From contig NC_088297.1 of assembly GCF_032854445.1 (NCBI RefSeq), positions 6,075,991 through 6,139,990 on the forward strand: a DNA stretch of 64,000 nt, in the 5' to 3' direction. Source of the stretch: Liolophura sinensis (Eukaryota > Mollusca > Polyplacophora > Chitonida > Chitonidae). The notes under the pieces were generated by a model that did no database searches, was not told where the DNA came from, and saw nothing but the letters and a program-made list of their open reading frames with translations. A program made the translations under genes and the position numbers. Shown one piece after another: positions 1 through 64,000 of this stretch (within the stretch, counting starts at the first letter, position 1; each line of letters begins with the position of its first letter).

Positions 1-51
1 ATGCAGTCATGACAACTTTTTAGTGCTGTACAACCTCTTGGTCACACTCAC

Positions 52-273
52 CTGCTGGAGATTATGTCCCTTTGTGGAGCTCTCTAATATGTTAACAAAA
101 CTCTGAAGCTCTGATGTGGAGATCTGGTCATTCAGGAAGAGTTTGCGCAGACTGGAGATAATATAGTGCCTTGATCCCTCCTCTGTTGATGGCAACTGGT
201 AGTGTTTTATAAAACCATCACACGCTGACGCGGCATCAAAGTCTGCTACACTGTGAGAATATTCACCAATCAC
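52..273 (-). CDS. AP4E1: AP4E1 exon 14 (residues 521-594), last exon inside the window
   Basis: Codes VIGEYSHSVADFDAASACDG to ESSTKGHNLQQ. Acceptor TTTGCCCAG|GTG, donor CAG|GTGAGT at 52/51, phase 0. It matches human VLGEYSYLLDKETPEEVIAK. The remaining exons are to the left of the window. Confidence 0.93.
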
Positions 274-3200
274 CTGGGCAAAAAAGACCAAAGATGAAAA
301 ATTTCTAATTTACATCAAAACTGGACGAAAAAGAATACCTACCTAGAGTAAATCACTGCCATTCTCTTAAAAAAAAACACACACACACACACACACACAC
401 AACATTATTTGTCATGGGCCTGAGAGTAGCAGTGAGCTCTTCAAAGGAATACAGGATCGACACTGATTGGCTGACAGTGGAGATACAGTTTCCTGGGTTA
501 AACCATGTAGCCTTGGTCATGCTTGAATAAATACACCATGCCTAAAATTCAATTTCGGGAAGACATAGCCTGGACTTGCCCATATTTCACACCAACCAAT
601 CAGAATCAATTCTGTATCTATTTAACTGAGACAGCGAGTACCCTACATACTGTCACGATATCCATCTATAGATGTGAACCAGAAACTTCAGTCATTCTTT
701 GTAACTGATTACAACTGCAGGCAAACCGCTAACACACTACTGGCTGGCTAATGGCTGGCTAATGGCTAGCTACTGGATGGATTATTGCAACTTTTAGCAG
801 TAGCTGTAAACCTGGTAGTAACTTTAACTGACACAGTTCCCTGCCATCAATACAATGATATTCCTTCATCTCCCCAAACACAATGCTGTAAGCTTATAAA
901 CATTGGACATTAAAACACATGTCCTACCAAGAGTAAAGCCCCTCGATGTATAGGTGGACAACAATTTCTTCATGTAACATGACATGAACTTAAAGGCATA
1001 TCACAATGCCTTGTTATATGCAAGATGCACAATAATCCTGTGGCTTTTTTCTTTAAAAATGGTCTTGTTCAGATTCACTACAAACGAGACTGACATTTAA
1101 ACAGAACAAACGCCTCACAAATGCTGATTCTTGATTTTGTTCAGAGAATCATTATTACCGAGGTGTTTTTCCACTACACAAACCAACATTTCCGGCAGCA
1201 GATTAAATACGTACCCAGACAGCAACAGAGAGCAAGAGCCGTGGCAATGTTGGTCTGTGTATAAAGGTTAGGTAGGTCTGTACTACCCATTCCCTCAGCA
1301 TCTCACTGGAGGGGTCAGGATCACTACATCCTGGTAAATAGACACATACAGTAAGTGGTCAGTTAACGAAGCACCATATTTCACCTAATGTAAGTCATTT
1401 TTCAAGTGACATATTTTAGAAAATTCTGTGTCTACATAAATCATTTTTTTTAAAAGTGACTTCAACATTTTCAATGTTTTTATTTTTTTTTTTAATTCCA
1501 AGATATAAATCATTTAAATACCTGGATAGTTTTGTTTAAGGCACAATTTGAGTTAACAGCTAAAAAAAAGCGCTGCATTTAATATTGGTGGGGCTATCAA
1601 TGATAGTGATCAGAGTGTCATATTGGACTTACCTGTCTGTATGATGTTGAATAGAGACTTGGAGACCTGTGTGGGAGTCTGGTCACCTCTGACCTCTATC
1701 AGTCTGTTCATGCTGCTGATGAACCACTGATGGCTGGGGGCAAAGGTCGGCAAGGTCAAGAAAAAATCATACCAATGTCAAAATGTATGAAAACTTAACC
1801 CAGCCATTTCTTTTAAAAATTATATGTACATATTCAATTTTTATTAATAATTAGGTACATGCGTAAATTTCGTCACGATATGTCTGCAACATGGTTGACG
1901 TGTGATTACACCACAATCACTCATTCAATCACTCATTCTGTACTATCCAGACCTGTGTTATCAATGCTGTTTTTGAGACATGTTCAAGACATATATCTTT
2001 GAATACTATACCTTCTGACCAATGAGATTGTTTGTTCAAGCCTAGCTTCCTCCAGATTGGCTGCTGCCTGTCACATATGCCAGTCCATCACCAGGGTTTC
2101 CTGATGATTACCTACCTGGCAGTATGTCTACACAAGAGATTTTTTCCACATTCGCTGATCAAACATTATAGGCTATCCCCTTACTAACCCATCCTATATT
2201 TTCTGACAGTAATGAGTTACGCTCAACAAAGAATTTTTTAAGGATGGCCTAAGACAGCCCAAGTTCGTAAATTTCCAAGCAATACTACTCTATATTGAGC
2301 CTGCTATTTCAAGGATATTTGACCAGAAGCTCTGTGATTTTGGCCACGAGTTCTGACCGCGCGAAGTCATCCCTGGACTTGACAAGATAATCCATCAATC
2401 GCTTACAGATCACCTCTACGTTACTGCTGTTGGTCATCTGATACAGGAGGTCGTATGTCTGAAATTCAGAAACAGTAAATACTGTATTTGACTTGTACAT
2501 CTAAAATGTTGTCCCTGACGGAGTTATTTTTCCTGATTCTGAAGGTTCCATTCATGTACAGTAGGTTCCTTACCGGATATATTACGTTTTGAAATGTAAT
2601 ATTGTACAAAAATTCATCTATTTATTCATTTATTTGACTGAAGTTTAACATACACTGCTGTTATCAAGAATATTTTTCTTACATGGTGGTATCTGGTTTT
2701 CTGAGCAGGAGTAAACCACCAGACTTGAGCAAGTAACTGATGAACTTTCTACGTCGCAGTGTCCATACTTTCACCAACACAAGAAGCATCAGGCTAAGCC
2801 ATACGATGGATTTTTTTTTTTTTTTTTTTGATTGGTGTTTTACGTTGTACTCAAGAATATTTCACTTATACGACGGCGGCCAGCATTAAGGTGGGTGGAA
2901 ACTGGGCACAGCCCGGGGGAAACCCACAACCATCCGCAGGTTGCTGGCAGACCTTCCCACTTACGGCCGAAGAGGAAGCCAGCATGAGCGTGACTTGAAC
3001 TCACAGCGACCGCATTGGTGAGAGGCTCCTGGCCATACGATGGAAGATTTAATATTCTTCATATTCTGACAATAATCAGCTTGTTTTCTTTCCAACTTAT
3101 AAAAATTCAAAATTATTCTCTCAATTCTTTCCACTGTCAAATTGGTATTTTTGATTTTTTCTTCTGAATGTGAAATGGGTTTGATATTTCAATTTCAATA

Positions 3201-6200
3201 GCCCTAACGCATAATTATGTCACTGTTTAATTACTACTGGTTAACTACTGGTTGTCAAATTGTGTACGGAGAACACAAATGACACTTCACCTTATATACA
3301 CACGGCACTGAGGCATAAACACATCTTTTACAAACAATGCCTTGCAGCAAAGAATCGATGAGCTAATTAGGGTTTATAGCTTTTGAAGCCTGACCTTTCT
3401 CTGTATAGCCTGGTCAGTGTCGTCTAAACACTCAACCACGATCATCTGATAGTCCATGACAAACTCGGGACCCGCTCTCACCAGGTACCCCAGGGCTTTT
3501 AATCCTGCGGAACCAACAACAACAACATCTACACTTAAACTAGAGTTGTATTTATTTAACTGACGTTTTGTCAACATTTTTGACAGCGGTTCAATTTGTG
3601 TCTGCAGGAAACCTCACCAGGTGCATGTACCTGACAAACCTCCCACAGTAAAAACTAAAATTTTACACATAAAACATCATTAAATATAGACAAGTGTATT
3701 TTCCTCAAAACACCTGAACACTAAAACACAACATATACTTCATCAGACACCCGACCAGACACTCAACATGACACCCCACCCAGTCACATTATACTGACAC
3801 TGAGCCAACCAGTCATGTTTCCTTGTTCTAACCTCTCAGTGCTGAGCGACAAGCAAGGCAACAACCAGTACCATTTTTTAGAGTCTTTGGTATGACCTGA
3901 CCTGGGATTGATCCTGGGTCTCCTGACTTTGAGGTGGACACTCTAACCATTAGGCCACCGAAGCTGTCATTATAGAATTTGTATTAAATGGTTGATAACA
4001 CTGTATTCAGACCTAACGGTTACCTAGGCAACAGGATAGTTTTGAGTTCGAACACTTTTACTGCAAATAGGCAAAAAGTTCTTCTACACTAGGTCCCGGC
4101 TGTACGTGGGAAGGCCTGTCAACAGCCTGCAGATTGTCATGGGTTTCCCCAAGGCAATCAAATAAATAGATAAATCTATACCAGATGGCCTGCCAGAAAT
4201 GTAGGCAATTATCTTTGATTACATTCACATGAATTTCTGACAACAATTTCACAAAAACGTTACGTAGAGAAGAGAAACAATAGAGGAACTTGAGGATCTG
4301 AGAATTTGTGAAGCTAAGAAGCTCCTGGTGGAAATGGCTGTCATTTGTGCCTCCTGAACACGGCAAAAACAGGTAAGAGAAAATTAACATCAACAAAACT
4401 TGGCTAACACTTCTGACAATTCACACGGTATCATAGGATTACCTTTTTATGTTTAGTGACAGGAGAGTTCTATATCAAAACTTCTTTCTTACAAGTACAT
4501 GTACAGTTTTTTAATCATTATCCAGAAGCTGCTTTTCAAGCTACTTTATCAAAGCCTTGAAACAGTTTCACAACCTAACCAACAAGTTTGCAAAGTATAC
4601 ATACATACCTGCATATCTCAAGTTATTCCCCTTTGATCGTAGAAACTTCCCGACGTAACTGGCAGCCTTGTACAGTAAATCTGTGTTGGGCCAGATAGTT
4701 GTTATGGTAACCACACACTCAAATAAGATGGCTGAAATGTGGAAGCGAACAAAATTTAAAAATAACACAAAGATCGTGCTATACAGGCTACCAATCTACA
4801 GGTAATTTCCAAAAACTTATACCACGTATTTTAAATCCATAATCAGCAATTTGAACAGGGGTCAGTTTTATGCCAGGTTAAGCCAAGGCTCTCGACATAA
4901 ACCACAAACCTCTGGCAAGGTTCTGACCAACTTTTCCACGTGTGACTTACAGATATGCACATCACTTAATGAATGTTTGACTGCGCAAACAGTCACACGA
5001 GCGTCGTAAACCTCTTACAGTTACCAAGACACCTGAAACAGTGAGAGCAGGGAAAGCAGATACGAATTCCCTGTCTAAGACCGAGTTTGAACCCCCAAAT
5101 ATGCAACTGAAAGGCAGGCCCTTCCACCCACTAGGGCACAGCCCACTCCCTTGCAATAAATTGATTACAGTAACTGTTTTGTTCTAATCAAAAATATCTA
5201 AATGTGGAATTACACACACTGTGAGTACATGCTTTGTTTTGTTAAGATCTTTGTTAAGATTCCAGATGAAGAAAACTACATTAACTTCAATACCTGTGCT
5301 TTGCAGAAGCACATAAAGGCTTTAAAACCTTTGATGCCAACACTTAAGTTTTTCTGATAATAAATTTATAGAACTTCACAAAAACTCTTTCTCAAAAAAA
5401 GTGACCCTATATTAAGTTGGATGAATCAATCAGAATCAAACAAAATATTTCACTTTAAAAGTGATAAATTTCAGTTGAAATACAGTAGTTTCATATTGCG
5501 ACAGCTGTAAAAACACTTGAAACAGGTGCCTGAGAAAACCAACTCACCTTGTTAAGTACCTGACACTTGATTACTTCAGACAACCAGCCTAGCCAAACCA
5601 ACTCACCTTGTTAATTACCTGACACTTGATTACTTCAGACAACCAGCCTGCCCAAACCAACTCACCTTGCAAATTACCTGACATTTGATTACTTCAGACG
5701 ACCAGCCTACCCAAACAAAATCACCTGGGTAATTACCTGACACTTGATTACTTCTGACAACCAGCCTACCCAAACCAACTCACCTTGCTAATTACCTGAC
5801 ACTTGATTACTTCAGACGACCAGCCTACCCAAACCAAATCACCTTGGTAATTACCTGACACTTGATTACTTCAGACGACCAGCCTACCCAAACAAAATCA
5901 CCTTGGTAATTACCTGACACTTGATTACTTCTGACAACCAGCCTACCCAAACCAACTCACCTTGCTAATTACCTGACACTTGATTACTTCAGACGACCAG
6001 CCTACCCAAACCAAATCACCTTGGTAATTACCTGACACTTGATTACTTCAGACGACCAGCCTACCCAAACAAAATCACCTTGGTAATTACCTGACACTTG
6101 ATTACTTCTGACAACCAGCCTACCCAAACCAACTCACCTTGCTAATTACCTGACACTTGATTACTTCAGACGACCAGCCTACCCAAACCAAATCACCTTG

Positions 6201-9200
6201 GTAATTACCTGACACTTGATTACTTCTGACAACCAGCCTACCCAAACCAACTCACCTTGCTAATTACCTGACACTTGATTACTTCAGACGACCAGCCTAC
6301 CCAAACCAACTCATCTTGCTTATTACCTGACACTTGACTACTTCAAGCAACCAGCCTATCCAAACCAACTCACCTTGTTAATTACCTGACACTTGATTAC
6401 TTCTGACAACCAGCCTATCCAAACCAACTCACCTTGTTAATTACCTGACACTTGATTACTTCAGACAACCAGCCTACCCAAACCAACTCACCTTGGTAAT
6501 TAAATGACACCTGATTACTTCAGACCACCAGCCTACCCAAACCAACTCACCTTGCTAATTACCTGACACTTGATTACTTCAGACGACCAGCCTACCCAAA
6601 CCAACTCATCTTGCTTATTACCTGACACTTGACTACTTCAAGCAACCAGCCTATCCAAACCAACTCACCTTGCTAATTACCTGACACTTGATTACTTCAG
6701 ACGACCAGCCTACCCAAACCAACTCATCTTGCTTATTACCTGACACTTGACTACTTCAAGCAACCAGCCTATCCAAACCAACTCACCTTGTTAATTACCT
6801 GACACTTGATTACTTCAGACAACCAGCCTACCCAAACCAACTCATCTTGCTAATTACCTGACACTTGACTACTTCAAGCAACCAGCCTACCCAAACCAAC
6901 TCACCTTGCTAATTACCTGACACTTGATTACTTCTGACAACCAGCCTACCCAAACCAAATCACCTTGCTAATTACCTGACACTTGATTACTTCAGACAAC
7001 CAGCCTATCCAAACCAACTCACCTTGCTAATTACCTGACACTTGATTACTTCAGACCACCAGCCTATCCAAACCAACTCATCTTGCTAATTATCTGACAC
7101 CTGATTACTTCAGACCACCAGCCTATCCAAACCAACTCATCTTGCTAATTATCTGACACTTGATTACTTCAGACAACCAGCCTACCCAAACCAACTCACC
7201 TTGCTAATTACCTGACACTTGATTACTTCAGACAACCAGCCTATCCAAACCAACTCACCTTGCTAATTACCTGACACTTGATTACTTCAGACAACCAGCC
7301 TATCCAAACCAAATCACCTTGGTAATTACCTGACACTTGATTACTTCAGACAACCAGCCTATCCAAACCAACTCACCTTGCTAATTACCTGACACTTGAT
7401 TACTTCAGACGACCAGCCTACCCAAACAAAATCACCTTGGTAATTACCTGACACTTGATTACTTCAGACAACCAGCCTATCCAAACCAACTCACCTTGCT
7501 AATTACCTGACACTTGATTACTTCAGACAACCAGCCTATCCAAACCAACTCACCTTGCTAATTACCTGACACTTGATTACTTCAGACAACCAGCCTATCC
7601 AAACCAAATCACCTTGGTAATTACCTGACACTTGATTACTTCAGACAACCAGCCTACCCAAACCAACTCACCTTGCTAATTACCTGACACCTGATTACTT
7701 CAGACCACCAGCCTATCCAAACCAACTCATCTTGCTAATTATCTGACACTTGATTACTTCAGACGACCAGCCTACCCAAACCAACTCACCTTGCTAATTA
7801 CCTGACACCTGATTACTTCAGACCACCAGCCTATCCAAACCAACTCATCTTGCTAATTATCTGACACCTGATTACTTCAGACCACCAGCCTATCCAAACC
7901 AACTCATCTTGCTAATTATCTGACACTTGATTACTTCAGACAACCAGCCTACCCAAACCAACTCACCTTGCTAATTACCTGACACTTGATTACTTCAGAC
8001 AACCAGCCTATCCAAACCAACTCACCTTGCTAATTACCTGACACTTGATTACTTCAGACAACCAGCCTATCCAAACCAAATCACCTTGGTAATTACCTGA
8101 CACTTGATTACTTCAGACAACCAGCCTACCCAGCAACAGATTTTTTCTTTAAAACAGCAACCTCATCCATCAAGGACAAGAAGCTTCTAATTGTCTGAAT
8201 TCATACAGCTCAGCCAGCAAAGGTAAAAGTTTCTGCTGTACACCGATTTACTTTTCGCGGCATCTTAACACAGCTACACGCAGTTATAAAGAATGAATGA
8301 ATGTTTGAATGAACGCCACATGGGCAATATTTCAGCCATATCATGGCGAGCAGTCATAAAGTTACAAGTTAGATTACCTGTCACTATAACAGAATGCTGT
8401 GGCACATCAAGTCACATTATCATAAATCACCCTAGAGGACATAAAATTTCGTCCACAAGAGTGCACAATTAGATGCAAATAAATGTCACAATATGTTACT
8501 TTTGGTGCTGATGGATATCACACACATATGTACAGGTGTGTCATGTATTCTGATGGATATCACACACATATGTACAGGTGTGTCATGTATTCTGATGGAT
8601 ATCACACACATATGTACAGGTGTGTCATGTATTCTGATGGATATCACACACATACATGTATGTACAGGTGTGTCTTATGCATTCTAATGGATATTACGCC
8701 AAGCTTAAACAAACAAGTCTAGACCACAACAACGACATCTGGCTTACCAAAAGCTGCATTGTCCCTCACAGTGGCTCTTTCCAAAGTCTCTGTTAACACA
8801 CCGTACATCAGAGCACTTGACCTGCACAAGTATACAGGTACAAAGACACGCATATGGTTGTATCAAGGGTTAATTTGATAGACAGGACAATTCTATTCGT
8901 TCATTTCTTTATCTGTTTGTTGTTTAATAACATAATATTTTGCCAAAAAGATATCAGTCAGTTTTAAGGGCGGAGGAAACTGAAGTGCACGAGATAAACC
9001 ACCGACCTCTGGCAAGTTACTGACAAACTTTGTCACGTGACTTGAAAATCTTCACACCATACTGGTGAAGGAGAGTACTTACATCTGCCCAAAAAGTGCA
9101 TTTTTAGAGGTAAATACAGGTAAAGGTCATACAATATTACCTAAGATGCTGTAATTTCATACATTTTCCAAGGAGAATATCCTTCAACCTTCCTAAAAAA

Positions 9201-12200
9201 AAACCCCCAAAAACCTCTTTCTAAAATCAACAGAACTGTCCTTATCAGGATAAATGATTGATTTATTCAAGGAGCAATATTTCACTTATGTGACGGTCAC
9301 AAGCATTATGGTGGGTGGAAACTGGGCAGAGCCTAGGAGAAACCCACAACCATTCGATAGCTGCTGACAGACCTTCCCACGTACGGCCGGAGAGGCAAAA
9401 TGAGTGATTTATTCATGGAGCAATATTTCACTTATATGACGGTCACGAGCATTATGGTGGGTGGAAACCGAGCAGAGCCTAGGAGAAACCCACAACCATT
9501 CGATAGCTGCTGACAGACCTTCCCACGTACGGCCGGAGAGGCATGAGTGATTTATTCAAGGAGCAATATTTCACTTATGTGACGGTCACGAGCATTATGG
9601 TGGGTGGAAACTGGGCAGAGCCTAGGAGAAACCCACAACCATTCGATAGCTGCTGACAGACCTTCCCACGTACAGCCGGAGAGGCAAAATGAGTGATTTA
9701 TTCAAGGAGCAATATTTCACTTATGTGACGGTCACGAGCATTATGGTGGGTGGAAACCGGGCAGAGCCTAGGAGAAACCCACAACCATTCGATAGCTGCT
9801 GAGAGAACTTCCCACGTACAGCCGGAGAGGCAAAATGAGTGATTTATTCAAGGACGAATATTTAACCTATACGACGACAACCAGTGGTGGGTGGAAACCG
9901 GGCAGAGCCTAGGAGAAACCCACAACCATTCGATAGCTGCTGACAGACCTTCCCACGTACAGCCAGAGAGGCAAAATGAGTGATTTATTCAAGGAGCAAT
10001 ATTTCACTTATATGACGGTCACGAGTATTATGGTGGGTGGAAACCGGGCAGAGCCTAGGAGAAACCCACAACCATTCGATAGCTGCTGACAGAACTTCCC
10101 ACGTACAGCCGGAGAGGCAAAATGAGTGATTTATTCATGGAGCAATATTTCACATATATGACGGTCACGAGTATTATGGTGGGTGGAAACCGGGCAGAGC
10201 CTAGGAGAAACCCACAACCATTCGATAGCTGCTGACAGACCTTCCCACGTACAGCCAGAGAGGCAAAATGAGTGATTTATTCAAGGAGCAATATTTCACT
10301 TATGTGACGGTCAGGAGCATTATGGTGGGTGGAAACTGGGCAGAGCCTAGGAGAAACCCACAACCATTCGATAGCTGCTGACAGACCTTCCCACGTACGG
10401 CCGGAGAGGCAAAATGAGTGATTTATTCAAGGACAAATATTTAACCTATACGACGACAACCAGTGGTGGGTGGAATATCTATGTCAAAAGTAGTAAATAC
10501 AGATGATGATAATAGACTGTACTGTACTTTTTAAGTCACACATTTTGATTCCAACAGATTTATCCAGATTCAGCATAGGGGAAATTGTGTTAATTTATTT
10601 ATTTATTTGATTGGTGATTTACGCTGTACTCAAGAATATTTCACTTACACGATGGTGGCCAGCAATATGGCGGGAGGAAACCGAGCAGAGCACGGGGGGA
10701 AACCCACGACCAGCTTTGTTTTAACTTTCATTATTTCTTTTCCGAAAAATTTAATGCTAGCATCAAAAGTATAAGTTTAAGGCCCTTATGTACTTTTGAA
10801 AAGAGAAATTTTATATAACAAGCTTCAGAGAAAATACAGTATTCCACAGCCTTGCTTTACTGTCCCTCACCTTTCCTGCCCTTGCCCCAGAGCGGCCAGT
10901 ATTTTCAGCAGCTTAATCTGTACCCATGGGGCAGGGATGGAGTGGTAGTCTAAGTCTGAGGGCAACTTCCTGCTGATCACCTGGCTAAGGGTGTTCACAA
11001 ACCCCTGGGTGAGGCCACGGTGTGGGGAGGGGTTCTCCTGAAATACACAAGGCAAAAATTTAAAACAAGTCATGAAATGGAGTTTGTATTCTCCCGAAAC
11101 CATGTTCAAGTACATGCATTGTTATTCTTCAATATTTTCGCACGTTTGCAAGGCGTGTACTCAAGCATATTCTGAACGCATTAGTCTGTGTACTCTGATA
11201 AAATTACACTTTCTGTGAAGCCCTGAAACTGCCCAATCCAACCAATGTAGTAGGTTAGGGTATATGTATGCAAAGAATTAGCAATGAAAACTGGTTTCCT
11301 CCCACTGTAATGCTGGCCGTAATCATATATGAGAAATATTCTAGAGTTCAGCGTAAAACACCAATGAAATAAATAAACAAATAAACAGTGAAAATTTGGT
11401 TGAAGTTTACAACAAGTCATGGATAGGAGTTCGGACAGTCCTAAAACACAGTACTTTCAGTACATGCATGCCATGAGTGAATATGAATATCAGGATTCTT
11501 AAAAAATAAACAATTTTAAAGTTTACAGCACTCTATGAATACAGGTTCTCCTGGACTAAACAAAGCCCCACCACAGTGTACTGCCACTTGGCCATTCAAC
11601 GCTTCTCATACCTTCACCCTAACTGCCAATAGAGGCATACAAAGAGTACTATAATTGAAGTCCACGACCTGATCCCGTTCAGAACTGAACAGTTTTCCTG
11701 TCCATGAGGCGGACACTGTAACCACTCAGCCATTACTATGTAGTCAAAGACAATGCCCTCGCATCACATCATATCATTTACTGGCATAGACTTAGCTAGA
11801 ATTTAAAATCAGGCCGTCTCATTTCCAATTTTATCCTGTCTCTTCCATGTTAATTTTATCAGAATAGGGCGTGACTGAGACAGTCACCTGGTTAAACCTA
11901 TATTTACTAGTGATGGTGACACTGAAGTGGCTTAACAATGGGCTGCAGACCTCACATCACCTCATGTGTCAATGCTACAGGTGACACTGAGGTGGCTTAA
12001 CAAAGTGCTGCAGACCTCACATCACCTCCGGGGTCAATACTACAGGTGACATTGAAGTGGCTTAACAAAGGGCTGCAGACCTCACATTACCTCATGTGTC
12101 AATACTACACGTGACACTCAAGTGGCTTAACAATGGGCTGCAGACCTCACATCACCTCATGTGTCAATACAACAGGTGACACTCAAGTGGCTTAACAAAG

Positions 12201-15200
12201 GGCTGCAGACCTCACATCACCTCATGTGTCAATGCTACAGGTGACACTGAGGTGGCTTAACTAAGTGCTGCAGACCTCACATCACCTCCGGGGTCAATAC
12301 TACAGGTGACATTGAAGTGGCTTAACAAAGGGCTGCAGACCTCACATTACCTCATGTGTCAATACTACACGTGACACTCAAGTGGCTTAACAATGGGCTG
12401 CAGACCTCACATCACCTCATGTGTCAATACAACAGGTGACACTGAGGTGGCTTAACAAAGGGCTGCAGACCTCACATCACCTCATGTGTCAATGCTACAG
12501 GTGACACTCAAGTGGCTTAACAAAGGGCTGCAGACCTCACATCTCTTCATGCCTCAATGCTACAGGTGACACTCAAGTGGCTTAACAAAGGGCTGCAGAC
12601 CTCACATCTCCTCATGCCTCAATGCTACAGGTGACACTCAAGTGGCTTAACAAAGTGCTGCAGACCTCACATCACCTCCGGCGTCAATACCACAGGTGAC
12701 ACTGAAGTGGCTTAACAATGGGCTGCTTACCTCACATCACCTCATGTGTCAATACAACAGGTGACACTCAAGTGGCTTAACAAAGGGCTGTAGACCTCAC
12801 ATCTCCTCATGCATCAATACTACAGGTGACACTCAAGTGGCTTAACAAAGTGCTGCAGACCTCACATCACCTCCGGCGTCAATACCACAGGTGACACTGA
12901 AGTGGCTTAACAAAGGGCTGCAGACCTCACATCTCCTCATGTATCAATACTACAGGTGACACTGAGGTGGCATAACAAAGGGCTGCAGACCTCACATCAC
13001 CTTATGCGTCAATACTACAGGTGACACTCAAGTGGCTTAACAAAGTGCTGCAGACCTCACATCACCTCCGGCGTCAATACCACAGGTGACACTGAAGTGG
13101 CTTAACAATGGGCTGCATACCTCACATCACCTCATGTGTCAATACAACAGGTGACACTCAAGTGGCTTAACAAAGGACTGCAGACCTCACATCTCCTCAT
13201 GCATCAATACTACAGGTGGCACTGAGGTGCCTTAACAAAGGGCTGCAGACCTCACATCACCTCATGTGTCAATACAACAGGTGACAGTGAAGTGGCTTAG
13301 CAAAGGGCTGCAGACCTCACATCTCCTCATGCGTCAATACTACAGGTGACACTGAGGTGGCTTAACAAAGGGCTGCAGACCTCACATCTCCTCATGTGTC
13401 AATGCTACAGGTGACACTCAAGTGGCTTAACAAAGGGCTGCAGATCTCACATCTCCTCATGCGTCAATACTACACGTGACACTCAAGTGGCTTAACAAAG
13501 TGCTGCAGACCTCACATCACCTCATGTGTCAATACTACAGGTGACACTCAAGTGGCTTAACAAAGGGCCGCAGACCTCACATCTCCTCATGCGTCAATAC
13601 TACAGGTGACACTGAGGTGGCTTAACAAAGGGCTGCAGACCTCACATCTCCTCATGCCTCAATGCTACAGGTGACAACGAAGTGGCATAACAAAGGGCTG
13701 CAGACCTCACATCACCTCATGCGTCAATACTACAGGTGACACTGAGGTGGCATAACAAAGGGCTGCAGACCTCACATCACCTCATGCGTCAATGCTACAG
13801 GTGACACTCAAGTGGCTTAACAAAGGACTGTAGACATCACATCTCCTCATGCGTCAATACTACAGGTGACACTGAGGTGGCTTAACAAAGGGCTGCAGAC
13901 CTCACATCTCCTCATGCCTCAATGCTACAGGTGACACTCAAGTGGCTTAACAAAGGACTGCAGATCTTACATCTCCTCATGCGTCAATACTACACGTGAC
14001 ACTGAGGTGGCTTAACAAAGAGCCACAGACCTCACATCACCTCATGCGTCAATACTACAGGTGACACTGAGGTGGCTTAACAAAGGGCTACAGACCTCAC
14101 ATCACCTTATGCGTCAATACTACAGGTGACACTGAGGTGGCTTAACAAAGGACTGTAGACATCACATCTCCTCATGCGTCAATACTACAGGTGACACTGA
14201 GGTGGCTTAACAAAGGGCTACAGACCTCACATCACCTTATGCGTCAATACTACAGGTGACACCATTTGTTACAGCTTAAAAAGCTTTCTCACCAGTAACA
14301 ACTGCAGGTAGATATGAAGGGCAGCAGCCATCACCCCGGGGTCCTTATCACAGAGCGCCTCCCTGAACCTGTCTCCCAGGTGCTGGACTGACCCAGGGGA
14401 CTTGAGTTGGAACTTCTGTAGACACATCACTGCCTTCTTCCTCACCACAGGCCTGTAATATTGATTAACTGATTTAGTTAGAAATCAATATTAATCAATA
14501 TAAATCTCGTTAGTTAGAAAATGGGACATTATTCTATTATATACGTATCATGATGGTGCCCAGTTTCCTCCCACCATAATGTTGGCTCCCTTCATATAAG
14601 TAAGACATTCTTTTAGTACGTGGCATAAAACTCCAATCAAATAAATAAATAAATATCATTAATACGTTTCCTAGCAGCATGCCTGAATTTCGACATATTT
14701 CTATACATACTGTACAGACAATATATCAATATATTATATAGACTATACATATTGTGCTGCCTCAGGAGAATGCCAAGCTTAAGACACCAGACGAGACATT
14801 GTGCCCGTTCATAATACAACCCACAGCATGACTGCATGACACCAAATGAATGAATGCTTGGGGTTTAACGTCGTGCTTAAAATTTTTTTACGTCATATGA
14901 CGCCGGGGTGAGTCCATGCCACCGAAGGGCTGGCGCCACTGGAGTATCATGCCAAAGACACCAGACATGACATCCCACCCTGTAATATTATACTGACACT
15001 GTGCAGGCCAGTCATGTTTCTCTAACCTCTCAGTGCTCAGTGCCAAGCAAGGCAACAAAACAAGTATTATTTTAAAGTCTTTGGTATGACGAGACCTGGG
15101 TTTGACCTGGGATCAAAAGGTCATGACAAAGATGTTAAGTGAGCATTAGGAGCAGAGAATTCCTACTCTTGTATTAATTCAAGGAATGTCCACCACATCC

Positions 15201-18200
15201 CCCATTTCTACATTTATCCCCCATTTCTACATTTACCCATTTCTACATTTGTCCCCCATTTATCCTACATTTACCCCCAGTTCTACATTTATCCCCCATT
15301 TCTACATTTACCCATTTCTACATTTATCCGCCATTTCTACATTTATCTCCCATTTCTACATTTACCCATTTCTACCTTTATCCCCCATTTCTACATTTAT
15401 CTCCCATTTCTACATTTATGCCCCATTTATCCTACATTTACCCCCAGTTCTACATTTATCCCCCATTTCTACATTTATCCCCCATTTACCCCCCGTTTCT
15501 ACATTTATCCCCCATGAACATGATTTTTTTTTTTTTGGATTGGTGTTTTACGCCGTACACAAGAATATTTCACTAATACGACGGCGGCCAGCATTATGAT
15601 GGGTTGAAACCGGGTAGAACCCGGGGGAAACCCCCGACCATCCGCAGGTAGCTGATAGACGTTCCCACATACGGCCGGAGAGAAAGCCAGCATGAGCTGG
15701 ACTTGAACTCACAGCGACCGCATTGGTGAGAGGCTGCTGGGTCATTACGCTGCGCTAGCGCGTTAACCAACTGAGCCACGGAGGCCCCCCCATGAATATG
15801 ATGAACACACAGCATACAAACTTGAAGATGATACATTTACTTACTTATTTATTAATTTGATAGTTGTATTACGCTGAACTCAATAATATGTCACTCTTAT
15901 CAGGGTAGCCAGTACAATGGCGGGAGAGAAGCGGGCAGAGAATCGGGGAATTACGCTCATATACACATATACCTGGGATGTTTCAGTGAGCCTACTTGGG
16001 GTGTTTCAGTTTTACTAAGCCCAAGTGGGATGTTTCAGTTTACCAACCAGGTATGTTTCAGTTTCACTAAGCCTACCTGGGATGTTTCACCAAGCCTACC
16101 TCTGATGCTTCCGTGAGCCCACTTGGGATGCATCAGTTTCACTAAGCCGCTCTGGGATGTTTCAGTTTCACTAAGCCGCTCTGAAATGTTTCAGTTTCAC
16201 TAAGCCTCTCTGAAATGTTTCAGTTTCACAACGCCTACCTGGGTTATTTCAGCTTCATGAAGCCTACAAAGCATGTTTCAGTTTCACTAAGCCACATGAG
16301 ATATTTCAGTTTTCAGCTACCTGGGTTGTTTCACTTTCACTAAGCCTACCTGGGATGTTTCAGTTTCTCCAGGACAGAAGGAAGTAACATGGGAGCCATT
16401 TCTGTGTTGACTAGTTGGCACACTGCCAACAATCCCATACAGTTCTCCAACAAATTGCTGCTTGACAAATCCTGTAACAAAAATATTTATTTATTTATCT
16501 GATTGGTGTTTTACGCTGTACTCAAGAATATTTCACTTTTACGACGGCGGCCAGCATTATGGTGGGAGGAAACCGGGCAGAGCCCAGAGGAAACCCAGGG
16601 CCATCCGCCGGCTGTTGGCAGACCTGTAACAGAAATAACATACATGTATGTGCGTCTGTTGGATACATGCATACGTGTGTACTGAATACATGCATATATG
16701 TGTCTGTTGGATACATGCATACGTGTGTACTGAATACATGAGTATATGTGTGTACAGAATACATGCATACATGTGTACTGAATACATGAATATATGTGTG
16801 TACTGAATACATGAATATATGTGTGTACTGAATACATGAATATATGTGTGTACTGAATACATGCATACATGTGTACTGAATACATGAATATATGTGTGTA
16901 CTGAATACATGAATATATGTGTGTACTGAATACATGAATATACGTGTGTACTGAATACATGAATATATGTGTGTACTGAATACATGCATACGTGTGTACT
17001 GAATACATGCATATGTGTCTGTTGGATACATGCATACGTGTGTACTGAATACATGAGTATATGTGTGTACAGAATACATGAGTAAATATGTGTACTGAAT
17101 ACATGAGTATATGTGTGTACTGAATACATGAATATATGTGTGTACTGAATACATGCATACGTGTGTACTGAATACATGCATATGTGTCTGTTGGATACAT
17201 GCATACGTGTGTACTGAATACATGATTATATGTGTGTACAGAATACATGAATATATGTGTGTACTGAATACATGCTTACATGTGTACTGAATACATGAGT
17301 AAATATGTGTACTGAATACATGAATATATGTGTGTACTGAATACATGAATATATGTGTGTACTGAATACATGAGCATATGTGTGTACTGAATACATGAAT
17401 ATATGTGTGTACTTAATACATGAATATATGTGTGTACTGAATATATGTTTGAGTACAGCTTAAAACACAAATCAAATAAATAAATAAGAATACATGTATA
17501 CATGTGTACTGAACATAGCGACAGTTTACTTAAGAGTTCAGAGCATTACAAATTGTGCATCAATATAAACGAAGTACAAAATTATTCTCTGTCAAGTTAT
17601 TCTTGTTTAGGCAATGCTGTTTTCATTAAAAGTTCTTTGTGGCGGCTTTATGACAGGAGATATGACACATGATACTGACAATGGGACGATGAGGATTTAG
17701 CTTATACTCTTTACATTTCTATTAGCCTGTAAGGCAGGAGGTTAGGCAGGTCAGGGGTGAGAATGACTGGTAATTCACTCCTTTTAAAGAACTCAAAATA
17801 AAAATCATGACCACATTTAGTCATTAAGAAGATGACTTATTGAAATGGAAATACATGAATTCAAAATTTCAGACAAACAAGTAAGTGTTGGATGTGTTTT
17901 ATCCTCTTCTAAATTGTTTTACAATCACATAAATGAAATATTAATACTTTTCACCCATTAAAACCATAATTACACGTCAATACTCTAAGAACTGAAAATA
18001 TCAAACATTTTGACCTCTGTAGCTACTTGGTGAAATGCCCTGGCTTCCTTCAGGTTTCCTTCACCAACAAACTTTTCCCCTGATAACCACACAAGTGACA
18101 CATTAATGTGTTGGTACTTGGCGAAATGCCCTGGCTTCCTCCAGGTTTCCTTCACTAACAAACTTTTCCCCTGATAACCACACAAGTGACACATTAATGT

Positions 18201-21200
18201 GTTGGTACTTGGTGAAATGCCCTGGCTTCCTCCAGGTTTCCTTCACTAACAAACTTTTCCCCTGATAACCACACAAGTGACACATTAATGTGTTAGTACT
18301 TGGTGAAATGCCCTGGCTTCCTCCAGGTTTCCTTCACTAACAAACTTTTCCCCTGATAACCACACAAGTGACACATTAATGTGTTGGTACTTGGTGAAAT
18401 GCCCTGGCTTCCTCCAGGTTTCCTTCACTAACAAACTTTTCCCCTGATAACCACACAAGTGACACATTAATGTGTTGGTACTTGGCGAAATGCCCTGGGT
18501 TCCTCCAGGTGTACTTCCCCAACAAACTTTTCCCCTGATAATCACACAAGTGAAATATTCTTGAGTAGGCTAATGGTGTAATATAATTAGTCAAACAAAT
18601 AACCTACCTTCTGAATAGTGTTGATAAGAAGCAAGACTAGTTCATGGTTCTCATGGAGAAGTAAAGAGGCAGCCAGATAGCCTGATCCAAAAAGGACAGA
18701 TACAGAAGAAATTATAGGCAAACTGCAAAACAGATGTGTAAGGCCTCTCATCCTATGGCATTAAGCTTTTGTTGTGAAAATAACCAACAATATTTCTGCA
18801 ACATAAACTTTTCCATTTGTCATTAGTTGTGCCTTTTTGGAAGGCTGATGCACCCTACCCCTGAAATGTGCACCCTGCCCCTTTTTAAGACCCTACTCTG
18901 TTTTCTTGCTAAGAGTCAGGTTACAAAAACTTTAAATATTCCTGTCTTGTCTCTCTCTTTCTCTTTAAAACTTCATGAACATTATGAAGCTCAAAAGTCA
19001 AGGGGAGAGAAACCCTGGTGTTGTGAAAAAAGTCAAGGGGAGAGAAACCCTGGTGTTGTGAAAAAAGTCAAGGGGAGAGAAACCCTGGTGTTGTGAAAAA
19101 AGTCAAGGGGAGAGAAACCCTGGTGTTTTGAAAAAAGAATTACACAATGTTTAAATGTTGGAGAATTACTTCTGGTCACATTTCATATATGGGTAAACCA
19201 TAAAAAATCAAAAAATACCCCGTATACTAATAAGTAATGGGATTTCAGTAAATGTACAATACTTGTATAGATTTAAAAGTTCATCAGACTCATTTTAAGA
19301 GTGCTTGAAAGTAAGGAATCGACTGATTTATAGAGGGCATTTTCACAAAAAGATTTAAAAAGTAAATTGAAAATGAGTGATTTTTTTTTCATACAAATAT
19401 GTTATATTTCTTACAGTTTAACCTACCATACTTAAGTATTACCTTCAGAGAAGGAATTCAATTTCCACCAACAAAGTTTATACAACAACTATCTCAAGAG
19501 TAGAGAAAACACATGTTTGGGTGAGTTTTGAACTTATGCATGTCCACCCAGCCGTGTTAAGAACACCTTGGTGTGGATACTTGCCATTACATACCTTGCA
19601 CTGGTCTTAATCATAGTCCAACAGCAGAACTAAGGTTTTTAAGACAGGATCTTTTCTCATATTTTATGTTTTCCGATTACATTCTTGTTTGTCTTGGCCA
19701 TTATTAGCATTCTCTACCCTTTGGGAGTGAGATCGGGCCATAAGAATCTGTGCATTACCTCGAAAGTGAAATTCCAAATTCATGGGGCCATCAAACACGT
19801 GCATGTTGCTAAAACTGTTTACAATTACAAGTGACGTCCAAAATTCTCCTGCACTCAAACTCCAGGACATGCAAAGTCCTAGCGACAGCTGGAGATTACC
19901 TATGCGTTTCTCCTGTAGCTTCCCATGCTGAGCCAGCTTAACAGCATGGATGCAGGCAAAGTTAACATCGTATCCCAGCATCCCACAGTAAATCACCCGC
20001 ACCATATAGTCTTTAACCTGAGACTGAAAAAAAAAAAAAAAAAATAATAATATAAATAAATAAAATTAACCTTTTCTTGTGATCCTTCTATATATTGTTC
20101 AGTTTTCACAGAGAAATGAGCATTTAATATCAAAGCAAAAAAGGCATGACAATACATGCCACTTAAATTGACTTAGAAATGTGTGTGTACACAGGCAGCT
20201 ACAAAACAGGAAACAGAAATCTGGTTGCTATGGCAAGTCCAGCTATAGAAACAATCCTCAATATATCTTTTTAAAATTAATAAAACTTACAGAATATGGA
20301 AAATGGGCAATCTGACAGATGAAATTTACAATAGCTGTTATGGTCAATGAGACAAATCAAATTCAAAGTGTACTCACAGTGGAAACATCTGGCTGTGAGA
20401 AGCGTTGCTGTAGCACCTTGAGTTCTCTTTGAATAACAGTATCCTCTTCCTAAAACAGACAAGAAGCACCAAGTTAGTCCAGCCTGGAGGAAATTCAGAC
20501 AGCCGTAAATTAGATCTAGGGTTCTCAAAACCTTTCATTTTATCACTATCATATATATATATATATATATGCAGACATAAGCTCATTTCTGAAACAAAAC
20601 ACACCACTGATGCACTCGATCTCAAATTAACCCTGATTAGGGCCACTATGTCCCAGTAGTGTATGACTTCATAAAGACAAACAGAGCACTAGAGTGTATG
20701 AAGTATACAGTAGATGACAGACTACTAAACACTACTTTTTTTTTCAATCTGCTTCTCAGTTGATCATTGTTAAAGCAATTCTTCAGAGAGCGGACATCAC
20801 TCTACCACCACATTAAGAAAAATTATTTCCCCCTTAAATTACGCAGTTCTACTGAAGAATTGCTTTGATTTTCATAATTTACACTGCTACATCAATTGAC
20901 AATCCAATGACTAACTGTATTCAAAAACAAGTATAAAACAAAACACATTTATACAAAAACAATCAGGGACACTGTAAAATTAGCTCAAAGCTAAGCTGGA
21001 CGTTCCTACCGGAACACCCAGCTTCGGTCACATTGACTTCCACCTGGACAATTTCACAAAAACACAAAACGGCTCGCCCCCTAACTTTTTTCTGTTATCC
21101 ACCAATTCCCTAAAAAGCCCGAAAAGTAATATGTCAAAGCCAGCATTGGTAAACCATCTTTCAACAGTAATCCTGCCGTTAAACTTTTCGAGCGTTTTAG

Positions 21201-21529
21201 GGAATCTACGTATAGCAAAAGTACGGTAGGGTTCGAGCCGTTTTGTATTTTAGTGAAGTTGTCGACGTGGGAGTCTATATGACCGAAGCTGGGCGTTGCG
21301 GTAGGAACGTCCAGCTCAGCTTAGCTTTGGGCTATGTCAAATGTGTGTAAAACTTCCAAATTACATGTGTATTTCTCGCACTGCACAGTGCTCGAATGAA
21401 GTTCTCAAACCCCTTGGACGCGCCGCGGACTTTGACACTCCCCTGCGGTGCACCGCTGATGCTACTTATCAAGTTCTCATTCAAAAGCCTAGATAACGAA
21501 GAAACCGTGTTTTCTATCACATCCGACAT
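52..21529 (-). CDS. AP4E1: AP-4 complex subunit epsilon (AP4E1), 5' fourteen coding exons, 3' end off window
   Basis: Large subunit of the AP-4 adaptor complex, which sorts transmembrane cargo at the trans-Golgi network together with the beta4, mu4 and sigma4 subunits. Fourteen exons on the minus strand splice in frame to 594 residues starting MSDVIENTVSSL, colinear with vertebrate AP4E1 from the initiator through the armadillo-like adaptin trunk. Recognisable blocks are MVRVIYCGMLGYD (exon 3), REALCDKDPGVMAA (exon 6), DYHSIPAPWVQIKLL (exon 7), AILFECV (exon 9) and VIGEYS (exon 14). Human AP4E1 is about 1,137 residues, so the rest of the trunk, the hinge and the ear lie beyond position 1. The start has a purine at -3 and matches the human N-terminus. 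All junction phases agree. Every intron is GT-AG except intron 11, which is AT-AC. The introns carry dense repeats but no exon is broken. Gamma, alpha and delta adaptins are less likely because the exon 1 and exon 3 matches are specific to epsilon-4. Confidence 0.95.
377..402. repeat. (CA)n microsatellite
   Basis: Uninterrupted CA dinucleotide run in AP4E1 intron 13. The rest of that intron (274-1214) shows only AT-rich sequence and a small GGCTGGCTAAT triplication near 740-770. Confidence 0.9.
1215..1330 (-). CDS. AP4E1: AP4E1 exon 13 (residues 482-520)
   Basis: Codes GCSDPDPSSEMLREWVVQTY to LTFIHRPTLPRLLLSVAVW. Acceptor TATTTACCAG|GA, donor TGG|GTACGT, phase 0 out. It aligns with human LRLYAVQSYLTLLDMENVF and QVMSWV. 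Confidence 0.9.
1633..1745 (-). CDS. AP4E1: AP4E1 exon 12 (residues 444-481)
   Basis: Codes NFAPSHQWFISSMNRLIEVR to GDQTPTQVSKSLFNIIQT plus one base. The preceding intron ends in AC (GCCGAC|CTTTG). Donor ACAG|GTAAGT. A nearby CCCCCAG|CC would look like an ordinary acceptor, but it drops the conserved NFAPS residues and breaks the phase. Confidence 0.88.
1746..2318 (-). other. AP4E1 intron 11, U12-type AT-AC intron
   Basis: On the minus strand the intron starts ATATCCTT (2318-2311) and ends GCCGAC (AC at 1747-1746). A U12 branch-site match TTTTCTTGAC has its branch A at 1756, ten bases before the intron end. All three signals fit the minor-spliceosome AT-AC class. This choice alone restores phase and the aligned protein. 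Confidence 0.85.
2319..2458 (-). CDS. AP4E1: AP4E1 exon 11 (residues 398-443), ends at a U12-type AT donor
   Basis: Codes TYDLLYQMTNSSNVEVICKR through LMDYLVKSRDDFARSELVAK to ITELLV plus AA. Acceptor TGAATTTCAG|ACA. No usable GT donor keeps the family alignment. The exon instead ends GTCAA|ATATCCTT, a perfect U12-type 5' splice site. Joined to exon 12 it reads LLV-NFAPSHQWF, matching human LAEKYAPDNAWF. Confidence 0.88.
2811..3031 (-). mobile_element. SINE family A, 5'-truncated, with perfect 13-bp TSD
   Basis: Antisense copy (on the plus strand it reads poly-T, GATTGGTGTTTTACG, then the body). The direct repeat GCCATACGATGGA flanks it at 2798-2810 and 3032-3044. It stops within the tRNA-related part and lacks the A box. 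Confidence 0.9.
3395..3504 (-). CDS. AP4E1: AP4E1 exon 10 (residues 361-397)
   Basis: Codes GLKALGYLVRAGPEFVMDYQ to MIVVECLDDTDQAIQRK. Acceptor TTCCGCAG|GA. The donor, AAG|GTCAGG, is weak (C at +3), but it is the one that keeps phase 0 and homology into exon 11. Confidence 0.92.
3741..3966 (-). mobile_element. SINE family B copy (tRNA-derived)
   Basis: On the minus strand it begins GGTGGCCTAATGGTTAGAG (A-box-like) and carries a B-box-like AGGATCAATCCC. The body 'CAGTGTCAGTATAATG' is shared with the copy at 29564-29868. It is in AP4E1 intron 9. Confidence 0.75.
4093..4175 (+). mobile_element. SINE family A fragment with internal deletion
   Basis: The GTACGTGGGAAGG...GTGGGTTTCCCC-type body jumps straight to the CAATCAAATAAATAG tail, missing the ATAATGCTGGCCGCCG segment. 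Confidence 0.8.
4609..4731 (-). CDS. AP4E1: AP4E1 exon 9 (residues 320-360)
   Basis: Codes AILFECVVTITTIWPNTDLL through YKAASYVGKFLRSKGNNLRY to A plus one base. Acceptor CACATTTCAG|CC, donor GCAG|GTATGT. It matches human AILFECVHTVYSIYPKSELL. Confidence 0.95.
4862..5155 (-). mobile_element. SINE family C, tRNA-derived
   Basis: On the minus strand: head GGGCTGTGCCCTAGTGGG, B box GGGTTCAAACTC, and a 3' part GCCAGAGGTTTGTGGTTTA that recurs at 8935-9075. It is in AP4E1 intron 8. Confidence 0.65.
5531..8132. repeat. 59-bp tandem array, about 44 copies
   Basis: Unit ACCTGACACTTGATTACTTC, then AGACAACCAGCCTACCCAAA, then CCAACTCACCTTGCTAATT. It lies in AP4E1 intron 8. Copies differ by a few bases and show three-unit (177 bp) higher-order periodicity near 5761-6240. 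On the AP4E1 sense strand, about 24 copies contain AAG|GTGAGT, a perfect 5' splice-site consensus. Confidence 0.97.
8507..8700. repeat. 42-bp tandem array, about 4.5 copies
   Basis: Unit TGATGGATATCACACACATA then TGTACAGGTGTGTCATGTATTC. It is open in two plus-strand frames only because the unit length is a multiple of three. It is in AP4E1 intron 8, next to exon 8. Confidence 0.95.
8748..8821 (-). CDS. AP4E1: AP4E1 exon 8 (residues 295-319)
   Basis: Codes RSSALMYGVLTETLERATVR to DNAAF plus one base. Acceptor TTGTGCAG|GTC, donor TTTG|GTAAGC. It aligns with human RTSELMYDVLDESLRRAEL. It sits between a SINE-derived satellite and the 42-bp and 59-bp arrays. Confidence 0.9.
8935..9075 (-). mobile_element. 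SINE family C fragment
   Basis: Shares GATAAACCACCGACCTCTGG and the CACGTGACTT region with 4862-5155 (plus-strand reading). It is in AP4E1 intron 7. Confidence 0.55.
9256..10475 (-). repeat. SINE-derived satellite, about 143-bp unit, 8-9 copies
   Basis: Each unit is an internal slice of family A SINE in antisense: AATATTTCACTTATGTGACG, GCATTATGGTGGGTGGAAAC, GGGCAGAGCCTAGGAGAAAC, then CTTCCCACGTACGGCCGGAGAGGC. A linker, AAAATGAGTGATTTATTCAA, joins the units. The last copies carry a variant 'CTATACGACGACAACCAGTGG'. It lies in AP4E1 intron 7. Confidence 0.9.
10592..10712 (-). mobile_element. SINE family A 3' fragment
   Basis: Antisense tail ATTTATTTATTTGATTGGTG followed by GTACTCAAGAATATTTCAC and GGCCAGCAATATGGCGGGAGG. 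Confidence 0.85.
10871..11037 (-). CDS. AP4E1: AP4E1 exon 7 (residues 240-294)
   Basis: Codes ENPSPHRGLTQGFVNTLSQV, then ISRKLPSDLDYHSIPAPWVQ and IKLLKILAALGQGQE plus AG. Acceptor GTATTTCAG|GAG, donor AAAG|GTGAGG. The DYHSIPAPW motif corresponds to NYHSVPAPW of human epsilon-4. Confidence 0.95.
11288..11388 (+). mobile_element. SINE family A 3' fragment, diverged
   Basis: GGTTTCCTCCCACTGTAATG, then GCGTAAAACACCAATGAAAT and an AAATAAACA tail. It is in AP4E1 intron 6. Confidence 0.75.
11655..11740 (-). mobile_element. SINE family B head fragment
   Basis: On the minus strand it reads ATGGCTGAGTGGTTACAGTG...GGATCAGGTCGTGG, a tRNA-like A-box/B-box pair without a body. Confidence 0.45.
11916..14262. 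repeat. 65-bp tandem array, about 36 copies
   Basis: Unit GTGACACTCAAGTGGCTTAA, CAAAGGGCTGCAGACCTCAC, ATCACCTCATGTGTCAATAC, TACAG. It fills most of AP4E1 intron 6. A four-unit (260 bp) block at about 11972 recurs at about 12232 with the same variants (CTCCGGGG, CTACACG, AACAATGGG, ACAACAGG), so it was amplified as a higher-order repeat. Confidence 0.97.
14293..14452 (-). CDS. AP4E1: AP4E1 exon 6 (residues 186-239)
   Basis: Codes RPVVRKKAVMCLQKFQLKSP through REALCDKDPGVMAAALHIYL to QLLL. Acceptor ATATTACAG|GCC, donor CTG|GTGAGA, phase 0 out. It matches human IVRRKAVLALYKF and RKALCDRDVGVMAASLHIYL. A 65-bp array starts about 30 bp into the downstream intron. Confidence 0.95.
14558..14656 (+). 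mobile_element. SINE family A 3' fragment
   Basis: AGTTTCCTCCCACCATAATG through TAAAACTCCAATCAAATAAA. It is in AP4E1 intron 5. Confidence 0.75.
14846..15118 (-). mobile_element. SINE family B copy
   Basis: Antisense tail GCTTGGGGTTTAACGTCGTG with TCATATGACG, then a body shared with 3741-3966 (TATTATACTGACACTGTG, CTTTGGTATGACGAGACCTG). This copy links the family B body to its tail. Confidence 0.75.
15190..15514. repeat. CCCATTTCTACATTTA minisatellite
   Basis: Irregular 17-19 bp units (CCCCCATTTCTACATTTAT and variants) in AP4E1 intron 5. It gives a spurious plus-strand reading frame at 15186-15599. Confidence 0.9.
15525..15790 (-). mobile_element. SINE family A, near full length, with TSD
   Basis: Antisense, from poly-T at 15525 to the GGGGGCCTCCGTGGCTCAG head. 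A and B boxes are present (TGGCTCAGTTGG, GAGTTCAAGTCC). The target duplication CATGAAYATGAT is at 15513-15524 and 15791-15802 with one mismatch. Confidence 0.93.
15838..15950 (-). mobile_element. SINE family A 3' fragment, old
   Basis: Antisense tail ATTTATTAATTTGATAGTTG, then CTCAATAATATGTCACTC and GGCGGGAGAGAAGCGGGCAG, well diverged. Confidence 0.65.
15971..16358. repeat. 29-bp array copying the exon 5 / donor boundary of AP4E1
   Basis: Unit CCTACCTGGGATGTTTCAGT plus TTCACTAAG, about 13 diverged copies. The rightmost copy is the real 3' end of AP4E1 exon 5 with its donor (minus strand GAAACTGAAACATCCCAG|GTAG). At least four other copies keep a usable CCAG|GT on the minus strand (near 15971, 16075, 16237 and 16319). 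Confidence 0.9.
16350..16471 (-). CDS. AP4E1: AP4E1 exon 5 (residues 146-185)
   Basis: Codes DLSSSNLLENCMGLLAVCQL to EKLKHP plus AG of the next Arg codon. Acceptor TTTTTGTTACAG|GATTTG, donor CCCAG|GTAGGC. A truncated SINE is inserted immediately upstream, with its target-site duplication spanning the acceptor. On the other side, a 29-bp tandem array repeats the last bases of the exon plus its donor. The coding sequence is intact. Confidence 0.93.
16485..16622 (-). mobile_element. SINE family A, 5'-truncated, TSD spans the exon 5 acceptor
   Basis: Antisense tail ATTTATTTATTTATCTGATT to GGCTGTTGGCAGA. Flanking direct repeats are CCTGTAACAAAAAT (16471-16484) and CCTGTAACAGAAAT (16623-16636). 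The left repeat contains the AP4E1 exon 5 acceptor, so the acceptor motif is present twice. Confidence 0.9.
16640..17447. repeat. 25-bp tandem array (GAATACATGAATATATGTGTGTACT)
   Basis: About 32 copies with TACATG cores and interspersed GTCTGTTGGATACATGCATA variants. It is in AP4E1 intron 4. It produces long open frames on the minus strand (up to 274 codons) that are repeat artefacts. Confidence 0.95.
17448..17489 (+). mobile_element. SINE family A tail fragment within the 25-bp array
   Basis: TTGAGTACAGCTTAAAACAC then AAATCAAATAAATAAATAAG, followed by two more TACATG units. The array thus has a SINE piece at each end, on opposite strands. Confidence 0.75.
18025..18545. repeat. 91-bp tandem array, 6 copies
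   Basis: Unit begins ACTTGGTGAAATGCCCTGGC, continues TTCCTCCAGGTTTCCTTCAC and ends TGACACATTAATGTGTTGGT. Copies are over 95% alike by eye. The right edge runs into AAGTGAAATATTCTTGAGTA, a SINE family A motif. It is in AP4E1 intron 4. Confidence 0.95.
18608..18681 (-). CDS. AP4E1: AP4E1 exon 4 (residues 121-145)
   Basis: Completes the Gly codon and reads YLAASLLLHENHELVLLL to INTIQK. Acceptor GGATCAG|GC, donor AAG|GTAGGT. The human counterpart is YLAVSLFLHEGHELLLLL. Confidence 0.93.
18995..19135. repeat. 35-bp tandem array, 4 copies
   Basis: Unit AGTCAAGGGGAGAGAAACCC then TGGTGTTGTGAAAAA in AP4E1 intron 3. The rest of the intron (19136-19899) is AT-rich with nothing I recognise. Confidence 0.95.
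19900..20023 (-). CDS. AP4E1: AP4E1 exon 3 (residues 80-120)
   Basis: Codes SQVKDYMVRVIYCGMLGYDV through KLQEKRI plus one base of a Gly codon. A long T-rich tract precedes the acceptor TTTTCAG|TCTCAG; the donor is ATAG|GTAATC. This is the most conserved stretch of the large-subunit N-terminus. Confidence 0.95.
20378..20449 (-). CDS. AP4E1: AP4E1 exon 2 (residues 56-79)
   Basis: 24 codons, EEDTVIQRELKVLQQRFSQP and on to DVST. Acceptor CTGTTTTAG|GAAGAG, donor ACT|GTGAGTA, phase 0 at both ends. It matches the EEEKLIQQELSSL segment of the human protein. Confidence 0.9.
20983..21332. mobile_element. TA-flanked foldback MITE
   Basis: Inverted repeat with arms of roughly 150 bp: the left arm starts GCTCAAAGCTAAGCTGGACG, and the right arm is its complement ending CAGCTTAGCTTTGGGC. 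The arms share CCCAGCTTCGGTCA, AAAACGGCTCG, ATTCCCTAAAA and CGAAAAGT, in order. TA dinucleotides abut both ends (20981-20982, 21333-21334). No coding frame is seen. It is in AP4E1 intron 1. Confidence 0.85.
21365..21529 (-). CDS. AP4E1: AP4E1 exon 1 (residues 1-55)
   Basis: Codes MSDVIENTVSSLSRLL to ARNTH and ends in phase 0 at donor CAT|GTAATT. The next exon begins EEDTV, matching the human SKH-EEEKL junction. A TA-flanked foldback element begins only about 30 bp into the intron. Confidence 0.9.
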
Positions 21530-21610
21530 TGCTTACAGCCTTGAGAAATAAATAAACCACAGCACATTGTCGACAGTTTCGTTTTTCCCAAGGGCCGGAA
21601 GTGGTTTACG
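21530..21610 (-). promoter_or_regulatory. AP4E1 5' UTR / core promoter region
   Basis: Directly upstream of the AP4E1 start. An ETS-type site, CCGGAAGTG on the plus strand (21595-21603), is typical of TATA-less housekeeping promoters. No TATA box is seen. The transcription start is not determined. Confidence 0.45.
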
Positions 21611-22579
21611 TGAAACTGCAAGTAAAACAAGATGCGCCACCTAGCGTACAAACTGTCATCATTTGTTTGCTGTCGCACTTGTGATTATCCTTATAGGCGG
21701 CAATAGTGACTCTAACGCCGAAAGGTTGGAGGAAATAGAACTCTTTGGTACTAGAATTGAAGTGACGTTGGCAAAATGTCTAAACAAATGTTAGTATAAG
21801 GGAGGTAATTTCTGAAGTAAGGCAATGAATTCTCAGTTGTCTCCCTTAGTATATAGAGTCATTCTCATGGATTGGAATATACAGTTGCAATAATGTATCA
21901 CTCGCGTCACTCGAAGAGGAGAGAGGTCCATTGTTGGGACTATGGAATATAAATCGTTTTAATCATTCTAATCTTCAAACGTGGGAATCAATTTTGTGAC
22001 ATTAACATTGTGACAAAAACATATTTTAGCAATAAAATTTACCAGAAACTACTGGTACCCGTATATATAAGAAGAAAACGTAAGCTGTTGATACAAAAGA
22101 ATGACAAACTTTGTAGATTTACATGTACAGTTCTTTGTCACGTACATGGTGCACGCATAACGGGTCACAATGCTTTCTTCAGAATGAATTGTCAAACACA
22201 GGTGGGTTGATAGATGGCTTTACATTTTACAATCCTCGCCTGTGTCTGTATCTTTATGTACGTCCGCGTGCAGATTACAGTCATGACTTTTATATAAAAA
22301 AAAATAAATGGGATTTTTTTGTTGACTGGGAGGGAAAAGGTGTAAAGCTATTATGATGTAGAAATTATAGGCTATATAGCTCACCCGCAACTTAAGTCAC
22401 TTATCATTACACCTCACCTGCTCAGTTTTCAGGTAGTCTTCTATTTGTAGTATCGGGACATTATATCCTAGTCTCTCTAAACTAGACCGTCCTACCCTGC
22501 CGGTTAAGTGGGCTTACGGCTATGGTCCTCTGCATAAGGAGAATAATGACATCCCTACGACACATACATGTATAGGCAG
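21611..22579. other. Intergenic, no gene seen
   Basis: AT-rich sequence upstream of AP4E1. A short inverted motif (AGTATAAGGGAGG at 21791 against CTCCCTTAGTATA at 21841) may be a small MITE. No reading frame resembles a known protein. Confidence 0.5.
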
Positions 22580-23264
22580 TGTATGTAAAAGACCCAGATG
22601 ACAACGTTCACATGGCTTTATTCTGAAGAAGAATAAAAAAGGAATTTCGTTAGGACATAATCAAAACGTGGCGATCGTCTCAAGAATGGTAAATGAGTGC
22701 GCGATCCCACAATCCTTTGCGTCTGAATTCACGCTGTCCCAAACACTCGAACACGCATTCCTTATGTTATTCATTACAGGTTATGAAAAATACTAACAGA
22801 AAATTGTGCCACAATGATAGTTAACAAAAAAAAAATGTTACAAAAGATGGTTACTTCACTGTGGTGAGATTGCACATGTATATGGGGCCTCACATTCTCC
22901 CCGGAAAAAAAATAATGTCTCTGACATTTTACAAGAGTAACTTGGATATTCATTATATCCACTAGGACATGGGATGTAGACACGCTTCTAAGTGACAACA
23001 CTCTTAAGTTCAGAAAACTTTACAGGAAACTACTTTGAACAGTATTTCACATGGCGCCTATGAGAAATAAGTTGCAAAATCAAAGTCTAGATGTATCCGG
23101 TACTCCTACTGTCAACCACTGTTTACACATTATCACACGTTTTTCCATGCCTACAATACATCATCACTTCTTACATAACCGTACTAGTGTACCACAAAGC
23201 AAAACTTCTACAGTGTTCAAAACCGTGTAAGCTCTGGTTGACCCAAAGATGTGTACGTAAGTCT

Positions 23265-23336
23265 AAGAGGGGGACGTCTCTGCCTTGGTTGCAGAGTGTC
23301 AGGTTGACGTCTCTGCCTTGGTTGCAGAGTGTCAGG
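23265..23336. repeat. 34-bp direct duplication
   Basis: GACGTCTCTGCCTTGGTTGC AGAGTGTCAGGTT present twice inside the LTR element, just before the nested SINE. Confidence 0.85.
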
Positions 23337-23348
23337 TTCAGTGTCCAA

Positions 23349-23626
23349 GGGGGCCTCCGTGGCTCAGTCGGTTAGCGCGCTAGCGCAGCGTAGTGACCCA
23401 GAAGCCTCTCACCAATGCGGTCGCTGTGAGTTCAAGACCAGCTCATGCTGGCTTCCTCTCCGGCCGTAAGTGGGAAGGTCTGCCAGCAACCTGCGGATGG
23501 TCGTGGGTTTCCACCGGGCTCTGCCCGGTTTCCACCCACCATAATGCTGGCCGCCGTCGTATAAGTGAAATATTCTTGAGTACGGCGTAAAACACCAATC
23601 AAAAAAAAAAAAAAAAAAAAAAAAAA
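23349..23626 (+). mobile_element. SINE family A, full length, perfect TSD
   Basis: Best reference copy. Head GGGGCCTCCGTGGCTCAGTC (A box TGGCTCAGTCGG), B box GAGTTCAAGACC, body, then GGCGTAAAACACCAATC and a 26-A tail. The target duplication TCAGTGTCCAA is at 23338-23348 and 23627-23637. It is nested inside the LTR element. Confidence 0.96.
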
Positions 23627-24681
23627 TCAGTGTCCAAAAAGTTCATCAGCAAAACAACAAGGTTCATTTTGGATTTATCGGCCACATTGTTTTGAGTCAC
23701 GAGCTTAAACTCCTAACACAGTTCGTGCAAATCGGGTACGGGTATGATCGGCAGCAAACATCCTATCCCCATCAGTAGGTGTTGATGGCCTGGTGTAGAC
23801 ATGGTGTAGTTAGTACACGTATACAGGTGTCTAGATGCTCATCGCTGTACTGTAGACATCATGCAGCACATCTATCCTGGTCACGGCACCAAATGTAAAA
23901 GACCCAGATGACACATTGTATAACGTTTACATGGCTTTATTCTGAAGAAGAATAAAAAGGGAATTTCGTTAGGCCATAAGCAAATCGTGGCGATCGTCTC
24001 AAGGATGGTAACTGAGTGCGCGATCCCACAATCCTTTGCGTCTGAAGTCATGTTGTCCCAAACACTCGAACACACATTCCTTATGTTATTCATTACAGGT
24101 TATGAAAAATACTAACAGAAAATTGTGCCACAATGATAGTTAACAAAAAAAATGTTACAAAAGATGGTTACTTCACTGTGGTGAGATTGCACATGTATAT
24201 GGGGCCTCACATGTATATATACATGTATGGTAATATAGTATTTTTTTTTATCTGAACTCATTTACAATAGTTTGGTGCACCCAGGTTCCTCACAAAGAGC
24301 AGGAGGCGATAAATACCATGGAGCTAAATGGGCGAAATCATGATTTTTGACGATTTCTAAAGTTTAATGTTCTATAGGGCATTGAAACTATTATATCTGA
24401 AGGCTAGATACATCCTGATTACTTGTCCGGAAAGAATTTCTTACCGAAAATCTATATTTTGCAATTTTTTATACTAAAATCTTCTTCATGCAGTGCCTAT
24501 ATATCTCACCTGAGTTAAAATTGCTTAATTTGTTTTTACCCCCATTACTCTAGTCACGTGACAAAAGAAAGTGGTGATGATTGGCTGAGAGCAACTATGC
24601 CATCACTGCAAAACTATAACTTAAAGGCCCCACAATTCAGAAATGATGGATAATATTTAAGTTTGGCCGCTTAAGAAAGTA

Positions 24682-24835
24682 TTTATTTATTTATTTGATT
24701 GGTGTTTTACACCATACTCAAGTATATTTCACTTATACGGCGGCGGCCAGCATCATGGTGGGAGGAAACTGGGCAGAGCCCGAGGGGAACCCACGACCAT
24801 CCGCAGGTTGTTGATGGACCTTCCCAAGTACACAC
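24682..24835 (-). mobile_element. SINE family A, 5'-truncated
   Basis: Antisense tail TTTATTTATTTATTTGATTG to GATGGACCTTCCCAAGTA. The short direct repeat AAGAAAGTA is at 24673-24681 and 24836-24844. Confidence 0.85.
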
Positions 24836-25202
24836 AAGAAAGTAGTGCCTAGATAAAGGCGCACGGATATTTTCACAGTATATTACAATGCGCCGATCCT
24901 AGCTTTTAAACAGCTATGCAAGTTTAGGCCTACATGATTGCATATGTAGGCTACGCCCCCCACCACAGACATTTAGGCCGCCCCTCCACTGCACATGTCA
25001 TGTAGCTGCCGTGCCCACATCGCACATATGCCCTTTCCCGGGCTAATTAATACACGTACATTTATACGTGTACATACATGAGCTCCACTCATACACGTGC
25101 CTCATGTATGTATGCCTGAAGTTATCGGATGGCTTTGACATATGTCACAAACATGCACATGTTTGGGGACAGTGTCGTTATTTGTGAACGGGTTAATAGT
25201 TC

Positions 25203-25266
25203 ATAGTTGTAGTCCTACTCTACAGTTGTAGTCCTACTCTACAGTTGTAGTCCTACTCTACAGTTG
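25203..25266. repeat. 19-bp tandem array, 3 copies
   Basis: AGTTGTAGTCCTACTCTAC repeated three times. The surrounding 24845-25504 has no gene I recognise. Confidence 0.9.
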
Positions 25267-25504
25267 CGTGCATTTGAAGAACACAAAAGGGAGACATGAA
25301 TATTAGTTTCATTGCTAATCATTAAAAATAGGCCTATTGCTGTTTTATTTGATCTTTTGATCTGGTCTTGTATATATAAAGTCCAAAGAAAAAAAAATCT
25401 TTGTCCACTATATAGCGGAGAGAGGAACAGAAGAAAATACTTCTTATTTCAAGCTGGCCACGAGAATGTTGATAATACTGATCTAATTGCACTAATTACC
25501 CGAT

Positions 25505-25589
25505 TTCGTCTCACCATAATGCTGGCCGCCGTCGTGTAAATGAAATATTGTCGAGAACGGCGTAAAACGCCCAATCAAATAAATAAATT
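25505..25589 (+). mobile_element. SINE family A 3' fragment
   Basis: CTCACCATAATGCTGGCCGC to GTAAAACGCCCAATCAAATA. Confidence 0.85.
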
Positions 25590-25997
25590 GTACTAGATTC
25601 TGAATTAATGCATTTATTTTCCTGTAAAACAGCTACAATCCCAGGCATGTTGCAAAGCGTTACACGAAAAAATAAAAAGTTATATATATACCATATATAC
25701 AATATATTATTGTATATTATTTATGTATTATTATATATGTTTGCGACACTGTATACGGTAAGTAAAAATCGCTGTTTTATGGTGTTGAATGTCACTGAAT
25801 ATGGATTATGCTATTGGCAGTTCCTGACGGTGTTTTTTTTTTTAATTACATATATTTTTTTAATCTTTTAAGTGCAAAACATTGGACACAATGCTCATCT
25901 CTATTTTGTTTATTTGAAATACCTGTTTATTTGGAGTACAAACAAGGATGCGTCATTTGTGAGTCCAATTCTATTTTCGGCCAACGAGATCACCAAC

Positions 25998-26165
25998 CAC
26001 GTGCTTGCGGAATCCTACATTCCTATTTTGTGACGTCACAAGTCAGGCGGCCATATTGTCATTGGCTTCTCTCGAACGATTCTTGTGTTCCATACGCCGA
26101 AGGAAAAATTCGTACGAATAGCCAACTTTGAACAATTTTTCCAATCAATGTGCAGGGATAGCCAG
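25998..26165 (+). promoter_or_regulatory. Candidate PTP4A promoter and noncoding first exon
   Basis: A cluster of promoter motifs: E-box CACGTG (25998-26003), full CRE TGACGTCA (26031-26038), YY1-like GCGGCCATATTG (26048-26059) and inverted CCAAT ATTGGC (26061-26066). About 100 bp later is a strong 5' splice site, GCCAG|GTGAGTG (exon end 26165). Vertebrate PTP4A genes have noncoding first exons and long first introns, so I infer this is the 5' UTR exon spliced to 58573. There is no transcript evidence. Confidence 0.45.
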
Positions 26166-27602
26166 GTGAGTGTCTTGTTTTAAGGTCGGGAGATTTAGTA
26201 TGCAATTTAACGCGTCAAATCCAGTGAATTCTGTGAGTCTTTATGAACATTTTGTGTACGTCTAGAACTGTACAAATGACATGGCTTGAAGTGAGCATGT
26301 TTTACAACAAACAACACGAAGACAAGAAACCCGATTTCAAAATGCGTGGGCTTTAGCGAAGATCTTGAAGCAAAATTCATCCATTCAGCATGTGTGCAGA
26401 TGAGTTGAACGTCTCCAAACTGTAGTGAATAACATAGCCCAACAAAGCATCGGAAAGGATGCAACTTAGAACTTAGTTTTACCGAGTGGCATGAAATTTT
26501 AGCAAGCAAACAGACAGCATCGTGTTTTGTTAAGTTTTGTCAATCAGTGATTAATTTTTGCTTTTTTGTGTGTGTGTTTCACATCCTTGTTTTGTTAGTA
26601 TCATATTTCAGTTGACGTGGCCGTCTTACTTTGTACTCCGAGCCCTCTAAACATTTTTTCAAAATTTGCGATTTCGCGATGTACGAAAATGATTACAGTT
26701 GATGTAAATCAAATTTCTCTCCTAAATAGAACTCCTTCAAATTGTCTTCGGTATTTGAAGTAAAAATCACTAAACTGCTCAGAATTCTGCTCTAAATTGT
26801 GCTGCTTTGAAATTTCGTCAACTGTAATATCATAGAAACTTGCTTGTTTTTTTTTTGTTTTTTGTTATAGTAAGAGCATATATATATATATATATATATT
26901 GCCAGCAAATGTTTGGGTTCCTGATTCATCCCATCATTTATATGCACATACTAGTACTGTTGTATTGCTAGCACTTGGCTAGCTTGACAGCATGTTTGCT
27001 TTCGCGTGCACATATATGTCAAAGCAAACAAGCTGTCATAGAAAAACAGCGCCTGCTACGATGTTAGCCTATCTGTTAAACGGTTTCACATTTTTAGGAG
27101 CAGTACTTCAGACAAACAACACAGACATTCATTTTATGGGGCGTCTGGCAGTCGAGTGTGTAATATTGAGGGTGATGAAATTAGGTGCATTGAACTAATG
27201 GCTGAACAACAGTTTCATAAGTAAACTCGGCTTCAACTCATGGGTTTCTGAACAGTCAACGGATGCATTTCAGCCTGGAATTTTTCAGGACCAGTCTTTC
27301 ATGGTAAATCGTAATTGAATCTTACATACAGTGCTATCTACATATCTGTCTACATTTGTGCACCCATGAAAACACACAGCATGACACGCATCACTGCTCT
27401 GTAGTAACCTACAGCTTTAATAGGTTAACCCAATACCTGATTCATATAGATTATTCATGGAAGTGGAATTATCAGTGACCCTCGTTGTTGACTGCCACTG
27501 TGCTTTTTGACCTTCCAGCTTGGATTGGAATAACATTGCTCAAACATACGCATCGGTGTATGTGCACTCTTTCAGTCTGCCGTGAAGAATATTGTTAATA
27601 GA
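26166..27602. other. Putative intron, no gene seen
   Basis: AT-rich, with an (AT)n run at about 26878-26900. No coding homology seen on either strand. Confidence 0.4.
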
Positions 27603-28081
27603 CAGAGGATTATGAGTATGTCACACTTGAGTACAAATCTCTGTTATTCAGTGGATTATGGAGGTGTTTCATTGCTACGGTTAATAGTTAATGGTAAACG
27701 TAATACCTGTGCTGTGCATCCATACATCTTAATTTTCATTCTGTACTGGTGAAATTATTCTCAGAGGATTATGAGCATGTCACACTTGAGTACAAATCTG
27801 TGTTATTCAGTGGATTATGGAGGTGTTACATTGCTACGGTTAATAGTTAATGGTAAACGTAATACCTGTGCTGTGCATCCATACATCTTAATTTTCATTC
27901 TGTACTGGTGAAATTATTCTCAGAGGATTATGAGCATGTCACACTTGAGTACAAATCTGTGTTATTCAGTGGATTATGGAGGTGTTACATTGCTACGGTT
28001 AATCGTTAATGGTAAACGTAATACCTGTGCTGTGCATCCATACATCTTAATTTTCATTCTGTACTGGTGAAATTATTCTCA
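27603..28081. repeat. 159-bp tandem triplication
   Basis: Three nearly identical copies, each starting AGAGGATTATGAG(T/C)ATGTC and ending GTACTGGTGAAATTATTCTC. Copies differ at only a few positions, so it is recent or an assembly effect. Confidence 0.95.
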
Positions 28082-29216
28082 CATTAAGTTTGAACAAGTC
28101 TAATATGTCACACTAGAAGTAAATTAGGTGGTCAAATATCGATGATGGTTAGCTGAACAAAATCTGGATGTGGTCAACTCCTGACGCTAGTTGCATCTTA
28201 ACAAGAAATAGGTGAACAAGTAACAGGGTAAATTAATACATCATAATAATTTTATGGCCATGGTGCCAGGTGCAGTTGCACTGTCAGCTGGATGTAAATT
28301 GTAATAGCTCATAAAATTTATAATTTATAACTCAAAATTAGGAATCTTTTTGACTCCTTAAACAGAACCTGTACGAGTCTGATATTTACTGAAACACGAT
28401 AATCTGACCTATTCTTGGTGAACATGGAAAAGGTGATTTGATTACCAAATACTGTTGTTTTTTTTTTACCAAAAATCTTTGTTGTTGTCTCATGAACTGA
28501 GCGTTGGTGTAGTCCATATTGTATTAGAAACTACATGTAGGTATGTAATGCTGGTATAGACCAGTTTACTTCTGACTTTAGGTGCAATTGCACCAGCAAC
28601 TGAACATGTACAGTGTCATGCTTTATTCATGTAACTGTACTTGACTAATGTCCATGTCTGACATTTGGTACACTTGCCAGTGTTTGCACCACAAACTGGA
28701 CTTGACTTTTCTCCACTCATGTTACACTTTAACATGCAACTGTACATTTGACCAGCAGTGTACATTTATGGTATGCATGGCCCAAGCTAGAAATAGCAAG
28801 ATGTTACAATGCCTGATCCAATTAGATGGTAGTCACAGTTTTCCCCTCCCATAAACAAAAACATTAAAGAAAAGAAACAAAGTATAAATTGTATCCTAGG
28901 CCTAAAACACATTGTTGCTACTAAAGGTTCATATCTGACAAAGAAGGGTTTAATTTCGTTTATCAAACTTCCAGACTCCCGAAAATGAAACCTGGAGGCA
29001 AACTGTGTGTTTACCTTGAAAGGAGCTGAAGATATTAGCACCACCTGATGTCAGGGGGAAGAACCTAGTCAGACGGCATGCACACACATGCAATCACTCG
29101 CTCAACGTTAATGTCAAAAACAGAAAGATCTGAAGCCAAAGTAGATCAAATTATTCATTAGGACCGATTTGGCAGAGACCAAAGAAGCTTACTATGTCTC
29201 ATGTTCGATTTTGTAA
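28082..29216. other. No gene seen
   Basis: AT-rich unique-looking sequence. The longest frames have no domain I recognise. Confidence 0.4.
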
Positions 29217-29243
29217 CCCCCCCCCCCCACCCCCCCCACCCCC
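29217..29243 (-). other. G-quadruplex-prone tract
   Basis: 27 bases of C broken by two single A's on the plus strand. The minus strand therefore has at least four G-runs of 5 or more separated by single T's. Confidence 0.75.
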
Positions 29244-29563
29244 GCTTACCAAGTTCAAAATCAACACAGTCATGAAGATTTCCATAAAAGGGAGATAACT
29301 TGGAACTTTGGATATGTTCAAATTGAGTTTGTGGACAATTTGGCATGTTTCTTTCAAAAAACAACCTCATATTGAATAAATATAACGACAGACCGAATAT
29401 CGGCTCGTCCAGACGACTTCAATGAACCTCTGGCTATACATGTCTATGATTTGAGATGTGGCACCTCCCTGAACTGGTCTGACATTAGGTGCATTAGTAC
29501 TGGCAACTGGTAGCCTAATATTAGTAATTACATGGTTACTCAGTGATAGGGTACAGAAATATA

Positions 29564-29868
29564 TGGTACCGGATAGCACAGTTGGTAGAGCGTCCGCTTC
29601 GGGAGTGGTAGATCCAGGATCAATCCTGGGTCGAGTCACACCTAAGACTTCAAAAGAGGGAGTTGTAACTTCCTTGCTTGGTGTCCAGCATGAATGGGAT
29701 GGTGCAACAGCTGGTTGACCTGTATCAGTATAATGGCTCGGGCATGGCGGCGGAAATCCATCCTGCAATAAAGAGGCGCATTACATACACCCTAAGGATT
29801 CCTTCATCGTCATATGACTGAGAAATTGTTAAGTACGACGTTAAACCCCAAGCACTTACTCACTCGCT
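29564..29868 (+). mobile_element. SINE family B, full length, with TSD
   Basis: tRNA-like head GGATAGCACAGTTGGTAGAG (A box) and AGGATCAATCC (B box), body CTTGCTTGGTGTCCAGCATG, tail TCATATGACTGAGAAATTG, TTAAGTACGACGTTAAACCC, CAAGCACTTACTCACTCGCT. The direct repeat CAGAAATATA is at 29554-29563 and 29869-29878. Confidence 0.88.
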
Positions 29869-29982
29869 CAGAAATATAGGGTGTCAGTAACCCTCCTATT
29901 GGGCGAGACATCAGCAAGATCCATCAATTCAGCACAGAAGACTGATGTACTGGCGATTCGAAGCGTTAATCATTGTTTTTCC

Positions 29983-30190
29983 TCACCAATGCGGTCGCTG
30001 TGAGTTCAAGCCCACCTCATGCTGGCTTCCTCTCCAGCCGTACGTGGGAAGGTCTGTCAGCAACATGTGGATGGTCGTGGCTTTCCCCTGGGCTCTGCCC
30101 GGTTTCCACCCACCATAATGCTGGCTGCCGTGGTATAAGTGAAATACTCTTGAGTACAGCGCAAAACACCAATCAAATAAATAAATAATT
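29983..30190 (+). mobile_element. SINE family A, 5'-truncated, with TSD
   Basis: Begins TCACCAATGCGGTCGCTGTG, lacks the A box, and ends CAATCAAATAAATAAATAATT. Target duplication ATTGTTTTTCC is at 29972-29982 and 30191-30201. Confidence 0.92.
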
Positions 30191-30201
30191 ATTGTTTTTC
30201 C

Positions 30202-31397
30202 AACTGAACAAAAGGAAGTAACCTAGTCAGCAGACACATACTGGAATATACACCACGTCTATCATGTGACCATTGTTATCCAATGAAAAGCGGAGTATTT
30301 TGTCTGATGCTGAATAAATGTACACAGGCGAACTTGGCTGTTTTCCGTATCTGACATCTTAGACTAAGATCTGTGCATTTTTTCCAACCAACAATAATTT
30401 GTTTTCGCAGCTGGGAATCGAAAAAAGTCATTCCTAATTCACGGGGAAAAAAGGTACACTCATCTGTATAGTGATGAGGTTGTCAAGATCTCTACACTGT
30501 TTCATCAGTGATGACAGTTTGGGAATAATCCAGAAAGCTGTGACAATACATGACAAGCTTGTGATCTGGTGTAGCTTTCTGCCTATGGACGCCAGATATG
30601 ATACACGAAATCTCTCACTCAGCTCTCATACGCTACTGTGTTTAGGGATGATGGCAGACAAGGTTTGTGATCCAGTCTGTCAGTCCATAAGATGTTTTAC
30701 CTTATCTGAGACTACCAGCTCTATGGAAGGATGGTGGTGATGTTGTTGGGGGGGGTAGGTTCACGTTGTTCATGGTTGTAGGGTTGCATTATTGAACATT
30801 TTTGAAATATGCTGTGTCATTTTTTGCTTGTTTCTCCACCATGTTCAGTTTCTTCCACCAAGCTCTGCATTTTAATCCGTTGTAACACAGAGCATGAATA
30901 GGAGTTTGAACTGTCCACTGGAACCCATGGATTGAAACATTATGGGAGAATCCTGGGAAGGGCTTGAGGGGTGGGAGGTAGAACAATGGTCTGCACTCTT
31001 TTGTGAAGCTTTCACCTTTTGTGACATAAACAAATCATTTTTGGCACCATTTGCGTAATATCTGTGTGCATAATTAGCACTGAAACAAGTGCTTTAGAGG
31101 CCGAAAAGGATTCACAGTGCTCTAGTTCTGGGTCAGGTTAATTACTGAACTGATGACTCCATTGAACGGCAACTATACGTATGTGATATAACTGAACTTT
31201 GGCCGTTGGAGAGCCGTTCAGAAGTGGAGCACAGTAGAAGTTGTAACTCTGGGTATGTGTGAATATATGTTGCGATGTGACAGGTTATAGCAAACGTACA
31301 CACAAGGCCTGTACAGGTATATCCAGGTAACAGTTTTCTGTTATCTTCTCACTTGACACCTGAATGTAGAGTAAGGACACCTGAATTTACTGTGAAT
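30202..31397. other. No gene seen
   Basis: Putative PTP4A intron 1. No coding homology or obvious repeat apart from a short poly-G at 30747. Confidence 0.4.
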
Positions 31398-31530
31398 TTC
31401 TGGAGGGATCTCCGTGACCTAGTGGTTAACGTGCTAATGTAGCACAAGGCCCCAAGATCCTTTCACTAATACGATATCGGTGAGTTCATGTCCATTTCAT
31501 GCTGCCGTCATCTCCGGTTGTATGTAGTTA
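31398..31530 (+). mobile_element. SINE family A head, diverged
   Basis: GGATCTCCGTGACCTAGTGG TTAACGTGCTAATG (tRNA-like), then GGTGAGTTCATGTCCATTTC. It stops after the CCGGTTGTATGT segment. Confidence 0.7.
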
Positions 31531-34465
31531 CTGTGTTCAGAGTGAAAGAAGTATTAAATAATAATGAAACTGTTCAAAATTTTTCTCTTCAATTCAATTT
31601 GAAGTTTGACCTTTATTGAAAAGAATGGCTCGTTGACGTCTTTCATTATGCGTTAATTTTAAAGGTAAAGGTAAGTAAATGAAAACGACATTCACACTTT
31701 ATGGTGTCAAGGTTTACAACTTGCCCGTTAAATCTGCTATATTGAAGGTACATATAAATGCACAGAACTGCCACTTGGAGTCTGCCAGTACACCCTTGGT
31801 GTCCACTCAGTCCAGTACACCTGTTGTTACTTTTGTAGTTGTGCATCACAAATGACCTACCGTGACGACCGGATATTTGTTGTAGGGCTGGAAAACTTTT
31901 ACATGGGCAGCTTAGGTGTGATAAACTTCCTGAGACTCATTTTAAACAAGGAAGTGAATGTACATGTTTATTTCCTGTTGATCCTCATAAGATCTCGGCC
32001 TTCACTGTCTACATACGTGTACAGGGGGTAGGGACCACAACTCTGTTTTGACATTGGATTGGTTGTGACGTTAAAATCAGTTATTCTTATCAGCATTCGG
32101 CCATTCTAAAAAAACACCACATTCTGGAATCCTGGCATTTATTTCTTATTTTGTTCAACTGGTTATTTTGTGTAAAACAATTTTGCACAAAATTTTAAAC
32201 ATTTAAATTGGTTTGTGTTATGGTCACAGAAGTTCATTTTGTAAATATGTTATATACGTACTTGTCAGTAAAATAATAGTGATATTGCAAAATATGTTAA
32301 CTGCAGGCCAACTTCCAGACTCCATGCTTTAAAGCTCTATCATATTATAGAGGTTTGTCAAAATTAGTGTGGGAAAGTTCTTACATATAATACTCTTCAT
32401 ACAAATGCACTGGCATGTGCTAGCTAGAGTTTTACAGATCATGATATTAGTGTTTCCCTTTAAATGTTATTGTTGAATTGAAAAAAAAAATGTTTACTCC
32501 TGCGTTGATGTCTGCAGAGGGAGTGTGGGGAGGAAACAGAACAGTCTACATTCTCTTGAGCTGTTTCTAAGGTACAAGATGGTTTTTCTGATCAGGTTTT
32601 ACCCTTACATTATGTATATATGTGTTTACTTGTGTAAACTCTGGTTTTAGCCGGAGGGTTATGTAATAGACACACAGTCTGTGTCAGCCAGCCCTGGGGG
32701 TATGTGATGTACTTAGGCATACACCTGCACATTCTGGTGTAAAGGGTATAATGTGAAGCATTTGTGACCGGCAGCCTGACAAATTGGAGCTGTTAATAAG
32801 GCCTGTCACACTAGATTCTTAGTTTTCCCGTCACCATCAGCATGCCATTTTATCTTAACCCACCACACCGCAACACTGCATGTAGCCCTGGAGCTAGCAG
32901 AGGTTTATTGGTCATGTCGCGTATGAATGGTTTGACACATTGAACTTACAGAATGTGTGAAAATGCCAAAATGGCGATTGTTAGGTGCGACAGCTGTGCA
33001 CAGTGCTCAAGGGATGGGGTGGAAAGTACCCCAAAATTGATTTTATCTGTCACAATCACCTACGAGGATGAAACTCATTTTATACATTCCTTTTGACAAT
33101 CTGATCACTGAAAGTTAATTTTTAAGATCCCAGCCCATTCACTATGTAAAAAAGGGAACTCATTCCTTGGAGATTTATTTGTTAGCCCAGATAATGATCA
33201 TGAAAAATGAAAATTGTTTCATGGCCCTCAGCAACATTCTAAAATATTTGGATGAGAAACAAGGAATCCAGTGCTCTTTGGCCTGGAGATGGAATGTCAA
33301 CATGGAAACGTGCACTGGCGTACATGCGCATGAAAATCGCCATCCATGTACATGTAAGGCCACATTAAAAGTGGGTTCGTTGGGCGCAACCTGGCTGACT
33401 TACCACAAGATTGACCTACTCTGAAATATTTTTGGGACTTCGATAGTAATGTCTTGTTTTTTTTTTGTCACAGTATTTCTCTCTCCACATTAAGTTTTTG
33501 TAGAATGCCTATGTTTTTCATTACCAGGTTTGCTAAACAGAAGAAGTAATGAGAAAAAAAAGAATAAGCTACCAAACAATCCTGCTTTTTTTTTTGTAGT
33601 GTCATGTTATGCTCCACAGAGAATCCTTTAAGGATGGCCTCGTAATACATGCAGAGTTGTGATGTGCTAGCTATGTGTACACAAAGTGCAGTAATCAGTC
33701 TCAGCTATTTTGATCTTTCCCTGACAGGTCATGACAGGCAAGCATTTTAAACAATATTTCAGAGGTTAGGCCTAAACGTTATGTACAGTACATGCATTTG
33801 GGGATTTAGAGGCTTGCCACTGTAGCCTTTCACCCATGAGGCCAGGAGTTCACATCTACATGTATCTACATGTATATGTTCACAAGCCACAGTTCAGGTC
33901 ATTTCTCGCTTTGTAGTACATGTACATCCACGTGTATATTTTGAGGGGTTTTCCATGTTTCCTCCACACCTAATTGAGGATTTAATTTTCACATACTGTG
34001 TACTTCGCAGCTTTAGTGAAAAAACAAGCACCTTGTGCAAAGCTGCTTATGTGATTTTCAGGATAAGTTCAGTGGTTAATGACCGAGGTATAATTTTCTG
34101 TCATCAGTGACGCTTTAAGCCAGAAACCATGTTTAGAATATATGCGTAATTATATTATGTGATGGGTGTTAATGTGTCACTGTTTAACACACTTGTATAT
34201 GCCCTAATTTTGTAACTTTTTCGCATATGAAAGAGCAAAAGGTCGAAGAATTACAGTATATGCATATACCCTAAATCCTCAACAAAACTGGACCAGTAAG
34301 ATATATATTTTACTTTAGATGCTGTTTGAAAACGTAGGAAGATTTTGTGGGCTAGAAGGTATTGTTCAGCTAGTGTCAGATAGAGCTGTGTTGATTTGTT
34401 ATTTACTGACCACAAAGTGACGTGTGAAACTACAGGTGGAATATGTCGCTAGTATGTACATGTAT
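31531..34465. other. No gene seen
   Basis: Putative intron, AT-rich, without recognisable coding sequence or long repeats. Confidence 0.4.
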
Positions 34466-34498
34466 GTATTTATTTATTTATTTGATTGGTGTTTTAGG
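34466..34498 (-). mobile_element. SINE family A tail remnant
   Basis: TATTTATTTATTTATTTGAT TGGTGTTTTAGGC, the antisense tail only. Confidence 0.7.
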
Positions 34499-35534
34499 CT
34501 ATTTATTGTAAACTGACATGTTGACATGTCAGAGTTCAGATGAACTAACCGAAGCATTTGAGAGTGGCTTCTTTCTTCTTTCCGTCATTTACTACCTTGA
34601 TTTTTATTAATTATTAATTATTAATCATCATTAATTTTTATTTTATTGGTTCAGAAGCCACAAAACAATGTCTGTATCATGGGCAATAACTGACATGCAT
34701 GTTAAAGCTACATTAGTTATCTCTCCTGATGAGTCTCTTCCGGTAATGAGCACATTGCTGCAAAATACAGTTCTGATATTAATGTTTAAACGGCATTTTC
34801 TATCATTAAAAATGCATGTTAATTCTCTGATTATTTCAGTACCTGACTTATAGCTCCTAATGGCATGATATGTGTTGTTTTAAACTGGATTTCTTACCTG
34901 TCACAAACAAATTTTACCTCAATAATCTGATTAAAGCTATCAGCATTTACTGAAAAAGTGTACAGGTAGCAATCCTTTTGTGAGGCCTGCCTGTCAGAGT
35001 GAGCAAAATCTGTTCTGTATTACTGACTAAGCCACAGTCCCACAGAATTAATACTGCAACAACAACATAACACTTGCATTTGGAATCAGACTTGCTCAAA
35101 AGGAAATGTAACCAATTACACCTTCTTCCATTATTCATAGAAAAATCGTTGTTTTTTTACTTACTCTGATGTAATATTCATCATCTTAAACGTAAAATAT
35201 CAAATAACCCATAGGTCCCAGTCTAACAGTAGAAAATGAAGCCAGTGATGTTGCGGAGTCTATTTACATAGCGGTATTATATATTTCTTGGTGAAAATCC
35301 TTGTTCGTTTGCAGTTTTAGTTTTTGTCATTCGAAATCTAACACTTCTCACATAAAAGTACACCACAGATTTTTATTGGACAAGATTTGGGTCGTGTTAT
35401 ATCCGCTATATTGAGACGTCTTTTAATGAGGCGGGCACAGATAAAATTCCTGAGAGACAGGAAACAAAAATCTGTAGCTGTCGCATGTGACAGGTCAAAC
35501 CCATCATTTCGCGCCTTGGATTAGTACAGGAACC

Positions 35535-35715
35535 CTTCAGCTTATGTACAGGATTACACAAGTCCTTCCTTTTATGTACAGGATTACACAAGTCCTTCAC
35601 CTCATGTACAGGATTACACATCCTTCACCCTATGTAGCAGATTACACATCCTTCACCCTATGTAGCAGATTACACATCCTTCACCCTATGTAGCAGATTA
35701 CACAAGTCTTTCGCC
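35535..35715. repeat. 26-29 bp array (CTTCACCTTATGTACAGGATTACACA)
   Basis: About seven copies of TATGTACAGGATTACACAAG TCCTTCACC and a shorter variant with TATGTAGCAGATTACACATC. The flanks 34499-35534 and 35716-38159 hold no gene I recognise. Confidence 0.92.
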
Positions 35716-36866
35716 TTATGTAAAGGGCCTCCACAAACCATTGATCTGAGAGTTGCTGTAATTATCTCCTCACTAGTCTGACACCAACTTGACTCCGCAG
35801 ACTAATGAACTTTTGCTGTCCTGTTTAATTATTTCATTTGTCGTGAATATGGAGGAATTGAGCTAATCGGCTGTTATCGCTGTCAAGCACATGCCTGGAG
35901 GTCGAGTTGACAATGTTATCTGGCTGGGCAGAGACATAACCGTGTAGGTAAAGATTTGAGTGGCTGTTCACAGGCAAGAATTAACTCTTAATGATGCCGT
36001 TAATTAACAGCGGTGAGCAGTTTCTGTCGCAACACAGTTACTTTGATCCACTTGATGAAGTCCAAGGCAATGCACCTGACACGTTCGATTCCTAACATAT
36101 ACGTACTTTTACATGCAGATATATTTATCTTGAAAAAATTGCAAAAATGTTGTCAAGTCAAATTAGAAGAGCATATACAACAATGCTAACTGTATTCCCA
36201 TGCAGTGTGCTTGTTCAGTAAATTTTTTGTCGGTCCATCAACTTTTTCACAGCCATTTTTTTTTTTTTTTCTTTTTTTTCCAACATGTACATAATGAAGG
36301 ACCTGCATCTGAGATGACAGGCATGTTGATTTACATGTATTGCATGATGTTACAGTTATGGCAGATTAGCCCTTCTTTTATAACAGTCAACATGTACAGG
36401 TATAAACAGTATAGAAGAGGTGCAATAGGATTTGACTTCTGTAACGATTATGTGTTTTGTGGACAACCCACAAACAGAGGAGTACATGTATGTTTTGAGG
36501 GTGTATGTGTATATATATATATATAATTCTCTACACTTGTTTGATCAGGTTCTTCGCTGTTTTACACATGACTGTTCATGTGGTCAGCTTGTTATGTTTG
36601 ACACATTTGAGGGTATTATTAGGTTTGTTGTATGGCTAGAAAACAAAAACAGGAGGGATGGGTTAGGTCTTGATCGTTGACCTGTTAGCGAAGTAAACAC
36701 GGTAAAAGTTGTGACCTCATTCGCCCACGTTGTTGTTGTTGTGGCCGCTGAAGCCTTGAAGTAGTGAACTGTCTGTGTTTAATCTGGGAATACCAACTGA
36801 ATAACACACATGCACACCTGCAGTGTTTTGAACACTCACCTTATTAACACAGGCTTGCATTTGCAG

Positions 36867-36901
36867 GCTCACGAGTTGCCATGGATACAGGAAAAGGAAA
36901 T
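36867..36901 (+). other. Possible 35-bp microexon
   Basis: TTTGCAG|GCTCACGAG...GGAAAT|GTAAGTG has good splice signals on both sides and includes ATGGATACAGGAAAAGGAAAT, seven in-frame codons. Spliced to the acceptor at 58573 it would stay in frame with PTP4A. This is speculative. Confidence 0.2.
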
Positions 36902-38159
36902 GTAAGTGGGGTGAAGTGGATGGTGGGTGTACTGCTCAGCATGGGGGATCGGTTTATATGTGTGCATGCTCAAGTTTTGTACCAACACATTACCTTGGTT
37001 ATTAGGGTCGTGTTGTTCACAAAACTACAGATGCCACTCAACGCCTTGTTGTTTGTGCACATATATACATGTGTATGTAGGCGTACTTCCTCAGTTTAAG
37101 TTAAAGGGTATGTGAAAGCTTTGGTATTTATGTATTTAATATAGAATATACATGTACATGAAGTGGCCTGACGTACATGTATAAAAGTACAAGAGGGGGG
37201 ATTAATCCAACTAAAATGAATGCTGTTTTAATGCAGATTTGCTTAAGATAGAGAAGATTTAGTCGATTTTTATTCTTTTTTTTTTAGTATGATTTAAAGT
37301 AAAGTCGCCGTTTCATGTTCTCGCTTCATGTAAAACAAAAACAAAAAAAAATTCTAATGGCGCAGTAAGAGTGAAAAATAAAATATTATGAGTAAAACAG
37401 TCTTGCAAGAACCATGCATTCATTGCCAAACAAATAAATTACTGCTACAAAAAAAAAACAAAAAAAAAATCGGACGTGATTTTGTCACTCAGAAACAGAA
37501 AAAAGGGTAGTCATGGGGACAGTTTTTTTTTTCTTGTCACCGTACTACTTACTATCTACATGTAGCTTGGGACGAGTGTACATCCGCAGAGAAGCGGGAA
37601 AAAGTGGCAAAATGTCGCCCTGCCATCGTCCATGTGACTGAACTTGAAGACTGTGAAGGCTTGAAGTGTGATAAAAAAAGACTGTAAAACTTTTTCAAAA
37701 TCAATACCAAAAGTTTACATTAGAACAGGGGTGGACAAAAGGTGGCTTTAAACATGGTTCTGCGTGTAACGAAAGATTTGATTGGCTGAAAGAAGTTAGA
37801 CTGACCAATTGCCTTTGTTTTGACAAAGTGCACCGAGCAGACAGATTCAGTTCGAAGTGTGGTCGCTCACTGTTGTGAAGTTTTCAAACCTTTTCAGCAG
37901 GTCCACAACACAGCAGAATGTTTTGTAAAATTTATTCACGTCTGTATCATTATCATTTAATCATTCAGTTTTGATTTTTGAGATTTGTTTGTGTCCATTC
38001 ATGTGATCGACCGCCTATCCTGTTTGTACACAGTTACAATGTGACACAAATCTTCCCTCACTAACTCCCAAAAGAAAGAAAAAAGCAGAGAAAAATATGG
38101 TGCTTTGATAGACATGATACAGTAGCCTGCGTCTTGGTCATGGTCCGAACTTTTTGACA

Positions 38160-38397
38160 TATACATGTACTGTATTAAGTATAACTGCACATCATACATG
38201 TACATGTACTGTATTAAGTATATCTGCACATCGTACATGTACATGTACTGTATTAAGTATAACTGCACATCATACATGTACATGTACTATATTAAGTATA
38301 TCTGCACATCATACATGTACATGTACTGTATTAAGTATAACTGCACATCATACATGTACATGTACTGTATTAAGTATAACTGCACATCATACATGTA
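38160..38397. repeat. 39-bp tandem array, 6 copies
   Basis: Unit TGTACTGTATTAAGTATAAC then TGCACATCATACATGTACA. It is open in several frames because 39 is divisible by three and the unit has few stops. Confidence 0.95.
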
Positions 38398-38662
38398 CAG
38401 GGGGCCTCCGTGGCTCAGTCGGTTAAAGCGCTAGCGCAGCGTAATGACCCAGGAGTGTCTCACCAATGCGGTCGCTATGAGTTCAAGTCCAGCTCATGCT
38501 GGCGGCCGTACGTGAGAAGGTCTGTCAGCAACCTGCGGATGGTCGTGGGTTTCCCCCAGGCTCTGCTCGGTTTCCACCCACCATAATGCTGGCCGCCGTC
38601 GTATAAGTGAAATATTCTTGAGTACGGCGTAAAACACCAATCAAAAAAAAAAAAAAAAAAAA
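38398..38662 (+). mobile_element. SINE family A, full length, inserted in a minisatellite
   Basis: GGGGCCTCCGTGGCTCAGTC head through GGCGTAAAACACCAATC and poly-A. The flanks TCATACATGTA (38387-38397) and TCGTACATGTA (38663-38673) are a near-identical target duplication of the 39-bp repeat. Confidence 0.92.
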
Positions 38663-39680
38663 TCGTACATGTATGTGTGTTGTGGAGGAAAATCAAACGG
38701 TTGGTTAAGAGCTTTGATGAATGATTAAATAGTGGCTTTCTGGAGATACATATATTTTGTACTTATTGCTTATGAATAAATAATGACCAGTTGAGGAGTC
38801 CGTGGTGAGCTAGCTTCTGCCAGGCAGCGTATTGCATGTGTACATGTAAGCAGGGTTTAATTTAGTATTACAGGTACTGCGTGTGTTTGTTTTTCATGAA
38901 ATTTGAAGCAGAAACTGTGAGAATGTCTTTATGCACACCTCCATCAGGTTGAGTTCAATGCTCTTCCGAAGAGTCTGTGGAGATATTCTTCTAATTAAGA
39001 TGAAAAAAAAAAAATAATAGAAAAAATATGTGTGTCGCATAGAGCAGCATTATTTTATTGGATGAGGGCATATTTTTGGGCAGGAGGCACATATACTGTA
39101 TGTACATGTATCTTCATGGTTTAATTTCTAGCCTCATCCAGACTTTGTCTTGTCCCTAATTTATTAATTAATTAATTATTTTAATTTAAGAAGTGGTTTC
39201 CAAATGAAACTGCAGTTAAGTATTCGTGAGGACAGCATTAGACACCAGCGGAATAAAAGGCTTACGTGCACATGTATAACTGGACGTTGTGAGAAATGGC
39301 AAAGGCAGTATCCTTGGGCTGCGAGAACAGTGAACTACCAGAACATTGTAAGTAATCCCTTCAGGTACAATGTAGATTAACCAACATGTACTTTGAGCTC
39401 ATGATTATACAGACCAATGACCTGCTGATCGCATTCCCAGCTTATATTAATCCGTGTGTTTAGACATTCAAGTACTTGTGGACCGGGTTGAATTGGCTGT
39501 CAGCGCCTTTCTCAGCGCAGTGTTTCCACGCCCATAATTCATTCATGTCACCCAAGTGCCCATTCATCACTCAGACTAAGCTGACTGGCTTTGATATCAT
39601 AGGTATTCCCTGGTGAAGCTCTGCTTGTTGACTAAGTATATATACCTGTACAGGTGTGGTTAGAATTTAAAAGCTGTATG

Positions 39681-39942
39681 GGGGGCCTCCATGGCTCAGT
39701 TGGTTAGCGCGCTAGCGCAGCGTAATTACCCAGGAGTCTCTCACAAATGCGGTCGCTGTGAGTTCATGTCCAGCTCATGCTGACTTCCTCTCCGGCCGTA
39801 CGTGGGAAGGTCTGTCAGCAACCTGCGGTTGGTCGTGGGTTTCCCCGGGCTATGCCCGGTTTCCTCCACCATAATGCTGGCCGCCGTCGTATAAGTGAAA
39901 TATTCTTGAGAACGGCGTAAAACACCAATCAAATAAATAAAT
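39681..39942 (+). mobile_element. SINE family A, full length, perfect 12-bp TSD
   Basis: Head GGGGGCCTCCATGGCTCAGT with A and B boxes; tail CAATCAAATAAATAAAT. Target duplication AAAAGCTGTATG is at 39669-39680 and 39943-39954. Confidence 0.95.
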
Positions 39943-40264
39943 AAAAGCTGTATGACAGGGACATGTTGACTCTAGGGTGATGGTTTGGCTTCAAATGACG
40001 CTGTCATCTTACTGAACATTGTACAGTATACCTTGGCAGTGTACATGTATTAAAGTTTATCAAGTGCTGTTTGGACAAAACTAAAGGCAGAGGGCAGTTC
40101 TTTGTTGACTGGAGAAGCTTGAAATTTATTCTAACAATTGCGCAATACACTGTCCAGTTCACCCAGTAGTTTGAATGTCTAGAGAATCTTGAAGTAAACT
40201 GTGAGGCTCATAAATCAATGAAGCTGGGAAGCAGAATCCAGGGCTGTTGCACATTCAGTACTTG

Positions 40265-40575
40265 ACTGACTAGAGTAACTTGAACTAAATCCACTACCTT
40301 GTAAGTAGATTGGAAGTTCAAATCCAAGAACGTTGCGCAATATGCAGTCCAGTTCACCTAGTACTTTGTATGAGGAGAGAAACATGAATTAAATCCAGTA
40401 TTCGGTAAGTAGTTTGAGAGTTCAGATCCAAGAGTATTGCGCAATACACAGTCCAGCTCACCTAGTACTTTGTACGAGGAGAGAAACATGAATTAAATCC
40501 AGTATTCGGTAAGTAGTTTGAGAGTTCAGATCCAAGAGTATTGCGCAATACACAGTCCAGCTCATTCAGTATTTG
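40265..40575. repeat. About 105-bp tandem repeat, 3 copies
   Basis: Copies share ATTGCGCAATACACAGTCCA, GCTCACCTAGTACTTTGTA and GAGGAGAGAAACATGAATTA. The palindrome TTGCGCAA recurs in each. Confidence 0.85.
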
Positions 40576-43500
40576 ATTCTCTGTTCTTATGAGAAAGGCT
40601 CATTGCGCAATGGAAAGTTTGGAAGGTAGGATGATATCTTACTGGGAAAACATCATTTTTATCACATACTGTAATATTTTATTGAACTCTAAAAATGCAT
40701 TTTTGGGGCAGAATTTTACATCTTTTTCTTATGTTTCAAACTAAAGAAATTTGAAATTAAAGGTGATCTACCAACCATTCAGTAAGCACAGGATACAGTT
40801 CATGTGATGCGAAATCGTAAATTTAACTTGAATTTTCTTCAAAATTATACTAGTGATACTAATAATAGTAGGGGCAAGTTTAATAGGGGAGTTTACAGTT
40901 AGCACTCCTTTTATTGCTAAAGGTTAAAAAACTCCCTATTGTATGATGTGACCTGTCAAAAAGTGTTAGGCTGTTGTTTACTATAACATGCCATGGGCAT
41001 CTGAAATAAGTTGCACCATAAATTATTTACACTAGACAAATGATGGAGAAAATTGAGACGCTTGTTCTGAAGGAAATTGGTGTCTGTTGTGCCTCTGGAA
41101 CGCAGCGAGATAACTGATCGGCAAATTAATGTTAACAAAGGTTGCCTGACATTTTTCACAGATCTTATTTCGATGAATGAATACGTGATACAGGAGAACT
41201 GTTTTAACCTTTAACAACAAGAAGTTTGAACGTGAAACGTGGTATTCAACTGCAAGCCTGACGGAAATGCTGAATACATGCATACACATGCTCATGTTGT
41301 AATGATTTGTCTTTAATCTAAAGTAAACATAAAGTCAGCCACCAAATCTGAAGTACTTAATAAAGTAGTTTTCCAGAATTGCTCTAAAAATATTTTAATA
41401 AACTCTGCACCTCCTATCAACAAAATAAATAGCAAGTGATCGTCAGTACCTAGCCACTCAGTTGGTGACACCACGTTATAACTGCTTGGAGTGATGTCAC
41501 AAAACCTAGGAGCTCCCCAATAACATGGGTATTAAACAGTGTCACAATGAGAAAATAAAATACAATGCCAGATAAGCAACCATAGGGTAGCAGTTTTGTT
41601 AAGTTTTCAAAGGGGTGATGTTTGTTTAAGTTTGGCGCCCGGTCAGGATGATCTTTGTCGGCACGACTGCCGTCTTTCAGCGGTCCTTATCGTCCTCCTC
41701 TTCGACCTGTATGGGTGTAAGCAATAGGCCTCGCTGGCTGCACAGACATCAGGGAATTTACAGAACATAGCAGGACCCTCTGATTAGGAACGCTTTTTGA
41801 TACAGATTTTAGGAAGATATTTTCATAATAAATCTAACTTAGCTAAAGCAAAATAATGCAACGTCAATATTTTTCTTCAGGCAGTGACTCTGTCTAGGAG
41901 TTTTTTTTGCCAGCTCACCCTGACAAATTATTGCAGTCTGCTGCCCAATTCATACGCTTTGTGACACGGGCAGCCGTTCTCGGTTTATAAATACATGGTC
42001 CAAAATGCATTAGTTTAACACTTAAACTAACTGCAAAATCCCATTTATTGCATCGATATCTGTCTTTCCCCAATAAGAAACCACACTAACAGTCGAAAGC
42101 TAATAGGTTTTTTTATCCTAACAGCCATTTATCATATGACTCTTTCAACACTAGTGATGAGCCAAGTTTGTGAGGGCTCTTACAGCATGGCTACTCGGAG
42201 TGACTTGTCCGTCAGTGCCATATCCCCAACGCTGAACTTCATCTTCTCGGCTTTAAAAACTTTATAGGATTTTTTTACAAATTTTTCTGTGATAACTGTG
42301 TCCTGTATCCTTTTATCTGTGTACATGTACATGTAGTGGCTGACTTTATGTTCACTTTAAACAAAGCTAAAGGACATGTAGGCCTTTCAGTTTAAGGTGA
42401 ACTTCTTCCCATCATCACGGACAGTTTCTTGACTTTAGCCAAAAAAAAAAACAACAGAAAATAAAAAGAAACCAGACAGAGTATTTGCCAATGTGTAGGT
42501 AATCTGGATCTCGGGAGGTAAGATCTATTATTAACTCTTGCGTGGCAAAATCAAGTTCAAATCATTTGTTGACGGTTGCAGAGCAGCTCTACAGAATGTC
42601 CTTTTTTTTATTAATCAAAAAGATAAATCTCGGTGATTATGTTTTGATGCTTGGCCCATGATTTAGATTTCTCTGGTTAGTATGGACAATTTGAGATTGT
42701 CGACATCTAGGCATTTGTACTTTGTCACGCCAACACGTTTACTCACACCAACTCATCCACACAAGGTGGTGAAGACATTATGAAAATAACATGGGAGTTA
42801 ATATGCTTAACGGCTAAATAAGTTCAAAACTAGGTTGTGTCGATTTTCACAAATTATATATGCTGTGCACATTGTTCTGTTGTCTTACACACTGCAGTTT
42901 CTGGTTATTATCATCTGTACTTCCCTGAGTATTATCTGTTGTTGTTCGTTTCCGTTAAACCCTCTCAGGTTATCTTTCACCTCATCGTCTGCTTGCTGTT
43001 GGCTGATACGATTGACTTGCCCGGTTGTCCGCGATCTTGAGTAGCACCCCCACGTGGGTAATGAAATTCCTTCCATGTGCTGTGTTAAGTGAATGCTACA
43101 TTCTACACTCTGATGTAGGACTTGAGATGGAAATTGATGTCAGAGGTTGATGGTTAAATGTTATAAAATTAATGCTGCAGGTGCAAAAAAGTCAAATAAC
43201 AAAGGTCTGGGATGTTTTTGTGTTGTAATCAGGTCTTTGTACAGTGTGCAGTACACACCCAGTTCAAATCCATTAACCTTAGAGTTTTATGAATGTAGTG
43301 TTTTGCTAGGCCTTGGGGGCTGGAGGAGGTGTTAAGTAGGCGGTATGCCAGGCATGGACATTCATTCATGCATGCTTAGATGCACCCTGTGTGTATGTAT
43401 ATGTATATACCTAAGTGCAGATACAAAAAATATCACTTTACGTAATGGGTTGACAGGGGCATGCATTGGTGGAGAAAATTTCATTCTTAAAAACGCCTCA

Positions 43501-45567
43501 GCAATCTTTGGCCCCAAGCAGAGCATTAAAAGAAAGCCACGCATTGACAGGGCCCGAAGAGCTCCCCTTTTGTGTTATGTAGAACTGGGTCAAATCTCAG
43601 GTAAAACTAGATCACCCCTGCAGAGCTCTTTCTCTCTCTGGAGTCTTCCTGAATGAACTCTCTGCTTTGAGTACGCAGCTCCAGATTTAAGCTAGCTCCC
43701 TGGTCTGTGTTAAATGTGAAGGGTAGACTGGCAGAGCCTGGTGGATCATGTGTTTAACTAAATAGCTGGCGTGTTCTGGACGGCCACTACAACTAACACT
43801 GTGGAGTGAGAGGTTCATGCATAAATGTTGTGGTTGATATGCTGTCTTCATTGATGTGCCAGGTAGGCTGACTGGCTAAGCTCACAGCACTGGTCTGTGA
43901 CCACTGTCAACTTCAAGGACAGCATCAAAGAGACGGGGCTATTTTTGGGGTTCACCCAAGGTCACTGTGTCGCCTAGGTGCTGCTGGAGCCTCTGTGTCA
44001 GACAGGAGCACCTTGGGGGGGAAAACTCGTTGGAGGTCGGTGGCTAAGACTGTACAGGTAGATTTTGTTCCCTGCTACTAGAGCTTGTTAAGAGATTTAT
44101 ATAGATAGGTACATGTCCAGGACACACTCAGTGTACAGTATGATCAGACTTCAGAATGCATTTTGAATTGATTGGATGCCCATGTAAAAGATGGTGACAG
44201 ATGTACATGGGCAGTTTGTACGAGGTTGAGTTGTTGCAGGTTTGTACTGTACTTGTGCCATGCTGCTGCAGTGTGTACATGTGCATGGGCATTACAGTGT
44301 TATGATACACTTTATATGATATCTGATAGCAATGGCTGTCTATGGAGACATAGCTCTCAGACATAAGCTGGACACATGAGTATCTCCACCCATTAGTTCT
44401 GCGTTTGTATACATGTATGTAAATACTTTATGACATACAAGATATGGATGTTTTGGGGATTATAGTGTGTATAGTGTCTTTAGTGTGTGTATAGTGTGTT
44501 TCCACTCTACGTGTAGAAACAAGCATTGGCAGAGTTTTTAGAAATGGCAGCCACCGCATAAGTCCACTTTAGCTGTGTACACATGGCCATGATGAAAAGG
44601 TTAAATTCCTTCTTTTGCAGATGCGTAAATTTGTGTATTAAGTGTGCAGTTAGTGGCACTGCATGTGCTGTACCTGTACATACTTGCAGCGTGTGGCAGG
44701 TGAGCAGAAGTCAAGGCTTTGTACCTGACCATTGACAGAGAACATGCTCAAATGCAAACAGACGTATAGATGGGGGGCAGTGGTTTGCATTGTTAGTTTA
44801 TAAACTAAAAAATAGTTCATGTACATGCACATGTATGCGATTTGTTTCCTTGGTTTATTTTTAAAGTAGATAAACTTGTGGAGAGATCTACTCCAGTGGC
44901 TATCCGGCATGGGTGCAGGGTCAGTATTAACGTGGTTTTGTCTAGTACTGAAGCCTTTCCTCCCCCGCCCTTCCTTTCTGTGGGTCACTATGGATTTTTT
45001 GCCTGTCTGTACCCTGTAAGCCTATCAGTCACACCCCAATGCCCCACTGGTATGCTGCCATTCAGAGGCTATAGAGTACATTGGATATGTCCCTGTACAT
45101 AACAGTATTGTGGTAGCGGTATGCACTCTGTAGTGTGAATGAAACTCCAGTACAACTTACACTGTACGTTCTCACAAGCTGAAGCTGTGTGGAAATGGTA
45201 ACAGTTTGCTCTGAAAGGTACAACAACAACAGCAGAAATGTACTTGTGCACACACATGCATGTAAGTAAGTTTATATCTTGTACAGAACCCCTTTTAAAC
45301 TATACATACTTGTATACATGTACACAGGGGTTGAAATGGTTGATATTTTGAGGTCCTCAGAGTAATGAACAAACAGTTTGACCCTGTTACATTGAGATTC
45401 ATTTTTGAAGTTGATTTTTATGCTCTTGACTATATTCACCTATATTGTGTTGTGCTGTTGTTGAGCACAGTCTACTCTGTAGGATGAAGAACTGTATGTG
45501 TACATATACATGTATACTAGAGCAGCAGTAACTATATTCTCATACTCACATAAAGCTTCTCAAGTGA
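40576..45567. other. No gene seen
   Basis: Five kilobases of putative intron. The frame at 43345-43656 is the longest simple one and matches nothing I know. TACATGTA-type palindromes are frequent from 44 kb onward. Confidence 0.4.
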
Positions 45568-45722
45568 TTTATTTGATTTATTTGATTGGTGTGGTACAAA
45601 TATTTCACTTATATGACAAAGGCTAGCATTATGGTGGGAGGAAATCAGACAGAGCCTGGGGGAAACGTGTGACCTATCTGCAGGTTGTTGGCAGACCTTA
45701 TCACATACGGCCAGAGAGCATC
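45568..45722 (-). mobile_element. SINE family A 3' part, diverged
   Basis: TTTATTTGATTTATTTGATT, then CATTATGGTGGGAGGAAATC, GGTTGTTGGCAGACC and ACGGCCAGAGAG. Confidence 0.8.
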
Positions 45723-46445
45723 TTCAGTGAACAGCTTTCCACTTCATTTGTTCGTACATGTATGCGATAATGTTTGTAGTGTGTGTGTTACGTTCACTGT
45801 ACACACATGACACAGCTGCTTTGTAAAGAGTTTTATTATGTACAGGATTGGGAAACATAATTGATAAAGAAAGTGAAAGTACATACATGTAAACGTGTAT
45901 GCTTGCTACGTATACTACATGTAAATGTAGACTTGAACATGTGCCAAATTGGGGCATTGTGAATGCATGCAGTGGTACACGCGATCATGCGCTCTGGTGT
46001 ACCGTACATGTGTAGATCTGATGATTGCATCCAACATGTCCAGGGTCCACCAAGATTCTTGTACATGTAATTAGGGCTTGTTGGCAGTTTCCCTGTGATA
46101 TGGCTGAAATGTTGACAATTTTACATCAAAACCCAGTCATTCCTTCCTTCCTTTCGTGCCAGTTGTCCCTAAGGCTATGGACATAATGGCTAATGTCAGT
46201 TGGGAATGGTTAAATGGTCTGTCCTATAAGTATAACCTGTGGCTCATTTATAAAATGAAACCAGGAAGTTCACTGTACATATACATACCTGTCAATACAT
46301 TAGACCTGTCATACTCTGAGAAAATATGCAGAACTGCAGAACATGTTACAAGTCAGGCTATCCTTAAAAAATGTTTGTCTAACCCCACCCCCATCTTTGT
46401 CTGGAAAATTAAGCTATGGGTCAGTTGTTGTTTTATGTATATACA

Positions 46446-46484
<39 letters not shown>

Positions 46485-47582
46485 TTAAATTTTACATACA
46501 GCATGTACATGTGAATGTAAGTACTGTAGATTATATAATCCTACATATATTGTGTGGCCATTGTGCGTGTTACTGGGCACGGATTGTGAATATGTGAGTA
46601 ACAGGACAGGTGGAACAGACGGCATTTGATACCTTTGCAGGGAAGCATACATTTAGCACAGACTAGCCTCAGTCTGACCCTCGGTCCACAGTTGATGCAA
46701 GGCTTCGATCAGTCTGATGTCTACAGAGAAGAAATGATTAACTTGTTCACAAATGGAGCATCTTTTGCAGTGATAAGACTGCCAAGTTGGAAATGTCAAG
46801 TGTCAGCCAAACTGTCTGCTCACCCACAGTCGTTGGGCTCACTTATGTGTTCGCCGAATTAAGCTCAGAGAAAAAAAAAAAGTCACACACCACAGTGCCT
46901 GTTATGGATTGATTTTCTGGAAGTCCTTGAGACTGTACAGTTTGGAAGCATAATTATCATGCTTTTTTTCTTTTTTTTGTTTGTTTTTCACGTTTTTATT
47001 CCCTCTCTCTTTACTTCTTCCAGCTTTGAACTTTTCTTGATATTTATTTGCAGCCTTTTAAACTTGTGTGATCAGTCTTTTTTTGTTTTCATCCCCTCTT
47101 TTTCTCTTTGTTTAATAAGCCATAGGGTTTGCCATAGAACCAATTTGGTTTGCAACAATGAACATTGACCAGTTGCCATGGCAACCAGAATATTGAGTGA
47201 ATTCATGGAAATCTATTACGACCAGCAAAGACACGACACCATTGTCATGTTTTTCTCACATGTCGTCTACTTCTAATCTTTCTGCTTTAGTTTTATTGTG
47301 TGAAACGGTAGGGTTTAATAATGCCATGGATGGAATGTGACGTTGTCGTGTTTTGTCATTTGGACGCCCACTTTCTTGCCCTGTCCACAAGGAGAAATCT
47401 GGGTAATAGATCCTGTAGATTATCAGGACATGGTTGTTCACAAACTTCACTCACATGCACGGGCTTCAGAGTATCTTCTGTTACTAATCTTGTAAGCCTG
47501 TTGTCGTGTATGCATCTGTAATTCTGAAATAACTCACAGCTGTGAATAAAAAGTGTTCATAATTAAAACTATATTTGCTGTA
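45723..47582. other. No gene seen
   Basis: A (TA)n run at about 46449-46482. Nothing coding recognised. Confidence 0.4.
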
Positions 47583-47739
47583 CTGGGCCCAGGTGTTCAA
47601 AAGTGCAATATCATTTAAGTCTGATGTTAACTTTAATCTGGACTTAAGTGCCATTTATCTTGTATTACGTCATGACTGGTATTAAGATTTAAGCCTGGCT
47701 TAACTTTTAAACACACTTTTGAACAACTGGTACTGGGTA
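47583..47739. mobile_element. Small MITE with GTTCAAAAGTG inverted ends
   Basis: Left end TGGGCCCAGGTGTTCAAAAG TG; right end CACTTTTGAACAACTGGTAC TGGG, inverted with respect to each other. The interior is partly self-complementary. A related element is at 58832-59069. Confidence 0.65.
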
Positions 47740-47775
47740 TGTCTGATAACATATTTCAGTTTCTTTCAACTTCAT

Positions 47776-47936
47776 GGGGGGGGGGGGGGGGGTAGGAGGC
47801 TGGGCCAAGTTGGTTAGCATGCCAGCACAGCGCAGTGACCCAGGAGCTTCTCACTAATGCGATCGCTGTGAGTTCAAGTCCAGCTCTCTCTCTCTGTGGT
47901 CATACATGGGAAGATCTGCCAGCAACCTGCGGATGA
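47776..47936 (+). mobile_element. SINE family A 5' half behind a 17-G run
   Basis: A 17-base G run (47776-47792) precedes GGCTGGGCCAAGTTGGTTAG, with a B box GAGTTCAAGTCC and a body to CAACCTGCGGATG. The 3' half is missing. Confidence 0.75.
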
Positions 47937-48241
47937 GACCTCGATCTGAGGGTGGCTTACATATACTGATTAGTAGGGACCACTGGCCACACTACGCCTA
48001 AGAGCTATGTTGACCAAATTCCAGTATGACGCTTACAAAGAGCTACCTCCTCATTTAATTCCGATGAATGCGTGTTAGATTCGAGTACACATGAAGCACA
48101 GCAATTCTGAAAGCTGATATATTTACACACATTTTGCCACGATCGCTATTTGCGTTTATATCACCATTCTCCTGTAAATTTTTAGTCAGAAATAGGCTCA
48201 TATTTAGTAGGTTGCCATGCACTGCCATGTTCAGAAAATCT

Positions 48242-48270
48242 GGGCGGGTGAGACACGCATGCGCAGTAGC
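48242..48270. promoter_or_regulatory. GC box + NRF1-like motif
   Basis: GGGCGGG (48242-48248) and ACGCATGCGCAG (48255-48266), an NRF1-type palindrome, stand out in AT-rich sequence. This could be an internal promoter of PTP4A. There is no other support. Confidence 0.25.
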
Positions 48271-48787
48271 GGTTGACCTTTCCGTGAAATTGAATGGAAC
48301 GGATGCCAAAGATAACCCCCCTTGTTTACTGCAAACATAATTTGACAGTTCGCACGAACTGTGGGGTCAGATATTCTGCTCCATACCCTTCAGTCGATTG
48401 CACATTCACGTTTCTGCAGTCACATGGCTTTCTGTCTGTCAAAACTGACAGCCAGCTGATCAAAACATAGTGACATCACGGCAGGTTAGCCTTAGTCACA
48501 ACTGTGAATTATCTTGGATTTACTGGTTATTGAGTGTACAGAATGTGGAAAAAATTGGCAGAGGAGCAGAGGACGTCTTGCTAACATAGTTTATTGGAGT
48601 TTTGCCCAGTTATTGCATGTATTGGTTCATTTTGCACCAAATTTTGTTGGCAGAGTCTCTCCGCTCCAAGCTGTCCTTAAATACCACTATTTTCACCTGG
48701 ATGCCTCCTCAGTTGTATTCTACGCCGAATCCCATATTAATAGATCACAGCCGAGATCCTTGGCTAAGTTTCCAACATGTTCTTCTC

Positions 48788-48884
48788 AGTTTCCTCTGAC
48801 CATAAAGCTGGCGGCTGTTGTATAAGTGAAATACATGCATTCTTAAGTATGCCATAAAACAAATAAATAAATAAAGAAATAAAT
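48788..48884 (+). mobile_element. SINE family A 3' fragment
   Basis: TTTCCTCTGACCATAAAGCT GGCGGC through GCCATAAAACAAATAAATAA. Confidence 0.7.
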
Positions 48885-48932
48885 TGAACTTGCTAAATTG
48901 AACAAGCTTGTTTTAATTGCTTAATTCTTTAG

Positions 48933-49175
48933 TATGCCTGTTCATGTTAAATCTGACTTGACACCAATACTGTAATAGTGCTTGTACATGTGGCAGTTAA
49001 ATGGCCTTTGAAAGTATGCATGTTCATGTTAAATCTGACTTGACACCAATACTGTAATAGTGCTTGTACATGTGACAGTTAAATGGCCTTTGGAAGTATG
49101 CCTGTTCATGTTAAATCTGACTGGACACCAATACTGTAATAGTGCTTGTACATGTGGCAGTTAAATGGCCTTTGG
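48933..49175. repeat. About 82-bp tandem triplication
   Basis: Three copies beginning GTATGCCTGTTCATGTTAAA and ending ACATGTGGCAGTTAAATGGC CTTTG. Confidence 0.93.
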
Positions 49176-49214
49176 CATGTACATGTAACCAGTTTCCCAG
49201 TTTAAAGACTTGTC

Positions 49215-49525
49215 TGAATGAGACACATCTCAGTGTACATGTACCTTGTCTCAGTATACCTTGTCTCAGTGTACATGTACCTTGTCTCGTTGTATCTTGT
49301 CTCAGTGTTCATGTACCTTGTCTCAGTGTACCTTGTTTCAGTGTTCATGTACCTTGTCTCAGTGTACCTTGTTTCAGTGTACATGTACCTTGTCTCAGTG
49401 TACCTTGTTTCAGTGTACATGTACCTTGTCTCAGTATACCTTGTTTCAGTGTACATGTACCTTGTCTCAGTATACCTTGTTTCGGCGTACCTTGTCTCGG
49501 TGTACCTTGTCTCAGTGTTTAATTG
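49215..49525. repeat. 36-bp composite array (21 + 15 bp)
   Basis: Alternating CAGTGTACATGTACCTTGTCT and CAGTGTACCTTGTTT units. All lengths are multiples of three, so frames on both strands stay open for over 110 codons. Confidence 0.93.
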
Positions 49526-50867
49526 CATGTATTCATCAAGCTCACACAAGGAGATCAATTTCAGGCCATTGTAAGGCACAGAGCGCCAAAGCCTGTGTGT
49601 GAGCACTGTCAGTTATTGACATGCTGGCCAGCCTTTTGTTTGAATGTGGGCCAGCACTGGCTTTGATTCTGCAGGTAGGGAACGCCAGTGTTTATTTTGC
49701 TTTCCCGGATCTTGTAAGATAACGCAATTATTGCCAGGCGGGATGCAGGAATCGACATCTATACCCGATAGCATCGCACATTCTTGCACTATGCTGCGCA
49801 GCACACTAGTCATAACTGCGTCCTAAGATCTGCGTATCGGTTTCTGCCCTTGTGTTGTTGGAAACTTGCCTTCACGTGTTTCGCGGCTCTGTCATTGTTA
49901 TGGAATTTTTATAGATCTATGTGTACAGATTGTATGTTCTGGATTTATGTTTGTCTGTCAGTGTATTGTGTAAAGGGAGAGATTGTAATGGGTTCTCCAT
50001 TGTCTTGAAGGGTGGCTGTATACATGCACGTACGTCATGGATTACAGCTGTTTACAGGACGTTTGATTTCTTCTTAACACCTTCATTTGGGGACATTTTT
50101 ACATTTTGTTTTCTGGATCCCGTCACGTTGTTTACTACACCTGTATACAGTACACTTTGATGTGCGTGGAATAATTTGTTTGTGTGTATATAGCGTAAAT
50201 AAAATTCGGACAAATGACACAAATTCAAATCACAAACACACGTGTAGACATGGAGAATTTGGAATTCGTCAGGAACTTGGTGAAGTGTTACTAGCCAGCA
50301 TGACCACTGTCCTGTCAGATCTACCATAATTGCTCAACCTTCAGAGCAACTTTCAGGGTAATTTATGCACATATATGATTTGATTTTGGAGACAAAACTA
50401 CATTGTCAGGACTTTACAAAAAGTATTTTTGATTTTGTCAATCTACTTCAGAATATGCTTCAATAAACACCTTGCAAAACGTAGAGAAAGGTTGAAGAAT
50501 TACAAAGGGGTCCTCCTCCACATTGTCAGTGTTTCTGTTAAACAAACAAAGGCGTGATTAAGCTACAAGTTATTTTCGCATAAATGCAGATACATGTATC
50601 AGGGTCAAAGGGTTTGGTCATTAACTTGTTTTTAAGGGTTCAAAATAGAAATGATGACCTCAAATGGTCATCATTTTGAATAATTTCAGACATATAAATG
50701 ATTGTTGATTGTTATTTATCCACAACCATGTTTTGTTACAACATTTTTGAAATGGAATCTAATACATTTCACAATTTCAAATGATATTGGATGACCTCAA
50801 TTGTTGTCAAGGTCATCACTGTGAACAGCAGAAAATATCAAACATTTTGATCCTTACATGGATTCAT
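49526..50867. other. No gene seen
   Basis: Putative PTP4A intron 1. Several medium frames on both strands, none with recognisable homology. Confidence 0.4.
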
Positions 50868-53025
50868 CCACCTGTAAACCGTGTGTAGTAGAAGCCATAT
50901 TTCTAGTTGATAGTTAGTGCACCATACATCTACCTGTAAACCGTGTGTAGTAGAAGCCATATTTCTAGTTGATAGTGCACCATACATCTACCTGTAAAGC
51001 GTGTGTAGTAGAAGCCATATTTCTAGCTGATAGTTAGTGCACCATACATCTACCTGTAAACTGTGTGTAGTAGAAGCCATATTTCTAGCTGATAGTTAGT
51101 GCACCATACATCTACCTGTAAAGCGTGTGTAGTAGAAGCCATATTTCTAGCTGATAGTTAGTGCACCATACATCTACCTGTAAACTGTGTGTAGTAGAAG
51201 CCATATTTCTAGCTGATAGTGCACCATACATCTACCTGTAAACCGTGTGTAGTAGAAGCCATATTTCTAGCTGATAGTTAGTGCACCATACATCTACGTG
51301 TAAACTGTGTGTAGTAGAAGCCATATTTCTAGCTGATAGTTAGTGCACCATACATCTACCTGTAAACTGTGTGTAGTAGAAGCCATATTTCTAGCTGATA
51401 GTTCACCATACATCTACCTGTAAACCGTGTGTAGTAGAAGCCATATTTCTAGCTGATAGTTCACCATACATCTACCTGTAAACCGTGTGTAGTAGAAGCC
51501 ATATTTCTAGCTGATAGTTAGTTCACCATACATCTACCTGTAAACCGTGTGTAGTAGAAGCCATATTTCTAGTTGATAGTTAGTTCACCATACATCTACC
51601 TGTAAACCGTGTGTAGTAGAAGCCATATTTCTAGCTGATAGTTAGTGCACCATACATCTACCTGTAAACCGTGTGTAGTAGAAGCCATATTTCCAGCTGA
51701 TAGTTCACCATACATCTACCTGTAAACCGTGTGTAGTAGAAGCCATATTTCCAGCTGATAGTTCACCATACATCTACCTGTAAACTGTGTGTAGTAGAAG
51801 CCATATTTCTAGTTGATAGTTAGTTCACCATACATCTACCTGTAAACTGTGTGTAGTAGAAGCCATATTTCTAGCTGATAGTTAGTGCACCATACATCTA
51901 CCTGTAAACTGTGTGTAGTAGAAGCCATATTTCTAGCTGATAGTGCACCATACATCTACCTGTAAAGCGTGTGTAGTAGAAGCCATATTTCTAGCTGATA
52001 GTTAGTTCACCATACATCCACCTGTAAACTGTGTGTAGTAGAAGCCATATTTCTAGTTGATAGTTAGTGCACCATACATCTACCTGTAAACCGTGTGTAG
52101 TAGAAGCCATATTTCTAGCTGATAGTGCACCATACATCTACCTGTAAACCGTGTGTAGTAGAAGCCATATTTCTAGCTGATAGTTAGTGCACCATACATC
52201 TACCTGTAAAGCGTGTGTAGTAGAAGCCATATTTCTAGCTGATAGTTAGTGCACCATACATCTACCTGTAAACTGTGTGTAGTAGAAGCCATATTTCTAG
52301 CTGATAGTGCACCATACATCTACCTGTAAACCGTGTGTAGTAGAAGCCATATTTCTAGCTGATAGTTAGTGCACCATACATCTACCTGTAAACTGTGTGT
52401 AGTAGAAGCCATATTTCTAGCTGATAGTTAGTGCACCATACATCTACCTGTAAACTGTGTGTAGTAGAAGCCATATTTCTAGCTGATAGTTCACCATACA
52501 TCTACCTGTAAACCGTGTGTAGTAGAAGCCATATTTCTAGCTGATAGTTCACCATACATCTACCTGTAAACCGTGTGTAGTAGAAGCCATATTTCTAGTT
52601 GATAGTTAGTGCACCATACATCTACCTGTAAACCGTGTGTAGTAGAAGCCATATTTCTAGCTGATAGTTAGTGCACCATACATCTACCTGTAAAGCGTGT
52701 GTAGTAGAAGCCATATTTCTAGCTGATAGTTAGTGCACCATACATCTACCTGTAAACTGTGTGTAGTAGAAGCCATATTTCTAGCTGATAGTTCACCATA
52801 CATCTACCTGTAAACCGTGTGTAGTAGAAGCCATATTTCTAGTTGATAGTTACTGCACCATACATCTACCTGTAAACTGTGTGTAGTAGAAGCCATATTT
52901 CCAGCTGATAGTTAGTGCACCATACATCTACCTGTAAATCGTGTGTAGTAGAAGCCATATTTCTAGCTGATAGTTAGTGCACCATACATCTACCTGTAAA
53001 CCGTGTGTAGTAGAAGTTAGTGCAC
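50868..53025. repeat. 62-bp tandem array, about 35 copies with 58-bp variants
   Basis: Unit CATCTACCTGTAAACCGTGT GTAGTAGAAGCCATATTTCT AGCTGATAGTTAGTGCACCATA. Copies vary at ACCGTG/ACTGTG/AGCGTG and by a 4-base indel (TTAG), giving mixed 62- and 58-bp spacing. The variant order suggests block amplification. Confidence 0.97.
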
Positions 53026-53299
53026 CACACAAATCACTTGTCATGCAGACCCAGTGCTTATTTTAACTGCTGGCCTTGGACCAGTGTTTATTTCAAAGGT
53101 ATTGTTCTATCTGTCATTTATGCATGTAGTTGACTTGGACAATGGGTGAGTCATGGGTAGTATTATATCTATGTGTAAATGTGTAGATGATAACAATGAA
53201 GTGTCCTGCCTGTTGGGTCGGGGGTTGTGGGTCGGGCTGTGTTTATTGGCACCTGTATGAATGCTACATGTCAGTGTCGGCCGCTATTAAAGCTTGTTC

Positions 53300-56232
53300 A
53301 TACTTGAACGTGTATTGTCCTTCCTGTACATCCATGTGTACATGAACATTATGCTGGCTGTTGTTCATACTTGGACATGTATTGTCCTTCATGTACCGCC
53401 ATGTGTACATGTACGTTAAGCTGGCTGTTGTTCATACATGGACATGTATTGTCCTTCGTGTACCTCCTTGTGTACATGAACATTATGCTGGCTGTTGTTC
53501 ATACTTGGACATGTATTTTCCTTCATGTACCTCCATGTGTACAGGTACATTAAGTTGGCTGTGTTTCGTACATGGACATGTATTGTCCTTCATGTACATC
53601 TATGTGTACATGTACATTAAGCTGGCTGTTGTTCATACTTGGACATGTATTTTCCTTCATGTACCTCCATGTGTACATGTACATTAAGTTGGCTGTGTTT
53701 CATACATGGACATGTATTTTCCTTCGTATACCTCCATGTGTACATGTACATAAAGCTGGCTGTTGTTCATACCTGGACATGGACATGTATTGTACTTCAT
53801 GTACCTCCATGTGTACATGAACATGTACATTAAGCTGGGTGTTGTTCATACATGGACATGTATTGTCCTTTGTGTGTCTCCATGTGTACATGAACATTAT
53901 GCTGGCTGTTGTTCATACATGGACATGTATTGTCCTTTGTGTGTCTCCATATGTACATGAACATTATGCTGGCTGTTGTTCATACTTGGACATGTATTGT
54001 CCTTTGTGTGTCTCCATATGTACATGAACATTATGCTGGCTGTTGTTCATACATGGACATGTATTGTCCTTTGTGTGTCTCCATGTGTACATGAACATTA
54101 TGCTGGCTGTTGTTCATACATGGACATGTATTGTCCTTTGTGTGTCTCCATGTGTACATGAACATTATGCTGGCTGTTGTTCATACATGGACATGTATTG
54201 TCCTTTGTGTGTCTCCATATGTACATGAACATTATGCTGGCTGTTGTTCATACTTGGACATGTATTGTCCTTCGTGTACCTCCATGTGTACATGTACATT
54301 AAGCTGGCTGTTGTTCATACCTGGACATGGACATGTATTGTCCTTCGTGTACCTCCATGTGTACATGTACATTAAGCTGGCTGTTGTTCATACATGGACA
54401 TGGACACGTATTGTACTTCGTGTACCTCCATGTGTACATGTACATTAAGCTGGCTGTTGTTCATATCTGGACATGGACATGTATTTTCCTTCGTGTACCT
54501 GCATGTGTACATGTACATTGAGATGGCTGTTGTTCATACATGGACATGTATTTTCCTTCATGTACCTCCATGTGTACATGTACATTGAGATGGCTCTTGT
54601 TCATACATGGACATGTATTTTCCTTTATGTATCTCCATGTGTACATGGACATTATGGTGGCTGTTGTTCATACTTGGACATGTATTTTCCTTCATGTACC
54701 TCCATGTGTACATGTACATTAAGCTGGCTGTTGTTCATACCTGGACATGTATTGTCCTTCGTGTACCTCCATGTGTACATGTACATTAAGCTGGCTGTTG
54801 TTCATACCTGGACATGGACATGTATTGTCCTTCGTGTACCTCCATGTGTACATGTACATTAAGCTGGCTGTTGTTCATACCTGGACATGGACACGTATTG
54901 TACTTCGTGTACCTCCATGTGTACATGTACATTAAGCTGGCTGTTGTTCATATCTGGACATGGACATGTATTTTCCTTCGTGTACCTGCATGTGTACATG
55001 TACATTGAGATGGCTGTTGTTCATACATGGACATGTATTTTCCTTCATGTACCTCCATGTGTACATGTACATTGAGATGGCTCTTGTTCATACTTGGACA
55101 TGTATTTTCCTTCATGTACCTGCATGTGTACATGTATATTGAGATGGCTCTTGTTCATACATGGACATGTATTTTCCTTCATGTACCTCCATGTGTACAT
55201 GTACATTGAGATGGCTCTTGTTCATACATGGACATGTATTTTCCTTCATATACCTGCATGTGTACATGTACATTGAGATGGCTCTTGTTCATACATGGAC
55301 ATGTATTTTCCTTCATGTACCTCCATGTGTACATGTACATTAAGCTGGCTGTTGTTCATACCTGGACATGGACATGTCCTTCGTGTACCGCCATGTGTAC
55401 ATGTACATTAAGTTGGCTATGTTTCGTACATGGACATGTATTGTCCCTTCATGTACATCTATGTGTACATGTACATTAACCTGACTCTTGTTCATACATG
55501 GACATGTATTGTCCTTCGTGTACCTCCATGTGTACATGTACATTAAGCTGGTTGTTGTTCATACATGGACATGTATTGTTTTTCGTGTACCGCCACGTGT
55601 ACATGTACATTAAGCTGGCTGTTGTTCATACATGGACATGTATTGTCCTTCGTGTACATCCATGTGTACATGTACATTAAGCTGGTTGTTGTTCATACAT
55701 GGACATGTATTGTTTTTCGTGTACCGCCACGTGTACATGTACATTAAGCTGGCTGTTGTTCATACATGGACGTATTATCCTTCGTGTACCTCCATGTGTA
55801 CATGTGCATTCAGCTGGCTGTCGTTCATACCTGGACATGTATTGTTCATCATGTACATCCATGTGTACAATTACATTAAGCTGGCTGTTGTTCATACATG
55901 GACATGTATTGTTTTTCGTGTACCGCCACGTGTACGTGTACATTAAACTGGCTGTTGTTCATACCTGGACATGTATTGTCCTTCATGTACTGCCATGTGT
56001 GCATGTACATTAAGCTGGCTGTTGTTCATACCTGGACATGGACATGTATTGTCCTTCATGTACATCCATATGTACATGTACATTAAGCTGGCCGTTGTTC
56101 CTACATGGACATGTATTGTCCTTTGTGTATCTCCATGTGTACATGTACATTAAGCTGGCTGTTGTTCCTACATGGACATGTATTGTCCTTCATGTACATC
56201 CATATGTACATGTACATTCAGCTGGTTGTGCC
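53300..56232. repeat. 67-bp tandem array, about 43 copies
   Basis: Unit TACATTAAGCTGGCTGTTGT TCATACATGGACATGTATTG TCCTTCGTGTACCTCCATGT GTACATG. Some copies gain a 6-bp ACATGG. Variant blocks occur: TGTGTGTCTCC at 53870-54220 and GAGATGG at 54510-55280. Confidence 0.97.
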
Positions 56233-56424
56233 GTAAACATCTGTACATGTGAAAGTTTTGTCAGCTTCTCTCACTGATTTAATGTTTACATTACATGGCA
56301 TGTAGGAAAGTTTTGTCAACTTCTTGTACTGATTTATATGACATGTATAGATGAGATATTCTCAAGTACAGCATTCAATCCCAATGCTGTATTTGGCAAT
56401 GGGAGACTCAAGGATGAGTTACAT

Positions 56425-57065
56425 GCACATGTGTACACACGGCTCAAAGAGGAGTATAACACATCTTCTCTGACGGTATATATATATGTGTGTGTATATA
56501 TGTACATACACACAAGACTCAAAGGCAGTATAACACATCGTTTTTCTTCTGTGATGTCTGTATGTATATACACAAGGTTCTAAAAGTAGTGGAACACACC
56601 GTTTTCTGTTGTGACATTATGTGTACATGTATGTATACAGAACGCTCAAAGCACAGTATAACACCTCATTTTTTTTCTGTGACATTGGTAACCTGTAGAT
56701 GTATACACAAGGCTCAAAGTGCAGTATAACACATCGTTTTTCTTCTGTGACATCGGTACATATATACACAAGGCTCAAATTGTAGCATAACACATTGTTT
56801 TTCTTCTGTGACATTGTGTACATGTACACACAAGGCTCAAAGACCAGTAGAACACATCCTTTTTCTTCTGTGACGTTGGTACATGTACACACAAGGCTCA
56901 AAGACCAGTAGAACACATCCTTTTTCTTCTGTGACGTTGGTACATGTACACACAAGGCTCAAAGACCAGTAGAACACATCCTTTTTCTTCTGTGACGTTG
57001 GTACATGTACACACAAGGCTTAATGCCCAGTAGAACACATCCTTTTTCTTCTGTGACATTGCAGT
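56425..57065. repeat. 61-bp tandem array, about 10 copies
   Basis: Unit CACACAAGGCTCAAAGACCA GTAGAACACATCCTTTTTCT TCTGTGACGTTGGTACATGTA. The left copies are diverged; the three right-hand copies are near identical. Confidence 0.95.
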
Positions 57066-57370
57066 GCCTGTGTACTTCATATGTGGTTTATGACATATAT
57101 ACACTGTTAATTTTGATCCAACAAAGGAGAGAACAAAAGAGCTCATAAGTTGAGCTTTACCCTGTTTTGTTACAGGCGGAAAGTAGCTTTATGAATTCTC
57201 CATTAAACTAACGAGTGTGCATGAAGTAAGGAGTGTGGAAGAAGTTATTAGCTTGTCATACGTCACTGGTTTTCTCCTGATGCTTGGTTTTCTCCACCTA
57301 TAAAACTGACCATCACATGGCTGAAAAATTCTTCAGTACATGTATTATATGCTGTTAGAAAACAGTTTAA

Positions 57371-57599
57371 TTGCCTACTAGCTGAGGCAGTTAGCACGCC
57401 GTAATGAACCCGGAGCCGCTCACCAATGCAGTCACTGTGAGTTCAAGTCCAGCTCATGCTGGCTTCCTCTTTGGCAGTATGTGGGAAGGTCTGTCAGCAA
57501 CCTGCAGATGGTCATGGGTTTTTCCAACCATAATGCTGTTCTCCATCGTAAGAGAAATTTTCTTGAGTATGGCATATAACACCAATCAAATAAATAAAT
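57371..57599 (+). mobile_element. SINE family A, near full length, diverged
   Basis: GCTGAGGCAGTTAGCACGCC, B box GAGTTCAAGTCC, body with a short deletion, tail CAATCAAATAAATAAATTA. Confidence 0.88.
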
Positions 57600-58572
57600 T
57601 AGTAATTAATAAATAAGGTGGTGTTTTTTTGTGTGTTTCAGATCCAGTGTGAGACAAGCCACACGCCTATGGAGTTTGTCAACAGCGGAGATTACTGTCA
57701 GGCTCAACATGAGTAGAGGCCTCGCGCGTGAATGCCGTCTGTAGTCCTTGCGATTCTTCAGCAAACCTTGAAGCCCAAGGGGCACAACTCTACTTTCATT
57801 ATCCTTAATGTGACTGAAGCGCCACCTAGTGTGGACAAAGAGGAGTGTTGGCTGAATGGGGTAAAGCGTGGCACGGTCTGGATCCAATATTAGCCAGACA
57901 TCTGAAACCTACCCTCAGGACCCTGTTTTTACATTGTCTTTCACCAATCAGGTACTTTGTAACCTTTAACATATAATTTACATCCCAGAAACCGTGATTC
58001 TTCGGGATTGTCTCCCCCTTGAAAAGTGTGTCGAGATCACAGCAGACTGAACTGGAAGCAACTACTTCTGCAGTAGTGAAAGTGAAAGTAGGAAGCCATT
58101 CAGCCTCCTTAATGATATTAGTGTACATGTACCTGTACATACACAGACTGTGCTGTCATATATGCACACTCAACCGAGAATAAATATTGACTGGCATATG
58201 TGTGTATATATAAATATATTATTATATATATATATATATATATGTACAAGTAGGTGTATGTATACAGTCTCTGTATAGATCATTTAATGTATGAAGAGTA
58301 TTATAATATTAAGGCGTATTTTATGCCCAACGTGTGATATCCTTTGACGTCGTGACCTCCAGGTATAAAGCGACCAAAGGGAGAGAACTCTTTGTCATTC
58401 TGCATTTTTTATCATTACCTTGAATGTGGTGTTCTGTGTCAACCAGCCTGTGACTTCAAAACATTATTATCACCGGTATTATTGCTTCTCTAACTGAACA
58501 AAGCGGGCAGGTTTTCCGTGAACCTGTGTTGTGATTCCTGAAGAGGTCAGTCCTTTTTGCTTTCTCGACCAG
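57600..58572. other. No gene seen, directly upstream of the PTP4A coding exons
   Basis: An (AT)n run at about 58216-58243. An acceptor-like TTTGTGTGTTTCAG at about 57642 has no matching donor nearby. It ends in the pyrimidine tract TCCTTTTTGCTTTCTCGACCAG that precedes the first coding exon. Confidence 0.4.
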
Positions 58573-58590
58573 CATTTGTGGAATCGTAGC

Positions 58591-58704
58591 ATGACAACAA
58601 AGATGAAGCTTCAGCGCCCAGAACCCGCGGAAATACAGCACAAGAACATGAGATTCCTAATCACAGATCGGCCGACGGATGCCACCATAGAGGGCTACAT
58701 CGAG
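58591..58704 (+). CDS. PTP4A: PTP4A coding exon 1 (residues 1-38)
   Basis: [20 protein letters not shown] then [18 protein letters not shown]. The exon probably starts at 58573 after CTCGACCAG, giving 18 bases of UTR. Donor GAG|GTGAGG, phase 0. Confidence 0.93.
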
Positions 58705-61700
58705 GTGAGGCCTGTCAGACATTCTCTCCTCCCACACTGTCCACTGAGCACATTGTGCATGTCCTTGACTGGTACAAGTGAACAAGCCCCTAACTGCATG
58801 CATGTGTAGGCTTTTTTAGACTGGTGCTGTGCTGGGTCCAGTTGTTCCAAAGTGTATTAGCTAAGACACATTTTATATTTAAATTTTCAGTAAAACTCAG
58901 CAGTCAGCGCAGTTCGTCAAAGTACAATGTATAACAGCAACAATTTTAGTTGATATTCAGTATGATGTTACACTTTTTTTTTTTTTTTTGTTTTAGGCTG
59001 AGTACAAAATTGAAGACTCGGCTTAAACTTAAATCTGGTATTAAACCAGTTTTGAACAACTGGACCCTGTCCTCCTTAAAGTGTGTGCCTTGCCCCATTT
59101 TCGCGTGATACAGTGTTAATGGGTTACTCGTAAAACTTCTTCCCCGTCCTAAACTGTGAACTCTTTTGTTCATTTCTTTTATATTACGATTCATTTATTG
59201 GTATATGTATATGTGTGCTTCTAAAACACAGGCATGCTGTTGCAGGCCTTTGATTTTTGAAGAGTGATATTACAGGCCTTTGATTTTTGAGGCGTGCTAA
59301 TACAGGCCTTTGATTTTTGAGGCATGCTATTACAGGCTTTAGATTTTTAAGGCATGCTATTACACTACCACGCCTTACACATTCCTTAAACAATGGTTAG
59401 GTGTGCTAATAACACACACCTGATGTATAAGTAATCAAGTCAGGGGAGAAGGAATTTAGGTGGGCTAATCACATACCTGTTAAACACAAACACGAAGGTG
59501 TGCAGTTCACTCTAGACTAAGAAACAACTTCACAGCCCTGGTTTTGATGTTTAGTTATCTCCAAATCTAGACTCAGTTGCTTTCACATGTTTTGTGGTTT
59601 AATCTGATCTACGTGTGGTTCCAACCCTGGATGGAACCACATCCAGGTCGTAACAGAGACTGTTTCAGTTTCGAAACTGTGGTCTAAATGTAGTTCAGCT
59701 TCTGACTTTAGATGGGATGCCTTTCATAACCTGTTTGAGCTTTGTTGGATGTAGTTTCAAATCTACACCAGATAGATTGTAATCGCTTATCTGAATCAAA
59801 AGATGAAATAAACTGAGAGTAATTGAGCTTAATGTATCACCATTTGAGCCGTGCTATTACAGGCATTTATTATGTACATGTACATGTGCTCTCAACCAAA
59901 TTTACACAATTTCAGTGGCATGTGCAGTATTAAAGAACTGTGGCAAAAGGACGAAGTATGACGTAAAACACAAATCAAATAAATACAGTATGTCAAAATG
60001 GCTGTTGGTCTTGTTAAGTTGTCCAACTTGTAGGTGAATTTAGAATTTGCATTTCTAACACAGGTTGGCTATGATACCCTTCTTGCACCCAGAATTACAC
60101 TTTAAATGTAGATCTACATCCATTGTATTCCTGAAAAACCTTCATGAACTGAAAGCTGGAATGCATTTTTGAGGGTGCTTTTGTTACGAGGTCTAAACTT
60201 TTATTCCAAGTCTTAATTTAAGTGGAGATCTACCCCTATCTTTTGGCCTAAATGCTCAGGTAGTATTTCTAGGTCCGATTTCAGATTTTAAAATATGGTA
60301 TTAAAGCTTATTTTTGCGCTTTGGAAATTGAAATTTTGCCTCCCTCATTAACGTTATCTAAAGATGAACGTGTTTAAATTTCAACTTCCAGTGTCAAGGA
60401 CTGTGCAGAGTAGAGAGTTTCTGAAGTTTGACTTAATTCAGAAACGGCTTTGTGGAAACAGCCTGAGGGCTCAATCTAGGTTAATTCAAAGTCTCCTACC
60501 TGGACGTTGCTTTTCCAGAATTGATGAAAATAGCCCACTTCTTAGGCAAAGACAGACCAAAAGTAGCCCTTTTAACTTTTTAATGCCCTTTGTAATCAAG
60601 TTAGGATGCCTGCCTGGCACCACCCAGGTTAGAGCCTGCATTCTGGTACTGTACATGTGTCAAGCCGAATGGCATGTTGATGTAATGCTGTCTTTGGTCA
60701 AAGGGAGATAAATTTAGACTATTGGTTGATTAGTAGTACATCCTGAAGTAAATCTTTACTCTAGCTTATTTTCTTTGTTGTTGCAGGAACTTAAAAAACA
60801 TGGTGCTAAAGACGTTGTGAGAGTTTGCGAGCCAACTTACACCACGGAGAAACTTCGCTCCCAGGGTATCAGAGTATTGGTGAGTAACAATGACAACAAC
60901 AACAACAACAACCATGTGGGCTTGTCTGTCTGATACTGAGCTGGAGTTTCATGAAACATATTAACATGTAGTTTCACACGTGCACACAACTTCTGTACAT
61001 AGGGTACGGTTAAATTGATTTTACAGTTGAAATAAAGCCCAGAAAGAATGAGAAGGCGGCGTATTTTTGTATCTCTTAAAGTGGTGCTAATCCCGTAAAG
61101 TGGTGCTAATCCTGTAAGGTGGTGCTAATCCGGTAAGGTGGTGCTAATCAGGTGCTAATCCGGTAAGGTGGTGCTAATTCCTTCAGGTGGTGCTAATGTG
61201 AAGCAGGACCTTGCGCCATCTTGAAAAGATTGTTGCGCATCATCTGGTTTGTTGCAGAATGTTAGTTCCTGCTGTATTTATCGTTCTGTCTTTATTGTGA
61301 CGACGTCATGATAAACTGGGAAATAAACATGTGACGTCAATAAAAGGACCCCAATGTCCTACTGCCGGGCATGCCAGGTCCCCATTGGTTAATATTGAAT
61401 TCAATTCACATGATTGAATCCAGCCGTGGTTGATTCGTCTGCGGCTTTAATAAAATCTTTGTTAGTTCATGTAGCTGAAGAATGGCAGTGGTTTACTTTG
61501 GGTACTTTGGCCTCTCTCACCCATAAGTCTATCCAACGTATGCGAAAACTTCTTGAGAACTGGTCGGTTAATAACATACAATGTTGTCTGTGGACAGGAC
61601 TGGGAGTTTGATGACGGCAGCCCACCCCCTAACAAAGTGGTGGAGGACTGGTTTGGCCTTCTCAAAACACGCTTCCGAGAGGAGCCGGGCTGCTGCGTGG

Positions 61701-63575
61701 CTGTTCACTGCGTTGCGGGTTTGGGAAGGTAAGAGCAGACAAAAAATATACCGTATTGGGATAAATACAAAAAGGGGAATCAATAGGATTGGTTACTAGG
61801 TTTTTTATTTTATTATTCTGGAGAAATGAAAAGGATAAGGGTTATTTAGATACATACTGTAAGAGAAAAAATTATTTAAATATGTATCAAAAGTTTAATA
61901 TTGTAATTTTTCAACCTTTTCTTTGTGCTTTGCAAGCATGTTCTGAAGGTATTATTTTCTGTTTACTGAAAAAATTCCACTTTTTGTGAACCACTGAAAC
62001 TGGGGAATCCAACCAGTGTAGTTTTGTCTCCAAAATCAAGTGAAAAATGTGCATAAATTGGACTGAAAGTTACTCTTTTATATGAGAAGATGTTGGGGAA
62101 TTAGGGTATAAAAATTAACATAAGGACCATTCATTGAGTGTCAGTCAGCTTTAATATGCTTAAAAAATATATCTTTGGCCCCAGGAGGCTCTAAGGTTTC
62201 ATTGGTGTAGATTTGACAGACATTTCATTGTGATTAAATGCCAGACCCTGGTGGGTCAGAGCCATTTTGAGGCACATGTATTGGTTATATGTCACTGTAA
62301 AGTGAAATTTTGTGTAATGAAAATACTGTGCGGAGATTTTATCTCTTCAAGCTCAAAACTCCAGTCTAATACATGCACATGCACTTCGTCACTTCTGTGG
62401 ATGGTTAGAGGAAAAGGAAACTAGTTCATACTTAACACAGATGAAGTCTAGACTTCATTGATTGATGGATGGAATCGTACTGAATCATGAAGGGAGGATG
62501 ATGGTAAGGGAATATGGCTCTGAATTTCCAGACTGTGGAAGGGATCATTGATTGGAAAATTTCCAAATCTGGCTTAATGTCTGAAAACTTCCAAGCATTC
62601 CAAGCTACCACTTTATACAAAGTAGTATGAAGGGCTGGATGACTGTGTAGCAAAAACAAGGGAAGTAACTCCACCAAGTGTGTTGTGACATGAGTGGTGT
62701 GTGGCTACTTCCCTTGATACAGGTGACATGAACACATCTGGAGACGTACCACTTCATGTTTATTTGTGTGATCTGATTGGTGGAAATCCAGTCATTGAAG
62801 GCATCCAGAAATGTCATAAATTAGACAGACGATTAAGATTAACGAAGTATTTCGTCTTGCAGGGCCCCTGTTCTGGTGGCATTAGCACTTATTGAAGGGG
62901 GCATGAGGTATGAAGATGCTGTGGAGCTTATACGGAGGTAAGGTTTCCACTCAACTCCTCCAAACTATGAAGTTAAAAATCATTTACACATTATGTTGCT
63001 TAATGCATTTGCAGACTTCTTATTATTCACTACACTGTGAGTTCAAGTCCAGCTCATGCTGGCTTCCTCTCCGGCCGTACGCGAGAAGGTCTGTCAGCAA
63101 CCTACAGATGGTCGTAGGTTTCCTCCGGGCTCTTCCTGATTTCATCCCACCATGATGCTGGCCGCCGTCGTATGAGTGAAATATTCTTGAGTACGGCATA
63201 AAACACCAATCAAATAAAGAAAGAAATAAATAAATATAATTCACTAAAATTTCTTTGTCTCTCTAAACATGTTAGAGAACATGTGGACAACATTTCCGAG
63301 GTGATTGGTGAATGGGCATGTGCCAACCATTACCACGACATGAACAAATTAGAGCATGTATTAATCACTGCCTCCAAAGAAAGCACTTTGATATATTCTT
63401 CACATTATTTTTCCCATTTAATTTGTATGGCTTATATATTCTGTTTTTATCCTGTCTTTTCAGGAAACGCCGGGGTGCAATCAATTCCAAACAGTTGTCA
63501 TATTTAGAACATTACCGTCCAAAGTCACGGCTTAAGCTGCGCGGGAACGGCAACAAGCAATGTACGCTTATGTGA
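58591..63575 (+). CDS. PTP4A: PRL-type protein tyrosine phosphatase (PTP4A family), complete, five coding exons
   Basis: Phosphatase of regenerating liver: a small prenylated dual-specificity-like phosphatase of the plasma membrane and endosomes. In animals the family binds CNNM magnesium transporters. Spliced length is 174 residues (human PRLs 167-173). Visible features: [12 protein letters not shown] near residue 18, the redox partner Cys52 (VRVCE), a WPFDD-type loop reading WEFDD with general acid Asp75, the P-loop [11 protein letters not shown] with Cys107 and Arg113 (Ala114 after it, as in PRLs), the basic C-terminus RPKSRLKLR, and CAAX box CTLM. ATG 58591 has A at -3; ATG 58603, four codons later, would also serve. 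All junctions are GT-AG with matching phases. Neighbours: divergent to AP4E1. Odd: Pro to Glu in the WPFDD loop. One copy cannot be assigned to vertebrate PTP4A1, 2 or 3. Confidence 0.96.
58832..59069. mobile_element. MITE related to 47583-47739
   Basis: Left end CTGGGTCCAGTTGTTCCAAAG TG, right end CCAGTTTTGAACAACTGGAC CC. It is about 80 bp longer than the other copy, with poly-T near 58976-58990. It is in a PTP4A intron. Confidence 0.65.
59230..59365. repeat. 30-bp tandem array, 4-5 copies
   Basis: Unit ACAGGCCTTTGATTTTTGAG GCGTGCTATT. The remaining 59366-60786 of this PTP4A intron shows no gene. Confidence 0.93.
59950..59987 (+). mobile_element. SINE family A tail remnant
   Basis: GACGAAGTATGACGTAAAAC ACAAATCAAATAAATA. 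Confidence 0.6.
60787..60879 (+). CDS. PTP4A: PTP4A coding exon 2 (residues 39-69)
   Basis: [20 protein letters not shown] then [11 protein letters not shown]. Acceptor GTTGTTGCAG|GAA, donor TTG|GTGAGT. It contains the conserved Cys52. Confidence 0.95.
61078..61200. repeat. 18-19 bp tandem array
   Basis: About seven copies of GTGGTGCTAATCCGGTAAG between PTP4A coding exons 2 and 3. Each carries GGTAAG on the sense strand. Confidence 0.9.
61598..61728 (+). CDS. PTP4A: PTP4A coding exon 3 (residues 70-112 plus part of 113)
   Basis: [43 protein letters not shown] plus AG. Acceptor TGTGGACAG|GAC, donor GGAAG|GTAAGA. The intron splits the catalytic Arg113 codon. Confidence 0.96.
62863..62937 (+). 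CDS. PTP4A: PTP4A coding exon 4 (residues 113-137 plus part of 138)
   Basis: Completes Arg113 and reads [20 protein letters not shown] to ELIR plus AG. Acceptor CGTCTTGCAG|GGC, donor GGAG|GTAAGG. Confidence 0.96.
63033..63238 (+). mobile_element. SINE family A, 5'-truncated, in a PTP4A intron
   Basis: Starts CACTGTGAGTTCAAGTCCAG at the B box and ends CAATCAAATAAAGAAAGAAA. The direct repeat ATTCACTA is at 63025-63032 and 63239-63246. Confidence 0.88.
63464..63575 (+). CDS. PTP4A: PTP4A coding exon 5 (residues 138-174, stop)
   Basis: [39 protein letters not shown]. Acceptor CTGTCTTTTCAG|GAA. The polybasic segment plus a CAAX box ending in Met predicts farnesylation rather than geranylgeranylation. 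Confidence 0.96.
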
Positions 63576-63678
63576 ACCCACAACCATCTCCCGGTCATAC
63601 TCCACTTCAGCTGGAGGAGTCACAGCTTCAGAAAAATCTATAGGATTTTATTTTATTGGGCCACTAAAGGAAAAATGA

Positions 63679-63684
63679 AATAAA
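63679..63684 (+). terminator. PTP4A polyadenylation signal
   Basis: AATAAA 104 bases after the stop codon, followed within 30-60 bases by GT- and T-rich sequence, predicts a short 3' UTR ending near 63700. Confidence 0.65.
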
Positions 63685-63719
63685 GTAATCTAATGTGGCA
63701 GTTTTCATTTATCTGTTTC

Positions 63720-64000
63720 TTTTTTTTTTTTTTTTTTTTTTTCCCCCACCAGTCAGACAAAATATGTTTCACATTTTGACAGTGTTCAAATAGGTTGTTA
63801 TTTTTTTTTTTGTTGAACACCTCCCCCCACCCATGTTATGTCATGTGATAATCCTGCCTATCAGTAGTTAGAAGTTGTTATTTTTTCATTTCCAAATGTT
63901 CCAGTTTAAAATTCACTTGACTTGGGTAAGGCTGCATCTGTTTACTGTAGCTATCTCTGAATGGTCATGCCGTCTGCCTTGTTCAGGTGCTATTGGAGTA
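63720..64000. other. Downstream flank of PTP4A
   Basis: Poly-T runs at 63720-63742 and 63802-63811, then unique AT-rich sequence. No gene seen. Confidence 0.4.

Follow-up and report, generated by a model that had tools for sequence, protein, structure and literature searches.

Exon 5 of the AP-4 epsilon gene runs directly into a minisatellite whose 29-bp unit joins the last 18 bases of the exon to the first 11 bases of intron 5. The array spans about 15970-16367 and holds 15 copies, namely the exon copy itself and 14 diverged intronic ones. It is most probably a mirage-type minisatellite, that is, a chance duplication of an exon-intron border that was expanded and has been tolerated with the first donor in use. 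All positions refer to the window, the whole 64-kb stretch of DNA that was analysed, and slashes in motifs mark the splice junction or its counterpart in a copy (Table 1).

The minus strand of the window carries an adaptin gene of animal type, with exons 1-10 spanning 21529 to 3395. Exon borders were set via the reading frame and GT-AG, and numbering starts at the ATG exon. Exon comparisons, frame joining and protein and domain searches covered exons 1-10, leaving out exon 11 and everything downstream. Spliced in silico, these ten exons give an open frame of 397 codons with no stop. Residues 1-396 of the product align to residues 1-391 of the AP-4 complex subunit epsilon-1 (PDB 9u9i_E, 612 residues, E=2.7e-121), the best PDB match, and the 397-aa product matches Pfam Adaptin_N (E=2.9e-67). 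Other adaptins were far weaker in the PDB comparison (AP-1 gamma 1.4e-39, AP-3 delta 2.2e-39). Among adaptins, the Adaptin N-terminal region is thus nearest to AP-4 epsilon, and the name AP4E1, given to the gene in the preliminary description of this DNA, is right. Joining exon 5 to exon 6 completes the split junction codon AG/G, and the protein reads HPRPVVRKKAV across the junction. Protein searches for orthologues returned one locus in bacterial and archaeal genome contigs, an uninformative 20-residue match in a bacterial bin, and no match in viral contigs; Rfam gave no match at gathering scores.

Table 1 Features at exon 5 of the AP-4 epsilon gene (positions in the window)
Feature	Position	Strand	Remarks
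Exon 5	16350..16471	-	122 nt; start phase 0, end phase 2
Exon 6	14293..14452	-	First base completes the split AG/G codon
Array copy 1	16339..16367	-	18 terminal bases of exon 5 with 11 initial bases of intron 5; carries the authentic donor CAG/GTAGGC (G of GT, 16349)
Array copies 2-15, intronic and diverged	15970..16338	-	Last copy placed by eye
Intronic AG/GT sites, G of GT	16320 (+29), 16238 (+111), 16099 (+250), 16076 (+273), 15972 (+377)	-	
Decoy donor with the authentic nonamer CAG/GTAGGC	16233..16241	-	+111 nt
Decoy donor with the authentic nonamer CAG/GTAGGC	16071..16079	-	+273 nt
tRNA-type SINE, 5'-truncated, A-rich tail (GATAAATAAATAAA), adjoining the exon 5 acceptor	16486..16622	-	Outer limits by eye
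Inner target-site duplication copy TATTTTTGTTACAGG	16471..16485	-	Authentic exon 5 acceptor and first exon base
Outer target-site duplication copy TATTTCTGTTACAGG	16623..16637	-	Decoy acceptor upstream of the SINE

Tandem Repeats Finder reports the 29-bp array at 15980-16367 (14.2 copies, score 279). Its consensus, reverse-complemented and rotated by hand, reads GAAACTGAAACATCCCAG followed by GTAGGCTTAGT, which is the end of exon 5 and its donor: exon 5 terminates in GGA GAAACTGAAACATCCCAG, intron 5 starts with GTAGGCTTAGT, and the unit consists of the 29 bases from GAAAC onward. The exon copy is identical to this consensus, which includes it, at 29/29 positions. The preliminary description had proposed a unit made of about 18 bases of exon end and the 5' splice site, and this composition is borne out. 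It had placed the array at 15971-16358 with about 13 copies; the array is real, but both extent and copy number need correction, the intronic copies numbering 14 in a wraparound alignment over 16367-15980 to which one final partial copy was added by eye, reaching about 15970. Similarity does not halt short of the splice site, the outcome that had been named as speaking against a duplicated border, because the alignments of intronic DNA to the exon border cross it: one intronic stretch is 97% identical over 36 bases (13 exonic, 23 intronic) and a second 88% over 41 bases (18 exonic, 23 intronic). The upstream limit of similarity falls within the exon (CCTGGA/GAAAC vs CTTAGT/GAAAC, the slash here marking that limit). 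When up to 3 mismatches are allowed, the sequence of the 18 exonic bases occurs 11 times in the window, once as the exon itself and ten further times. Every occurrence is on the minus strand and within the array, and shuffled sequence predicts 0.10.

The exon copy has the properties expected of a conserved founder. A base is present in 27 of the 29 columns of the intronic consensus (14 copies), and all 27 are identical to the exon copy, which was included in the alignment; a gap leads in the two other columns, where the most frequent letter again matches the exon (A in 5/14, G in 6/14). The mean identity of the exon copy to the other copies is the highest (0.868), with the rest at 0.708-0.832. 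The exonic letters spell EKLKHPR, which aligns well with DKLQHSK of the PDB AP-4 epsilon-1, and this supports a direction from exon to array. Arrays are common in the AP-4 epsilon gene, and a pre-existing intronic minisatellite might have spread onto the exon end by conversion, but the well-aligned residues and the correct phase-2 junction are not expected of a random repeat, making this reverse direction highly improbable. A mis-assembled array or copy number is more doubtful still and can be considered extremely unlikely, as the copies are diverged (mean identity 0.71-0.87) and carry private indels, unlike wrongly repeated reads.

We hypothesize that a 29-bp tandem duplication straddled, by chance, the border between exon 5 and intron 5 and would thereby have placed a second exon end and donor inside the intron. 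Slippage or unequal exchange would have expanded the array to its present 15 copies, with the exon copy held by coding and splicing constraint and the intronic copies free to drift. The exonic part of the unit has two occurrences of GAAAC, and GAAA starts 8 of the 10 copies listed, a recurrence which may have helped slippage; because the original intron flank is lost, such a role can only be inferred.

The intronic copies contain a gapped ladder of decoy donors. AG/GT is retained in 5/14 of them and CCAG/GT in 4/14, in exact agreement with the at least four further CCAG/GT copies claimed earlier. The gaps arise because three copies, adjacent to one another, have CAG/AG, with AG instead of GT, and because the G at -1 is gone in 5/14. 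AG/GT is lost in 9/14 overall. Donor strength was scored with a simple model that uses a vertebrate donor frequency table. Among the 130 GT sites of intron 5 the top four are the authentic donor (9.68), the decoys at +111 and +273 (both 9.68) and GAG/GTAGGC at +250 (8.76), with U1 pairing energies of -10.7, -10.7, -10.7 and -9.3 kcal/mol, respectively. The decoys that had been proposed thus exist, and the scoring identifies two with the same nine bases as the authentic donor; these two, at 16238 and 16076, also retain a good part of the exonic stretch next to it, altered in places and with one deletion. Since two decoys equal the authentic nonamer and a third scores nearly as high, a simple donor model fails to explain why the first donor should win. 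As a control, the whole minus strand of the window was scored, giving 42 sites at or above 9.68, of which three lie in the array, the authentic donor included, and 0.60 per kb occur elsewhere. Donors of this strength are not rare in the DNA of the window, but a pair of them in the 0.39 kb that follow an exon is a high density.

Use of any of these decoys would cut the protein short. Read through the authentic donor, the frame continues as CAT CCC AGG TAG, and the TAG that immediately follows the codon holding the true junction ends the protein at EKLKHPR whichever decoy is used. A lengthened protein is therefore impossible. The preliminary description had expected each decoy to lengthen the exon by a multiple of the array period; however, indels have broken this period, and of the offsets +29, +111, +250, +273 and +377 only +29 is divisible by 29. 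A function as an exon-lengthening ladder is ruled out by the TAG right after the junction codon together with extensions that are mostly not multiples of 29. An mRNA with an early stop ahead of downstream exons is expected to undergo nonsense-mediated decay, and decay of decoy-spliced mRNA is to be expected here because at least five exons remain downstream of the premature stop. In the favoured sequence of events, the first donor is most likely still used in splicing, whereas mRNA from later donors would meet the stop and should be degraded; the array would then yield no new protein and would be tolerated as near-neutral DNA.

The same closed frame would allow the decoys to act as poison donors, used appreciably at +111, +250 or +273 to reach the early stop, so that length and sequence of the array tune AP-4 epsilon output. 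All products of decoy splicing are frame-closed, and the sites at 16238 and 16076 share with the authentic donor its nonamer, its U1 energy of -10.7 kcal/mol and much of the exonic stretch. We nevertheless regard such regulation as unlikely, given that AG/GT is lost in 9 of the 14 intronic copies with no sign of being kept and that the amphioxus precedent reports regular splicing (PMC3087553). A further reading is a benefit of the additional U1-binding sites, through U1 recruitment that strengthens exon definition or blocks premature intronic polyadenylation. Five more AG/GT sites lie no further than 380 nt from the exon, with U1 energies of -7.7 kcal/mol or better at four of them and -7.2 at the fifth. 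The donor columns, however, are conserved less than most of the unit, and at 9.68 the authentic donor is by itself a strong one in this gene, where eight other donors that were scored reach 4.38 to 11.59; a benefit of this kind is very unlikely. Donor columns are conserved in 38/56 cells vs 193/224 in the remaining unit (Fisher p=0.003), or in 36/48 vs 163/192 when the three related AG copies are collapsed to one (p=0.13), the columns having been chosen post hoc in both comparisons. That the donor columns are less well conserved could point to selection acting against decoys instead of neutrality, a signal which does not survive the collapse of related copies.

Sites of recursive splicing, or ratchet sites, combine a polypyrimidine tract with a CAG and a good donor directly behind it. 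The pyrimidine fraction from -20 to -4 is 0.29-0.53 at the six AG/GT sites, authentic included, and 0.53-1.00 at nine true acceptors. Five of the six sites lie below every true acceptor and the remaining one, at 15972, equals the lowest acceptor. Recursive splicing at CCCAG/GTAG appears unlikely.

The acceptor of exon 5 is duplicated as well. The SINE that adjoins it is 86% identical over 111 bases (16501-16611) to a SINE at 15532-15787, and its flanks, TATTTCTGTTACAGG and TATTTTTGTTACAGG, agree in 14/15 bases, forming a target-site duplication that holds the acceptor. The earlier claim that both splice borders of exon 5 are duplicated, with a SINE on this side, is thus confirmed, and two unrelated routes were involved, since the array copies the donor and the target-site duplication copies the acceptor. 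The outer acceptor has a pyrimidine fraction of 0.65, not below that of the authentic one (0.53), and splicing to it would insert 152 nt containing in-frame stops; both decoy sets, donor and acceptor, are frame-closed. One could combine these features, two borders duplicated by unrelated routes and all decoy products frame-closed, into a length-variable rheostat of poison donors, in which decoy use would be frequent enough for the length of the array to determine what fraction of AP-4 epsilon mRNA goes to decay, but we consider this quite improbable. Intron 5 contains the SINE at 15532-15787, a long copy that has an A-rich tail; the duplication flanking it, CCCCCATGAAYATGAT, was read by eye. 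Near the far end of the array, at 15856-15940, lies a decayed tail-side part of the same SINE, which was missed in a similarity search at E<=1e-4 and has an alignment score of 60 vs a maximum of 28 in 200 shuffles. Strings from the SINE had no match in viral contigs or in the literature searched.

By its anatomy, the exon 5 array fits a kind of minisatellite already known from amphioxus as mirages, the founding paper on which reportedly concerned Adh. The unit spans the exon-intron boundary, similarity extends across the splice site, and the copies stand in tandem with AG/GT kept in a part of them. Amphioxus mirages are minisatellite-like tandem duplications of an exon-intron boundary, found in Adh3 and in the globin genes BflGb6 and BflGb9; they affect 5' and 3' boundaries, show AG/GT in many but not all copies, have units of 10-72 bp in Adh3, and include length instability between alleles among their features (PMC3087553). 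Adh3 data and RT-PCR suggest no interference with regular splicing, and the copies could act as cryptic sites (PMC3087553). The present array shares the tandem duplication of a boundary with AG/GT in part of the copies, and differs in the gene (AP-4 epsilon), in its 29-bp unit and 15 copies, and in that the acceptor of the same exon is also duplicated, via a SINE target-site duplication. In an amphioxus the exon 5 array would be a further example from the same clade, whereas in a mollusc, an origin that the SINE may suggest, it would be an example outside that clade. No mirage in AP4E1 or in a mollusc was found in the literature searched (titles and abstract openings).

Two further systems resemble the exon 5 array in part. 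Human segmental duplications contain internal tandem repeats at exon-intron boundaries, with a mean unit of 30 bp and the potential to create new splice sites (PMC2812944). These are likewise minisatellites at a border, however, they are recent, about half of them lie in coding exons, and they rest on transcripts (PMC2812944), the exon 5 array on genomic DNA. In the Rogers model, introns are gained via tandem duplication of an AGGT segment, and multiple 24-bp duplicates in fission-yeast genes are cited (PMC4974935). The duplicated segment here contains AG/GT too, but this AG/GT was already an exon border, the copies lie inside an existing intron, and the stretches upstream of them are mostly purine-rich (pyrimidine fraction 0.29-0.53) and poor as acceptors. 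Intron gain of this type was rejected for the copies, which sit within intron 5 beside the true border, the exons on either side belonging to a single open frame.

The array provides a natural competition assay: one donor recurs in copies, of which two are identical to it over nine bases, at fixed distances downstream of a single exon. In AP-4 epsilon exon 5 each donor choice is readable, and the protein is made by the first donor only.

A special process is unnecessary for a border-spanning array in this gene. With nine unit lengths, 19 borders and 21.5 kb, 0.45 border-spanning founders are expected by chance, P(>=1) being 0.36, in a crude estimate that assumes uniform placement and full tolerance. 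The array also suggests that border-spanning minisatellites, which the papers found describe for amphioxus and, in related form, for human segmental duplications, arise in any genome that forms tandem arrays in large numbers. With about 0.45 expected in this gene region, by the same crude estimate, they should be countable in such genomes. Tandem Repeats Finder lists 82 tandem-array rows in the 64-kb window, some of which represent the same array. For the comparison with exons, nine larger arrays of the gene region were hand-picked from these rows, small rows (scores 40-54) being left out. Only the 29-bp array matches an exon among exons 1-10; the other picked arrays share no more than 10-14-base words with them and were rejected as mirages.

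Three of these other arrays deserve mention. A 65-bp, 36-copy array at 11915-14262 in intron 6 starts 31 nt past the exon 6 donor and is unrelated to exon 6. The 59-bp, 44-copy array at 5536-8132 in intron 8 has no match to exons 1-10, and its minus-strand consensus, read by eye, contains two good donor-like strings, AAG/GTGAGTT and CAG/GTAATT. The 146-bp, 8.3-copy array at 9252-10455 is a SINE turned minisatellite: its unit contains the internal part of the tRNA-type SINE found beside exon 5, with eight matches of 119-120 bases each at 74-79% identity.
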